From NCBI GenBank assembly GCA_031257255.1, contig JAIROZ010000147.1, positions 1 through 40,308 on the forward strand: a stretch of DNA of 40,308 nucleotides, given 5' to 3'. The position numbers and the translations under genes were made by a program. Below are positions 1-40,308 of this stretch, one piece after another (the stretch's first letter is position 1; each line of letters begins with the position of its first letter). The stretch comes from Spirochaetaceae bacterium (GTDB lineage: Bacteria; Spirochaetota; Spirochaetia; Treponematales; Breznakiellaceae). The notes beneath the pieces were generated by a model, which was not told where the DNA came from, ran no database searches, and saw nothing but the letters and a program-made list of their open reading frames with translations.

Positions 1-537
1 TCTATGGAAGAAGCATTTGTCCGGTATGCCGGCTTTAGTTTAGCCTCCGCCATTGAACGCGGCACTTTGCGGCAAGAGGCGGAACATCTTGGAATGAACA
101 TAGCCCCGCAATTTTCGGATGCCGATATTTACAACATCATTTTTATAGACAAGGTTGAGCCCGCCCTCCCCCGCGAAAAACCGGTCGCCCTCCTTGATTA
201 TCCGGCTATAGTCCCCACACTGGCAAAACATAAAGCGGCTGCCGGCGGCGATGATGCCGCGTCCGCGTGGTGTGAACGATGGGAGTTGTATGTGCGCGGC
301 ATAGAGACGGCAAACTGTTATTCGGAAGAAACGGACGCCGGCGAAGTACGCCGCTACTTTGAGCGCGAGTCTGCGGAAAAAGCAAAGGCGGCGGCAGTCC
401 CCCACGCCATAGACGCGAACTATTGGCGCATTTTTGCCCAAAACGGCGGCTTCCCGCGCTGCTCCGGCGTTGCCATAGGCATGGACAGGCTCATTATGGC
501 GCTCACCGGCAAGCGGGAGATAGCGAGGGTAAGGTAG
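1..537 (+). CDS. epmA: EF-P--(R)-beta-lysine ligase-like protein EpmA, 3' part
   Basis: This is the C-terminal part of a class II lysyl-tRNA-synthetase-like protein; the reading frame is open to the window edge, so the gene starts upstream. The segment WELYVRGIETANCYSEETDA matches the family's glutamate-rich 'ELANGY-ELTD' block. The end, PRCSGVAIGMDRLIMALTG, matches class II motif 3 with the conserved arginine. The CSGVA form and the short C-terminus fit EpmA (GenX/PoxA) better than full LysRS, and no anticodon-binding domain can be seen because the N-terminus is missing. EpmA attaches beta-lysine to elongation factor P. The gene converges on the lipoprotein gene, with only 7 bases between the two stops. 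A divergent lysS is the alternative. Confidence 0.8.
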   Translation, partial: SMEEAFVRYAGFSLASAIERGTLRQEAEHLGMNIAPQFSDADIYNIIFIDKVEPALPREKPVALLDYPAIVPTLAKHKAAAGGDDAASAWCERWELYVRGIETANCYSEETDAGEVRRYFERESAEKAKAAAVPHAIDANYWRIFAQNGGFPRCSGVAIGMDRLIMALTGKREIARVR

Positions 538-544
538 GGAAGGG

Positions 545-1039
545 TTATTTTACAATCTCGCAGTCTGTAAATGTATCTGAATCTTTACAGAAACCGCGAA
601 TGGTTACTTTTTTTCCCGCATCTAAACCTTTTAATTGTTCAACAGCGCCCTCTGGGAAGTAGCAATCAATGTCGGTAAGTACAACACCGGCAATAGGCAC
701 CGAGTCTTTGGCAAAAGTAACGCGGGGGCGTTTGCGTATTGCGCTTCGTTCTACGCTTTTTACCGTGCCTGTTATCACGATAATTTTTCCTAAATACATT
801 TCTTCCGCACGCAATTTATTTGATTTGAAATCTTTAATAAATTGTTCTATAGCAACCGGCTTTACATCATCCTTTTTAGGTTTATCCGGTTTGTCCTTGC
901 CATACGAAGTAATTGTTATTTCTGTTATAGAACGCGCCGTTGTTGAACAACCGGCAGTTGTACATAAAAACAGAACCGCTGACAAAAAGCAAAACACAGG
1001 TAATGCTGCGCCGCTAATCTTCTTTACTTTTAAATTCAT
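545..1039 (-). CDS. OB-fold (tRNA_anti-like) lipoprotein
   Basis: This is a 164-residue predicted lipoprotein. The N-terminus has basic residues, a hydrophobic stretch (about residues 10-29) and a lipobox ending TTAGC at about residue 31. A lysine/aspartate-rich linker (KDKPDKPKKDD) follows. The C-terminal half contains EEMYLGKIIVITGTVKSV and later GKKVTIRGFCKDS, the pattern of the tRNA_anti-like OB-fold domain found in many bacterial lipoproteins of unknown role. A strong ribosome site (GGAGG) precedes the ATG. It is last in a co-directional set with the M48 protease, 37 bases after the coiled-coil gene. The ligand is unknown. Confidence 0.75.
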   Translation of the reverse strand: MNLKVKKISGAALPVFCFLSAVLFLCTTAGCSTTARSITEITITSYGKDKPDKPKKDDVKPVAIEQFIKDFKSNKLRAEEMYLGKIIVITGTVKSVERSAIRKRPRVTFAKDSVPIAGVVLTDIDCYFPEGAVEQLKGLDAGKKVTIRGFCKDSDTFTDCEIVK

Positions 1040-1076
1040 AATAATTCCTCCAAAAAATATTTATTTGAAAAACTAC

Positions 1077-2072
1077 TTATAGTTTCTCGAATAATCTTTT
1101 TACATCACGCTGTACAAAAGCCCCTGAGTATTCAAATCCTAATAAATCTTCGGCTTCTAGTGTTAAAAAACAAACAGCGCGGACAGGATTGTAATCTTTG
1201 TAGATAATATCATAAGGTTTTGTTGTAATTGTAAATTCTCTTGTCCGGTTAGGAAACCACGGGTCTGATGTTGATGGTTTTGAAAAATTTACTTCGTAAT
1301 CTTTTTCTTCTATCACTTTCTGGTCTGAATAAACTACAACTAAATTTGCCCCTAATTTGCCTGATGTTATTGACTTTCCCGTATTGTTTTTAATATAACC
1401 GCTTATTTTATATACAATCCCTTCATTTGTATAAGAAGAATAATAAGAATATCTATAACCATTATATTCGTTTGTGTAAACTTCTTCTTCGTCAATAGAA
1501 GATAGTGTAAATAATTTATCATCACGCAATGGCGTAATTCCGTATTTAAGTTTCAAAATCCAGTTGTCTGTAATGCTTCGGACTGTTTTATTATTTAAAT
1601 CAACTTCCCAAAATTTACCGCGTTCCTCAACAGTATCAACAAATGAAGCCATATAAATACCATGTTCAGGTTTGTAGTCAATACTCCATTTATATTGGGT
1701 GTTTTTTTTTGCACCCTCTTCTATAGTAGTTTGTATTGTGTTACTGTATGGTTTCCCTGTTTTTGCGTCTATAGTATTTTTTACCATGTTAATAATATCT
1801 TCGTCTGACCTTTCTATTTGTTTTATGGATATTTCATATCGAAGTAATTGTAATTCTGTTTCTAATTCTTCAATTTTTTCTGACAAAATCTTGATTTGTC
1901 CATCGAAGCGGTTTTGCAATGATTCAAACGTTTTGTTATATTCAGTTTCCTGTTCTCGCGGAGGTAGAACAGAAAAAACTAATATACAAACGAGGACAAG
2001 ACTTGGTGATAAAAATATCAAAAACAAATTGAATTTAGATAATTTCTTAAATTTATTTATTATTTCTAACAT
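1077..2072 (-). CDS. Hypothetical membrane-anchored coiled-coil protein
   Basis: Not recognised as a named family. The ATG at 2072 is preferred because AAGGA lies 9 bases upstream; the longer frame begins with TTG at 2105 and would overlap the preceding gene. From this ATG the protein has 331 residues: a short basic N-terminus, one membrane helix (LFLIFLSPSLVLVCILVFSV), a predicted coiled coil (FDGQIKILSEKIEELETELQ), then a large soluble domain rich in Tyr, Asn and Thr. The C-terminal part (YKISGYIKNNTGKSITSGKL) resembles a beta-sandwich of the FxLYD/DUF type, but this is only a resemblance. Base composition is clearly richer in A+T than in the flanking housekeeping genes. It sits 13 bases downstream of the small two-helix gene. 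Confidence 0.7.
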   Translation of the reverse strand: MLEIINKFKKLSKFNLFLIFLSPSLVLVCILVFSVLPPREQETEYNKTFESLQNRFDGQIKILSEKIEELETELQLLRYEISIKQIERSDEDIINMVKNTIDAKTGKPYSNTIQTTIEEGAKKNTQYKWSIDYKPEHGIYMASFVDTVEERGKFWEVDLNNKTVRSITDNWILKLKYGITPLRDDKLFTLSSIDEEEVYTNEYNGYRYSYYSSYTNEGIVYKISGYIKNNTGKSITSGKLGANLVVVYSDQKVIEEKDYEVNFSKPSTSDPWFPNRTREFTITTKPYDIIYKDYNPVRAVCFLTLEAEDLLGFEYSGAFVQRDVKRLFEKL

Positions 2073-2085
2073 GTATAAATATCCT

Positions 2086-2295
2086 TCAATATGCACCGTA
2101 GGCAAACATTACGATCACAAATAAAATAATTATTATTCCAATTGCTATGCCTATTATAAATCCGCAACCTTTTCTTGCTGATAAGAAAAACCCTTCATCT
2201 GTATTTTTATGCGGCGGAATTTCTCTTTTATTCTCGGCGTGACGTGCCCATAAAAGTATAAGAAGAAATACTGCCGCAAATAATATTAGCACCAT
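2086..2295 (-). CDS. Small two-helix membrane protein
   Basis: This 69-residue protein has no recognised family. Two hydrophobic segments (VLILFAAVFLLILLWA near the start and FIIGIAIGIIIILFVIVMFA near the end) flank a polar loop of about 30 residues, so both ends probably lie on the same side of the membrane. A good ribosome site (GGAGG, 8 bases before the ATG) supports translation. It lies 17 bases after the M48 protease gene and 13 bases before the coiled-coil gene, so it is probably co-transcribed. It may be an accessory or regulator of the protease, but that is inference from position only. Confidence 0.6.
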   Translation of the reverse strand: MVLILFAAVFLLILLWARHAENKREIPPHKNTDEGFFLSARKGCGFIIGIAIGIIIILFVIVMFAYGAY

Positions 2296-2312
2296 TTATT
2301 ATTCCTCCAAAA

Positions 2313-3176
2313 TTATTTTCCATACTTACGTTGATAATCCGCTTCCAAAAAATGTTTTGCGCGTTTATCTGACGCGGGATGGGAGCTTAAAATCACAAAC
2401 GCGGGATTTTTAAAATCTTTTGCCATTCGCGTCCATAAATCGTAACCGGCGTTTGAATCGAAGCCTGTACTTGCGGCGTATTTTGCTCCTTCTTCGTCCG
2501 CTCTTTGCTCCTGTCCTCGACTATATTTTAAGAGTGCCACATCTCCGGCAAGCCCGAATATCAACTTAAACATTTCTTTGTCCTCAATCTCCTTGTCGGA
2601 CATTTCGCTCATATCTCCGGTTCTTTTGTTTTTCTTTTTGGCTATATATGCGGCAGTTTTTTCGGCAATAAAATCTTTAACCACACCAGAACCCAGCCGC
2701 CGTTTAAGGTGATTTCGAGTCATGTGTCCTATCTCGTGTCCTATGACAATGGCAAGTTCATCTTTATTTTTACAATACTGAATCATACCCTTGTTTATGA
2801 TAATAATTCCATTAACGGCGCAACTCGCGTTAATTTCATTTGTATTTTGCAGATATATACGCCAATCATATTTCTTGCGATTTATATATTTTGATGTGAG
2901 TAATGTATCAAAAATAGTTTTTATTTTCTGATACTCGCTGCCGGACCGCGTATAAGTACCAGAAGACATACCTTCTTTTATTTCCGCTTCCCAATATGCT
3001 TCGACATTATCTGTAAGCCGTTTGTATTGTTTATACAAACCCCACGCTTCCTTGGCTGCGTCTTTTAATGTGTAACCACTTTGTTGGTCTTCATCATCGT
3101 CTTCGTCATCATCTTGGGCAAAGACCGGGGTGAAAATAAAAAATACTAGCACCAATACACTTACCAATTTTTTCAC
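2313..3176 (-). CDS. M48-family zinc metalloprotease, exported
   Basis: This 287-residue protein has a signal peptide ending TPVFA at residue 20, followed by an acidic run of Asp/Glu. The zinc-protease motif HEIGH is at residues 147-151 (H147, E148, H151), and the third ligand is probably E223 in GQEQRADEEG. LSSHPASDKRAKHF near the end is typical of the M48B group (BepA/YcaL/LoiP-like). The start is GTG, 8 bases after GGAG. Family members degrade or fold outer-membrane proteins in the periplasm. It is first of four co-directional genes. The acidic run next to the cleavage site is unusual and may bind metal or cations. Confidence 0.88.
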   Translation of the reverse strand: MKKLVSVLVLVFFIFTPVFAQDDDEDDDEDQQSGYTLKDAAKEAWGLYKQYKRLTDNVEAYWEAEIKEGMSSGTYTRSGSEYQKIKTIFDTLLTSKYINRKKYDWRIYLQNTNEINASCAVNGIIIINKGMIQYCKNKDELAIVIGHEIGHMTRNHLKRRLGSGVVKDFIAEKTAAYIAKKKNKRTGDMSEMSDKEIEDKEMFKLIFGLAGDVALLKYSRGQEQRADEEGAKYAASTGFDSNAGYDLWTRMAKDFKNPAFVILSSHPASDKRAKHFLEADYQRKYGK

Positions 3177-3366
3177 ACTAAAATCTCCTTGAATCTAAAA
3201 AATTATATACCCCGTCCAGCGGACAGGTTCTTTTACGTCGGGCAAGACGCGCATAGTGCATAAAGCACGGACGGAAAATACGAGAACTAACGGATGGAAA
3301 AAAGAATGGGGACAAACAAGAGAGCGCGGCAGCCCTCTTGACAAAAAAATCAGAGCCTAAAAAATT

Positions 3367-3454
3367 CTTGGCGCTTGGCGCTTGGCGCTTGGCGCTTGGC
3401 GCTTGGCGCTTGGCGCTTGGCGCTTGGCGCTTGGCGCTTGGCGCTTGGCGCTTG
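3367..3454. repeat. Twelve tandem copies of a 7-bp unit (CTTGGCG)
   Basis: Positions 3371-3454 are exactly twelve perfect copies of GCGCTTG, preceded by CTTG, which extends the periodicity to 88 bases. The next bases (ACGTGA) break the pattern. No gene covers it. It lies about 190 bases upstream of the M48 gene start and about 115 bases upstream of the tRNA promoter. Perfect identity suggests recent expansion by slippage. An earlier stretch (3181-3366) contains nothing I recognise beyond a weak 6-bp hairpin near 3340. Confidence 0.95.
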
Positions 3455-3568
3455 ACGTGAAGTCTGCTCTCATAGCGAATTCATTATAGAGCAACTACAG
3501 AAGATTTGTCAACTAAAATGTCAACAACTATCGCCGAAGCGCGGCAAGTGTGATAATGGACAGGGCTG

Positions 3569-3597
3569 TTGACACTTTTTACCTGCCGTCTTAAACT
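3569..3597 (+). promoter_or_regulatory. Sigma-70-type promoter for the tRNA(CAU) gene
   Basis: A perfect -35 box TTGACA (3569-3574) is followed by 17 bases and then TAAACT (3592-3597). Transcription would start near 3604, about 35 bases before the tRNA. Confidence 0.65.
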
Positions 3598-3639
3598 ATC
3601 GTAAAATATGGCATTGCGTTTTTGAGAAGCGCAATGGAT

Positions 3640-3712
3640 GGTGGCGTAGCTCAGTTGGTGGAGCAAGAGATTCATATCCTCTAGGTCAGTGGTTCGATCC
3701 CACTCGCCACTA
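3640..3712 (+). tRNA. tRNA with CAU anticodon, probably elongator tRNA-Met
   Basis: A 73-base cloverleaf can be drawn. The acceptor arms GGTGGCG and CGCCACT pair with a G-U first pair. The D arm is GCTC/GAGC with an 8-base loop, the anticodon is CAT at 3673-3675, and the T arm is AGTGG-TTCGATC-CCACT. The discriminator is A and CCA is not encoded. The anticodon stem (AGAGA/CCTCT) has an A-C mismatch next to the loop. It lacks the GGG/CCC anticodon stem and the unpaired first acceptor position of initiator tRNA, so it is elongator tRNA-Met or tRNA-Ile2, whose C34 is changed to lysidine. Confidence 0.88.
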
Positions 3713-3717
3713 GGAGA

Positions 3718-3760
3718 GCACTGGAAAATACAAACGAGCATTTTTCAGTGCTTTCTTTCC
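3718..3760 (+). terminator. Rho-independent terminator after the tRNA
   Basis: GCACTGGAAAAT (3718-3729) pairs with ATTTTTCAGTGC (3740-3751) over 12 pairs with one G-U, around a 10-base loop. The tract TTTCTTTCCC follows. It starts 5 bases after the tRNA. Confidence 0.7.
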
Positions 3761-3796
3761 CTTTATTTGCGCAATAGAATGAGCAAATAAAAAGGG
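3759..3796 (+). repeat. Second inverted repeat between the tRNA and rplY
   Basis: CCCTTTATTTGC (3759-3770) pairs with GCAAATAAAAAGGG (3783-3796), with two extra A's. The loop contains TAGAAT (3775-3780), which could be the -10 box of an rplY promoter; the matching -35 position (TTTCTT) is poor. Confidence 0.5.
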
Positions 3797-3863
3797 AAAC
3801 GCTGATGCGGCAAGCCTTTAATTTTTGAGGCTTGCCGAAGCATCGAGTTAATCAGCGTTTCCC
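3794..3863 (+). promoter_or_regulatory. Structured leader of rplY
   Basis: Outer arms GGGAAACGCTGAT (3794-3806) and ATCAGCGTTTCCC (3851-3863) are perfectly complementary over 13 bases. Nested inside, GGCAAGCCT (3809-3817) and AGGCTTGCC pair over 9 bases. GATGC (3804-3808) can also pair with GCATC (3839-3843), so two alternative folds are possible. The element ends 26 bases before the rplY ATG. No long T tract follows, so it looks less like a terminator than a regulatory or autoregulatory leader. L25 leaders are known in some gammaproteobacteria; homology to those is not claimed. Confidence 0.5.
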
Positions 3864-3889
3864 TAGAAAAGTAGTTTAAGGAGCAAACA

Positions 3890-4531
3890 ATGGCTAATGT
3901 TCAATTTGCCGCAAAAAAGAGAGAGGCGTCCGGTTCTGCTGCTGCGGCGCGTTTACGAAGAACGGGGCGTATTCCCGCCGTCATCTACGGGCATAACCCC
4001 GCTGTTTCCATCGACCTGGACGAACGGGAATTTGTAAACGGAATCAAAGGCATAACCGAAAGTACCATCGTTAAAGTAAATTTTGACGGGACAGAAAGGG
4101 ACGCATTTGTCAAAACCACCCAGCGGAATATTACTTCCGGTAAAATTCTTCATGTTGATTTTTATGAAATCGAAACAGGCAAGGTGCTTCGTACTAAGGT
4201 ATCAGTCCGAACAACCGGGAATCCGATAGGGGTACGAGATGGCGGTATCCTCGAAACGCCTCTGCGCGAAATTGAAGTCGAATGCCTGCCGGCTGACCTG
4301 CCGCCCCGTATTGTTGTTGATATAAGCGGATTGCGGGCTAATCAGGCGATTCATGTGGGCGACCTAAGTCTAGGAAGCGGCGTAAAACTTGTCTCGGCAC
4401 CCGACAAAGTAATTGCGCTTGTCAAATTTGCCCGTCAGGATAAGGCGCAGGAAAGCGAAGAAATACCTGCCGAAGGCGCGGCAGCCCCTGCTGACGAAAA
4501 AACGGAAAAAGCCAAAGACGAAAAGAAATAG
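3890..4531 (+). CDS. rplY: 50S ribosomal protein L25 (Ctc/TL5 type)
   Basis: This 213-residue protein is the long form of L25. The N-terminal domain begins FAAKKREASGSAAAARLRRTG and continues GRIPAVIYGH, the 5S-rRNA-binding L25 signature. A second beta domain (TL5/CTC type) covers about residues 100-185, with LETPLREIEVECLPADLP as a marker. The tail is rich in Ala, Glu and Lys, as in other members. GGAG lies 8 bases before the ATG. L25 binds 5S rRNA in the large subunit, and Ctc homologues are often stress induced. A highly folded leader precedes the gene, and the M15 peptidase frame begins inside or just after its 3' end. Confidence 0.93.
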   Translation: MANVQFAAKKREASGSAAAARLRRTGRIPAVIYGHNPAVSIDLDEREFVNGIKGITESTIVKVNFDGTERDAFVKTTQRNITSGKILHVDFYEIETGKVLRTKVSVRTTGNPIGVRDGGILETPLREIEVECLPADLPPRIVVDISGLRANQAIHVGDLSLGSGVKLVSAPDKVIALVKFARQDKAQESEEIPAEGAAAPADEKTEKAKDEKK

Positions 4532-5564
4532 CCGTCTACGCTTAATAAGGGCAGTCTTCCTTCTCGTGTTTGTGCTGTCCGTGTTTCCTTGTGTCTATGC
4601 GCTGGGGGGAATGGAACCGGGTAAGATTGTCGCATCGGTGCCCGGCAGCGGCGTATTTGATACGGCGGACGATAATGTCTTGCCGGTAGTAAGCAATGTG
4701 CCGCCAGTTTTTGAACTAAACCCGCTTACTCCCGCAATTAACATAGTTGCCCCGCCGTCTCGCGCCGAACAAGTGATGAATGCCTTGCTCAAATCACACC
4801 CAAAACGGATAAAAGATATTGCCAATACGGACGGCGACTGGGCTGTAGAACTTAACGGCAAATGGTTTTTCTATGCCGAAGGAAAGATACTCCCGCAAAA
4901 TCTTCTGCCGCAGGCGGGTTCGTTCAACCCTCAACCTTTTTACAATTATCCAAAAGAAATGCCCGCATGGAAACGCCCGGACAAGCAAGAAGCGGAACGG
5001 CTTTCCCGACTTACCATTTTGCGGCGCGGCGGAGGCGGGCAGGCTCGCTCCCAATTCTTTTATGATGAACTCTGGGGCATTCACAACCGCGCCGATGCGT
5101 GGGAACAGGTAAAAACGATACGATTTTTGGACAAAAGCATACTTGTACACCATGCTGTTTTGGAAGAATTGGCGTTAATAGAACTGCAAATAAAGCGGGA
5201 AGCGCGGACGAACAAACTAGTACGCCAATGGCTGGACGGCATAGGCTCAATTAGCGCATGGAACTGGCGCAACATAGCGGACACGCAGAGTACGAGCAAT
5301 CATGCCTATGGCATTGCAGTTGATATACAACCAAAAAACATACGAGGGCTTGAAACTTACTGGCTTTGGACATCGCAAAAACGCGAAGACTGGTGGAATG
5401 TGCCGTATTCTGCCCGTTATCAACCGCCTGTTGCCGTTATCAAAATCTTTGAATCTTATGGCTTTATCTGGGGAGGCAAGTGGGCGTTTTACGACACAAT
5501 GCATTTTGAATACCGCCCCGAAATTCTGGCGCTAAACAATATTGAAATGACAGGTAAATATTAG
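4413..5564 (+). CDS. Exported M15-family D-Ala-D-Ala carboxypeptidase-like protein (start unsettled)
   Basis: The C-terminal domain carries the M15 (VanY/Peptidase_M15_4) zinc motifs: SNHAYGIAVDI (His and Asp ligands) and, near the end, YDTMHFEYRPE (catalytic/ligand region with the last His). Family enzymes trim the peptide stems of peptidoglycan. The start is unclear. The open frame runs back to a TTG at 4413, overlapping rplY by 119 bases and giving a very basic 45-residue leader before the hydrophobic segment AVFLLVFVLSVFPCVYA. That segment looks like a signal peptide whose natural start would fall just after the rplY stop (4531), but no ATG, GTG or TTG is there; an ATA at about 4548 is the only near-cognate codon. 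Either the long N-terminus is real or the start is non-standard. Confidence 0.75.
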   Translation: MRLSNLPVRIRRRKAKKYLPKARQPLLTKKRKKPKTKRNSRLRLIRAVFLLVFVLSVFPCVYALGGMEPGKIVASVPGSGVFDTADDNVLPVVSNVPPVFELNPLTPAINIVAPPSRAEQVMNALLKSHPKRIKDIANTDGDWAVELNGKWFFYAEGKILPQNLLPQAGSFNPQPFYNYPKEMPAWKRPDKQEAERLSRLTILRRGGGGQARSQFFYDELWGIHNRADAWEQVKTIRFLDKSILVHHAVLEELALIELQIKREARTNKLVRQWLDGIGSISAWNWRNIADTQSTSNHAYGIAVDIQPKNIRGLETYWLWTSQKREDWWNVPYSARYQPPVAVIKIFESYGFIWGGKWAFYDTMHFEYRPEILALNNIEMTGKY

Positions 5565-5677
5565 GCATACCGCCAAAAAGAACGGCGGACGCAAGCCCAC
5601 CGGAAGCCGGAGGGTTTGTCCATATTTCCGCCCCATCCTCTAAAGTCGTTGAATCGCGAATGGCAGGCAAGGCTGTA

Positions 5678-6751
5678 TTACAGCCTGCTCAGTTTTGCCA
5701 CTTCGCTTATGCGCCGCCCCATGCGTTCCAGCGGCACTTGCTCCATTACATAGCCTTGCTCATAAGCAATGCGCGGCATTCCATAGACTACAGAAGTTTG
5801 TTCGTCCTGACCCAGCGTTATGCCGCCTTCTCGGTATATGTTGCCTAGTTGCGCCGCCCCATCCTTGCCCATGCCTGTCATTATTACACCAAGTACATGG
5901 TTTTGATACGAAACTGCGGCGGAAGCAAAAAGCACATCGACAGAAGGGCGGTGCCCGCTTACAGGCGGTTCCCGTGTAACGCGGACATAACCGCGCCCCC
6001 GCAATTTTTCCACTTCGAGATGATAGTCGCCCCGCGCTATCAGTATGCGTCCGCCGGTTAGTTCGTCTCCATCTTCTGCTTCTTTTACATCAAGCGGGCA
6101 TATTTTATCCAGACTGCGGGCAAATTCCAGAGTAAAGCCCTGCGGCATATGCTGAACTATACATACCGGTATGCGAAGGTCGCCGTCCAATGTAGAACAT
6201 ACAACACGAAGCGCGTCCGGTCCGCCTGTGGAAATTCCTATGCATACAAGTTCTATGCGCCCGTTCTGGCGCATTGGCACTATTTTTGGAACCGCCGCCG
6301 GCTTTACGGCTGCGGGCGGTTTGCTTTTTTTGTTATACCGCCGGTAGCGCTCGCCAAAAGCAAACAACATCCCGATAAGGCGCTCTTTTACCGCGCTAAT
6401 GTCAACGCTGACTGAACCGGAAGGCTTTTGTAAAAAGTCGCTTGCTCCAAGAGCAAGAGCCTGTATTGTAACAGCCGCTCCTTTTTCGGCAAGCGAAGAC
6501 AAAATTACCACAGGAATTTTTATTCCACGGCGCTTTCGTTCCTTTAGGAATTCAATACCGTTCATCTCCGGCATCTCAATGTCAAGCACGATAATATCAG
6601 GCTGAATTTCCGGTAATTTTTCGAGCGCATCCCTGCCGTTTATCGCAGTGCCGGCGGCAAAGAGTCCCTCTGTTCCGTCTATCATTTTGCTTATCAGATT
6701 CCGCATCAAACTGGAATCGTCAACAACCAGCACAGCGATTTTATCATTCAT
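5678..6751 (-). CDS. cheB: Chemotaxis protein-glutamate methylesterase CheB
   Basis: This 357-residue protein has the standard two-domain layout. The N-terminal receiver domain has D57 (IIVLDIEMP) as the likely phosphorylation site, acidic residues at 11-12 and K109. A linker rich in Lys, Pro and Ala follows. The methylesterase domain has the catalytic triad S174 (IGISTGG), H201 (VQHMPQGF) and D297 (MTGMGKDGA). It removes methyl groups from chemoreceptors and may deamidate glutamines. It starts 3 bases after the cheR stop, so the two are co-translated; the ribosome site is weak, consistent with coupling. The usual IGAS-S is IGIS-S here, a mild change. Confidence 0.97.
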   Translation of the reverse strand: MNDKIAVLVVDDSSLMRNLISKMIDGTEGLFAAGTAINGRDALEKLPEIQPDIIVLDIEMPEMNGIEFLKERKRRGIKIPVVILSSLAEKGAAVTIQALALGASDFLQKPSGSVSVDISAVKERLIGMLFAFGERYRRYNKKSKPPAAVKPAAVPKIVPMRQNGRIELVCIGISTGGPDALRVVCSTLDGDLRIPVCIVQHMPQGFTLEFARSLDKICPLDVKEAEDGDELTGGRILIARGDYHLEVEKLRGRGYVRVTREPPVSGHRPSVDVLFASAAVSYQNHVLGVIMTGMGKDGAAQLGNIYREGGITLGQDEQTSVVYGMPRIAYEQGYVMEQVPLERMGRRISEVAKLSRL

Positions 6752-6754
6752 AAA

Positions 6755-7579
6755 TCAACTAACCCATTTCTTATAGAGTGTTGTCCATTGCGTTTTTACA
6801 AGGTCGAATTTTGTGTTCAAGCCAAAAAGCGATTCCGCATGTCCTATAAACAAAAAAGATTTGTTCGTCATACAGTCCCAAAAATGATTTGTTACCTGCG
6901 TCTGCACAGCTTCGTCAAAATAAATGAGTACATTGCGGCAGAATACTATATCAAAATTTAACCAAGGAGAAATGTTTAGCAAATTATGATAGTCAAAGCG
7001 TATTTTGGATTTGATAAAGTCCTTTGCCTTAAAGCCTTTTTCGTGCTTGTCAAAATATTTTTCCAGATAGGCATCTGGAATTCCAACAATGCGGTCGGCG
7101 GCGTAAAATCCTTCTTTGCCTGTCATAAGGCACTTTAGGCTAATATCGCTTGCCACAATATCAAAAGTCCACGGCATAGGCAATTTTTCGGAGAGCAGCA
7201 TCGCTATCGTATAAGGCTCCTCTCCGGTGGAACAGCCGGCGCTCCATATCCGTATTTTTTTTTCTACCTTGTCGCGCTTTGCGTTGATAATTTCTGGAAT
7301 GACAAATTTTTCCAAAGCGGTAAAATGCGGAATGTTGCGGAAAAAACTTGTAAGATTCGTGGTTATAGCGTCCAAAAAGGCATCTAATTCTTGTTTGTTT
7401 TGAGATATTTGCTTAAAATAATTGCTTACAGACTGTTCTTTGTTCTGCCTAAGACGCTCACGGAGCCTTCCTTCCAGCACAGAGCGGTTGCCGGGAGTAA
7501 AGACAATACCGCTTTCTTTATAGATAAGCCTTTTATAGTTTTCAAAGTCGGTGTCCGAAAAAAAATCTAAATCCGCCAT
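6755..7579 (-). CDS. cheR: Chemotaxis protein methyltransferase CheR
   Basis: The protein has 274 residues, the usual CheR length. The N-terminal helical domain contains YKRLIYKESGI and the region LTSFFRNIPHF. The SAM-binding domain has IWSAGCSTGEEPYTIAM, DIVASDIS and the motif FDIVFCRNVLIYFD. It methylates glutamates on chemoreceptors such as the MCP at 29250. No Shine-Dalgarno is visible. TATTAT (7588-7593) lies 8 bases before the ATG, so cheR may have its own promoter giving a leaderless mRNA, in addition to read-through from tonB 48 bases upstream. Confidence 0.96.
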   Translation of the reverse strand: MADLDFFSDTDFENYKRLIYKESGIVFTPGNRSVLEGRLRERLRQNKEQSVSNYFKQISQNKQELDAFLDAITTNLTSFFRNIPHFTALEKFVIPEIINAKRDKVEKKIRIWSAGCSTGEEPYTIAMLLSEKLPMPWTFDIVASDISLKCLMTGKEGFYAADRIVGIPDAYLEKYFDKHEKGFKAKDFIKSKIRFDYHNLLNISPWLNFDIVFCRNVLIYFDEAVQTQVTNHFWDCMTNKSFLFIGHAESLFGLNTKFDLVKTQWTTLYKKWVS

Positions 7580-7627
7580 TACGCTAAATAATACCGGAAA
7601 CCGGCGTGAATTGACAGAGGGTACACG

Positions 7628-8254
7628 CTACCGTATTTGAAACGCAACAGGGTATCGGTAGCGGACGGCAACAGGCTCGCCATTGGCAAGCGCCGGTTTG
7701 CCGCGTTTGCCGGTAAATGCCTTTACCGCCGCCTCGCCAAAGCCATGCCCCTCCGGCGTCTCCTTTAACACACGCACCTGCCGCACATAGCCTTCGCGGT
7801 CAACAAAAATCTCAAGGTAGACCTTGCCTACGAGCCCGGCACGGAGCGCTATTGGCGGATATATAGTGGAACGCCTTATCGACATATCATCAAATTGAGG
7901 GAGTGTGGAAACCTCGCTCTGTCCCAGATAGTTCTCGGCATCCCCTTCGCTTGCCGCGTCCTCCTGCTTGACCAAATCGGGCGTCTCCTCAGTTTCCACA
8001 ATGTTTTCGGCAACAGCCTCGGAGACCCGCTGCTCTATCGCCGGGGGCGGCGGCTTTTCAATCTGAATGTCCGCCAACTTTACAACCTGCGCCCGTTCCT
8101 CGCCTTTTTGAACTACAGTCTCCACAGAAAATACAAGCAAAAAAAGCAGCGCAATATGGGCGAGCGCTACAAGAACAAAAATAAATGTACGCGAAGGCGG
8201 CTGTTTGCCCCGCTGTCCGTCCGCCGCCTGCTTTTTGTTACGCTCAGTCTTCAC
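7628..8254 (-). CDS. tonB: TonB-family energy transducer
   Basis: This 208-residue protein has a cytoplasmic basic N-terminus and one membrane helix (FIFVLVALAHIALLFLLVF) that contains the conserved His. An acidic and proline-rich spacer (KPPPPAIEQ, ETEETPD) follows. The C-terminal TonB domain starts about residue 130, with YPPIALRAGLVGKVYLEIFVD and ending RYRYPVAFQI. The start is GTG, 9 bases after AAGGA, which lies inside the exbD2 end. It couples the proton gradient used by ExbB/ExbD to outer-membrane receptors; none is encoded in this window. Confidence 0.92.
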   Translation of the reverse strand: MKTERNKKQAADGQRGKQPPSRTFIFVLVALAHIALLFLLVFSVETVVQKGEERAQVVKLADIQIEKPPPPAIEQRVSEAVAENIVETEETPDLVKQEDAASEGDAENYLGQSEVSTLPQFDDMSIRRSTIYPPIALRAGLVGKVYLEIFVDREGYVRQVRVLKETPEGHGFGEAAVKAFTGKRGKPALANGEPVAVRYRYPVAFQIR

Positions 8255-8256
8255 CG

Positions 8257-8658
8257 CTAGTCATCCTTTACCACAAACGATACAACGCGGTACTCAAGCA
8301 ACTGCATTATCGAAAGTACTTTGTTGACATTTTCAAACGGCGTATTTCTGTCGGCGATAATGTGAACGCGGGTTGCCGGAGCGGTGCGGTATAAATCGGC
8401 AATTACATCTTCGACAAGTTCAAGGTCGGCGCTCTCGCCGTCAAGAAATACGCTGCCTTCTTTGTTTATCCAGATTTCCAGATTTTTGCGCTCGCTTACA
8501 CGCTGAACGGCATCCCGCGCTTCGGGATAGTCAACTTTTATTTCTTTGCGGTAATTGATAAGAGAAACAAGCATAATAAAAATGAGAAGCAGGAACGCCA
8601 CATCGCTCATCGCGTTCATCGGAATTACCGTCATCTTTTTTCCGCGCTTGATATTCAT
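8257..8658 (-). CDS. exbD: Biopolymer transport protein ExbD/TolR (second copy)
   Basis: The protein has 133 residues. The N-terminus KKMTVIPMNAMSDVAFLLLIFIMLVS holds the single membrane helix with the essential Asp (SDVAFLLLIF), followed by a periplasmic domain with LEIWINKEGSVFLDG and RVHIIADRNTPFENV. The ATG overlaps the stop of the first exbD (ATGA, 4 bases), so translation is coupled. It forms the proton channel and force-transmission unit with ExbB and TonB. Two non-identical ExbD proteins suggest a heteromeric ring or TolR-like specialisation. Confidence 0.93.
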   Translation of the reverse strand: MNIKRGKKMTVIPMNAMSDVAFLLLIFIMLVSLINYRKEIKVDYPEARDAVQRVSERKNLEIWINKEGSVFLDGESADLELVEDVIADLYRTAPATRVHIIADRNTPFENVNKVLSIMQLLEYRVVSFVVKDD

Positions 8659-9068
8659 AATTCGCTGTCCTCCGGTTTTTCTATGCGGAACGAAAATGAA
8701 TCAACATTCAGATTTTCTGCCATCTCTACAAACGATACAACATTCTGCCAGGGCGCTTTTGGAGATATTATTAGCATTAAAGCGAGGTTCGGAGAAGCGT
8801 TTACCGCGCTTCTTATATCAACTTCCGCGTCACGCATTGAACGCGGTTCTCCATTGAATAAAACATTCCCGCTCTCGTCTAATTGATAGCGGAGTACATC
8901 ATCTTTTTTTACAAGGCGCGTTGAATCTTTGGCGGGCAGGTTCATTAAAAAGCCTTTGTTTATATTAAAGCCCGCAATAACAATAAAATAAATGATGAGC
9001 AAAAACGCGATGTCGCTGGTCGCGCTTGATTCGGGAAAGATTCTTTTTTTACGCCGCTTTATTTTCAT
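8655..9068 (-). CDS. exbD: Biopolymer transport protein ExbD/TolR (first copy)
   Basis: The protein has 137 residues. The N-terminus is basic (KIKRRKKRIFPESSATSD). The membrane helix contains SDIAFLLIIYFIVIAG with the proton-carrying Asp, and the periplasmic domain includes RYQLDESGNVLFNG. Sequence identity with the second ExbD is low outside the helix, so this is not a recent duplication. It follows the exbB stop by 9 bases and overlaps the second exbD by 4 bases. Confidence 0.92.
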   Translation of the reverse strand: MKIKRRKKRIFPESSATSDIAFLLIIYFIVIAGFNINKGFLMNLPAKDSTRLVKKDDVLRYQLDESGNVLFNGEPRSMRDAEVDIRSAVNASPNLALMLIISPKAPWQNVVSFVEMAENLNVDSFSFRIEKPEDSEL

Positions 9069-9077
9069 TATGAATTA

Positions 9078-9722
9078 TTACGCGCCGGCGGCACCGGAAT
9101 TAACTGTATTTGTTACGGCAAACTGAGTGATAATTTCGGAACAGGCTTTTTCGGTGTCTGCGGCGAATTTATCAACGATGTGTGTAAGAAACGAGGAGGC
9201 AACCATTGCTATAATAGCGATGATAAGCCCGAAAACTGTTGTAATGAGCGCTTCGTAGATGCCGCCGGCGACTATTTGCGCGTTTACTTCGGTGGCTTCC
9301 GCTATCGACTTAAATGCGCCAATCATCCCGCTTACAGTGCCTAAAAACCCCGTTATAGGGGCAAGCGAGCCTAACGCCGTTAAAAAGTCAAAGCCGTTTT
9401 CCATGCGGGTAATTACGGCGGCGCTCTCGCTTTCGGCGGCTTTTTCCATTATATGCTCGCCTAAATGCGCGTTTTCCAAAAGGCGTCCCATTATCGGCGC
9501 AGCCATACGCCGCGCCTTGCGGTCTCCCACCAGCGCCTTTGCGCCTTGTATATCATTTTTTTTGATACATTCCAATATGGCATCTTCCAAGTCGCTTACC
9601 CGGAGGTTGTGATAAAATAAATATATCACTCTCTCTATAGCGATGCTTACAGTCGCTATAGAAAACAACAGAAGGGGCCACATAAAAAATCCGCCCATCT
9701 TAAAAAATGTAAATAAACTCAT
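9078..9722 (-). CDS. exbB: MotA/TolQ/ExbB proton-channel family protein
   Basis: The protein has 214 residues. The first helix is near the N-terminus (FFMWPLLLFSIATVSIAIERVIYLF). The conserved ExbB core follows: FLTALGSLAPITGFLGTVSGMIGAFKSI and YEALITTVFGLIIAIIAMVASSFLTHIVD, the second and third helices with channel-lining Thr residues. AAGGA lies upstream of the ATG. With the two ExbD proteins it forms the inner-membrane motor for TonB. It lies 36 bases downstream of the lipoprotein gene. Confidence 0.94.
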   Translation of the reverse strand: MSLFTFFKMGGFFMWPLLLFSIATVSIAIERVIYLFYHNLRVSDLEDAILECIKKNDIQGAKALVGDRKARRMAAPIMGRLLENAHLGEHIMEKAAESESAAVITRMENGFDFLTALGSLAPITGFLGTVSGMIGAFKSIAEATEVNAQIVAGGIYEALITTVFGLIIAIIAMVASSFLTHIVDKFAADTEKACSEIITQFAVTNTVNSGAAGA

Positions 9723-9758
9723 TATATATTCCTTTTGCCGTGTAAGAGGCGCTAAAAA

Positions 9759-10625
9759 TCAGCGCATTCCTAAAATTTCCGGCAGTTCATCCCATATATA
9801 TTTTAGATATATCCAGTCAAGCGCTTCGTCCCAGTCGCGCCATAGCGCCCCGCTGTCGCGGAAGCGGCGCATATATTCCGGGAATATAAGCGAGGTATAA
9901 TCAGCGTTCCAAAATACATCCTCGCCCCATTCATATTTTATGCCGCCTTTATTTTCGTTTATCAAATTTTTATACATATCCGGGCGATTCTTTGCGGGGC
10001 TTATTTCCGGAAGGAGCACCGGCTTCCAGTATGCGTCAAATTTTTCCCGCGTCCGCAAATTGCCTTCTTCCGCTTTAAGCGTAAATTCACCGCCTTCTTT
10101 CTTCATCCAGGCAACAAGCGCGTCTATCCGTTCCTCGCGCCGGCGCAGTTCCACAAGAGCGCGTTCACCCTCAAGCCGCGTAGCCCCTCTCCGTACAGCG
10201 CCCGCTCTTATATTCACCGTTTCGATATATGTCCCCAGTTTGATAGACGCGGACTTTGCGTCTTCTAACGGAGTATATACTCCTTCCGCGTATACATCGT
10301 AGAAAACTTCGTTCCAGCCGCCGTACGAGGCGCTTAAAAGCCGCGCACCCGTTATCGAAAAACGCCCGCCATCGCCCGGCATCCCTCCATACAGTTTGAT
10401 GGCGGGAAGCCGCTTATTTTGAATGACAAGCGCTTTTTCTCCATTTTTTTTGATAATGGGAGTAACAGAGGTATATTGGGAAACGGACGCCGCCGCGCCG
10501 GCTTTTTTTTCGGCAAAAGCGCTTCCGTCCAAAATCCGCCCCGCGCCCTCGGTTATTGAAACGCAGGAGGCAAGGGCTAACGCCGCCAAAAATAAAACGC
10601 CCTCGCCGGACTTTCGCAGGTTCAT
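9759..10625 (-). CDS. Hypothetical lipoprotein at the head of the tonB set
   Basis: The protein has 288 residues. A signal sequence ends in the lipobox ALASC at about residue 21. The mature part has no domain I recognise. It has a predicted beta-rich first half (RFSITGARLLSASYGGWNEVFYDVYAEGVY), a charged helix (LVELRRREERIDALVAWMKK) and an aromatic-rich C-terminus with several Trp residues (ALWRDWDEALDWIYLKYIW). Its position suggests a role in TonB-dependent transport. No Shine-Dalgarno is visible; TATACT (10632-10637) lies 6 bases before the ATG, so the message may be leaderless. Confidence 0.75.
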   Translation of the reverse strand: MNLRKSGEGVLFLAALALASCVSITEGAGRILDGSAFAEKKAGAAASVSQYTSVTPIIKKNGEKALVIQNKRLPAIKLYGGMPGDGGRFSITGARLLSASYGGWNEVFYDVYAEGVYTPLEDAKSASIKLGTYIETVNIRAGAVRRGATRLEGERALVELRRREERIDALVAWMKKEGGEFTLKAEEGNLRTREKFDAYWKPVLLPEISPAKNRPDMYKNLINENKGGIKYEWGEDVFWNADYTSLIFPEYMRRFRDSGALWRDWDEALDWIYLKYIWDELPEILGMR

Positions 10626-10631
10626 AAACGC

Positions 10632-10637
10632 AGTATA
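10632..10637 (-). promoter_or_regulatory. Possible -10 box placing the start site at the lipoprotein ATG
   Basis: On the minus strand TATACT ends 6 bases before the ATG at 10625, and no Shine-Dalgarno is present. No good -35 box is seen at 16-18 bases, so the support is modest. Confidence 0.35.
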
Positions 10638-10686
10638 CAGGAAAAGAACTCAAGGCGGGTAGAGGGCGCGGCTGTGGAGAGCCCCC

Positions 10687-10715
10687 TTGTCAAACAAAAC
10701 ACTATTTTTTAGCAT
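10687..10715 (+). promoter_or_regulatory. Candidate promoter of the als operon
   Basis: TTGTCA (10687-10692), a 17-base spacer, and TAGCAT (10710-10715). The short hairpin GGCT-AGCC just before the -35 box could be an operator, but no alsR-type repressor gene is in the window. Confidence 0.4.
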
Positions 10716-10747
10716 AACAACAATCTTTTACATCTTTTGGAGGAAAA

Positions 10748-11695
10748 ATGAAGAAAAGAATTTTTGCGGCGCTGTTTGCGGCGTTTGCATTTGCGGCGGT
10801 ATTTACCGCAGTTTCGGCATCTTGTAAAAAAGAGCAGCCGAATGAGTATGCGGTGGTTATTAAAACGCTTGCTTCTCCGTTCTGGCGCGGTATTCAGGAA
10901 GGCGTCGAGGGTAAGGCAAAAGAACTCGGCATCAAAGTAGACGTTTACGCGGCGAATTCAGAGGACGACATTGAAGGTCAGGTTCAACTGCTCGAAAATT
11001 GCATTTCCAAGGGCTACAAGGTAATCGGTGTTTCGCCGATTTCGCCGGTAAACCTTAATGCTGTCATCGCGCAGGCAGCCAAAAAAGGCGTCTATGTTAT
11101 TAACATTGACGAAATGGTAAATCTTGAAAACCTTAAATCGCAGGGCGGCGCTGTGCAGGGCTTTTGCGCAACGGACAATGTTGAGGTAGGGCGCATCGGC
11201 GCGGGTTACATCGTTAGCCTGCTTCCCGGCGGCGGACAGGTTGCCATTATCGAAGGCATGGCGGGCAATAAATCCGGCGAAGACCGCAAAAACGGCGCTG
11301 CCGAAGCGTTTAGAAATGCGAGCGGTTTTGAAATTGCCGCAAGCCAAGCGGCGGATTGGGACAGAACCAAGGCTTTTGATGTGGCAAACAGCATTATCAC
11401 GCGCTTCCCGGACATTAAAGGGATTTACTGCTGCAACGACACAATGGCGATGGGCGCTTTGGAAGCGGTAAAACGCTCAGGCAAAACGATTATTGTTGTA
11501 GGCACGGACGGAAACGAAGATGCGGTTCTGTCGGTAAAGGCGGGCGAACTTGCCGCAACGGTCGCTCAGGATACACGGGGCATAGGCGGAATAGGTGTTC
11601 AACTTATGTATGATACATACAAGAACAAACCGAAAATCGACCCCAATGCCGAAGTGCCTTTTGTCGGCGCTAAAGCGCAACTTGTAACAAAGTAA
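10748..11695 (+). CDS. alsB: D-allose ABC transporter substrate-binding protein AlsB
   Basis: This 315-residue protein has a signal sequence with a probable lipobox (SASC near residue 26). It follows the E. coli AlsB pattern closely from EYAVVIKTLASPFWRGIQEG through NVEVGRIGAGYI, QVAIIEGMAGNKSGEDRKNG, ASQAADWDRTKAFDVA, IYCCNDTMAMG and VVGTDGNEDA. This is much nearer to AlsB than to RbsB. A strong GGAGG lies before the ATG. It captures sugar at the cell surface for AlsA/AlsC. The following alsACEK genes make D-allose, or possibly the related D-allulose or ribose, the expected ligand. Confidence 0.9.
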   Translation: MKKRIFAALFAAFAFAAVFTAVSASCKKEQPNEYAVVIKTLASPFWRGIQEGVEGKAKELGIKVDVYAANSEDDIEGQVQLLENCISKGYKVIGVSPISPVNLNAVIAQAAKKGVYVINIDEMVNLENLKSQGGAVQGFCATDNVEVGRIGAGYIVSLLPGGGQVAIIEGMAGNKSGEDRKNGAAEAFRNASGFEIAASQAADWDRTKAFDVANSIITRFPDIKGIYCCNDTMAMGALEAVKRSGKTIIVVGTDGNEDAVLSVKAGELAATVAQDTRGIGGIGVQLMYDTYKNKPKIDPNAEVPFVGAKAQLVTK

Positions 11696-11702
11696 CGCGC
11701 AA

Positions 11703-11738
11703 GCCCGCGCTTGACAGAACCGGCGCGGGCAAATTTTT
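11703..11738 (+). terminator. Intercistronic hairpin between alsB and alsA
   Basis: GCCCGCGC (11703-11710) and GCGCGGGC (11723-11730) form a perfect 8-bp G+C stem, followed by AAATTTTT. It is terminator-like but sits inside the operon, so partial termination or protection of the alsB message is likely; binding-protein genes are often expressed above their transporter genes. Confidence 0.65.
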
Positions 11739-11741
11739 AAT

Positions 11742-13280
11742 ATGGCAAAAATCACACCACTTTTGGAAATGCGGAATATCCGCAAGGAATTCCCCGGAGT
11801 TACCGCGCTCAATAATGTCAATTTTGATGTACTACCCGGCGAAGTACATATCTTGTGCGGAGAGAACGGCGCGGGGAAGTCAACACTGATGAAGATACTG
11901 AGCGGCGCGTATCAGCCGACAGACGGACATCTTGTAATTGACGGCAAAGAATACCGTTCCCTTACCCCCCGTGAATCATCGCAGGCGGGCATCAGCATAA
12001 TATATCAGGAACTTAGCGTTATCAGCGAACTTTCGATAGCGGAAAACATTTTTTTAGGACGCCTTGCGGAGAAAAAATTTCTGGGACTTAATGTTGTTGA
12101 CGGCGCGGCAATGCGAAAGAAAACATCGGAACTTCTTGCCCGCGTAGGACTTAACAAAAAGCCGGACACGCTTGTCGGCAGCCTTTCGATACCGGAAAAA
12201 CAACTCGTGGAAATAGCAAAGGCTGTCGCGTTTGACGCAAAAGTAATTATTATGGACGAGCCCACATCGTCCCTTACAGAAAACGAAGTAGAAAAATTGT
12301 TTCTGATAATCCGCGCGCTTCAAAACGAAGGACGCGGAATCATATATATTTCGCACCGGCTTTCGGAACTAAAAAAAATCGGCAGCCGCGTTTCGGTACT
12401 CAAAGACGGACAATATGTAGGCACAAGGAATATCGCGTCTATTACCGAAGACGAAATTATTACTATGATGGTAGGACGGAGCATAAATGAGCGCTATAAT
12501 TTGGAACCGGTATTAAAGCAGGGCGAGCCTATTTTTGAAGTTTCGCATTTTACCCGCAAAGATAAAAAAGCGTTTGATATTTCATTCAGTTTGTATAAAG
12601 GCGAAGTGCTGGGATTTTCGGGGCTTATCGGCGCGGGCAGGTCGGAATTGATGAACGCAATTTACGGCGCGGAAAAAAAAGAAAGCGGCGTTCTGTATAT
12701 AAATGGAAAAGAAGCGCATATAACGAACACCTATGACGCTGTAAAACAGGGCATAGCGCTCTTAACAGAAAACAGGCGTGAAACAGGCTTCCTCAAAAAT
12801 TTTTCAATAAAAAATAATATATCAATAGCGAGTTATTTAAAAAATTCAAAATGGGGCGGTCTTTACGGGCTTGTAAACAAGGATTACGAAAAAAAAATAT
12901 CAGAGGAGCAAAAGGAAGCGCTTAGTATTAAATGCGCATCTGTCGAGCAAAACATTACAAACCTTTCCGGCGGCAATCAGCAAAAAGTGATACTTGGAAA
13001 ATGGATTGCCAGTATGCCGCGCATCATTATTTTTGACGAACCGACAAAAGGAATAGATGTAGGCACAAAATCGGAAATATATAAACTTCTGCGCCGGCTT
13101 GCGTCCGAAAATATCGGCGTTATTGTTGTATCATCAGAAATGCCGGAACTTCTTGCCGTCTGTGACAGAATCATTGTATTTTCGGGCGGCAGGATTTCTG
13201 GAGAATTCAACGGGCGCGAAGCAACGGAAGAAATGCTGTTAAAGGCGGCAACCGCAAAAACAGGAGAGAACGCGGCATGA
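11742..13280 (+). CDS. alsA: D-allose ABC transporter ATP-binding protein AlsA
   Basis: This 512-residue protein has two nucleotide-binding domains in tandem, typical of monosaccharide transporters. The first has Walker A GENGAGKST, Walker B VIIMDEPTSSL and signature LSIPEKQLVEIAKA. The second has a degenerate Walker A (GLIGAGRSE), a canonical signature LSGGNQQKV and Walker B IIIFDEPTKGIDVG. It powers sugar import through AlsC. No clear Shine-Dalgarno precedes the ATG, which lies directly after the intercistronic hairpin, so translation may be limited or depend on the hairpin. Its 3' end overlaps alsC by 4 bases. Confidence 0.92.
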   Translation: MAKITPLLEMRNIRKEFPGVTALNNVNFDVLPGEVHILCGENGAGKSTLMKILSGAYQPTDGHLVIDGKEYRSLTPRESSQAGISIIYQELSVISELSIAENIFLGRLAEKKFLGLNVVDGAAMRKKTSELLARVGLNKKPDTLVGSLSIPEKQLVEIAKAVAFDAKVIIMDEPTSSLTENEVEKLFLIIRALQNEGRGIIYISHRLSELKKIGSRVSVLKDGQYVGTRNIASITEDEIITMMVGRSINERYNLEPVLKQGEPIFEVSHFTRKDKKAFDISFSLYKGEVLGFSGLIGAGRSELMNAIYGAEKKESGVLYINGKEAHITNTYDAVKQGIALLTENRRETGFLKNFSIKNNISIASYLKNSKWGGLYGLVNKDYEKKISEEQKEALSIKCASVEQNITNLSGGNQQKVILGKWIASMPRIIIFDEPTKGIDVGTKSEIYKLLRRLASENIGVIVVSSEMPELLAVCDRIIVFSGGRISGEFNGREATEEMLLKAATAKTGENAA

Positions 13281-14245
13281 AAAACAATAAATTCAAATTT
13301 CAACAATTTTGGGACAAGTACTCTACGGGAGCTATTGTGGCGCTTATGGTGCTTGTATTCGGCATATTGGAACCCTCATCGTTTCTTAAATTCGACAACC
13401 TGATAAAAATTACCGAGCAAAGTTCTATAACGATTTTGCTTGCCTGCGGTGAATTCTTTGCGATACTGCTTGCCGGAATAGACCTTTCGGTAGGCTCCGT
13501 AATGGCGCTTTCCGGCGTTGTTACCGCAAAATTCCTTGTGGCGGGATTCCATCCGGTTATTGCCGTACTGCTCGGTGTTGTCGTGCTGGGCGCTCTTTTG
13601 GGCGCTCTTAACGGCGCTCTGGTTAATGTTACAGGGCTGCCGCCTTTTATCATTACGCTGGGCACTCAACTTGTATTCCGCGGCGTTACAATGATAGCCT
13701 CGAACAGGCAGGCGGTTGCCGGAGTGCCGGGCGCGTATTCGCGGTTCATTGCCGGGCATACACTGTTTATTATTCCCAATCCGTTTATTATCGCGGCGCT
13801 TGCGGCGGCGGTGCTTACATTTTTTTCGCTAAAAACAAAAGCGGGACGCAACATTTACGCGATAGGCGGCAATGCTCAGGCGGCGTGGTTTGCCGGCATA
13901 AACATAAAAGTACATACCTTGCTTGCGTTTATTATTTCCGGTATATGTTCCTCGCTTGCCGGAATGGTAAATGTTGCGCGGCTTTCCGCCGCCGAACCTA
14001 ACGCCGGCACAGGCTACGAAACCTACGCGATAGCCGCCGTTATTATTGGAGGCACGAGTTTCTTTGGCGGGCAGGGCGTAATACCAAAGGTTGTAGTAGG
14101 CGGCATTATTATAGGCGTTATCAACAACGGATTAAATATGATAGGACTTTCATCATTCTATCAGCAGATAGCAATGGGCTCTATGATAATTATCGCGGTA
14201 ACGCTTGACCGCTTTTTTGGGGCAAGCAGTAAGATGGCAAAATAG
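13277..14245 (+). CDS. alsC: D-allose ABC transporter permease AlsC
   Basis: This 322-residue permease of the RbsC/AraH/AlsC family has about nine to ten membrane segments. Conserved features include LLAGIDLSVGSVMALSGV, the GxG-rich region LGALNGALVNVTGLPPFIITLGT, and AVIIGGTSFFGGQGV near the C-terminal end. The ATG overlaps the alsA stop by 4 bases, so the two proteins are made in step. It forms a homodimeric channel with AlsA. Confidence 0.92.
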   Translation: MKNNKFKFQQFWDKYSTGAIVALMVLVFGILEPSSFLKFDNLIKITEQSSITILLACGEFFAILLAGIDLSVGSVMALSGVVTAKFLVAGFHPVIAVLLGVVVLGALLGALNGALVNVTGLPPFIITLGTQLVFRGVTMIASNRQAVAGVPGAYSRFIAGHTLFIIPNPFIIAALAAAVLTFFSLKTKAGRNIYAIGGNAQAAWFAGINIKVHTLLAFIISGICSSLAGMVNVARLSAAEPNAGTGYETYAIAAVIIGGTSFFGGQGVIPKVVVGGIIIGVINNGLNMIGLSSFYQQIAMGSMIIIAVTLDRFFGASSKMAK

Positions 14246-14253
14246 GAGTATAT

Positions 14254-14931
14254 ATGAAACCTGAATTTTCAATTTCACTTATGTGTATTGATTATCTTAA
14301 CATTAAAGAACAAGTACAAATTTTGAATACAAAGGCAGATTATTATCATATTGATATTATGGACGGGCATTTCTGCAAGAACATTACGCTTTCGCCCGAT
14401 TTTATGCGTTCTGTAAAAAAGATTGCCCGCCTTCCGTTTGATGTTCATCTTATGGTGGAATATCCGAACGATTTTATTGACCTTGTACGGGACGCCGGCG
14501 CGGATATTATTTCGCCTCATGCGGAAACCATCAATACGGATGCTTTTCGTGTAATAAACAAAATTAAATCGCTTGGCGCTAAAGCGGGCGTGGTGCTTAA
14601 TCCGGCAACTCCGCTGGAATATATCAAACATTATGCCGGGCGTCTCGACCTTATTACAATAATGACAGTTGATGTGGGATATGCCGGGCAAAAATTCATT
14701 CCTGAAATGCTTGATAAAATACGGCAGTGCAAAGAATGGAAAGCAAAGTATGGCTGGAATTACAAAATTTCGATAGACGGCTCGTGCAATGCTTCAACTT
14801 TCAAAATGCTTCAGGATGCGGGCGCGGAAATATACATACTCGGCACATCCGGGCTTTTCGCGCTGGACTCCAATTTGAATACGGCATGGGATAAAATGAA
14901 ACAAAATTTTGACGGACTGCATATATGCTGA
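14254..14931 (+). CDS. alsE: D-allulose-6-phosphate 3-epimerase AlsE
   Basis: This 225-residue (beta/alpha)8-barrel protein follows E. coli AlsE closely: ISLMCIDYLNIKEQ, KADYYHIDIMDGHF, PFDVHLMVEYP, TVDVGYAGQKFIPEMLDKI, SIDGSCNASTF and YILGTSGLF. Metal ligands are the His and Asp in HIDIMDGH, the His in DVHLM and the Asp in SIDGSC. The SLMCID start and the insertion pattern separate it from ribulose-phosphate 3-epimerase (Rpe). It converts D-allulose-6-phosphate to D-fructose-6-phosphate. GGAG precedes the ATG. It overlaps alsK by 7 bases. Confidence 0.92.
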   Translation: MKPEFSISLMCIDYLNIKEQVQILNTKADYYHIDIMDGHFCKNITLSPDFMRSVKKIARLPFDVHLMVEYPNDFIDLVRDAGADIISPHAETINTDAFRVINKIKSLGAKAGVVLNPATPLEYIKHYAGRLDLITIMTVDVGYAGQKFIPEMLDKIRQCKEWKAKYGWNYKISIDGSCNASTFKMLQDAGAEIYILGTSGLFALDSNLNTAWDKMKQNFDGLHIC

Positions 14932-15821
14932 CTCTCGGTTTAGACATAGGCGGTACAAATATTCGCAGCGGTTTTGTTGACGGCAATTTGCGCCTTACGG
15001 ATTTTTTAATAACAAAAACAGAAGATGTATTTGCCGCTGCTGCCGGCGGCAACGGCAAAAAACTTACCGCGTATATCGCGGAACTTGCGGCAAAGCATAG
15101 CGCAAAGCCTGATTGTGTTTCGCTGGGTGTTCCTTCAACTGTAGACAAAACAAACAGGCGCATTTGTTCAACGCCTAACATACCGGGTCTTAATGATATT
15201 CCCATTGCCGGTATGGTCGAGGAGGCGCTCAATCTTCCGTGCTATGTACAACGGGATGTATGCTTTTTGCTGCTGCACGATATATATGAGCATAAACTTT
15301 CCGGCGCGGAGGATTTTATCGCGGGCTTTTATGCCGGTACCGGTCTTGGAAACGCCATTGCGTATCAGGGAAAACTCGTTACCGGAAAGAACGGCGCGGC
15401 GGCAGAGTTGGGGCACATTCCGGTTTTGGGTAGAACCGGTATATGCGGCTGCGGGAATTCCGGCTGCATCGAACTGTATGCCTCCGGCAAGCATCTTGCC
15501 GAAATCCGGGACAGACATTATCCCGCCCTTACCATAGACGAAGCGCTGCGCCGCCATTCGCAAGAAAAGCCCATTGTTGATTTTCTGGACGCGCTTGGCG
15601 CGGCAATAGCAACGGAAATAAACATACTCGACCCAGGTCATGTTATTCTTGGCGGCGGTGTTATTTTACAAGACGGCTTTCCCCGCGCCGCGCTCGAAGA
15701 ACGCATACTCGCCCATACGCGCCGCCCATATCCCGCAAACGGTCTGGAATTTATCTACTCGCGGGAATCTCAGGAGAACGGCGTTATAGGCGCGGCGCTC
15801 TTCGCGCAAAGCAAAATGTAG
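14925..15821 (+). CDS. alsK: D-allose kinase AlsK (ROK family)
   Basis: This 298-residue ROK-family kinase has the phosphate-binding motif LGLDIGGTNIRSG at the N-terminus, ICSTPNIPGLNDIP as in AlsK proteins, and GFYAGTGLGNAI. The zinc-binding ROK signature is present (GHIPVLGRTGICGCGNSGCIE, three Cys and one His), and VILGGGVIL completes the pattern. It phosphorylates D-allose at C6. The isomerase that would turn allose-6-phosphate into allulose-6-phosphate (RpiB/AlsI) is not in this operon, so a housekeeping rpiB must serve. It is the last gene of alsBACEK. Confidence 0.85.
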   Translation: MLTLGLDIGGTNIRSGFVDGNLRLTDFLITKTEDVFAAAAGGNGKKLTAYIAELAAKHSAKPDCVSLGVPSTVDKTNRRICSTPNIPGLNDIPIAGMVEEALNLPCYVQRDVCFLLLHDIYEHKLSGAEDFIAGFYAGTGLGNAIAYQGKLVTGKNGAAAELGHIPVLGRTGICGCGNSGCIELYASGKHLAEIRDRHYPALTIDEALRRHSQEKPIVDFLDALGAAIATEINILDPGHVILGGGVILQDGFPRAALEERILAHTRRPYPANGLEFIYSRESQENGVIGAALFAQSKM

Positions 15822-15948
15822 ACTTTTGCCGGCTTAGTTCAGAAAGGGCAGGAAGGAAGAAAAGGATATGGATATTCCTTGAATATAACTGAATTTTTAC
15901 GCGGAATTACCAAGCGGTTTAGTAAAGCCTTTTAAAACACTGCTGCTT

Positions 15949-17946
15949 TTATGGCAGTTCCAGAATACGACCAATGCTAAGGATTTCTTCGGGGTTCATT
16001 CCATTTTTTGCGGCAATTGCGCCTACCGTAACGCCGTTACGGCGGGCAATGCTGTAAAGTGTATCGCCTTTTTCCACGCGCCATAGGCGTATAAGCGGCA
16101 GCCCGCCGTCTTCCAGCGCTGCGCGGACGGCGGCGGCATTTTCTTTGCGCACCTTTAGTTCGTAGGGTTTGCCGTCCGGCGTGGGCGGCGGCGTTACATT
16201 ATTAAGCAGTTCACGGTTAAAGGTACGAAGGGCATCCTGTTTCAGTCCCGCATACTCCGCAAGCAAAGTTATGTCAACCTGACGCGGTATTGGTATCAAT
16301 TCCCATTCGTAAACTTCGTTTGACCAGTCAATATTGAGTCCAAAACGGCGCGGGTTTGTAACAATGTGGTAAACGGCAAGCAACTTGGGTACATATACCG
16401 ATGTTTCTTTTTTCAGTTTGTCAATTTCGTTCAGTTTCCAGTAATCCTGAATTCCCGTTTGCTTGATGACGCGGGCAATCTCTCCGCCGCCTGAATTGTA
16501 CGCCGCCAGTGCCAGATGCCAGTCGCCGAATTCGCGGTAGTGCGCCTCCAGTTTGGAAAGCGCCGCATGGGTTGACTTGTAAAAATCGCGCCGTTCATCA
16601 ACCCAATCATTTATGCGCATATATGGCTTGATACTGTTCCGCATAAATTGCCACAGCCCGCTTGCGCCGGAACTGGAAAGCGCCTGCGGCTTAAACCCGG
16701 ACTCTATTACAGGCAGATAGAGTAAGTAAGGCGGCATCCCGCGCTTTTCAATTTCGTCTCGTATAAACGCAATGTACGGCTCTCCCGCCTTTAATGTTGA
16801 TTCAATCCACTTTTTTAGAGCAGGCGATGTATAACGCTGAATGTAACTCTGAGTAAGCGGATGTTCAAGTCCGGGCAGCGGATAGGCGGGCAATAAATTG
16901 CTCCCGGCTTCTTCATTCTGGGGCGCTTCGGCGTGTGATTCTGTTTCATGGGTTGAAGAGCGGTCTTCCTGCTTGTAAGCGGCAAGCCTCGGCGGTAATG
17001 CGGCGGCGGCTTTTGAACGCAGAGGGCGTTCAAAGTCAGGCGCGGTATTCTCCACAGCGTTTATTTCCGGCGAAGACAACGCGGCGCTTGCCGGCAGTTC
17101 AGAAGCGCGGACATTAAGGCAAAGCAGTAATGCCGGGAGCACGGTTAGCGCGGCAGGAATAGAGCGCCTGATTTTTGGTTTTTTATTTATTGGCATTTTC
17201 GTGCGAGGCGGCAATGGAGATGTTTCCCAAAATGAGGGACGGGAAAGCGCCGTTTCTATTAGTTCCTCGCCGCTCATTCCGCCTTCCCAAAATTGACGCG
17301 CTCTCTCCGCCAGCCTGAACGCCTGCCTGTAATCATCGCCGTTATCTATAGTAAGGCGCAGTTCGGGATGCCGCCATTTGTCCGGCGCGGCTGGTCGGTA
17401 AAGGCTAAAGATTTCGGGATGACCGTAGATGTAAGGGCAGACATGTTCACGCTCGGCTGCCGCAGACGCCTCGTTACCGGCGCGGAGCAGGGCGCGTACG
17501 GCGATGCTTTCCACGCCCGCTCCGTAGGGGAGTTCCGCGTATGCGGCATAGTCCGCATTGCGGGCGATGGCGGCTTCGTTTATAGCGGAAGCGGCATCAG
17601 CGAAGACAAACGGGTTATCTCCGGTTGCCCGGATGATACGGGCGCAAGGCTCATTGTCAAAGCCTAATGCTCGGCAGGCGGTAACATAGCGGTCAAGCAC
17701 ATCATCTTTTGAACCGGTAACAAGCCTGAAGCCGCATGCGCACGCCAGCGGCGAGAACACCTGTACGCAGTCTTCGGGACAGGCAAGCGCATATTCGTCC
17801 GCTTTTATGGGTGTAAGTGCTTCCATTACACGCTGAATTGCCGGCTTTCCCGCAAGTGGAAGCAGTGCTTTACTGGGCAGCCTGCTAGAATCAAGACGGG
17901 CTTGCAAAACAACCGCCGTTCGTAATTTTTTATCAAACATCAACAT
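15949..17946 (-). CDS. SpsF-type cytidylyltransferase fused to MltD-type lytic transglycosylase with LysM
   Basis: One frame of 665 residues holds two enzymes. Residues about 8-235 are a complete SpsF/CMP-sugar-synthetase-like domain (VVLQARLDSSRLPSKALLPL, DVLDRYVTACRALG, IIRATGDNPFV, LRLTIDNGDDY). A predicted membrane segment follows (IPAALTVLPALLLCLNVRA, about 262-281) after a basic stretch. Then come a low-complexity linker, an SLT domain with catalytic Glu about 415 (LPVIESGF, LWQFMRNS, LALAAYNSGGGE) and one C-terminal LysM (WRVEKGDTLYSIARRNGV). If made whole, the cytidylyltransferase is cytoplasmic and the transglycosylase periplasmic. An in-frame ATG at 17196 would give an MltD with a normal signal peptide, but no ribosome site precedes it. 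The start at 17946 (or ATG 17940) overlaps the upstream gene; the longer frame to 18003 is unlikely. Confidence 0.85.
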   Translation of the reverse strand: MLMFDKKLRTAVVLQARLDSSRLPSKALLPLAGKPAIQRVMEALTPIKADEYALACPEDCVQVFSPLACACGFRLVTGSKDDVLDRYVTACRALGFDNEPCARIIRATGDNPFVFADAASAINEAAIARNADYAAYAELPYGAGVESIAVRALLRAGNEASAAAEREHVCPYIYGHPEIFSLYRPAAPDKWRHPELRLTIDNGDDYRQAFRLAERARQFWEGGMSGEELIETALSRPSFWETSPLPPRTKMPINKKPKIRRSIPAALTVLPALLLCLNVRASELPASAALSSPEINAVENTAPDFERPLRSKAAAALPPRLAAYKQEDRSSTHETESHAEAPQNEEAGSNLLPAYPLPGLEHPLTQSYIQRYTSPALKKWIESTLKAGEPYIAFIRDEIEKRGMPPYLLYLPVIESGFKPQALSSSGASGLWQFMRNSIKPYMRINDWVDERRDFYKSTHAALSKLEAHYREFGDWHLALAAYNSGGGEIARVIKQTGIQDYWKLNEIDKLKKETSVYVPKLLAVYHIVTNPRRFGLNIDWSNEVYEWELIPIPRQVDITLLAEYAGLKQDALRTFNRELLNNVTPPPTPDGKPYELKVRKENAAAVRAALEDGGLPLIRLWRVEKGDTLYSIARRNGVTVGAIAAKNGMNPEEILSIGRILELP

Positions 17947-19153
17947 CACTCTGTATAATTTTACCAAGCCAGTTTCTAAATAATGTACGCGAATCTGTGA
18001 CAAAACGGCTGGAGTTGTCTTTTACCCAATGGCGGATTCCCGAAAAAAGCCGCCACGAAGTTTTTATCCCCATGCCGCTTTTTAACGCAAAAGGGAAAAA
18101 ATAAACAAGAGGCAGGACACCGCCGTCTGTAGATTCTGATACAATGCCTTCGGAGGCGGCGGCTATTGTCTCTAATGTGATTTTTTTTTCGCTTCTGCGG
18201 AATACAGGGGCTAAATTCTTTAAGAAGAAGCGGCGGTAAGATGCGTCTGCTGTTGTATCTTCGCGGTGAATCTGACCTTCCACGCTAAGGCGGAGCGGTT
18301 TATCGCAGCGGATTTCCTCGCCCCAAAGCCATGCGCGGAGCCCTAAGTCGAGGTATTGCCAGTATGGGCTGTCCAGCGCATCGTCAAAGCCGCCGAGCCT
18401 GATAAACCGGGCGCGGTCATAAACGCCGGCGGCATCAAAAGGATAGAGGGTTGGAAATTCATCGTATTCAGGCAAAATTGGAACACACTCAAATGTATTT
18501 TTACCCCGAAAAAAGCCGGTTTTTCCGGCGGATTTTTTTGACGAGGCATTAGTGGAAAAAAACGAGGTTTTTTTAGAAGCAAAGTCTGCCGCCGCTACCG
18601 GAACATTCATTGTGGGAACAGTTTCTAACGCCTGATTCTGCATGACCGGTACAGTGCAAAGTCGCTTATAAGCGGAAGAAAAAATGTCCGGCGCTGCCGC
18701 CTGCGACACCGGCATCTCATTTTGAGGCGCCGCATTTGCCGGCGGTTTAAGTCCGATTTTTAGGCGCTCGTGGATACGCTCGGCTTTGATACCGGAAATA
18801 CGCTGGTCATCCCAGAGCACAAAGAAGAGAGGACTTTTTACTTCGCTTGCGGCGGCGTTTATCTTTGCGCCAACGCTAACTTTTTCGTCTATCAGCAAAA
18901 ACCGCGCCGCGCCGGAAAGCGCGTACAATTCCTCAACGCCGCCCGCCACGGCACCGCCGCCTGTGGAATTTTCTACAGATACAATAAGGTCAAAACCGCA
19001 TTTTTCAAGTTCCTCAAAAAATGCCCGCCGTCCCATGCGTCCGCGCCTTGGCAGTACAACTGCGGACACACCAGAAAGATTTTTGTCCGCTTCCGCGCCC
19101 ACTACTGTATAAGGCGGCAGCCGTCCGCTAAAAGTTGAAGGTATAGTATTCAT
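17933..19153 (-). CDS. Glycosyltransferase-like protein of the spiro-SPASM cluster
   Basis: The protein has 406 residues and no firm family. Two parts look like a GT-A fold. SVGAKINAAASEVKSPLFFVLWDDQRI resembles the 'naG...A.GdyilfLDDD' nucleotide-sugar region, and LGGFDDAL...LDLGLRAWLWGEEI resembles the C-terminal acceptor part of GT2 enzymes. Between them is a long low-complexity insert (about residues 135-235) rich in Ala, Ser and Lys that looks disordered. A short N-terminal part contains VVLPRRGRMGRRAFFEELEKCG. It overlaps the radical SAM gene by 26 bases upstream and the SpsF-MltD gene by about 14 bases downstream, so all three are translationally coupled. The activity is not established from sequence. 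Confidence 0.65.
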   Translation of the reverse strand: MNTIPSTFSGRLPPYTVVGAEADKNLSGVSAVVLPRRGRMGRRAFFEELEKCGFDLIVSVENSTGGGAVAGGVEELYALSGAARFLLIDEKVSVGAKINAAASEVKSPLFFVLWDDQRISGIKAERIHERLKIGLKPPANAAPQNEMPVSQAAAPDIFSSAYKRLCTVPVMQNQALETVPTMNVPVAAADFASKKTSFFSTNASSKKSAGKTGFFRGKNTFECVPILPEYDEFPTLYPFDAAGVYDRARFIRLGGFDDALDSPYWQYLDLGLRAWLWGEEIRCDKPLRLSVEGQIHREDTTADASYRRFFLKNLAPVFRRSEKKITLETIAAASEGIVSESTDGGVLPLVYFFPFALKSGMGIKTSWRLFSGIRHWVKDNSSRFVTDSRTLFRNWLGKIIQSDVDV

Positions 19154-20768
19154 CGCATTTTGCGCAAAGGTTATCCCATTGTTTTCCGTTTTGTATTATA
19201 TCACAATGCAGACGGTACAATTCTTCCCCGCGCTTCCAAATATCCTCAAGGGTTTCTGTGTAAGCATTTCCAAGCAGCGCAAATTCGCCCTTACCTTGAA
19301 GAGCGCATATATCTTCTTTGCATACAGGAACGCTGCCGTCAAGCAGAATATACATATCACGCATAATATGCCAGCACGGCTCGCGTATTACAGGCGATAT
19401 ATCGGCAGAAAGCAAATCCGGCAGTCTGCCGCAGAAACTATCATATTTTTGAATAATGATATTGTTGGTTTTTGTTTTCCAGTGTTTGTAAAATTTTTCA
19501 ATATCGTCTTCGTTGCCTTTTGCGCGTATAGCCTGAACATATACATTGCCAGGAAATAACGAAAACAATTTTTCGGCGCATAAAAGCGCCTCGTCAAAAT
19601 CTTTCGCGCAGCCGCTGCCGTCTTTATGGAGAGCGGCATAGTTTTCTGCATTGTTTGTATCAAGAGAAACTATCCATGTAAGCGGCGCTGTTCCAAATGA
19701 GCGCTTTTGAGGGAGTTTTACCGCCATTCCGGCTAGTTTTTCGAGTGTTTCGTCATTCCAGCGGAGCCCCGCCGTTTCTATTACAAGAGACAATTCTTCA
19801 TGCTTTAATACTGAATCAGCAATTTCCACAATCTGGGGGTGAAGCGCCGCCTCGCCCCAAAGAGAAATATCAATTACGGCGCTGCCGGTAAATTTAACTA
19901 TACTATTCATTAGTGTATCGAATTTTGATACACTAATGAATCCGCCTTCTGTATCATAATTTGATACATCTTTGAATTCATTTTGCGCGCCAGAATTTTT
20001 ATACAGAGGATACGGACAGTAGGCGCATTTTACCGGACATACATTGGAAATTTGGATATTAAAAAAAGCGGGCAGAGTCCGCAGGGTTTCTTTTTTATGC
20101 TGAATTATATTTTCCGCGTCATTGTAATTCCTATATCCCGCCTGAATAAAACGCCGCAGCAATAAGAAATTCCGTTTGCTATCCGCGCAGAGCATAATAC
20201 GGCTGGAGCGTAAATCCACAGCGGATATTTCGGTTTCTATATCAAACGAATTGATGTCTTTTTGCAGTACATTAAAAAGTGTATCACGCTCAACATAATC
20301 TTCCGCATCGCCGTTAAGGGCGCAAAGAACGCCGAGCGTTCCGGGCGAGAAAATTTCCGGCGCAAGCCCATAGGGGAAGCCGTCCGCGTAAGTATATTCG
20401 GCTGGGTATGCTTCGTGGCGCTTTTGCATGGCGGCGGCAAGTTCAACATCAGCAAAAGGGCAGTCGCCCCAAATAAAGTACGAAAAATCAAAGCCCTCGC
20501 TTGCGCGGGAAAGCCCTGCCAGAAAATTTTTTGTATTCCAAGCCGGCGCGGAAATAATTTGAACGGGCATTTTTATATTTTTGATTTCTGATTTGAAATT
20601 TTGCTGCGCGGATTTATCCGCATCTGATACGAACAGCGCGATATTTGTTGCATAGGGAAACAACGCGGCTTTTTCGAGGGTCATGCGGAAGGCGCTTTTT
20701 CCCTCTAAAAGCGGCTCAAATGCCTCGCGGGTAATATTACCCGCAAAAACGAGGACAACGGCTTTCAT
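19128..20768 (-). CDS. Spiro-SPASM radical SAM protein
   Basis: The protein has 546 residues. The 4Fe-4S cluster motif CxxxCxxC is C244, C248, C251 (SNVCPVKCAYCPYPLY). The C-terminal SPASM-like region has CWHIMRDMYILLDGSVPVCKED and a final LCAKCDEYY for auxiliary clusters. The first 230 residues resemble a nucleotidyltransferase (SpsF-like) fold, with MKAVVLVFAGNITREAFEPLLEGKSA and FIWGDCPFADVEL, though catalytic residues are not obvious. This matches the spirochaete-restricted spiro-SPASM family, whose substrate is unknown. It contains a pair of 17-bp palindromes about residues 270-290. No Shine-Dalgarno is seen before the ATG. Confidence 0.85.
   Translation of the reverse strand: MKAVVLVFAGNITREAFEPLLEGKSAFRMTLEKAALFPYATNIALFVSDADKSAQQNFKSEIKNIKMPVQIISAPAWNTKNFLAGLSRASEGFDFSYFIWGDCPFADVELAAAMQKRHEAYPAEYTYADGFPYGLAPEIFSPGTLGVLCALNGDAEDYVERDTLFNVLQKDINSFDIETEISAVDLRSSRIMLCADSKRNFLLLRRFIQAGYRNYNDAENIIQHKKETLRTLPAFFNIQISNVCPVKCAYCPYPLYKNSGAQNEFKDVSNYDTEGGFISVSKFDTLMNSIVKFTGSAVIDISLWGEAALHPQIVEIADSVLKHEELSLVIETAGLRWNDETLEKLAGMAVKLPQKRSFGTAPLTWIVSLDTNNAENYAALHKDGSGCAKDFDEALLCAEKLFSLFPGNVYVQAIRAKGNEDDIEKFYKHWKTKTNNIIIQKYDSFCGRLPDLLSADISPVIREPCWHIMRDMYILLDGSVPVCKEDICALQGKGEFALLGNAYTETLEDIWKRGEELYRLHCDIIQNGKQWDNLCAKCDEYYTFNF
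19906..19977. repeat. Palindrome pair inside the radical SAM gene
   Basis: TTCATTAGTGTATC (19906-19919) and GATACACTAATGAA (19927-19940) are perfect 14-bp arms around a 7-base loop. About 10 bases further lies a second, smaller palindrome, GTATCATAATTTGATAC. Read on the minus strand the two cores are GTATCAAATTATGATAC and GTATCAAAATTCGATAC, near-copies of each other. They encode in-frame residues just after the iron-sulphur motif. Confidence 0.85.
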
Positions 20769-20873
20769 TTTTCAATTATCGGCAAAAATGCGCGGCTAAA
20801 AAAGATAGCGCGGCAAATAAGGCACACAAAAAGCCTCAGCGTAACAAAGGCGCTTTTATAGTGTTTATCATAT

Positions 20874-22235
20874 ATGAGCCCCGGCAAAACCAGTATTTCA
20901 AGCCATAAACCGGCGCTGCTGCTTGCGCTTGCGGCTCTGCTTGCCGCTCCACTGACCGGAGAAGAAGAAGCGCAAAACAGCGAAATTATCAACATTACAT
21001 TACAAAATGCGCTTGATATGGCGCAAAAATCAAACCGGACATTGCAAAAAAACGCCATCGACCTTGCGGTGGCAAAACGGGCGCGGGATAATCTTTGGAC
21101 GCAGGTATTGTCCGGTATTAGTCTGGGGGCGAACGCCTCTTATGGAAGCATAGGCATAGTAAAGGCGGCAAATGACGGAAATGCGGAAATATCATGGGGG
21201 CTTTCGGCAGGTCTCAGCCTGCAACTGTCCGCTTCGCTTGGCGCATCTATGAACCTTATTAAACTTGCGTATCAAAGCGGGCTTTTGGAATACGAAACAG
21301 GCAAACGGCAACTCGATTTAACAGTAACCAAGGCATTTTATATGCTTCTGGCGGAAGAACAAAATCTTGCGATACTCCGTGAGCGCCGGACGCAGGCGGA
21401 ACGCGAGGCGGCGCAGGCGCGGGTAAGTTATGCCAACGGGCTTATGAACGAGGTAAACTACAGCCGCTCCCAACTTTCCGCCCGTCAGGCGCAGTACGAA
21501 CTAGGACGCGCCGAATCAGCCTACAGCCAGAATTTTGACTCATTCCTGCTCAGTTTAGGCGAGGAAGATAAAGCCGCGTCCGGGGCGCAGCACTTTAGAC
21601 TGGAAGGGACTATAACGGTACACCGCCATGAACCTGATGCCGCCGCGCTCATCTCTCAATTTTTGCCGTCCCGTCCCGATATAGCGGCGGCGCATCAGGC
21701 TGTAAAAAACGCCGAATTGCGATACACGGTACAAAATATGGACGGCAAAATTCCCTCATTAACATTAAGAGGAAGTTATAGCGGTAAGCCGGCAAATGAT
21801 TTTTCGGACTATACGGACGGGCTTTCGTTTTCACTTGCCTTGAGTGTGCCGCTCGAAAGTTGGATACCGGGCTCTACGGCGAATCAGAATAAACTTTCTG
21901 CTCTGAGCAATGTTGAGAAGGCACGGCTCGACCTCGCGGACGCAGAACAGGAAGCGCGGCGTGTTATTCGCTCGCTCTGCGAAACGCTTCGCACTTCTTG
22001 GCAAAATATCGAAATTGCGAACCAGAGCGTAGAACTAGCCCGCCGCGCTTATGAGATGAGTTCCCGCGCATTCCGCGAAGGGGCGGCGGATTTCCTCACT
22101 CTGGAAAATGACCGCACGGCGCTTGCCTCGTCTCGTCAAAATCTCCTGATGGAACAACTGAACTACAAACTTGCCGTACTCGACCTTGCCCAAGCACTCA
22201 ATGTGGATGCCGCCGAATTCTTTGGTGAAGAATAA
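20874..22235 (+). CDS. TolC-family outer-membrane efflux protein
   Basis: The protein has 453 residues. A hydrophobic N-terminal segment (ALLLALAALLAAPLTG) acts as signal peptide. Two OEP repeats follow: the first contains ITLQNALDMAQKSNRTLQKNAIDLAVAKRARD and a long coiled helix, the second RPDIAAAHQAVKNAELRYTVQN and, near the end, REGAADFLTLENDRTALASSRQNLL, typical of TolC proteins. It would form the trimeric outer-membrane duct for efflux or type I secretion. No membrane-fusion or RND/ABC partner lies nearby. It is divergent from the spiro-SPASM gene with 105 bases between, and lacks a clear ribosome site. Confidence 0.85.
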   Translation: MSPGKTSISSHKPALLLALAALLAAPLTGEEEAQNSEIINITLQNALDMAQKSNRTLQKNAIDLAVAKRARDNLWTQVLSGISLGANASYGSIGIVKAANDGNAEISWGLSAGLSLQLSASLGASMNLIKLAYQSGLLEYETGKRQLDLTVTKAFYMLLAEEQNLAILRERRTQAEREAAQARVSYANGLMNEVNYSRSQLSARQAQYELGRAESAYSQNFDSFLLSLGEEDKAASGAQHFRLEGTITVHRHEPDAAALISQFLPSRPDIAAAHQAVKNAELRYTVQNMDGKIPSLTLRGSYSGKPANDFSDYTDGLSFSLALSVPLESWIPGSTANQNKLSALSNVEKARLDLADAEQEARRVIRSLCETLRTSWQNIEIANQSVELARRAYEMSSRAFREGAADFLTLENDRTALASSRQNLLMEQLNYKLAVLDLAQALNVDAAEFFGEE

Positions 22236-22306
22236 ACGGCGCGGTTAGTCTCCATCCTCTAGACAAACAAATGCTTTAGAAGCAAAATAAAACAGGAAAG
22301 GAGAAT

Positions 22307-23338
22307 ATGAATAGTCAAAGTGATGAATTCCGTAATATCCTGATTTCTCTGCCAAAAACGGAAATACATGTACATTTGGAGGCGATGGCGCGTGCGGAGT
22401 CTATTTGGACTTTGTGGCAAAAAAACAAAATAAGCATGGATGGTGTACGGAATTTGGACGATTTACGGCGCAGGTTCCAGATAAAAACACTTGACGAATT
22501 TATTGGTGTTTTTATCAATATAGTGCAAAATAGTTTTAGAACCGAAAGCGATTTTTCGTATCTGATAAATGATGCCGGTGAGTATCTAAAAAATAATAAC
22601 ATTGTTTATGCCGAAGTATTTTTTGCGCCGACAAAATTTATCAAGATGGGATTCAGTTTTCCAAAGATTATCGAGACGCTCAGCGGGGGCGCTCAGTCCA
22701 TCCGTCAAAAATACGGAATCGAAATAAAATATTTAATTGATGTGTCTCGTACATTCGGCATGGAAAACGCTATGTCCAACTTGAACCTGACACTGGAGCA
22801 CCGCTCGCCGGATGTTATAGGCATAGGGCTTGGCGGCGCGGAAGCATCTGGTCCCGCAAGAGATTACGCAGAGGTGTACCAAAAAGCGCGTGATAGCGGA
22901 CTGCATGTTGCCGCACATTCCGGCGAGGACATGGGACCGGAAGCGGTATGGGAAACTATAAATTGCCTAAAGCCTGAACGCATTGGGCACGGCATTAGCG
23001 CTGTTCAGGATAAAAAACTTATGGAATATCTTGCCGAAAAACAAATTCCGCTGGAAGTCTGCCCCACAAGCAATTTGTTTACACGCAAATATGTATCAGA
23101 AATTAGCAAACATCCTGTAAAAACTTTTTACGATAATAAACTTTTTGTTACAATAAATTCCGATGACCCAACGCTTTTTTCTACCTCACTTATTGATGAA
23201 TATATGCTGCTCTACGATAACGGCATTTTTACGCAGGAAGAAATATTATCACTTATGATAAACAATATAAACGCGGCATTTTTGCCGCAAAATAAAAAAG
23301 CGGAATTAAGGAGTTATTATGAAAATTCTGGCAATTAA
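22307..23338 (+). CDS. Adenosine/adenine deaminase family protein
   Basis: This 343-residue amidohydrolase has the ADA motifs in order: LPKTEIHVHLEA (metal-binding HxH), HVAAHSGEDMGPEAVW (third His), ERIGHGISAV (catalytic region), LEVCPTSN and INSDDPTLF (metal-binding Asp). These residues support a zinc deaminase of adenosine or adenine. The usual HLDG after HxH is HLEA here, so substrate specificity may differ; adenine deaminases carry HLEG. AGGAGA lies before the ATG. Its end overlaps the FMN reductase gene by 20 bases. Confidence 0.85.
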   Translation: MNSQSDEFRNILISLPKTEIHVHLEAMARAESIWTLWQKNKISMDGVRNLDDLRRRFQIKTLDEFIGVFINIVQNSFRTESDFSYLINDAGEYLKNNNIVYAEVFFAPTKFIKMGFSFPKIIETLSGGAQSIRQKYGIEIKYLIDVSRTFGMENAMSNLNLTLEHRSPDVIGIGLGGAEASGPARDYAEVYQKARDSGLHVAAHSGEDMGPEAVWETINCLKPERIGHGISAVQDKKLMEYLAEKQIPLEVCPTSNLFTRKYVSEISKHPVKTFYDNKLFVTINSDDPTLFSTSLIDEYMLLYDNGIFTQEEILSLMINNINAAFLPQNKKAELRSYYENSGN

Positions 23339-23888
23339 CGGAAGTCCGCGCAAGGGCGGGAATACTGAGACTATGCTCCGTGCCGTACTTGATGTGTGCG
23401 CGGCGGGCGGTCTGGAAACTGAATTCTTTCAGGCGGGCGGGCGTGAAGTAAACGGCTGCAAAGCCTGCGGGATGTGCCGGAAACAAAAAGGCGAGTGTTC
23501 GCAAAAGGATTGGATAAATGACCTTTATCCCAAAATGAAGGCGGCGGATGCGTTGCTGCTTGGTACGCCGACCTACTTTTTTGACCTTAGCCCCGAAATT
23601 AAGGCGGTAATGGACAGGACGGGGTATATGTCCCGTTCGGACGATTTTTCGTTCAAACGGAAGGTCGCCGCCGCCTGCGCCGCTGTCCGCCGGGCGGGTG
23701 GGATTCACGCGCTCGATTCTATTCAGCATTTTTTTCTGATAAATGGGATGATTATACCCGGCTCAAGTTACCTTAATATGAGCCTTGCCCGCGACATAGG
23801 CGATGCCGCCAAAGATGCCGAAGGCATGGAAACGATGAGAAATCTCGGCGAAAATATAGTCTGGTTGTTAAAGAAAATACACGGGTAA
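23319..23888 (+). CDS. NADPH-dependent FMN reductase / iron-sulphur flavoprotein family
   Basis: The 189-residue flavodoxin-like protein starts with the FMN phosphate-binding loop INGSPRKGGNTETML. GCKACGMCRKQKGEC supplies a compact Cys cluster (CxxCxxC plus one more) typical of the iron-sulphur flavoprotein branch; an Fe-S cluster is possible but unproven. GTPTYFFDLSPEIKAVMDRTG is the family's second motif. AAGGAG precedes the ATG inside the end of the deaminase gene, so the two are coupled. It probably moves electrons from NAD(P)H to flavin or a small acceptor. Confidence 0.85.
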   Translation: MKILAINGSPRKGGNTETMLRAVLDVCAAGGLETEFFQAGGREVNGCKACGMCRKQKGECSQKDWINDLYPKMKAADALLLGTPTYFFDLSPEIKAVMDRTGYMSRSDDFSFKRKVAAACAAVRRAGGIHALDSIQHFFLINGMIIPGSSYLNMSLARDIGDAAKDAEGMETMRNLGENIVWLLKKIHG

Positions 23889-23929
23889 GTGTCGGCGGGA
23901 GTGTTATGACGGGCGCATATCCGCCGCCG

Positions 23930-24592
23930 TTACCATTCTTTTGGCTTAAAACCCGCAGGCGGCGGACAGAGGGCGACATTCTCCCCGGTAAGTTCTATCA
24001 CGAAAAAACCGGCGGCAAATGCCGCATTCCGCGACTCTTTAGAAACAAAGCCGCCGGCTACCGCGCCCAGCATCTTCTTTCCTTTAGCCTCAGCAGGCGG
24101 GTATTTTTGCATTAGTTCCATACGCTTCCGGTGATGTTCAATATCGCCTACCTTCAGTTTTCGCTTTACCTCAACAGGCATAACCCATTTCGTGTTGGAA
24201 AGGAGTATATCGATTTCGCCTACCTGTTCGTTTTCGTCATCGAAAATTTGCACATCGAGATATGCCCGCTTAAAATTGTACGGGTAGCCTTCAAATTTTT
24301 CCCAGAGGCGGGATGCTATCAGCGCCTCTGTTAGGTCGCCAATAGAGTTGGAGAGTTCGCCCCATTTTCGGTTAGACTCTTCCCATCTTCGGTTGGATTC
24401 TTCCCATTGTTTGTGGTCTTCCGCCAAACGCCGGTTAGACTCATCCCATCTTCGGTTGGATTCTTCCCACTTTTTGTCGGTTGCGTCCATACGCTTGCCC
24501 ATTTCGGCAATTTGTTTGTCTGTCTTTAATAATGCCGCCCAAACATCCTCGAAAGTAACGCCTCTTTGCGGCTTTTCCTTTGCTCTTGCCAT
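23930..24592 (-). CDS. Coiled-coil protein with predicted PD-(D/E)XK nuclease domain (DUF3782-like)
   Basis: The protein has 220 residues. After a short basic N-terminus comes a heptad-repeat coiled coil made of near-identical WEESNRR units (about residues 40-75). The C-terminal half has QVGEIDILLSNTKWVMPVEVKRKL, the spacing of a PD-(D/E)XK nuclease core (D in EIDI, E and K in VEVK). Related DUF3782 proteins are multicopy in some bacteria and of unknown function. The heptads are encoded by five 21-bp DNA repeats. Whether it cuts DNA cannot be told from sequence. It converges on the FMN reductase gene. Confidence 0.7.
   Translation of the reverse strand: MARAKEKPQRGVTFEDVWAALLKTDKQIAEMGKRMDATDKKWEESNRRWDESNRRLAEDHKQWEESNRRWEESNRKWGELSNSIGDLTEALIASRLWEKFEGYPYNFKRAYLDVQIFDDENEQVGEIDILLSNTKWVMPVEVKRKLKVGDIEHHRKRMELMQKYPPAEAKGKKMLGAVAGGFVSKESRNAAFAAGFFVIELTGENVALCPPPAGFKPKEW
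24369..24473 (-). repeat. Five 21-bp coding repeats (heptad units)
   Basis: Five consecutive 21-bp units, four of which begin CGGTT(A/G)GA(C/T)TC on the plus strand, encode the WEESNRR heptads of the coiled-coil protein. The third unit is the most divergent. Because each unit is a multiple of three, gain or loss changes the coiled-coil length without a frameshift. Confidence 0.9.
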
Positions 24593-24809
24593 TGCTATCT
24601 TCCTGCTTTTAGCATAGCGTTTTTTCTAAAAAAGCACAATCTTTATCGGGTTTTACCTTGCGTTGTTTGGCACCTTGCGCCGGCGTGTTTATAATTTTCG
24701 TTATTTTTGTGTTTAAATTTGCGGTATTGTTATATATTCTTCATTCTCTATATACAAAACATTACATCCGCGCAGTCCGGATTGCCGGATAGCGCGGAAT
24801 ATATTTCCA

Positions 24810-25352
24810 TTAGAACCAGAAGCGTAAGCCTATTTCTAACGGCAGCCCAAAGCCAAAGCCTACATTGCCTTTATGGTAGACAACTCCATCTTTCTTGCCT
24901 TCAAAATCAATGCCTAGCCCAAGAGAAGGCGCTATGTCAATAAATACCTCAAACCAGGAAATCGGCTGTATGCTCAAGCCTATGGGGACGCGGGCTCCAA
25001 TGCCAAGGACAGTATAGGAATAATCTTTGTTTCCGCTCCATTTCCAAGAATAAAAGTCAAAATAACCGCCGATGCCAACATAAAAGCCGAACGGTCCAGA
25101 AATTGTTTTGTCGAGGACATAAAAATCACCGGTTACACCTATGCCAAAATAATTTTTGCCAAAACCCAAATTGATGCCCCAGAAAACAGGGATGCCGGGG
25201 ATTTTTAGAGATACTGCCCCTCCCCTCAAGTTGTTGCTATAAAGATTGCCTCGCCACTCAACACCAATTCCCCATCCGCCCGGATGGTCTGCAAACACCG
25301 TGCCCGTTGCCAGCATAACGGCAAGGGCAACACCTAATACTAGTTTTTTCAT
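24810..25352 (-). CDS. Small outer-membrane beta-barrel protein (DUF3996-like)
   Basis: The protein has 180 residues. The signal peptide ends TGTVFA at residue 21. The mature part consists of short alternating glycine/aromatic strands (GGWGIGVEWRGNLYS, FGFYVGIGGYFDFYS, LGIGARVPIGLSIQP, FGFGLPLEIGLRFWF) ending in Phe, the mark of an eight-stranded outer-membrane barrel. It resembles the DUF3996 barrels described in Borrelia and Treponema. The ribosome site (GAGGAGAAAGG) before the ATG is strong. The family's function is unknown. It is divergent from the HDOD gene across a 328-base gap. Confidence 0.75.
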   Translation of the reverse strand: MKKLVLGVALAVMLATGTVFADHPGGWGIGVEWRGNLYSNNLRGGAVSLKIPGIPVFWGINLGFGKNYFGIGVTGDFYVLDKTISGPFGFYVGIGGYFDFYSWKWSGNKDYSYTVLGIGARVPIGLSIQPISWFEVFIDIAPSLGLGIDFEGKKDGVVYHKGNVGFGFGLPLEIGLRFWF

Positions 25353-25493
25353 ACCTTTCTCCTCTTAAAAGTTGCCGGATGCGCTCTTCGGCGCTCCGGT
25401 ATAAATTCGCCATACATCGCATCTGCGACTTTCTCTGGCTTTACAAAAGCCTAAGACGCTATTTGCAAATTGTCAAGAGAGGGGGTAATTCTA

Positions 25494-25554
25494 AGGCAAC
25501 GCTGTAATCTTGCCTAATTTTTCCCTCAACATTTTTTGTCAGGCAGTTTGAGGG
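25494..25554. promoter_or_regulatory. Overlapping alternative hairpins in the divergent gap
   Basis: AGGCAA (25494-25499) can pair with TTGCCT (25510-25515), but the same TGCCT (25511-25515) can instead pair with AGGCA (25541-25545). CCCTCAA (25523-25529) and TTGAGGG (25548-25554) add a third stem. T-rich stretches follow two of them. The rest of the 328-base gap (25353-25680) holds the promoter at 25603 and nothing else I recognise. Confidence 0.35.
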
Positions 25555-25602
25555 TATATTCAGAAACAATTTGAGTATAAATACGCAGTTCAATGCGCCC
25601 TC

Positions 25603-25631
25603 TTGACTTTGCCGCCGCCGTCCGCTAGGCT
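25603..25631 (+). promoter_or_regulatory. Candidate promoter of the HATPase-HDOD gene
   Basis: TTGACT (25603-25608), a 17-base spacer, and TAGGCT (25626-25631). The start would lie about 43 bases before the ATG. Confidence 0.45.
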
Positions 25632-25680
25632 TCTTTATGGGATTTGAACTATCCCTTTCAAAAAGTTAATAGGTGGACGA

Positions 25681-27168
25681 ATGAACGATACTGAATATGT
25701 TGTTGACGAAGCCCAGATAAAAAAAGCCGTGCAGAACGGTATGGCATTGAACATTATTACACATACCCTGCCTCACGATATGGAGGTAAAAATCGAGAGG
25801 ACTATAGGCATCTTCCTCCGTGCCGCAGGGCAGGAAAAACTCAAAGATTACGTTAATTACTGCATTTCGGAATTAGCCGTAAACGCTAAAAAAGCCAACA
25901 CAAAACGGGTTTACTTTCTGGAAAAAAGGCTGAATTTGGCAAATCCCGAAGATTACAAGACAGGGATGATGACCTTCAAGCAGGATACACTGGATAACAT
26001 TGCGCATTATCTCAAACTTCAAAAGGATAACGACTTCTATGTCAAAATCAATATGCTCTACAAGACGGACAAACTCCTTTTTGAGGTGAGGAACAACGCG
26101 CAGATTTCCCGCATAGAACTGGTGCGGATTCACGAAAGGCTCTCCCGCGCCCGTCAATATAACAGCATGGAAGACGCCTTCTCACAAGTTTTAGATGATT
26201 CCGAAGGGGCGGGGCTTGGGCTTGTTGTTATGGTTCTTATGCTCAAAAAAATGGGGCTATCCGAGGACTGCATTAGCGTTACCGGTCAGGGGAACGAAAC
26301 TATCGCAAGTCTTAGCATACCGCTCGAACAGGCAAAAATTAACAATGTAACCGAACTTACAAAGATAATCGTAGACAACATTACCACGCTTCCGCAGTTT
26401 CCTAGAAATATCATTACGGTGCAGCAGCGGGCAAGCGACCCTAAATCGGACATGGCGGACATAGCCCGCTTCATTTCTACCGACCCCGCGATGACGGCGG
26501 ACATGCTCAAACTTGTCAATTCGGCTCAATATATGATGGCAAAAAAAGTGAACAACATAGCGGAAGCGGTAACCATCATCGGTATAAAGGGAATTAAAAA
26601 TCTGCTTTATTCTTATGGGACGCAAAAACTCATAGGCGATGACTCGCCTGAACAAAAAGCGCTCTGGGAACATTCTTACAAAACCGCTTTTTACGCTTAC
26701 AACCTTGTAAAAAATCTGGCGCAAGATAAGTCGATAATAGATGATGTGTATGTCGGCGCTATACTTCACGATATGGGCAAAATTGTATTTTCCCGTTCTA
26801 CGCCGGATATAGCGGACAAGGTAAGGTTGTTCTGCGAAGAGCGCGCAATACCTACTAACACATTGGAAGATGTAGCCGCCGGGATGAATCATGCCGAAAT
26901 CGGGGCGTTGCTTGCGGAAAAATGGAATTTTCCAGATATTGTTACCGCCGCGATACGGTATCATCATGACCCGCTTTCCGCGCCCGCAAAATACAAAAGC
27001 CTTGTATATGCGGTATACCTTGCCAATATGATGTGCCTGATAGACGATGGCGGAATTTTACCAGGTCAGTTGGAAAGCGCGGTGCTTCCGTCTTTTGGCA
27101 TTTCAAAGCCGGAACAAATCGAAATGGTGTTAAAGAAGTTCCGCGAAGGTTTTGAACATAAACGATAG
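25681..27168 (+). CDS. HATPase-like plus HDOD domain signalling protein
   Basis: The protein has 495 residues. The first part (about 1-220) resembles a GHKL histidine-kinase ATPase: CISELAVNAKKAN has the N-box position and DDSEGAGLGLVVM the G2 box. No phosphoacceptor His domain is obvious. The second part (about 225-430) is an HDOD domain: TLPQFPRNIITVQQRA, FISTDPAMTADMLKLVNSAQY, AVTIIGIKGIKNLL and AILHDMGKIVFS, followed by MNHAEIGALLAEKWNFPDIVTAAIRYHH. HDOD proteins act in signalling, including chemotaxis and second-messenger networks. AGGTGG precedes the ATG. It leads a run of stress and signalling genes. Confidence 0.82.
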   Translation: MNDTEYVVDEAQIKKAVQNGMALNIITHTLPHDMEVKIERTIGIFLRAAGQEKLKDYVNYCISELAVNAKKANTKRVYFLEKRLNLANPEDYKTGMMTFKQDTLDNIAHYLKLQKDNDFYVKINMLYKTDKLLFEVRNNAQISRIELVRIHERLSRARQYNSMEDAFSQVLDDSEGAGLGLVVMVLMLKKMGLSEDCISVTGQGNETIASLSIPLEQAKINNVTELTKIIVDNITTLPQFPRNIITVQQRASDPKSDMADIARFISTDPAMTADMLKLVNSAQYMMAKKVNNIAEAVTIIGIKGIKNLLYSYGTQKLIGDDSPEQKALWEHSYKTAFYAYNLVKNLAQDKSIIDDVYVGAILHDMGKIVFSRSTPDIADKVRLFCEERAIPTNTLEDVAAGMNHAEIGALLAEKWNFPDIVTAAIRYHHDPLSAPAKYKSLVYAVYLANMMCLIDDGGILPGQLESAVLPSFGISKPEQIEMVLKKFREGFEHKR

Positions 27169-27201
27169 TGTAATTTCTGTCTAATAATAAGAGGAGAATA
27201 T

Positions 27202-27501
27202 ATGAATACAGAAATAAAAGCGCTTCATTTTACGCTTGATGAAGAGCAGAAGGACTACATACAAAAGAAAATAGAGCGGATTCGTAACGCGGAGAACATG
27301 ATTGTTGACTTCCGCGTTACAATGAGTAAGGAAGCTGCCGAATACAGCGCCGAATCCACACTGAATTTTAAGTGGGGTGTACAGGCTCATGTAAAGGAGA
27401 GCGCCTACGATGTACTGCAGGCAGTTGACAAAATGCTTGACAGTCTGCGCACTAAAATCACAAAAGAAAAAGAAAAACTTGAGCAAAGGAGCAGGTTATG
27501 A
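27202..27501 (+). CDS. Short ribosome hibernation factor HPF/RaiA-like
   Basis: The 99-residue protein has the length and layout of short HPF/YfiA: a beta strand with IKALHFTLDEEQKDYIQKKIERI, FRVTMSKEAAEYSAESTLNF, and helix VKESAYDVLQAVDKMLDSLRTKI with the typical D-x-Y/D-x-x-x-A-I/V-D helix. It lacks the long-form C-terminal dimerisation domain, so it would inactivate ribosomes as monomers or together with another factor. GAGGAG precedes the ATG. Its TGA overlaps the next gene's ATG (ATGA). Confidence 0.8.
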   Translation: MNTEIKALHFTLDEEQKDYIQKKIERIRNAENMIVDFRVTMSKEAAEYSAESTLNFKWGVQAHVKESAYDVLQAVDKMLDSLRTKITKEKEKLEQRSRL

Positions 27502-28130
27502 GTATATCGCAAAAGACAATTCCCGATTTTGTCTCCGTGCTGGCGAGCAAAGCGCCGGTACCTGGAGGCGGCGGCGCTTCCGCATTGGTAGGCGCCGTTG
27601 GGACGGCTCTGGGCAACATGGTGGGTTCTCTTACAGTAGGTAAGAAGAAGTATGCGGATGTTGAACCGGAGATTATCAAATTGCAGGAACAGTGCAACAA
27701 GTTACAGGCGGAACTTATCAAACTGATTGATAAAGATGCCGAAGACTTTGAGCCGCTTTCCAAGGCGTATGGGCTGCCCGCCGATACGGATGCGCAAAAG
27801 GCAGAAAAAGCGAAGGTAATGGAAAAATGCCTCCGTGATGCCTGCGCCACTCCCTTCGAAATAATGAAGAAGTGCGCGGAAGCCATCAAAGTTTGCGAAC
27901 AGTTTGCCTTAAAAGGGAGCAAACTTGCCGTAAGCGATGCCGGCGTGGGGGTTATCTTCTGCAAGGCGGCTCTTATGGGCGCTTCGCTTAATGTGTACAT
28001 CAACACAAAGGCGATGACCGACCGTTCATACGCGGACAAGGTAAACAAGGAAACTGACGCCCTGCTTGCCGAGTACGAGGCGCTTGCCGATAAGGTATTC
28101 ACCGGAGTAAAAGGTCAGTTGGTTAAGTAG
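27498..28130 (+). CDS. Formimidoyl-THF cyclodeaminase-type (FTCD C-terminal) protein
   Basis: This 210-residue helical protein belongs to the FTCD cyclodeaminase domain family (FchA type): VLASKAPVPGGGGASALVGAVG is the signature Gly-rich loop, followed by GNMVGSLTVGKKKY and SDAGVGVIFCKAALMGASLNVYINT. In clostridia FchA acts in one-carbon metabolism and purine/histidine breakdown, releasing ammonia from formimino-THF; that role is carried over by family. The ATG overlaps the HPF stop, and AAAGGAG lies in the end of hpf. Its TAG stop falls inside a GTAGTGR heptamer element. Confidence 0.85.
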   Translation: MSISQKTIPDFVSVLASKAPVPGGGGASALVGAVGTALGNMVGSLTVGKKKYADVEPEIIKLQEQCNKLQAELIKLIDKDAEDFEPLSKAYGLPADTDAQKAEKAKVMEKCLRDACATPFEIMKKCAEAIKVCEQFALKGSKLAVSDAGVGVIFCKAALMGASLNVYINTKAMTDRSYADKVNKETDALLAEYEALADKVFTGVKGQLVK

Positions 28131-28180
28131 TGGGTAGTGAGTAGTGGACAGTGGACATCTGTTCACTGTCCACTACTCAT
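28127..28180. repeat. GTAGTGR heptamer element with 16-bp inverted repeat
   Basis: Heptamers GTAGTGG, GTAGTGA, GTAGTGG and ACAGTGG run from 28127, so the TAG stop of the upstream gene is part of the first unit. TGAGTAGTGGACAGTG (28138-28153) pairs perfectly with CACTGTCCACTACTCA (28164-28179) around a 10-base loop. A related element is at 38041. It may end transcription or lower it before the CheY-like gene. Confidence 0.85.
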
Positions 28181-28199
28181 TAAACTAAGGAGATGAAAT

Positions 28200-28598
28200 A
28201 TGGCAGATTCTGCGCTTCCGGTAATATTAGCAATTGATGATTTACCGATGAATTTACGGATGATAAAGGTTTTTCTTGATAAGGGCTACAATGTACTGCC
28301 TGTTAAGTCCGGGGCTGAAGGACTTGCCATAGTCAAAACTAAGACCATCGACCTCATACTTCTTGACATTGAAATGCCGGGAATGAGCGGTTTTGAGTTC
28401 ATTCAGGAATTAAAGAAAATGCCTGATAAGACCGGCATACCTATTATCTGTATTACCGGACTTGACCCTACGCCGGAATTTATTACACAAGTAATCAACG
28501 CGGGCGCTAAGGATTTTATTACAAAACCTTTCGAGCCGGAAATACTAAAATCAAAAATATGTAAGATTTTGGGCATCAATGAACATATTATCCGTTGA
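28200..28598 (+). CDS. CheY-like single-domain response regulator
   Basis: This 132-residue protein is a stand-alone receiver domain. D13-D14 (AIDDLP) are the acidic pocket, D56 (LILLDIEMPGMSG) is the phosphorylation site, T86 (ICITGLD) and K109 (DFITKPFEPEIL) complete the active site. No output domain is present, so it acts by protein contact. It is not the closest match to the flagellar-switch CheY; it may be a phosphate sink or partner of a hybrid kinase. AAGGAG precedes the ATG. Its 3' end overlaps the next gene by 20 bases. Confidence 0.88.
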   Translation: MADSALPVILAIDDLPMNLRMIKVFLDKGYNVLPVKSGAEGLAIVKTKTIDLILLDIEMPGMSGFEFIQELKKMPDKTGIPIICITGLDPTPEFITQVINAGAKDFITKPFEPEILKSKICKILGINEHIIR

Positions 28599-29055
28599 CG
28601 GGCGGCGTTTGCTTGAAAATCCGCTCTTTCTTTCCGCAATATCCAGTTTTCTCTTTGCGCAACTGATAAAGGCAGCAGTTGCCCTTAGCATAGGCGGAAG
28701 AATGCGTTTCCGCGCCGCCTTTGAATCGCTTTTATGGCGGACAGGCGGCATGCCGTCAAGCCATGCGGCGCTTGTCTCATCGCTCTCCGCTTCCGCCGCC
28801 ATAAATGAAGGCACACAGTCGAATCTTTTTGTGGTAACACTTTTCCTTGCCCTTATTGTAATGCGGGACGCTATGGGCGTCCGGCGCTCATCCGGCGTTC
28901 AGGCAAAAACTCTCAATGTTTTAGGCTCGAAAGTCGCCGAACAAAGCGATTTTGACTACCACCCCGTAAAAGAAGTTCAAGGACATACCCCTCTGGAAGT
29001 CGTTGTAGGCTGCCTCTTAGGAATAATTATTGCCGCAGCATACGCTTACCTATAA
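28579..29055 (+). CDS. Divergent PAP2 family membrane protein (DUF212)
   Basis: This 158-residue protein has several membrane helices and the DUF212/YuiD motifs: RTGGMPSSHAALVSSL, VMRDAMGVRRSSGVQAKTLN and VQGHTPLEVVVGCLLG. These form the phosphatase-like core of the acid-phosphatase/VanZ-related family, but activity on lipid phosphates is unproven. It begins inside the receiver gene (20-base overlap). A weak 7-bp hairpin lies just after the stop. Confidence 0.85.
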   Translation: MNILSVDGRRLLENPLFLSAISSFLFAQLIKAAVALSIGGRMRFRAAFESLLWRTGGMPSSHAALVSSLSASAAINEGTQSNLFVVTLFLALIVMRDAMGVRRSSGVQAKTLNVLGSKVAEQSDFDYHPVKEVQGHTPLEVVVGCLLGIIIAAAYAYL

Positions 29056-29057
29056 GC

Positions 29058-29078
29058 CCGGCATCTGGCTTATGCCGG
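29058..29078 (+). terminator. Weak hairpin after the PAP2-like gene
   Basis: CCGGCAT (29058-29064) pairs with ATGCCGG (29072-29078). A pyrimidine-rich stretch follows but there is no clean T tract. Confidence 0.3.
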
Positions 29079-29249
29079 TTGTGTATTCCAATTCCATCTT
29101 TCATTTTTTCCACAGACAGCAATCCATCGACAAGCCCTCCGGCTGGCGCGGCAGAAAAGCATTTATACAATAGCCGAACAAAGTGCTTCAGACTTGGCAG
29201 TTCCCCCTTGTAATTTCCTTGTCTGTACTGTATATAAAAATGGTTAATA

Positions 29250-31073
29250 ATGAAGGCTCGCAGTTCCCTAAAATTCCGCTTTATGCTGTTATTCACACTT
29301 TTTATCATCGCTATCAGCCTGATAACCGCAATCTTCGGCTTGTTCGAGACAATGAAGGTTACTTCATTTATCTTTGCGAAACAAGGCGTTTCGGTAACGG
29401 AGGCGGCGGCATCTCTTGTAGACGGGGACTCCTTCGAAAAGTTGGCGCGGACATTGAACAAGAATGATTCATTTTATATAGAGACGCAAAAACGGCTGTT
29501 AGACTACAAGTTGCTTTCGAGTTGTGAATACCTGTATACAATGTCCCCCCGCAGCAGCACCGAATGGATGTACATAATTGACGGCAGTACGACGCCGGAC
29601 GATTCTGAAAATTTTTCGCCGCTGGGCACTATTGTTGAACTTGTCGCTTCGGACTATGCCATGCTGCTGGCATGGAAGACAGGGCAGACTCAAAGCGGCA
29701 GAATTGTGTACTACAAAGAATACGGCTGGCTGGTTTCGGTTTTTACCCCCATTAAAAATTCCACAGGAACAATCGTAGGGCTTGCCGGCTGCGACTTTAA
29801 CGCAAACGAACTAATGCACTCCATGCTAATGAATGCTATCCGGCAGATTATCATATCGGCGCTTTCTATAGCAGCAGGTATTGTCCTGATATTTATTTTT
29901 TTACGGATAATTTTTGGCAGACTGGGAAAAGTCAGCGCCATTCTAAAGGAAATATCCACCGGAGAAGGCGACCTTACAAAACGCATCACCATTTTACGCA
30001 ATGACGAAATCGGAGAGTTGGCAAATTACTTTAACCTTACGCTGGACAAAATAAGCAACCTTATAGCCGTAATTAAGAACAGGGCGGCGGAACTCTATAA
30101 TATCGGCTGTGAACTGGCGGACACTATGGAACAAACAGCGGCGGCGGCAGCCGGAATTAACGGCAACATACAGGATGTGCGAGATAAAACAGATAAGCAG
30201 TCCGGCTCGGTTGCAAAAACTAATGCCGCAATGGAACAGGTTACCGGCAGTATCGGCAAACTTAGCCGTACTGTCGATGACCAAACCTCCAGTGTGTCGC
30301 AGTCATCAACCGCGATTGAACAAATGCTTGCCAATATCAAAAATGTTACGGAAACGCTTGTACGCAATGCCGGTAATGTGAAGGGGCTTATCGATGTGTC
30401 CGATGTTGGACGCGCCGGTCTACAAGGGGTGTCGCAGGAAGTGCTGGAAATTGTACGGGAATCTGAAGGACTGCTGGAAATAAACTCTGTAATGGAGAAC
30501 ATAGCGAGTCAGACGAATCTGCTTTCGATGAATGCGGCAATAGAAGCGGCGCATGCGGGCGATTTGGGCAAAGGTTTTGCGGTTGTAGCCGGCGAGATAC
30601 GCAAACTGGCGGAAAATTCAGGCAACCAGTCAAAGACCATATCGGAAGTGCTAAAAAAAATAAAAACAGCCATCGACAAAATCACGGTTTCCACCAATGC
30701 CGTGCTGGAAAAATTCCAGTCGATAGATGAGCGGGTTCACACCGTATCTGAACAGGAATCCGGCATCCGCAGCGCAATGGAAGAGCAGAGTCAAGGCAGC
30801 CGGCAGGTTTTGGACGCGATGGGGCGCTTAAACGAAATAACCCGTATGGTAAAAGAAGACTCAGAAAAAATGCTGGACGGAAGCAAAGCGGTAATAACCG
30901 AAAGCCATAATCTGGAATTGTCAACCGGCGAAATTTCTGCCAGCGTAGACGAAATGTCACACAGCGCCGGGCTGATAAATACGGCGGTAACCCGTGTTAG
31001 CAATATAATCAACGCAAACAAAGAACACATCAACACTCTATTTGACGAAATATCAAAATTCAAAATTGAATGA
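29250..31073 (+). CDS. Methyl-accepting chemotaxis protein
   Basis: The protein has 607 residues. A membrane helix (about 10-32) is followed by a periplasmic sensor domain of about 170 residues that looks like a Cache fold (YLYTMSPRSSTEWMYIIDG, GWLVSVFTPIKNSTGTIVGLAGCDFN). A second helix (about 197-223) leads to a HAMP domain (LKEISTGEGDLTKRI). The long cytoplasmic coiled coil has the signalling tip VMENIASQTNLLSMNAAIEA and AGDLGKGFAVVAGEIRKLAENS. No C-terminal CheR/CheB-binding pentapeptide is present. No ligand can be named. No typical ribosome site is visible before the ATG. Confidence 0.95.
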   Translation: MKARSSLKFRFMLLFTLFIIAISLITAIFGLFETMKVTSFIFAKQGVSVTEAAASLVDGDSFEKLARTLNKNDSFYIETQKRLLDYKLLSSCEYLYTMSPRSSTEWMYIIDGSTTPDDSENFSPLGTIVELVASDYAMLLAWKTGQTQSGRIVYYKEYGWLVSVFTPIKNSTGTIVGLAGCDFNANELMHSMLMNAIRQIIISALSIAAGIVLIFIFLRIIFGRLGKVSAILKEISTGEGDLTKRITILRNDEIGELANYFNLTLDKISNLIAVIKNRAAELYNIGCELADTMEQTAAAAAGINGNIQDVRDKTDKQSGSVAKTNAAMEQVTGSIGKLSRTVDDQTSSVSQSSTAIEQMLANIKNVTETLVRNAGNVKGLIDVSDVGRAGLQGVSQEVLEIVRESEGLLEINSVMENIASQTNLLSMNAAIEAAHAGDLGKGFAVVAGEIRKLAENSGNQSKTISEVLKKIKTAIDKITVSTNAVLEKFQSIDERVHTVSEQESGIRSAMEEQSQGSRQVLDAMGRLNEITRMVKEDSEKMLDGSKAVITESHNLELSTGEISASVDEMSHSAGLINTAVTRVSNIINANKEHINTLFDEISKFKIE

Positions 31074-31138
31074 CGGCGGAACACCGCTAGGATGCCCGCC
31101 CACTGCCCACTAGCGGCTTTTCACTTTACACTAACTTT

Positions 31139-32428
31139 ATGAACCTTGAACCGAAATGGATAGCGCTTGCTATAACGGTGGTAATGTACATCATTGTTAT
31201 TTTAGCGCCGTCTAAAAAAGCGCATACCGCGCTGGCGGCTGCGGCGCTTGTCATCATATTCAAAATCATAGGACCATACCAAGCGCTTACGGAATTTGTC
31301 AACTGGAATGTTTTGCTTATCTACATCGGCAGTCTTGCAATAGCCGAACTTTTTGTTTATTCACGCGCTCCGGCGCGTATCGCGGACAACATAGTAAATG
31401 CTTCCCCAAACACAGGCATAGCGATAGTCATCATACTCATCATTACAGGCTTGATTTCCGCGTTTGTGGAGAATGTCGCTACAGTCCTCGTTATGGCGCC
31501 TATCGCTCTTGCTCTCTCAAAAAAACTCGACATAGCGCCCACTTACTTCATCATAGGGCTTGCGGTAATGGCAAACCTGCAAGGAACGGCAATGCTTGTG
31601 GGCGACCCCCCCTCGATGATTTTTGCCAGTTTTGCCAATATAGGCTTTAACGATTTTGTTATTTACAAGGGTAAGCCTTCAATCTTCTTTGTTGTGCAGA
31701 TAGGTATGCTGGCGGGCGCTCTTTATTTCTACTTTATATTCGCCAAGGACAGCAAACAAAAAATCCTAATAGAAAAAACGCCTGTGCTGTCGCTCTTTCC
31801 TACCATCCTGCTGATTCTGATGATAGGCGGACTTGCCGCTTCCTCGTTCATTTTTGGTGAAGGGCTATCCAAAGAAGCGGGATTCTTCGTGTTCGCGCTG
31901 GGGATTATAGGCATACTTTGGTACAAAATAGTCTGCAAAGAGAGCGCCGCTTCCACATTGAAGTTGGTCAAATCGCTTGATTGGGAGACGATAGTGTTCT
32001 TAGCCGGTATCTTTGTTGTGGTCGGCGCTCTGGCGGAGACCGGCATACTGAACGATTTTGCCGCGTTCCTCCGGGTTATCACCAGAGGGAATGTCTTTGC
32101 CGGTTTTATGCTGATACTGATAGTATCTATTGTTGTTTCCGGCTTTGTAGACAATGTACCATATACTATAGCGATGCTTCCTGTGGCGCAGGATATGGCG
32201 CAGGCGTTGGGACTTCAGCGGGAACTGTACCTTTTTGCGCTGCTTATAGGCTCGTGTCTGGGAGGCAACCTTACCTACTTTGGCGCGTCCGCGAATATTG
32301 TCGCCATAGGCATACTAAAAAAAGAAGGCATCCACTTAAATTTTCCGGGCTGGCTTAAAATAGGATTTCCTTTCACGGTAATAACAACAACCGCCGCCGC
32401 CTTGTTCCTCTGGTTTGTGTGGAAATAA
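31139..32428 (+). CDS. SLC13/ArsB/NhaD-type ion transporter
   Basis: This 429-residue protein has about eleven membrane helices and belongs to the ion-transporter superfamily. FVENVATVLVMAPIALALSKKL and VVSGFVDNVPYTIAMLPVAQDMA are the two repeated DNxP-type signature regions, and MANLQGTAMLVGDPPSMIFASF is the matching substrate loop. Substrate could be an oxyanion, carboxylate, arsenite or sodium/proton; the sequence does not decide. There is no Shine-Dalgarno; TACACT (31127-31132) lies 6 bases before the ATG. The end of a GTAGTGR-like element (CACTGCCCACTA) lies upstream. Confidence 0.85.
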   Translation: MNLEPKWIALAITVVMYIIVILAPSKKAHTALAAAALVIIFKIIGPYQALTEFVNWNVLLIYIGSLAIAELFVYSRAPARIADNIVNASPNTGIAIVIILIITGLISAFVENVATVLVMAPIALALSKKLDIAPTYFIIGLAVMANLQGTAMLVGDPPSMIFASFANIGFNDFVIYKGKPSIFFVVQIGMLAGALYFYFIFAKDSKQKILIEKTPVLSLFPTILLILMIGGLAASSFIFGEGLSKEAGFFVFALGIIGILWYKIVCKESAASTLKLVKSLDWETIVFLAGIFVVVGALAETGILNDFAAFLRVITRGNVFAGFMLILIVSIVVSGFVDNVPYTIAMLPVAQDMAQALGLQRELYLFALLIGSCLGGNLTYFGASANIVAIGILKKEGIHLNFPGWLKIGFPFTVITTTAAALFLWFVWK

Positions 32429-32451
32429 CGGCAGAAAATGCGATGCGGCTT

Positions 32452-33171
32452 TCATCCGCCTAGGTATGCCGAAAGGAGAGTATCATCGGCAAGCAGGGAC
32501 GAGCCGGTTCCCTGCGCCTCTACTATGCCGCTTGCAAGTACAACGGCATGGACGCAAATGGAAAGAGCCTTGCGGGCATTCTGTTCAACAAGCAGTACCG
32601 CCGTGCCTTCCGCATTAATTTCACGGATGATGTCAAAAATCTGGTCAACAATGATGGGGGCAAGCCCCAGCGAAGGTTCATCTAACAGCAAAAGGCGGGG
32701 GCGCGACATTATTGCGCGGCTTAGCGCCAGCATTTGTTGTTCGCCGCCGGAGAGGTGCCCTCCATACTGATTTATCCGTTCTTTTAGGCGTGGGAAAAGC
32801 GCAAAGACTTTTTCTATATCGTTTTTAATGCCTGCTTTATCGCGGCGGCAATATGCGCCGGCAAGCAGGTTGTCATACACCGTTAAATGCGTGAATACCT
32901 GCCGTCCTTCCGGTACAAGGGCAATGCCGCGTACTGCCGGATGAGGGCGGCGGGTAAGCGGCATTCCGCAAAAACTAATCCTGCCTGCCGTGATTTTTTC
33001 CGCGCACATAATACATTTTAGCAGCGTAGATTTTCCCGCGCCGTTTGCGCCAAGTACGCAGGCAATTTCTCCTTCCCGTACGGAAAAAGACACACCCTTT
33101 AGCGCCTTTATGCCGCCATACGAAGCATAAACATTGTCAATTTCCAGCAGCGCGGAACTTGCGGCACTCAT
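32452..33171 (-). CDS. livF: Branched-chain amino acid-type ABC transporter ATPase LivF
   Basis: The start is at the ATG that overlaps the livG stop by 4 bases (ATGA); the open frame extends to 33303 but lies inside livG. The 239-residue product has Walker A LGANGAGKSTLL, signature HLSGGEQQMLALSRAI, Walker B LLLLDEPSLGLAP and the LivF-typical GIALVPEGRQVFTHLTVYDNLLAGAY. It would pair with LivG on a LivHM permease. Neither permease nor a binding protein is next to it. Confidence 0.88.
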   Translation of the reverse strand: MSAASSALLEIDNVYASYGGIKALKGVSFSVREGEIACVLGANGAGKSTLLKCIMCAEKITAGRISFCGMPLTRRPHPAVRGIALVPEGRQVFTHLTVYDNLLAGAYCRRDKAGIKNDIEKVFALFPRLKERINQYGGHLSGGEQQMLALSRAIMSRPRLLLLDEPSLGLAPIIVDQIFDIIREINAEGTAVLLVEQNARKALSICVHAVVLASGIVEAQGTGSSLLADDTLLSAYLGG

Positions 33172-33968
33172 AATGCGCCTCCAAACGATACCTCGCCGCC
33201 GCTTCCTAAGTATGCTTCGATAACACGCGCATCGGCTTTTATTTCGCTTACAGTGCCGGAACATATCGTTTTGCCAAAGTTTAGTACCGTTACCGTATCG
33301 CAAAGGCTTGTTACCACATCCATGTGGTGTTCTATCAGTAGAATGGTAATGCTGAATTTATTTTTTATTGTGGTGATAAAGCCGCCCAGTTCGAGCGACT
33401 CTTCGCCGTTCATGCCGGCGGCGGGTTCGTCAAGCAAGAGGAGTTTGGGACGAAGCGCCAGAGCGCGGGCAATTTCCAGACGGCGCTGATAGCCATAAGG
33501 CAGATTTTTTGCCATCTCGGTTTGCTTATCGGCAAGCCCTACGGCATTAAGAAGGCTTAAACAGTATTCCCGCGTCTGTTTTTCGGCGCGAAAGAATGAC
33601 GGCAGCCGGAGAAGCGCCTGCGCCGGATTGTAACGAATGTATTCATGCGCCGCTATCATTATGTTTTCCAGCGCTGTCAAATTGCCAAACAGCCTTATAT
33701 TTTGAAAAGTCCGGGCAAGTCCGGCGCGGGCAATTTCCCACGGCTTTTTGCCGGTTATGACATTTTCGCCGCCGCCGTAAAAACAGACTTTGCCTGAGTC
33801 GGGTGTGTAAATGCCGGTAATCAAGTTAAAGATAGTCGTTTTGCCCGCTCCGTTAGGTCCTATAAGCCCGTGAATAATCCCTTCTTTAACAGAGATGCTA
33901 AAATCGTCTATAGCCTGTACGCCGCCAAACGCCTTTGATAGATGTGTTATTTCGAGCAGAGGCATCAT
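33168..33968 (-). CDS. livG: Branched-chain amino acid-type ABC transporter ATPase LivG
   Basis: The 266-residue product has Walker A GLIGPNGAGKTTIFNLITG, LivG-typical LARTFQNIRLFGNLTALENIM, a signature region with NLPYGYQRRLEIARAL in place of LSGGQ, Walker B LLLLDEPAAGMN and ILLIEHHMDVV. The ATG overlaps the dapA stop (ATGA), so dapA, livG and livF are translated as a chain. Branched-chain amino acids are the family default, but urea or short-chain amide transporters use the same type of ATPase. Confidence 0.88.
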   Translation of the reverse strand: MMPLLEITHLSKAFGGVQAIDDFSISVKEGIIHGLIGPNGAGKTTIFNLITGIYTPDSGKVCFYGGGENVITGKKPWEIARAGLARTFQNIRLFGNLTALENIMIAAHEYIRYNPAQALLRLPSFFRAEKQTREYCLSLLNAVGLADKQTEMAKNLPYGYQRRLEIARALALRPKLLLLDEPAAGMNGEESLELGGFITTIKNKFSITILLIEHHMDVVTSLCDTVTVLNFGKTICSGTVSEIKADARVIEAYLGSGGEVSFGGAL

Positions 33969-34885
33969 TTAGATGTACCGCCGGCGCGATAGTCCGGCTT
34001 TAACTTTGCAAGGCAGGCGGCAAGTATTTTTTCGTTTTCCGGCGCGAGCGCCCCTAAGGGCAGGCGTGTAGGTCCGGCGGGGAGTCCGGCAAGCGCCATG
34101 GCGCGTTTTATTGGCACCGGATTTGTTTCGATAAATGCCGCTTTTGTAAATGGCAGCAGTTGATAATGAAGGGAACGGGCTTGCGTAAAGTTTCCTTCCA
34201 GAGCAAAGGCGGTCATTTTTTTTACCATTGCCGGAAATAGATTAGACACCACAGAAATTACTCCTGCGCCGCCCAGCGCGATAAGGGGCAGAGTTAGCGC
34301 GTCATCGCCTGAGAGTACGGGGAATGTTTTTTTGCCGCCGTCCGGCGCGTTTACCGCCGCGATAATATCGCCCATTTGGTTAATATCGCCGGAGGCTTCT
34401 TTTACAGCGCATATATTGGGTATTTGCGCCAGACGCGCCATCATTGCGGCAGGTATATTGCGCCCTGTGCGTCCCGCGATATTGTAGACAACTACCGGCA
34501 GCCCTACGGCGGCAACTTCCTCAAAATGGCGCATAAGCCCGGAATCGTTGGGTTTGTTGTAGTACGGAGTTACAATGAGCGCCGCATCAGCGCCCAAATC
34601 CTTTGCCCGCCTTGTATACTGAACGGCATGGCGCGTGGAATTGGAACCCGCGCCTACTATTAGCGGCACCTTTCCTTTTGCTTCTTCCACAGCAATCTTG
34701 ATAAGGACTTCTTCCTCAGCCTCGTCCAGCGTTGGAGTCTCGCCTGTAGTGCCTATCGGAACAAGCCCGTCAATTCCTTCTGATAATTGAAAACGAATTA
34801 AATTACGAAAGCCGTCATAATCGACATCACCGTTATCCTTCATCGGTGTAATAAGCGCCGTCATAGCGCCGCGAAATAAATCCAT
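33965..34885 (-). CDS. dapA: 4-hydroxy-tetrahydrodipicolinate synthase DapA
   Basis: The protein has 306 residues from ATG 34885. Conserved features are MTALITPMKDNGDVDYDGF, GTTGETPTL (pyruvate-binding Thr-Thr), TPYYNKP (catalytic Tyr) and CAVKEASGD (Schiff-base Lys), with a class I aldolase barrel. It makes the first committed intermediate of lysine and diaminopimelate. Another start is TTG at 34891. No ribosome site precedes the ATG; TACAAT lies 6 bases upstream with TTGTAC 17 bases further, so a leaderless message is possible. NAL-family aldolases are related, but the residues fit DapA. Confidence 0.9.
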   Translation of the reverse strand: MDLFRGAMTALITPMKDNGDVDYDGFRNLIRFQLSEGIDGLVPIGTTGETPTLDEAEEEVLIKIAVEEAKGKVPLIVGAGSNSTRHAVQYTRRAKDLGADAALIVTPYYNKPNDSGLMRHFEEVAAVGLPVVVYNIAGRTGRNIPAAMMARLAQIPNICAVKEASGDINQMGDIIAAVNAPDGGKKTFPVLSGDDALTLPLIALGGAGVISVVSNLFPAMVKKMTAFALEGNFTQARSLHYQLLPFTKAAFIETNPVPIKRAMALAGLPAGPTRLPLGALAPENEKILAACLAKLKPDYRAGGTSK

Positions 34886-34891
34886 ATTCAA

Positions 34892-34920
34892 ATTGTAAAC
34901 CTAAGACGCGGACGGTACAA
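34892..34920 (-). promoter_or_regulatory. Candidate promoter of dapA-livGF, leaderless
   Basis: On the minus strand TTGTAC (34915-34920), a 17-base spacer and TACAAT (34892-34897) end 6 bases before the dapA ATG. Confidence 0.5.
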
Positions 34921-34951
34921 GCGCCCGCTTACCCGCATACAGCCGTTAGGT

Positions 34952-34957
34952 TATACT
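34952..34957 (+). promoter_or_regulatory. Candidate -10 box for the TPR gene, leaderless
   Basis: TATACT (34952-34957) lies 8 bases before the ATG at 34966, and no Shine-Dalgarno is present. The -35 position (TTACCC) is weak. It shares a short divergent gap of 80 bases with dapA. Confidence 0.4.
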
Positions 34958-34965
34958 CAGGCAAT

Positions 34966-35739
34966 ATGAAGAAAAAACGCATCGGAAAAAAATCATCGGT
35001 GGTTGGCATAATTGGGCTTATATTTGCAGCCGGACTGATAGGCGGCGGAGTGTATGCCGTCAACAAACACTTCAACAAAGATAACTACAACCTCGCAAAG
35101 CGTATTTCCGATTTTGGTCCACGGAAAGGCGTACCGCGCACCATCGAAGATTTGCAGAGGGCGATAGACCAGTACGAGAAGATTCAAAAGGAGTACATCA
35201 AAACCGTCTCGCAAACGGGCATCTACTGGAAGATACTCGGCACACGCTTTCAGGATAAAAAAATGTACATCGAAGCGCTAAAGGCGCTGGAACAGGCAAT
35301 AAATTACACTCCGGCGGACGAGACCCTTCATTATCTTTCCGGCATAAATGCCGCATATTCGGCAAAATCGATGCACGACTACCGCCCGAACGGGGAGAGC
35401 GGACGGGAGGCGGCATCGTACTTAGCCCGCTCCGAAGCCGCCTACTTGCGCGCCATCGAACTGGAACCGGAGTACACGCAGGCTATTTACGGGCTTGCAA
35501 ATCTATATGTATTTGAATTGAATAAACCGGAAGAAGGCAAATATCAACTTTTGCGGTATATGGAAAGCCGTCCGGGGGACGCGGATGCTATGTTTTTACT
35601 TTCCCGCGCCTGTTATATGACAGGCAGCCCGCGTGAAGCGCTTGATTGGCTTGACCGCGGCATCGCGGTTGTCAAAGACCCGGCAAAAAAAGCCGAAGCA
35701 ATGTCCAACCGCGATTTTATTGCAAATGAATTTCGTTAA
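34966..35739 (+). CDS. Membrane-anchored TPR protein
   Basis: The protein has 257 residues. A basic N-terminus (MKKKRIGKKSS) and one membrane helix (VVGIIGLIFAAGLIGGGVYAV) anchor it in the inner membrane with the C-terminal domain outside. That domain is made of TPR-type helical pairs: YIEALKALEQAINYTPADETLHYLSG, EAAYLRAIELEPEYTQAIYGLANLY and PREALDWLDRGIAVVKDP. TPR domains bind proteins; the partner is unknown. Its stop shares bases with the convergent metQ stop. Confidence 0.8.
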   Translation: MKKKRIGKKSSVVGIIGLIFAAGLIGGGVYAVNKHFNKDNYNLAKRISDFGPRKGVPRTIEDLQRAIDQYEKIQKEYIKTVSQTGIYWKILGTRFQDKKMYIEALKALEQAINYTPADETLHYLSGINAAYSAKSMHDYRPNGESGREAASYLARSEAAYLRAIELEPEYTQAIYGLANLYVFELNKPEEGKYQLLRYMESRPGDADAMFLLSRACYMTGSPREALDWLDRGIAVVKDPAKKAEAMSNRDFIANEFR

Positions 35740-36521
35740 AAGACTGCCACAACGCTGCCGTCCGCATAAGCCTTGTTGATATAATCTTTTACGGCTTTGC
35801 TCTGGAGCGCCTTTACGAGCGCGGTAATCTTGGGTGATTTTTCGTTACCTTTCTTTACTGCTACAATGTTTACATAAGGAGATGATGCGCCCTCAATAAT
35901 TATCGCGTCTTTCTTTATGTTAAGTTTAGCGTCTATCGCGTAGTTTCCGTTGATAATAGCAAGGTCTACATCAGCCAGAACGCGGGGCAGTTGAGCCGCT
36001 TCAAGTTCCTGAAACGCCAATTTTGCCGTATTTTCGGCAATATCGCGGGGAGTCGCGGTAACGCCGGTACCCGGTTTTAGTTTGATAAGTCTTGCTTCCT
36101 GAAGCAGCAGCAGAGCGCGTCCCTCATTGGTGGGGTCGTTGGGGATGGCAACCTTTGCATTCGGCTTTAAGTCCTTGAGCGCTTTAATTTTTTTAGAATA
36201 AGCCCCCATCGGCTCAACATGGATGCCGCCCGCATTTACAAGGTCGAATTTTCTTTCCTTGTTAAAGTTCTCCATGTACGGTGTGTGCTGGAAGAAGTTA
36301 GCGTCCAACTCCCCATTTTGCACCGCTACATTCGGCTGCACATAATCGGTAAATTCCTTTACCTCCAAAGTGTAGCCCTGCTTGGCAAGGTCAGCCTTAA
36401 CCAGATTGAGTAAATCCGCGTGAGGCTTGGGGGTCGCCCCAACCTTGATAACTTTGTCAGCCTGAGCAAAAACAGACGCTGCCGCCAACAAACTCACGAT
36501 AGTAAAAATCATCTTTTTCAT
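35736..36521 (-). CDS. metQ: NlpA/MetQ-family methionine-type substrate-binding protein
   Basis: The 261-residue protein has a signal peptide ending SVFAQA, without a lipobox Cys, so it is probably a soluble periplasmic protein rather than the usual lipoprotein. KVIKVGATPKPHADLLNLVK, ANFFQHTPYMENFNKER, VAIPNDPTNEGRALLLLQEA and NGNYAIDAKLN are MetQ motifs. MetN and MetI are not adjacent, so it either works with an unlinked transporter or has another ligand. AGGAG lies before the ATG. It is convergent with the TPR gene, sharing the stop region. Confidence 0.9.
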   Translation of the reverse strand: MKKMIFTIVSLLAAASVFAQADKVIKVGATPKPHADLLNLVKADLAKQGYTLEVKEFTDYVQPNVAVQNGELDANFFQHTPYMENFNKERKFDLVNAGGIHVEPMGAYSKKIKALKDLKPNAKVAIPNDPTNEGRALLLLQEARLIKLKPGTGVTATPRDIAENTAKLAFQELEAAQLPRVLADVDLAIINGNYAIDAKLNIKKDAIIIEGASSPYVNIVAVKKGNEKSPKITALVKALQSKAVKDYINKAYADGSVVAVF

Positions 36522-36590
36522 ACTAAACTCCTATTATTTATATGAATTATGATAGACTGTACACTATGACACTGATAATAGCAAGGGGGC

Positions 36591-36619
36591 TTCCTTTCCG
36601 TTAAATTCTGTGCTATACT
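36591..36619 (+). promoter_or_regulatory. Candidate extended -10 promoter of ackA
   Basis: TATACT (36614-36619) is preceded by TG one base upstream (TGCTATACT), the extended -10 form. The -35 position (TTCCTT, 36591-36596) is weak, as is common for extended -10 promoters. The start would be about 80 bases before the ATG. Confidence 0.5.
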
Positions 36620-36703
36620 GAATACTTAAAATATGCTGCGGACTGCAAAATGCGCGGTTTGCGGCGGCGCGCCGGAAAGCGCGGCACATTTAGGAGGCTT
36701 ACA

Positions 36704-38044
36704 ATGATTATTATGGTCTTAAATTGCGGTTCATCTTCCGCAAAGTATCAGGTTTACGATTGGGACGCAAAAGAAGTCCTGGCGGTAGGTGTTGTGGAAA
36801 AAGTAACTTTCCCCGGTTCGTGGATTGAGCACAAACCGAAAGGCAAACCTGAGTTCACGCTCAAAAAGGATTGCCCGAATCACACGGACGCGGTAAATCT
36901 GATTATTCAGACCCTTACAGACAAGGAACACGGTGTCATAACCGACATGAGCGTTATCAAGGCTGTCGGGCACCGCGTAGTGCAGGGCGGCGACAAATTT
37001 ACACGCTCCGTCATCGTTGATGACGCGACCCTTGCGGTTTTCGAGCAGATTCAGGACTTAGCGCCGCTGCATAACCCCGCCAACATCATGGGGATTCAGG
37101 CGGCAAAAAAGGTGCTCCCCAATGTACCGCATTGCGCGATAATGGACACCGCCTGGCACCAAACTATGGCACCGGAACAATTTTTGTACGCCGTGCCCTA
37201 CGACTGGTACGAAAAATACAGTGTGCGCCGTTACGGCTTCCATGGGACAAGTTTCCTCTATGTTACCAAACGCGCCGCCGTCCTGCTCGGCAAAGACCCG
37301 TCAAAAACTAACCTTATCATCGCGCACATAGGCAACGGCGCGTCCATTAACGCCGTCAAAAATGGCTGTTCCTTCGATACCTCGATGGGTTTGACCCCGC
37401 TGGAAGGGCTTGTTATGGGCACCCGTTCCGGCGACATCGACCCGGCGGCGGCTTTTTACACGGCGCGTAAGGCTGGAATCAAGTATGACGAGATGGAAAA
37501 CTGGCTTAACAAGAAGTCCGGGCTCTTAGGCATTACCGGAGCGCACTCCGACCGCCGCGACATCAACGAAGCGGTAAAAACCGGCGACAAAAAGGCGCAG
37601 TTGGCTCAGGATATTGAGGCATACCGCCTTCGCAAGTACATAGGCTCGTACACCGCCGCCCTCGATGGCAATGTCGATGCCCTCGTATTCACTGCGGGAG
37701 TCGGCGAGTTTGCCAACTTTATGCGGAGTAAATTCTGCAAAGGGCTGGAAAAACTTGGCTTTGTGCTAGACCCGGAAAAGAACGACCTTGCCCGCACCCG
37801 CAATACCGAAACTATCATTTCGGCGGATAAGTCGCCAATTCCGATTTATGTTATCCCGACAGACGAGGAACTTGTAATGACAGAGGATGCCTACGCCCTT
37901 ATGAACGGCACTTACGACATCCACACAAAGTTCAAGTACTCATTCCAGGACAAGAACTATGTAAACAAGGCTCGCGCAGCCGGTCTGCAGAAGGACTTGG
38001 AAAAGAACCCCGCTCTCAAAAAAATTATAGCGGTACCTAAGTAG
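36704..38044 (+). CDS. ackA: Acetate kinase
   Basis: The start is ATG 36704, 6 bases after a perfect AGGAGG; the open frame goes back to 36650. The 446-residue protein is somewhat longer than the usual 400, with a basic C-terminal extension. Key residues are Asn in [11 protein letters not shown], Arg in GHRVVQGG, His in RRYGFHGTS, Arg in [10 protein letters not shown], and Glu in [11 protein letters not shown]. It makes ATP from acetyl phosphate, as expected in a fermentative spirochaete. The usual GHRVVHGG has Gln in place of the last His. No pta is adjacent. Its TAG stop lies inside a GTAGTGA heptamer array. Confidence 0.96.
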
Positions 38045-38082
38045 TGAGTAGTGAGTAGTGAGTAGTGGGTAGTGAGTAGTGA
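38041..38082 (+). repeat. Six tandem GTAGTGR heptamers
   Basis: From 38041: GTAGTGA three times, GTAGTGG, then GTAGTGA twice. The TAG of ackA is in the first unit. The region ends near 38168-38190 with CTGTTCACTGCCCACT, matching the end of the element at 28158. Between them CTAACGA (38131-38137) and TCGTTAG (38146-38152) form a 7-bp stem. Confidence 0.9.
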
Positions 38083-38199
38083 ACGGTTGCTGGTAATTGG
38101 TTGTCGGTAGTTCTGGACGATATATTTTCCCTAACGAAGATAACATCGTTAGCGCTGATATACCGGACGAAAATCTGTTCACTGCCCACTCTAATTAAG

Positions 38200-38649
38200 A
38201 TGAAAAAAACAGCGCTAAGTTTGACTATGGCGGCGGCGCTCGTCCTGCTATTTTGGGGTTGCGGACTCCTTTTGGATGAAGGCAGTCATTCCGTCTCCGG
38301 GGAGTCGTGGACTTTAGAGGCAAAAAACCCTATCACATCCTACGATTTTGGAGCGCATTTCTCACCTTTGGAAGATTTGAAGGTCATTCAAAAGAACACG
38401 GTAACAAAAGCAGAAATAAACATTCCAAACGAAAAATGCACCTTTATGCTTGAAGACGGCAGCAGTACCGTATTAACCCCGCCGGACTTTTCCGAAACTT
38501 ACACCTTCTACACAAAAACCAGAATCGAAGTTAAATATAACGGACTTTCCGACTATTACTGGGTCAATGTAAATACCGGCATCGGCAACCCGGCAGGCAC
38601 ACCAGACGGCGAAGGCGGTACAGGCATCATTATAGATGGTCCGTACTAA
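38200..38649 (+). CDS. Small hypothetical lipoprotein
   Basis: The start is ATG 38200; the open frame to 38101 adds a stretch without a signal and is less likely. The 149-residue protein has a basic start (MKKTALSL), a hydrophobic core and a Cys after FWG (LLFWGCG), a loose lipobox of the spirochaete kind. The mature part has short beta-like strands (SGESWTLEAKNPITSYDFG, TYTFYTKTRIEVKYNGLSDYYWVNV) and a Gly-rich C-terminus (GNPAGTPDGEGGTG). No family is recognised. No convincing ribosome site is present. Confidence 0.6.
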   Translation: MKKTALSLTMAAALVLLFWGCGLLLDEGSHSVSGESWTLEAKNPITSYDFGAHFSPLEDLKVIQKNTVTKAEINIPNEKCTFMLEDGSSTVLTPPDFSETYTFYTKTRIEVKYNGLSDYYWVNVNTGIGNPAGTPDGEGGTGIIIDGPY

Positions 38650-38682
38650 TAGCATGAATAAAAATAAAATCTAATTACTCTA

Positions 38683-39825
38683 TTAACTTTGGTTATTCAG
38701 CGCGGTATCTATTAACGGGTCAAGGCGCAGGCTTTCGTACAATTCAGTTGCCTCGGCAAGTCTTGCGTGAAGCACCGGATGTGGCGGCGCAAAAAGCGTA
38801 CAACAGTCAGGATAAGGGCGTATGGAAATAGGATACGCGCCAATTTTGACAGAGATGGCAATTATCGCTTCTTTGTCCATGCCGATAAGCGGGCGCAGAA
38901 CCGGCAGCGCCGCCCTGCGTTCCGTGCAGGTTATGTTTTCTATGGTTTGGCTTGCCACCTGCGAGAGGCTTTCTCCTGTAATAAGGCATTTGCAGCGGGC
39001 ATTTTTTGCAAGGCGGGACGCGCAGTCCATCATCGCCATACGAAGGAGCACCGTCCGCCATTCTTCCGGCGCTCCGTCCTTTATCGCAATCTGAACATCC
39101 GTAAAATTTATCGAATGAAGTTTGACACCCATCGCATAGCCGCCCACAATGCCGGCTAGTTCGACAACCTTTTCCCGCGCTTCGTCCGGCGTGTACGGGT
39201 AGGCGTGGAAATACGCCGCCTCCAGCCTCATACCGCGGAGCGCCATCAGGTAGCCTGCCACAGGCGAGTCGATGCCGCCGGAAAGTAAGAGCATCCCCCG
39301 CGATGCAGTGCCGACAGGCAGCCCGCGCAGCCCTTTGTGCTCGTGTCCGTAGATGTACGCCTTCTCCCGAATTTCGATAGTGATGAGGGCATCCGGTTTG
39401 TGTACATCAACCGAAAATTCCGGTAGACGCTCCCGTATCGCGTCTCCAGCCGCACAGTTCAGTTCGTACGAGTTGAGAGGGAAACTCTTGTCGGTTCTTC
39501 TTGATTCAACTTTGAAGGTATGCGCTCCCGCTTTGTAACAGCGTTCCGCCTCCTCGCAGGCGGCGGCTAACACCTCGTCCGGTGTTTTGCCGGTTTTTCG
39601 CGCCTCTGCCCAGCCTGTTATGCCGGCAAGATGGTCAAAAGCATTTTCCACAGCGGCGGCGGCATCGTCATCGCAATGCGCGTATATACGTCCGTGCGCC
39701 GCCGTAACCTGAGCGCCAGTTCCCTTGACCATACGGCTAAGGTTACCGAGCAAAACCCGCTCAAAATGGGCGCGGTTGCCGCCTTTTAATGTAAGTTCGC
39801 CAAGTTTTAAGAGGTATGTACGCAT
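38683..39825 (-). CDS. thiI: tRNA 4-thiouridine sulfurtransferase ThiI (no rhodanese domain)
   Basis: The 380-residue protein has an N-terminal ferredoxin-like and THUMP region (RTYLLKLGELTLKGGNR, ITIEIREKAYIYGHEHKGLRGLPVG), then the PP-loop ATP-binding motif MLLLSGGIDSPVAGYL, and CLITGESLSQVASQTIENI and PDCCTLFAPPHP at the end. It adds sulphur to U8 of tRNA and in many bacteria feeds thiamine synthesis. It lacks the C-terminal rhodanese domain of E. coli ThiI, as is usual in many other phyla. TATACT lies 8 bases before the ATG and no ribosome site is visible. Confidence 0.93.
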   Translation of the reverse strand: MRTYLLKLGELTLKGGNRAHFERVLLGNLSRMVKGTGAQVTAAHGRIYAHCDDDAAAAVENAFDHLAGITGWAEARKTGKTPDEVLAAACEEAERCYKAGAHTFKVESRRTDKSFPLNSYELNCAAGDAIRERLPEFSVDVHKPDALITIEIREKAYIYGHEHKGLRGLPVGTASRGMLLLSGGIDSPVAGYLMALRGMRLEAAYFHAYPYTPDEAREKVVELAGIVGGYAMGVKLHSINFTDVQIAIKDGAPEEWRTVLLRMAMMDCASRLAKNARCKCLITGESLSQVASQTIENITCTERRAALPVLRPLIGMDKEAIIAISVKIGAYPISIRPYPDCCTLFAPPHPVLHARLAEATELYESLRLDPLIDTALNNQS

Positions 39826-39833
39826 CGTAAAGC

Positions 39834-39839
39834 AGTATA
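39834..39839 (-). promoter_or_regulatory. Candidate -10 box of thiI, leaderless
   Basis: On the minus strand TATACT (39834-39839) ends 8 bases before the ATG at 39825. No good -35 box is seen at the usual distance. Confidence 0.35.
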
Positions 39840-39903
39840 ACGGAAAATTTGCTTTATGGGTATCAATCAGCCCTGCGGTCTGGCAGTTATCAGCCGTAAA
39901 TTG

Positions 39904-39909
39904 TATAAT
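39904..39909 (+). promoter_or_regulatory. Candidate -10 box before the sugar-binding protein gene
   Basis: A consensus TATAAT (39904-39909) lies about 100 bases upstream of the ATG at 40010. The -35 position (TGGCAG) is only a partial match. Confidence 0.4.
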
Positions 39910-40009
39910 ACTGTAGCCCTTGAGGGTTATTATATTTGTCTATCCAGGGGAGCCCCGGTTTGCGTTGAAGCGGACGGCGGTTTGCCAAGGATAGCAGGAG
40001 GAATTCAAC

Positions 40010-40308
40010 ATGCAGAGAAAAATGTTGATTATTGGTTTGGCGCTTGTTGCGTTCAGTGTTCTGAGCGTTACCGGATGCGCCAAGAAGAGTGGCGGAGACT
40101 ACAAGGTCGGCTACATTGTAGGTTCGCGGGAGCATGTCTTTTACACGCTGATAGAAAAAGGCATAAAGGACAACGCGCAAGCAAACGGCGTCAACGCGAT
40201 AGTGATGGACGGCAACCTTGACGGCAAGGTAACTTCCGACCACATCGAAAACTTTGTCGCGGACAAGATGAAAGCCATCGCGCTTTCGGCAAACGACCCG
40301 GGCGGCAC
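40010..40308 (+). CDS. RbsB-like sugar ABC transporter substrate-binding lipoprotein, 5' part
   Basis: The frame runs off the window edge, so only about 99 residues are seen. AGGAGG (39996-40001) lies 8 bases before the ATG. The signal sequence MQRKMLIIGLALVAFSVLS ends in a lipobox VTGC, followed by AKKSGGDYKVGYIVGSREHVFYTLIEKG and IVMDGNLDGKVTSDHIENFVADKMKAIALSANDP, the start of a type I periplasmic-binding fold of the ribose/galactose group. It is separate from the als operon and probably heads another sugar transporter cluster. The ligand cannot be named. Confidence 0.85.
   Translation, partial: MQRKMLIIGLALVAFSVLSVTGCAKKSGGDYKVGYIVGSREHVFYTLIEKGIKDNAQANGVNAIVMDGNLDGKVTSDHIENFVADKMKAIALSANDPGG

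Follow-up and report, generated by a model that had tools for sequence, protein, structure and literature searches.

The window, the whole 40,308-nucleotide stretch analysed here, comes from a Spirochaetaceae bacterium (genome G000). It carries on its minus strand one uninterrupted open reading frame of 663 amino acids plus stop (15949..17940), which runs without internal stop from an ATG at 17940 to a TAA at 15949-15951. The original prediction had named no strand; on the plus strand, 15949-17946 is interrupted by stops throughout. Upstream, the frame stays open to a TTG at 18003 and includes an alternative in-frame start, ATG 17946; the ATG at 17940 was preferred because it yields MFDKKLRTAVVLQARLDS, close to METAVILQARLDS of G001, the closest genome. 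Pfam matches to CTP_transf_3 (E 3e-25), SLT (E 5e-25) and LysM (E 1e-10) were all far over the gathering cut-offs, and the encoded parts follow in the order CTP_transf_3, hydrophobic segment, MltD-type SLT domain, one LysM. The original prediction, that a single open frame joins an SpsF-type cytidylyltransferase to SLT and LysM domains, is thereby borne out, and a chance ORF is rejected by the Pfam matches together with the fold matches given below. AlphaFold2, supplied with 70 aligned sequences (the window protein with separate SpsF and MltD rows), predicted two confident domains, with pLDDT below 50 for residues 247-349. By sequence and by model, both halves are intact and are joined by about 100 residues predicted to be disordered.

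The cytidylyltransferase half (17206..17940, minus strand, residues 1-245) was delimited by the Pfam match, by its 68% identity to SpsF of G001, by PDB entry 6oew and by the AlphaFold2 model, in which pLDDT is mostly above 90 up to about residue 230. This entry, from Leptospira borgpetersenii, was matched in the PDB by both sequence and fold (TM 0.83-0.85, normalised to the target). The nucleotidyltransferase fold and the conserved motifs of SpsF/KdsB-like enzymes (PF02348) are present, and kdsB models matched weakly, under their cut-off.

In the second half, the SLT (lytic transglycosylase) domain lies at 16432..16749 on the minus strand (residues 398-503; PF01464). It carries the conserved motifs VIESGF (residue 411) and GASGLWQFM (residue 425), and the catalytic glutamate of this GH23 domain is found in the ES motif. 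Sequence and fold both matched Pseudomonas aeruginosa MltD (8rhe/8rhf), with a TM score of 0.81 normalised to the target. A single C-terminal LysM domain (15952..16080, minus strand, residues 621-663; PF01476) ends the protein; both congeners have two copies, and N635 of the window replaces a Tyr that is invariant among relatives. The NCBIfam MltD equivalog NF008050 scored 167 bits, under its cut-off of 508, but the separate MltD of G001 also scored 167, so the shortfall reflects distance from proteobacterial MltD and not the fusion. No export signal stands at the N-terminus of the fused protein; a signal-peptide-like segment is found internally instead, at residues 249-279.

This segment (17104..17196, minus strand; MPINKKPKIRRSIPAALTVLPALLLCLNVRA, then S280) begins at an in-frame ATG at 17196, which encodes M249 and whose existence had been correctly noted. 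It had been taken to contain a membrane helix serving as an anchor. By hydropathy, however, strong hydrophobicity is confined in the fused protein to a single stretch of 15 residues (261-275), which holds two prolines, is preceded by a K/R-rich segment and is followed by NVRA-S, so that it resembles a cleavable Sec signal peptide. The positive n-region, short hydrophobic core and small-x-small-like end (V-R-A) favour such a peptide over a transmembrane anchor. Standalone MltD proteins of relatives have the same kind of segment at their N-termini. Residues 249-279 are thus most likely, from their sequence features, mltD's own Sec signal peptide rather than a dedicated membrane anchor. The candidate cleavage site, after A279, was read by eye. 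It is followed by a low-complexity linker (16891..17103, minus strand, residues 280-350), predicted by AlphaFold2 to be disordered.

Residues invariant in the respective families were kept at 44/44 positions in the cytidylyltransferase half and at 54/55 in the MltD half; a decaying pseudogene is therefore rejected. The source genome is a draft (70.7% complete, 210 contigs), in which the sole match to the fused protein is the fusion itself. No further copy of either half was thus seen, although the draft may lack a second spsF or mltD. Of 45 family genomes of good quality, 43 have spsF, and mltD occurs in nearly all relatives searched; given this and the single copies, both functions are probably still supplied by the fused frame.

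Two further genomes of the genus (g1), G001 and G002, were compared. In G001, spsF (3349-4113) ends in PTAV-TGA, and mltD follows directly in a different frame, from 4110, its ATG overlapping the spsF stop by four bases (ATGA). In G002, each of the two genes has its own surroundings, on a contig that does not carry the other. Gene trees group the window halves with those of G001 (support 99/96 for mltD, 95/99 for spsF). In 59 relatives searched, the two parts matched at separate places, except in the window genome and G001. Separate genes in close relatives had been named as grounds for refuting the fusion; they do exist in G001 and G002, but show it to be lineage-specific rather than false.

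The prediction had also suggested a search for SpsF-MltD as one protein elsewhere. No other such fusion was found among the matches listed from 200 family genomes, where the listed spsF frames did not exceed about 400 aa except in the window and in G167; the long frame of the latter was rejected as a fusion, since a TGA separates spsF from the downstream gene. Among 393 phylum genomes, in a search that retained strong matches (E up to 1e-88) only, the window alone gave a match spanning both halves. A conserved bifunctional enzyme, or Rosetta-stone fusion, is rejected by the lack of a second case in these two sets, and the literature search returned nothing on an spsF-mltD fusion. In five genomes from other families of the order (G036, G039, G044, G050 and G056), the open frames that contain the spsF matches measure about 520-555 aa and might represent another type of spsF fusion.

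Upstream of the fused gene, and overlapping its start, ends a gene for a 406-aa protein of no known family (17933..19153, minus strand), conserved with spsF in the family. It is preceded by a gene for a spiro-SPASM radical SAM protein (TIGR04321; 19128..20768, minus strand; 571 bits, NCBIfam cut-off 250), the first gene of the conserved spsF operon; the literature search found nothing on spiro-SPASM. Together with spsF, these genes (17933-20768) form an overlapping set whose order is conserved in the family. The same succession was seen in five other genomes: a spiro-SPASM gene, then one whose product has no assigned family, then spsF. In several of them the gene after spsF encodes about 620-650 aa, with a PseG-like front (a weak match) and a methyltransferase domain. 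On the other side of the fused gene, a plus-strand run (10748-15821) encodes a sugar-binding protein, an ABC ATPase, a permease, a ribulose-phosphate-3-epimerase-family protein and a ROK kinase, and resembles an allose-type uptake operon; Pfam was run on the last two proteins only.

In all three genomes of the genus the methyltransferase gene is on another contig, and mltD takes its place behind spsF in G000 and G001, which pair as sisters in the trees of both genes. A plausible course of events would start with the departure of the usual downstream gene within the genus, mltD then taking the vacated place and the two frames finally merging in the lineage of the window. The stop of spsF in the family is commonly ATGA, or a TGA overlapping the next start, and both alternative frames stop within 25 bases after ATG 17196, so that an indel or the loss of a stop in the short tail would be enough to fuse the genes. 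The ATGA coupling of G001 is lost in the window, and a DNA alignment of the two showed a tail too diverged to name the fusing mutation. The N-region of G001 MltD (APRKTWGKKP) resembles PPRTKMPINKKP of the window, a likeness that hints weakly at an old mltD start upstream of 17196.

Since the adjacency of the genes is independently confirmed in G001 and the invariant residues are kept, the locus is best read as a genuine in-frame fusion. We give slightly better than even odds (about 0.5) to its full form: a real, lineage-specific fusion of adjacent, independently functional genes, giving one precursor with an internal signal peptide that is probably cleaved to yield two enzymes. Judged from the sequences compared, the fusion looks recent and accidental. 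A single 663-aa precursor would be translated from ATG 17940. Its cytidylyltransferase part, at the N-terminus, would fold in the cytoplasm, and what was once the signal peptide of mltD, internal in the fusion and oriented N-in by the K/R residues before it, would pass the C-terminal part on to Sec. The chain would probably be cut after VRA279 by signal peptidase I, which would free MltD into the periplasm, while the cytidylyltransferase would keep a short tail in the membrane. The outcome would be two ordinary enzymes, at a 1:1 ratio, from one frame.

Cleavage after A279 is probable rather than certain. Signal peptidase cleavage drops in yeast when the region preceding the signal is longer (PMC8277137), and a cut following a folded domain of 245 residues cannot be taken for granted. 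That observation, along with the K/R-rich flank favouring an N-in topology, lends something to a type II membrane protein that retains its signal anchor uncleaved, with the cytidylyltransferase inside and the peptidoglycan lytic enzyme outside. We regard this as unlikely, given the short core of about 15 residues with its two prolines and A-x-A-like end, all as in signal peptides, and given that relatives have ordinary signal peptides at the same place and keep the two activities apart. Further against it, we know of no functional link between cytidylyltransferase and lytic transglycosylase activities. For the two-compartment protein originally proposed, the in-frame fusion is thus best taken as genuine, but it is not conserved, and the uncleaved form is a possible rather than the most probable outcome. 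A fused enzyme that stays intact and works on either side of the membrane is conceivable, though nothing positive speaks for it; that it would be stable and tethered through the membrane, physically coupling glycan-precursor activation to periplasmic wall cutting, appears improbable.

Two products from the locus, an MltD precursor started at ATG 17196 being made in addition to the full frame or in its place, would be a little less probable still than the type II protein as such. M249 stands exactly at the head of the complete signal peptide, as such a start would have it. A Shine-Dalgarno motif was looked for upstream of 17196 and none was found; this does not exclude internal initiation, because many ORFs of the window also have none (about 13 of 31 long ORFs, by a crude test). 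By similarly crude statistics, the motif was seen at 59 of 94 mltD starts of relatives. Termination-reinitiation requires a stop that overlaps the start or lies very close to it (PMC10666635), and the fused frame has no in-frame stop from which to re-initiate. Lacking both the motif and a nearby stop, ATG 17196 makes one long precursor likelier than two products.

An error of sequence or assembly, or a mixture of strains, at the junction in this MAG contig, with the genome itself having two overlapping genes as in G001, is a slim prospect: a single-base change within some 40 bases (17197-17236) would part the genes, the other two frames both stop just after ATG 17196 as an overlap would predict, and the fusion is seen in one genome only, but the spsF-mltD adjacency is backed by an independent genome, the junction has no long homopolymer (the longest run in 17197-17240 being TTTT), and the window tail differs from that of G001 by far more than one base.

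Read as one precursor that probably gives two enzymes, the locus is a gene fusion between functionally unrelated neighbours, caught soon after an operon rearrangement and with the unfused state kept in the closest relative. It shows a route from an ATGA gene overlap to a fusion. With a signal peptide lying inside it, one precursor could be made and then split, and in this way the fusion could be tolerable to the cell. It also cautions against reading function into a domain combination known from one genome.

With known SpsF/KdsB-like cytidylyltransferases (PF02348; 6oew) the first half has fold and conserved motifs in common, but its domain is followed by no stop codon and runs into MltD. Like P. 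aeruginosa MltD (8rhe/8rhf; NF008050), the second half has the SLT fold and motifs, a C-terminal LysM and a signal peptide heading the part, whereas in the window this part is preceded by a cytidylyltransferase and has one LysM only. The nearest locus, on contig JAIRPM010000035.1 of G001 (L031; Spirochaetaceae MAG Cf509_bin4), has the same two genes in the same order and on the same strand (identity 68% for spsF, about 60-66% for mltD); it differs in keeping them separate, in the two LysM domains of its mltD, and in having neither the spiro-SPASM gene nor the 406-aa gene upstream. Fusion at the spsF stop codon is not unprecedented, as treponemes of another family of the same order have an in-frame fusion of spsF with the gene that usually lies downstream of it (L149:828-3413, 862 aa; L150:1002-3644, 881 aa). 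These are an independent case of spsF joined to its downstream neighbour across the boundary that is fused in the window, but there the partner is the PseG-like/methyltransferase protein that usually follows spsF, and not an exported wall enzyme.
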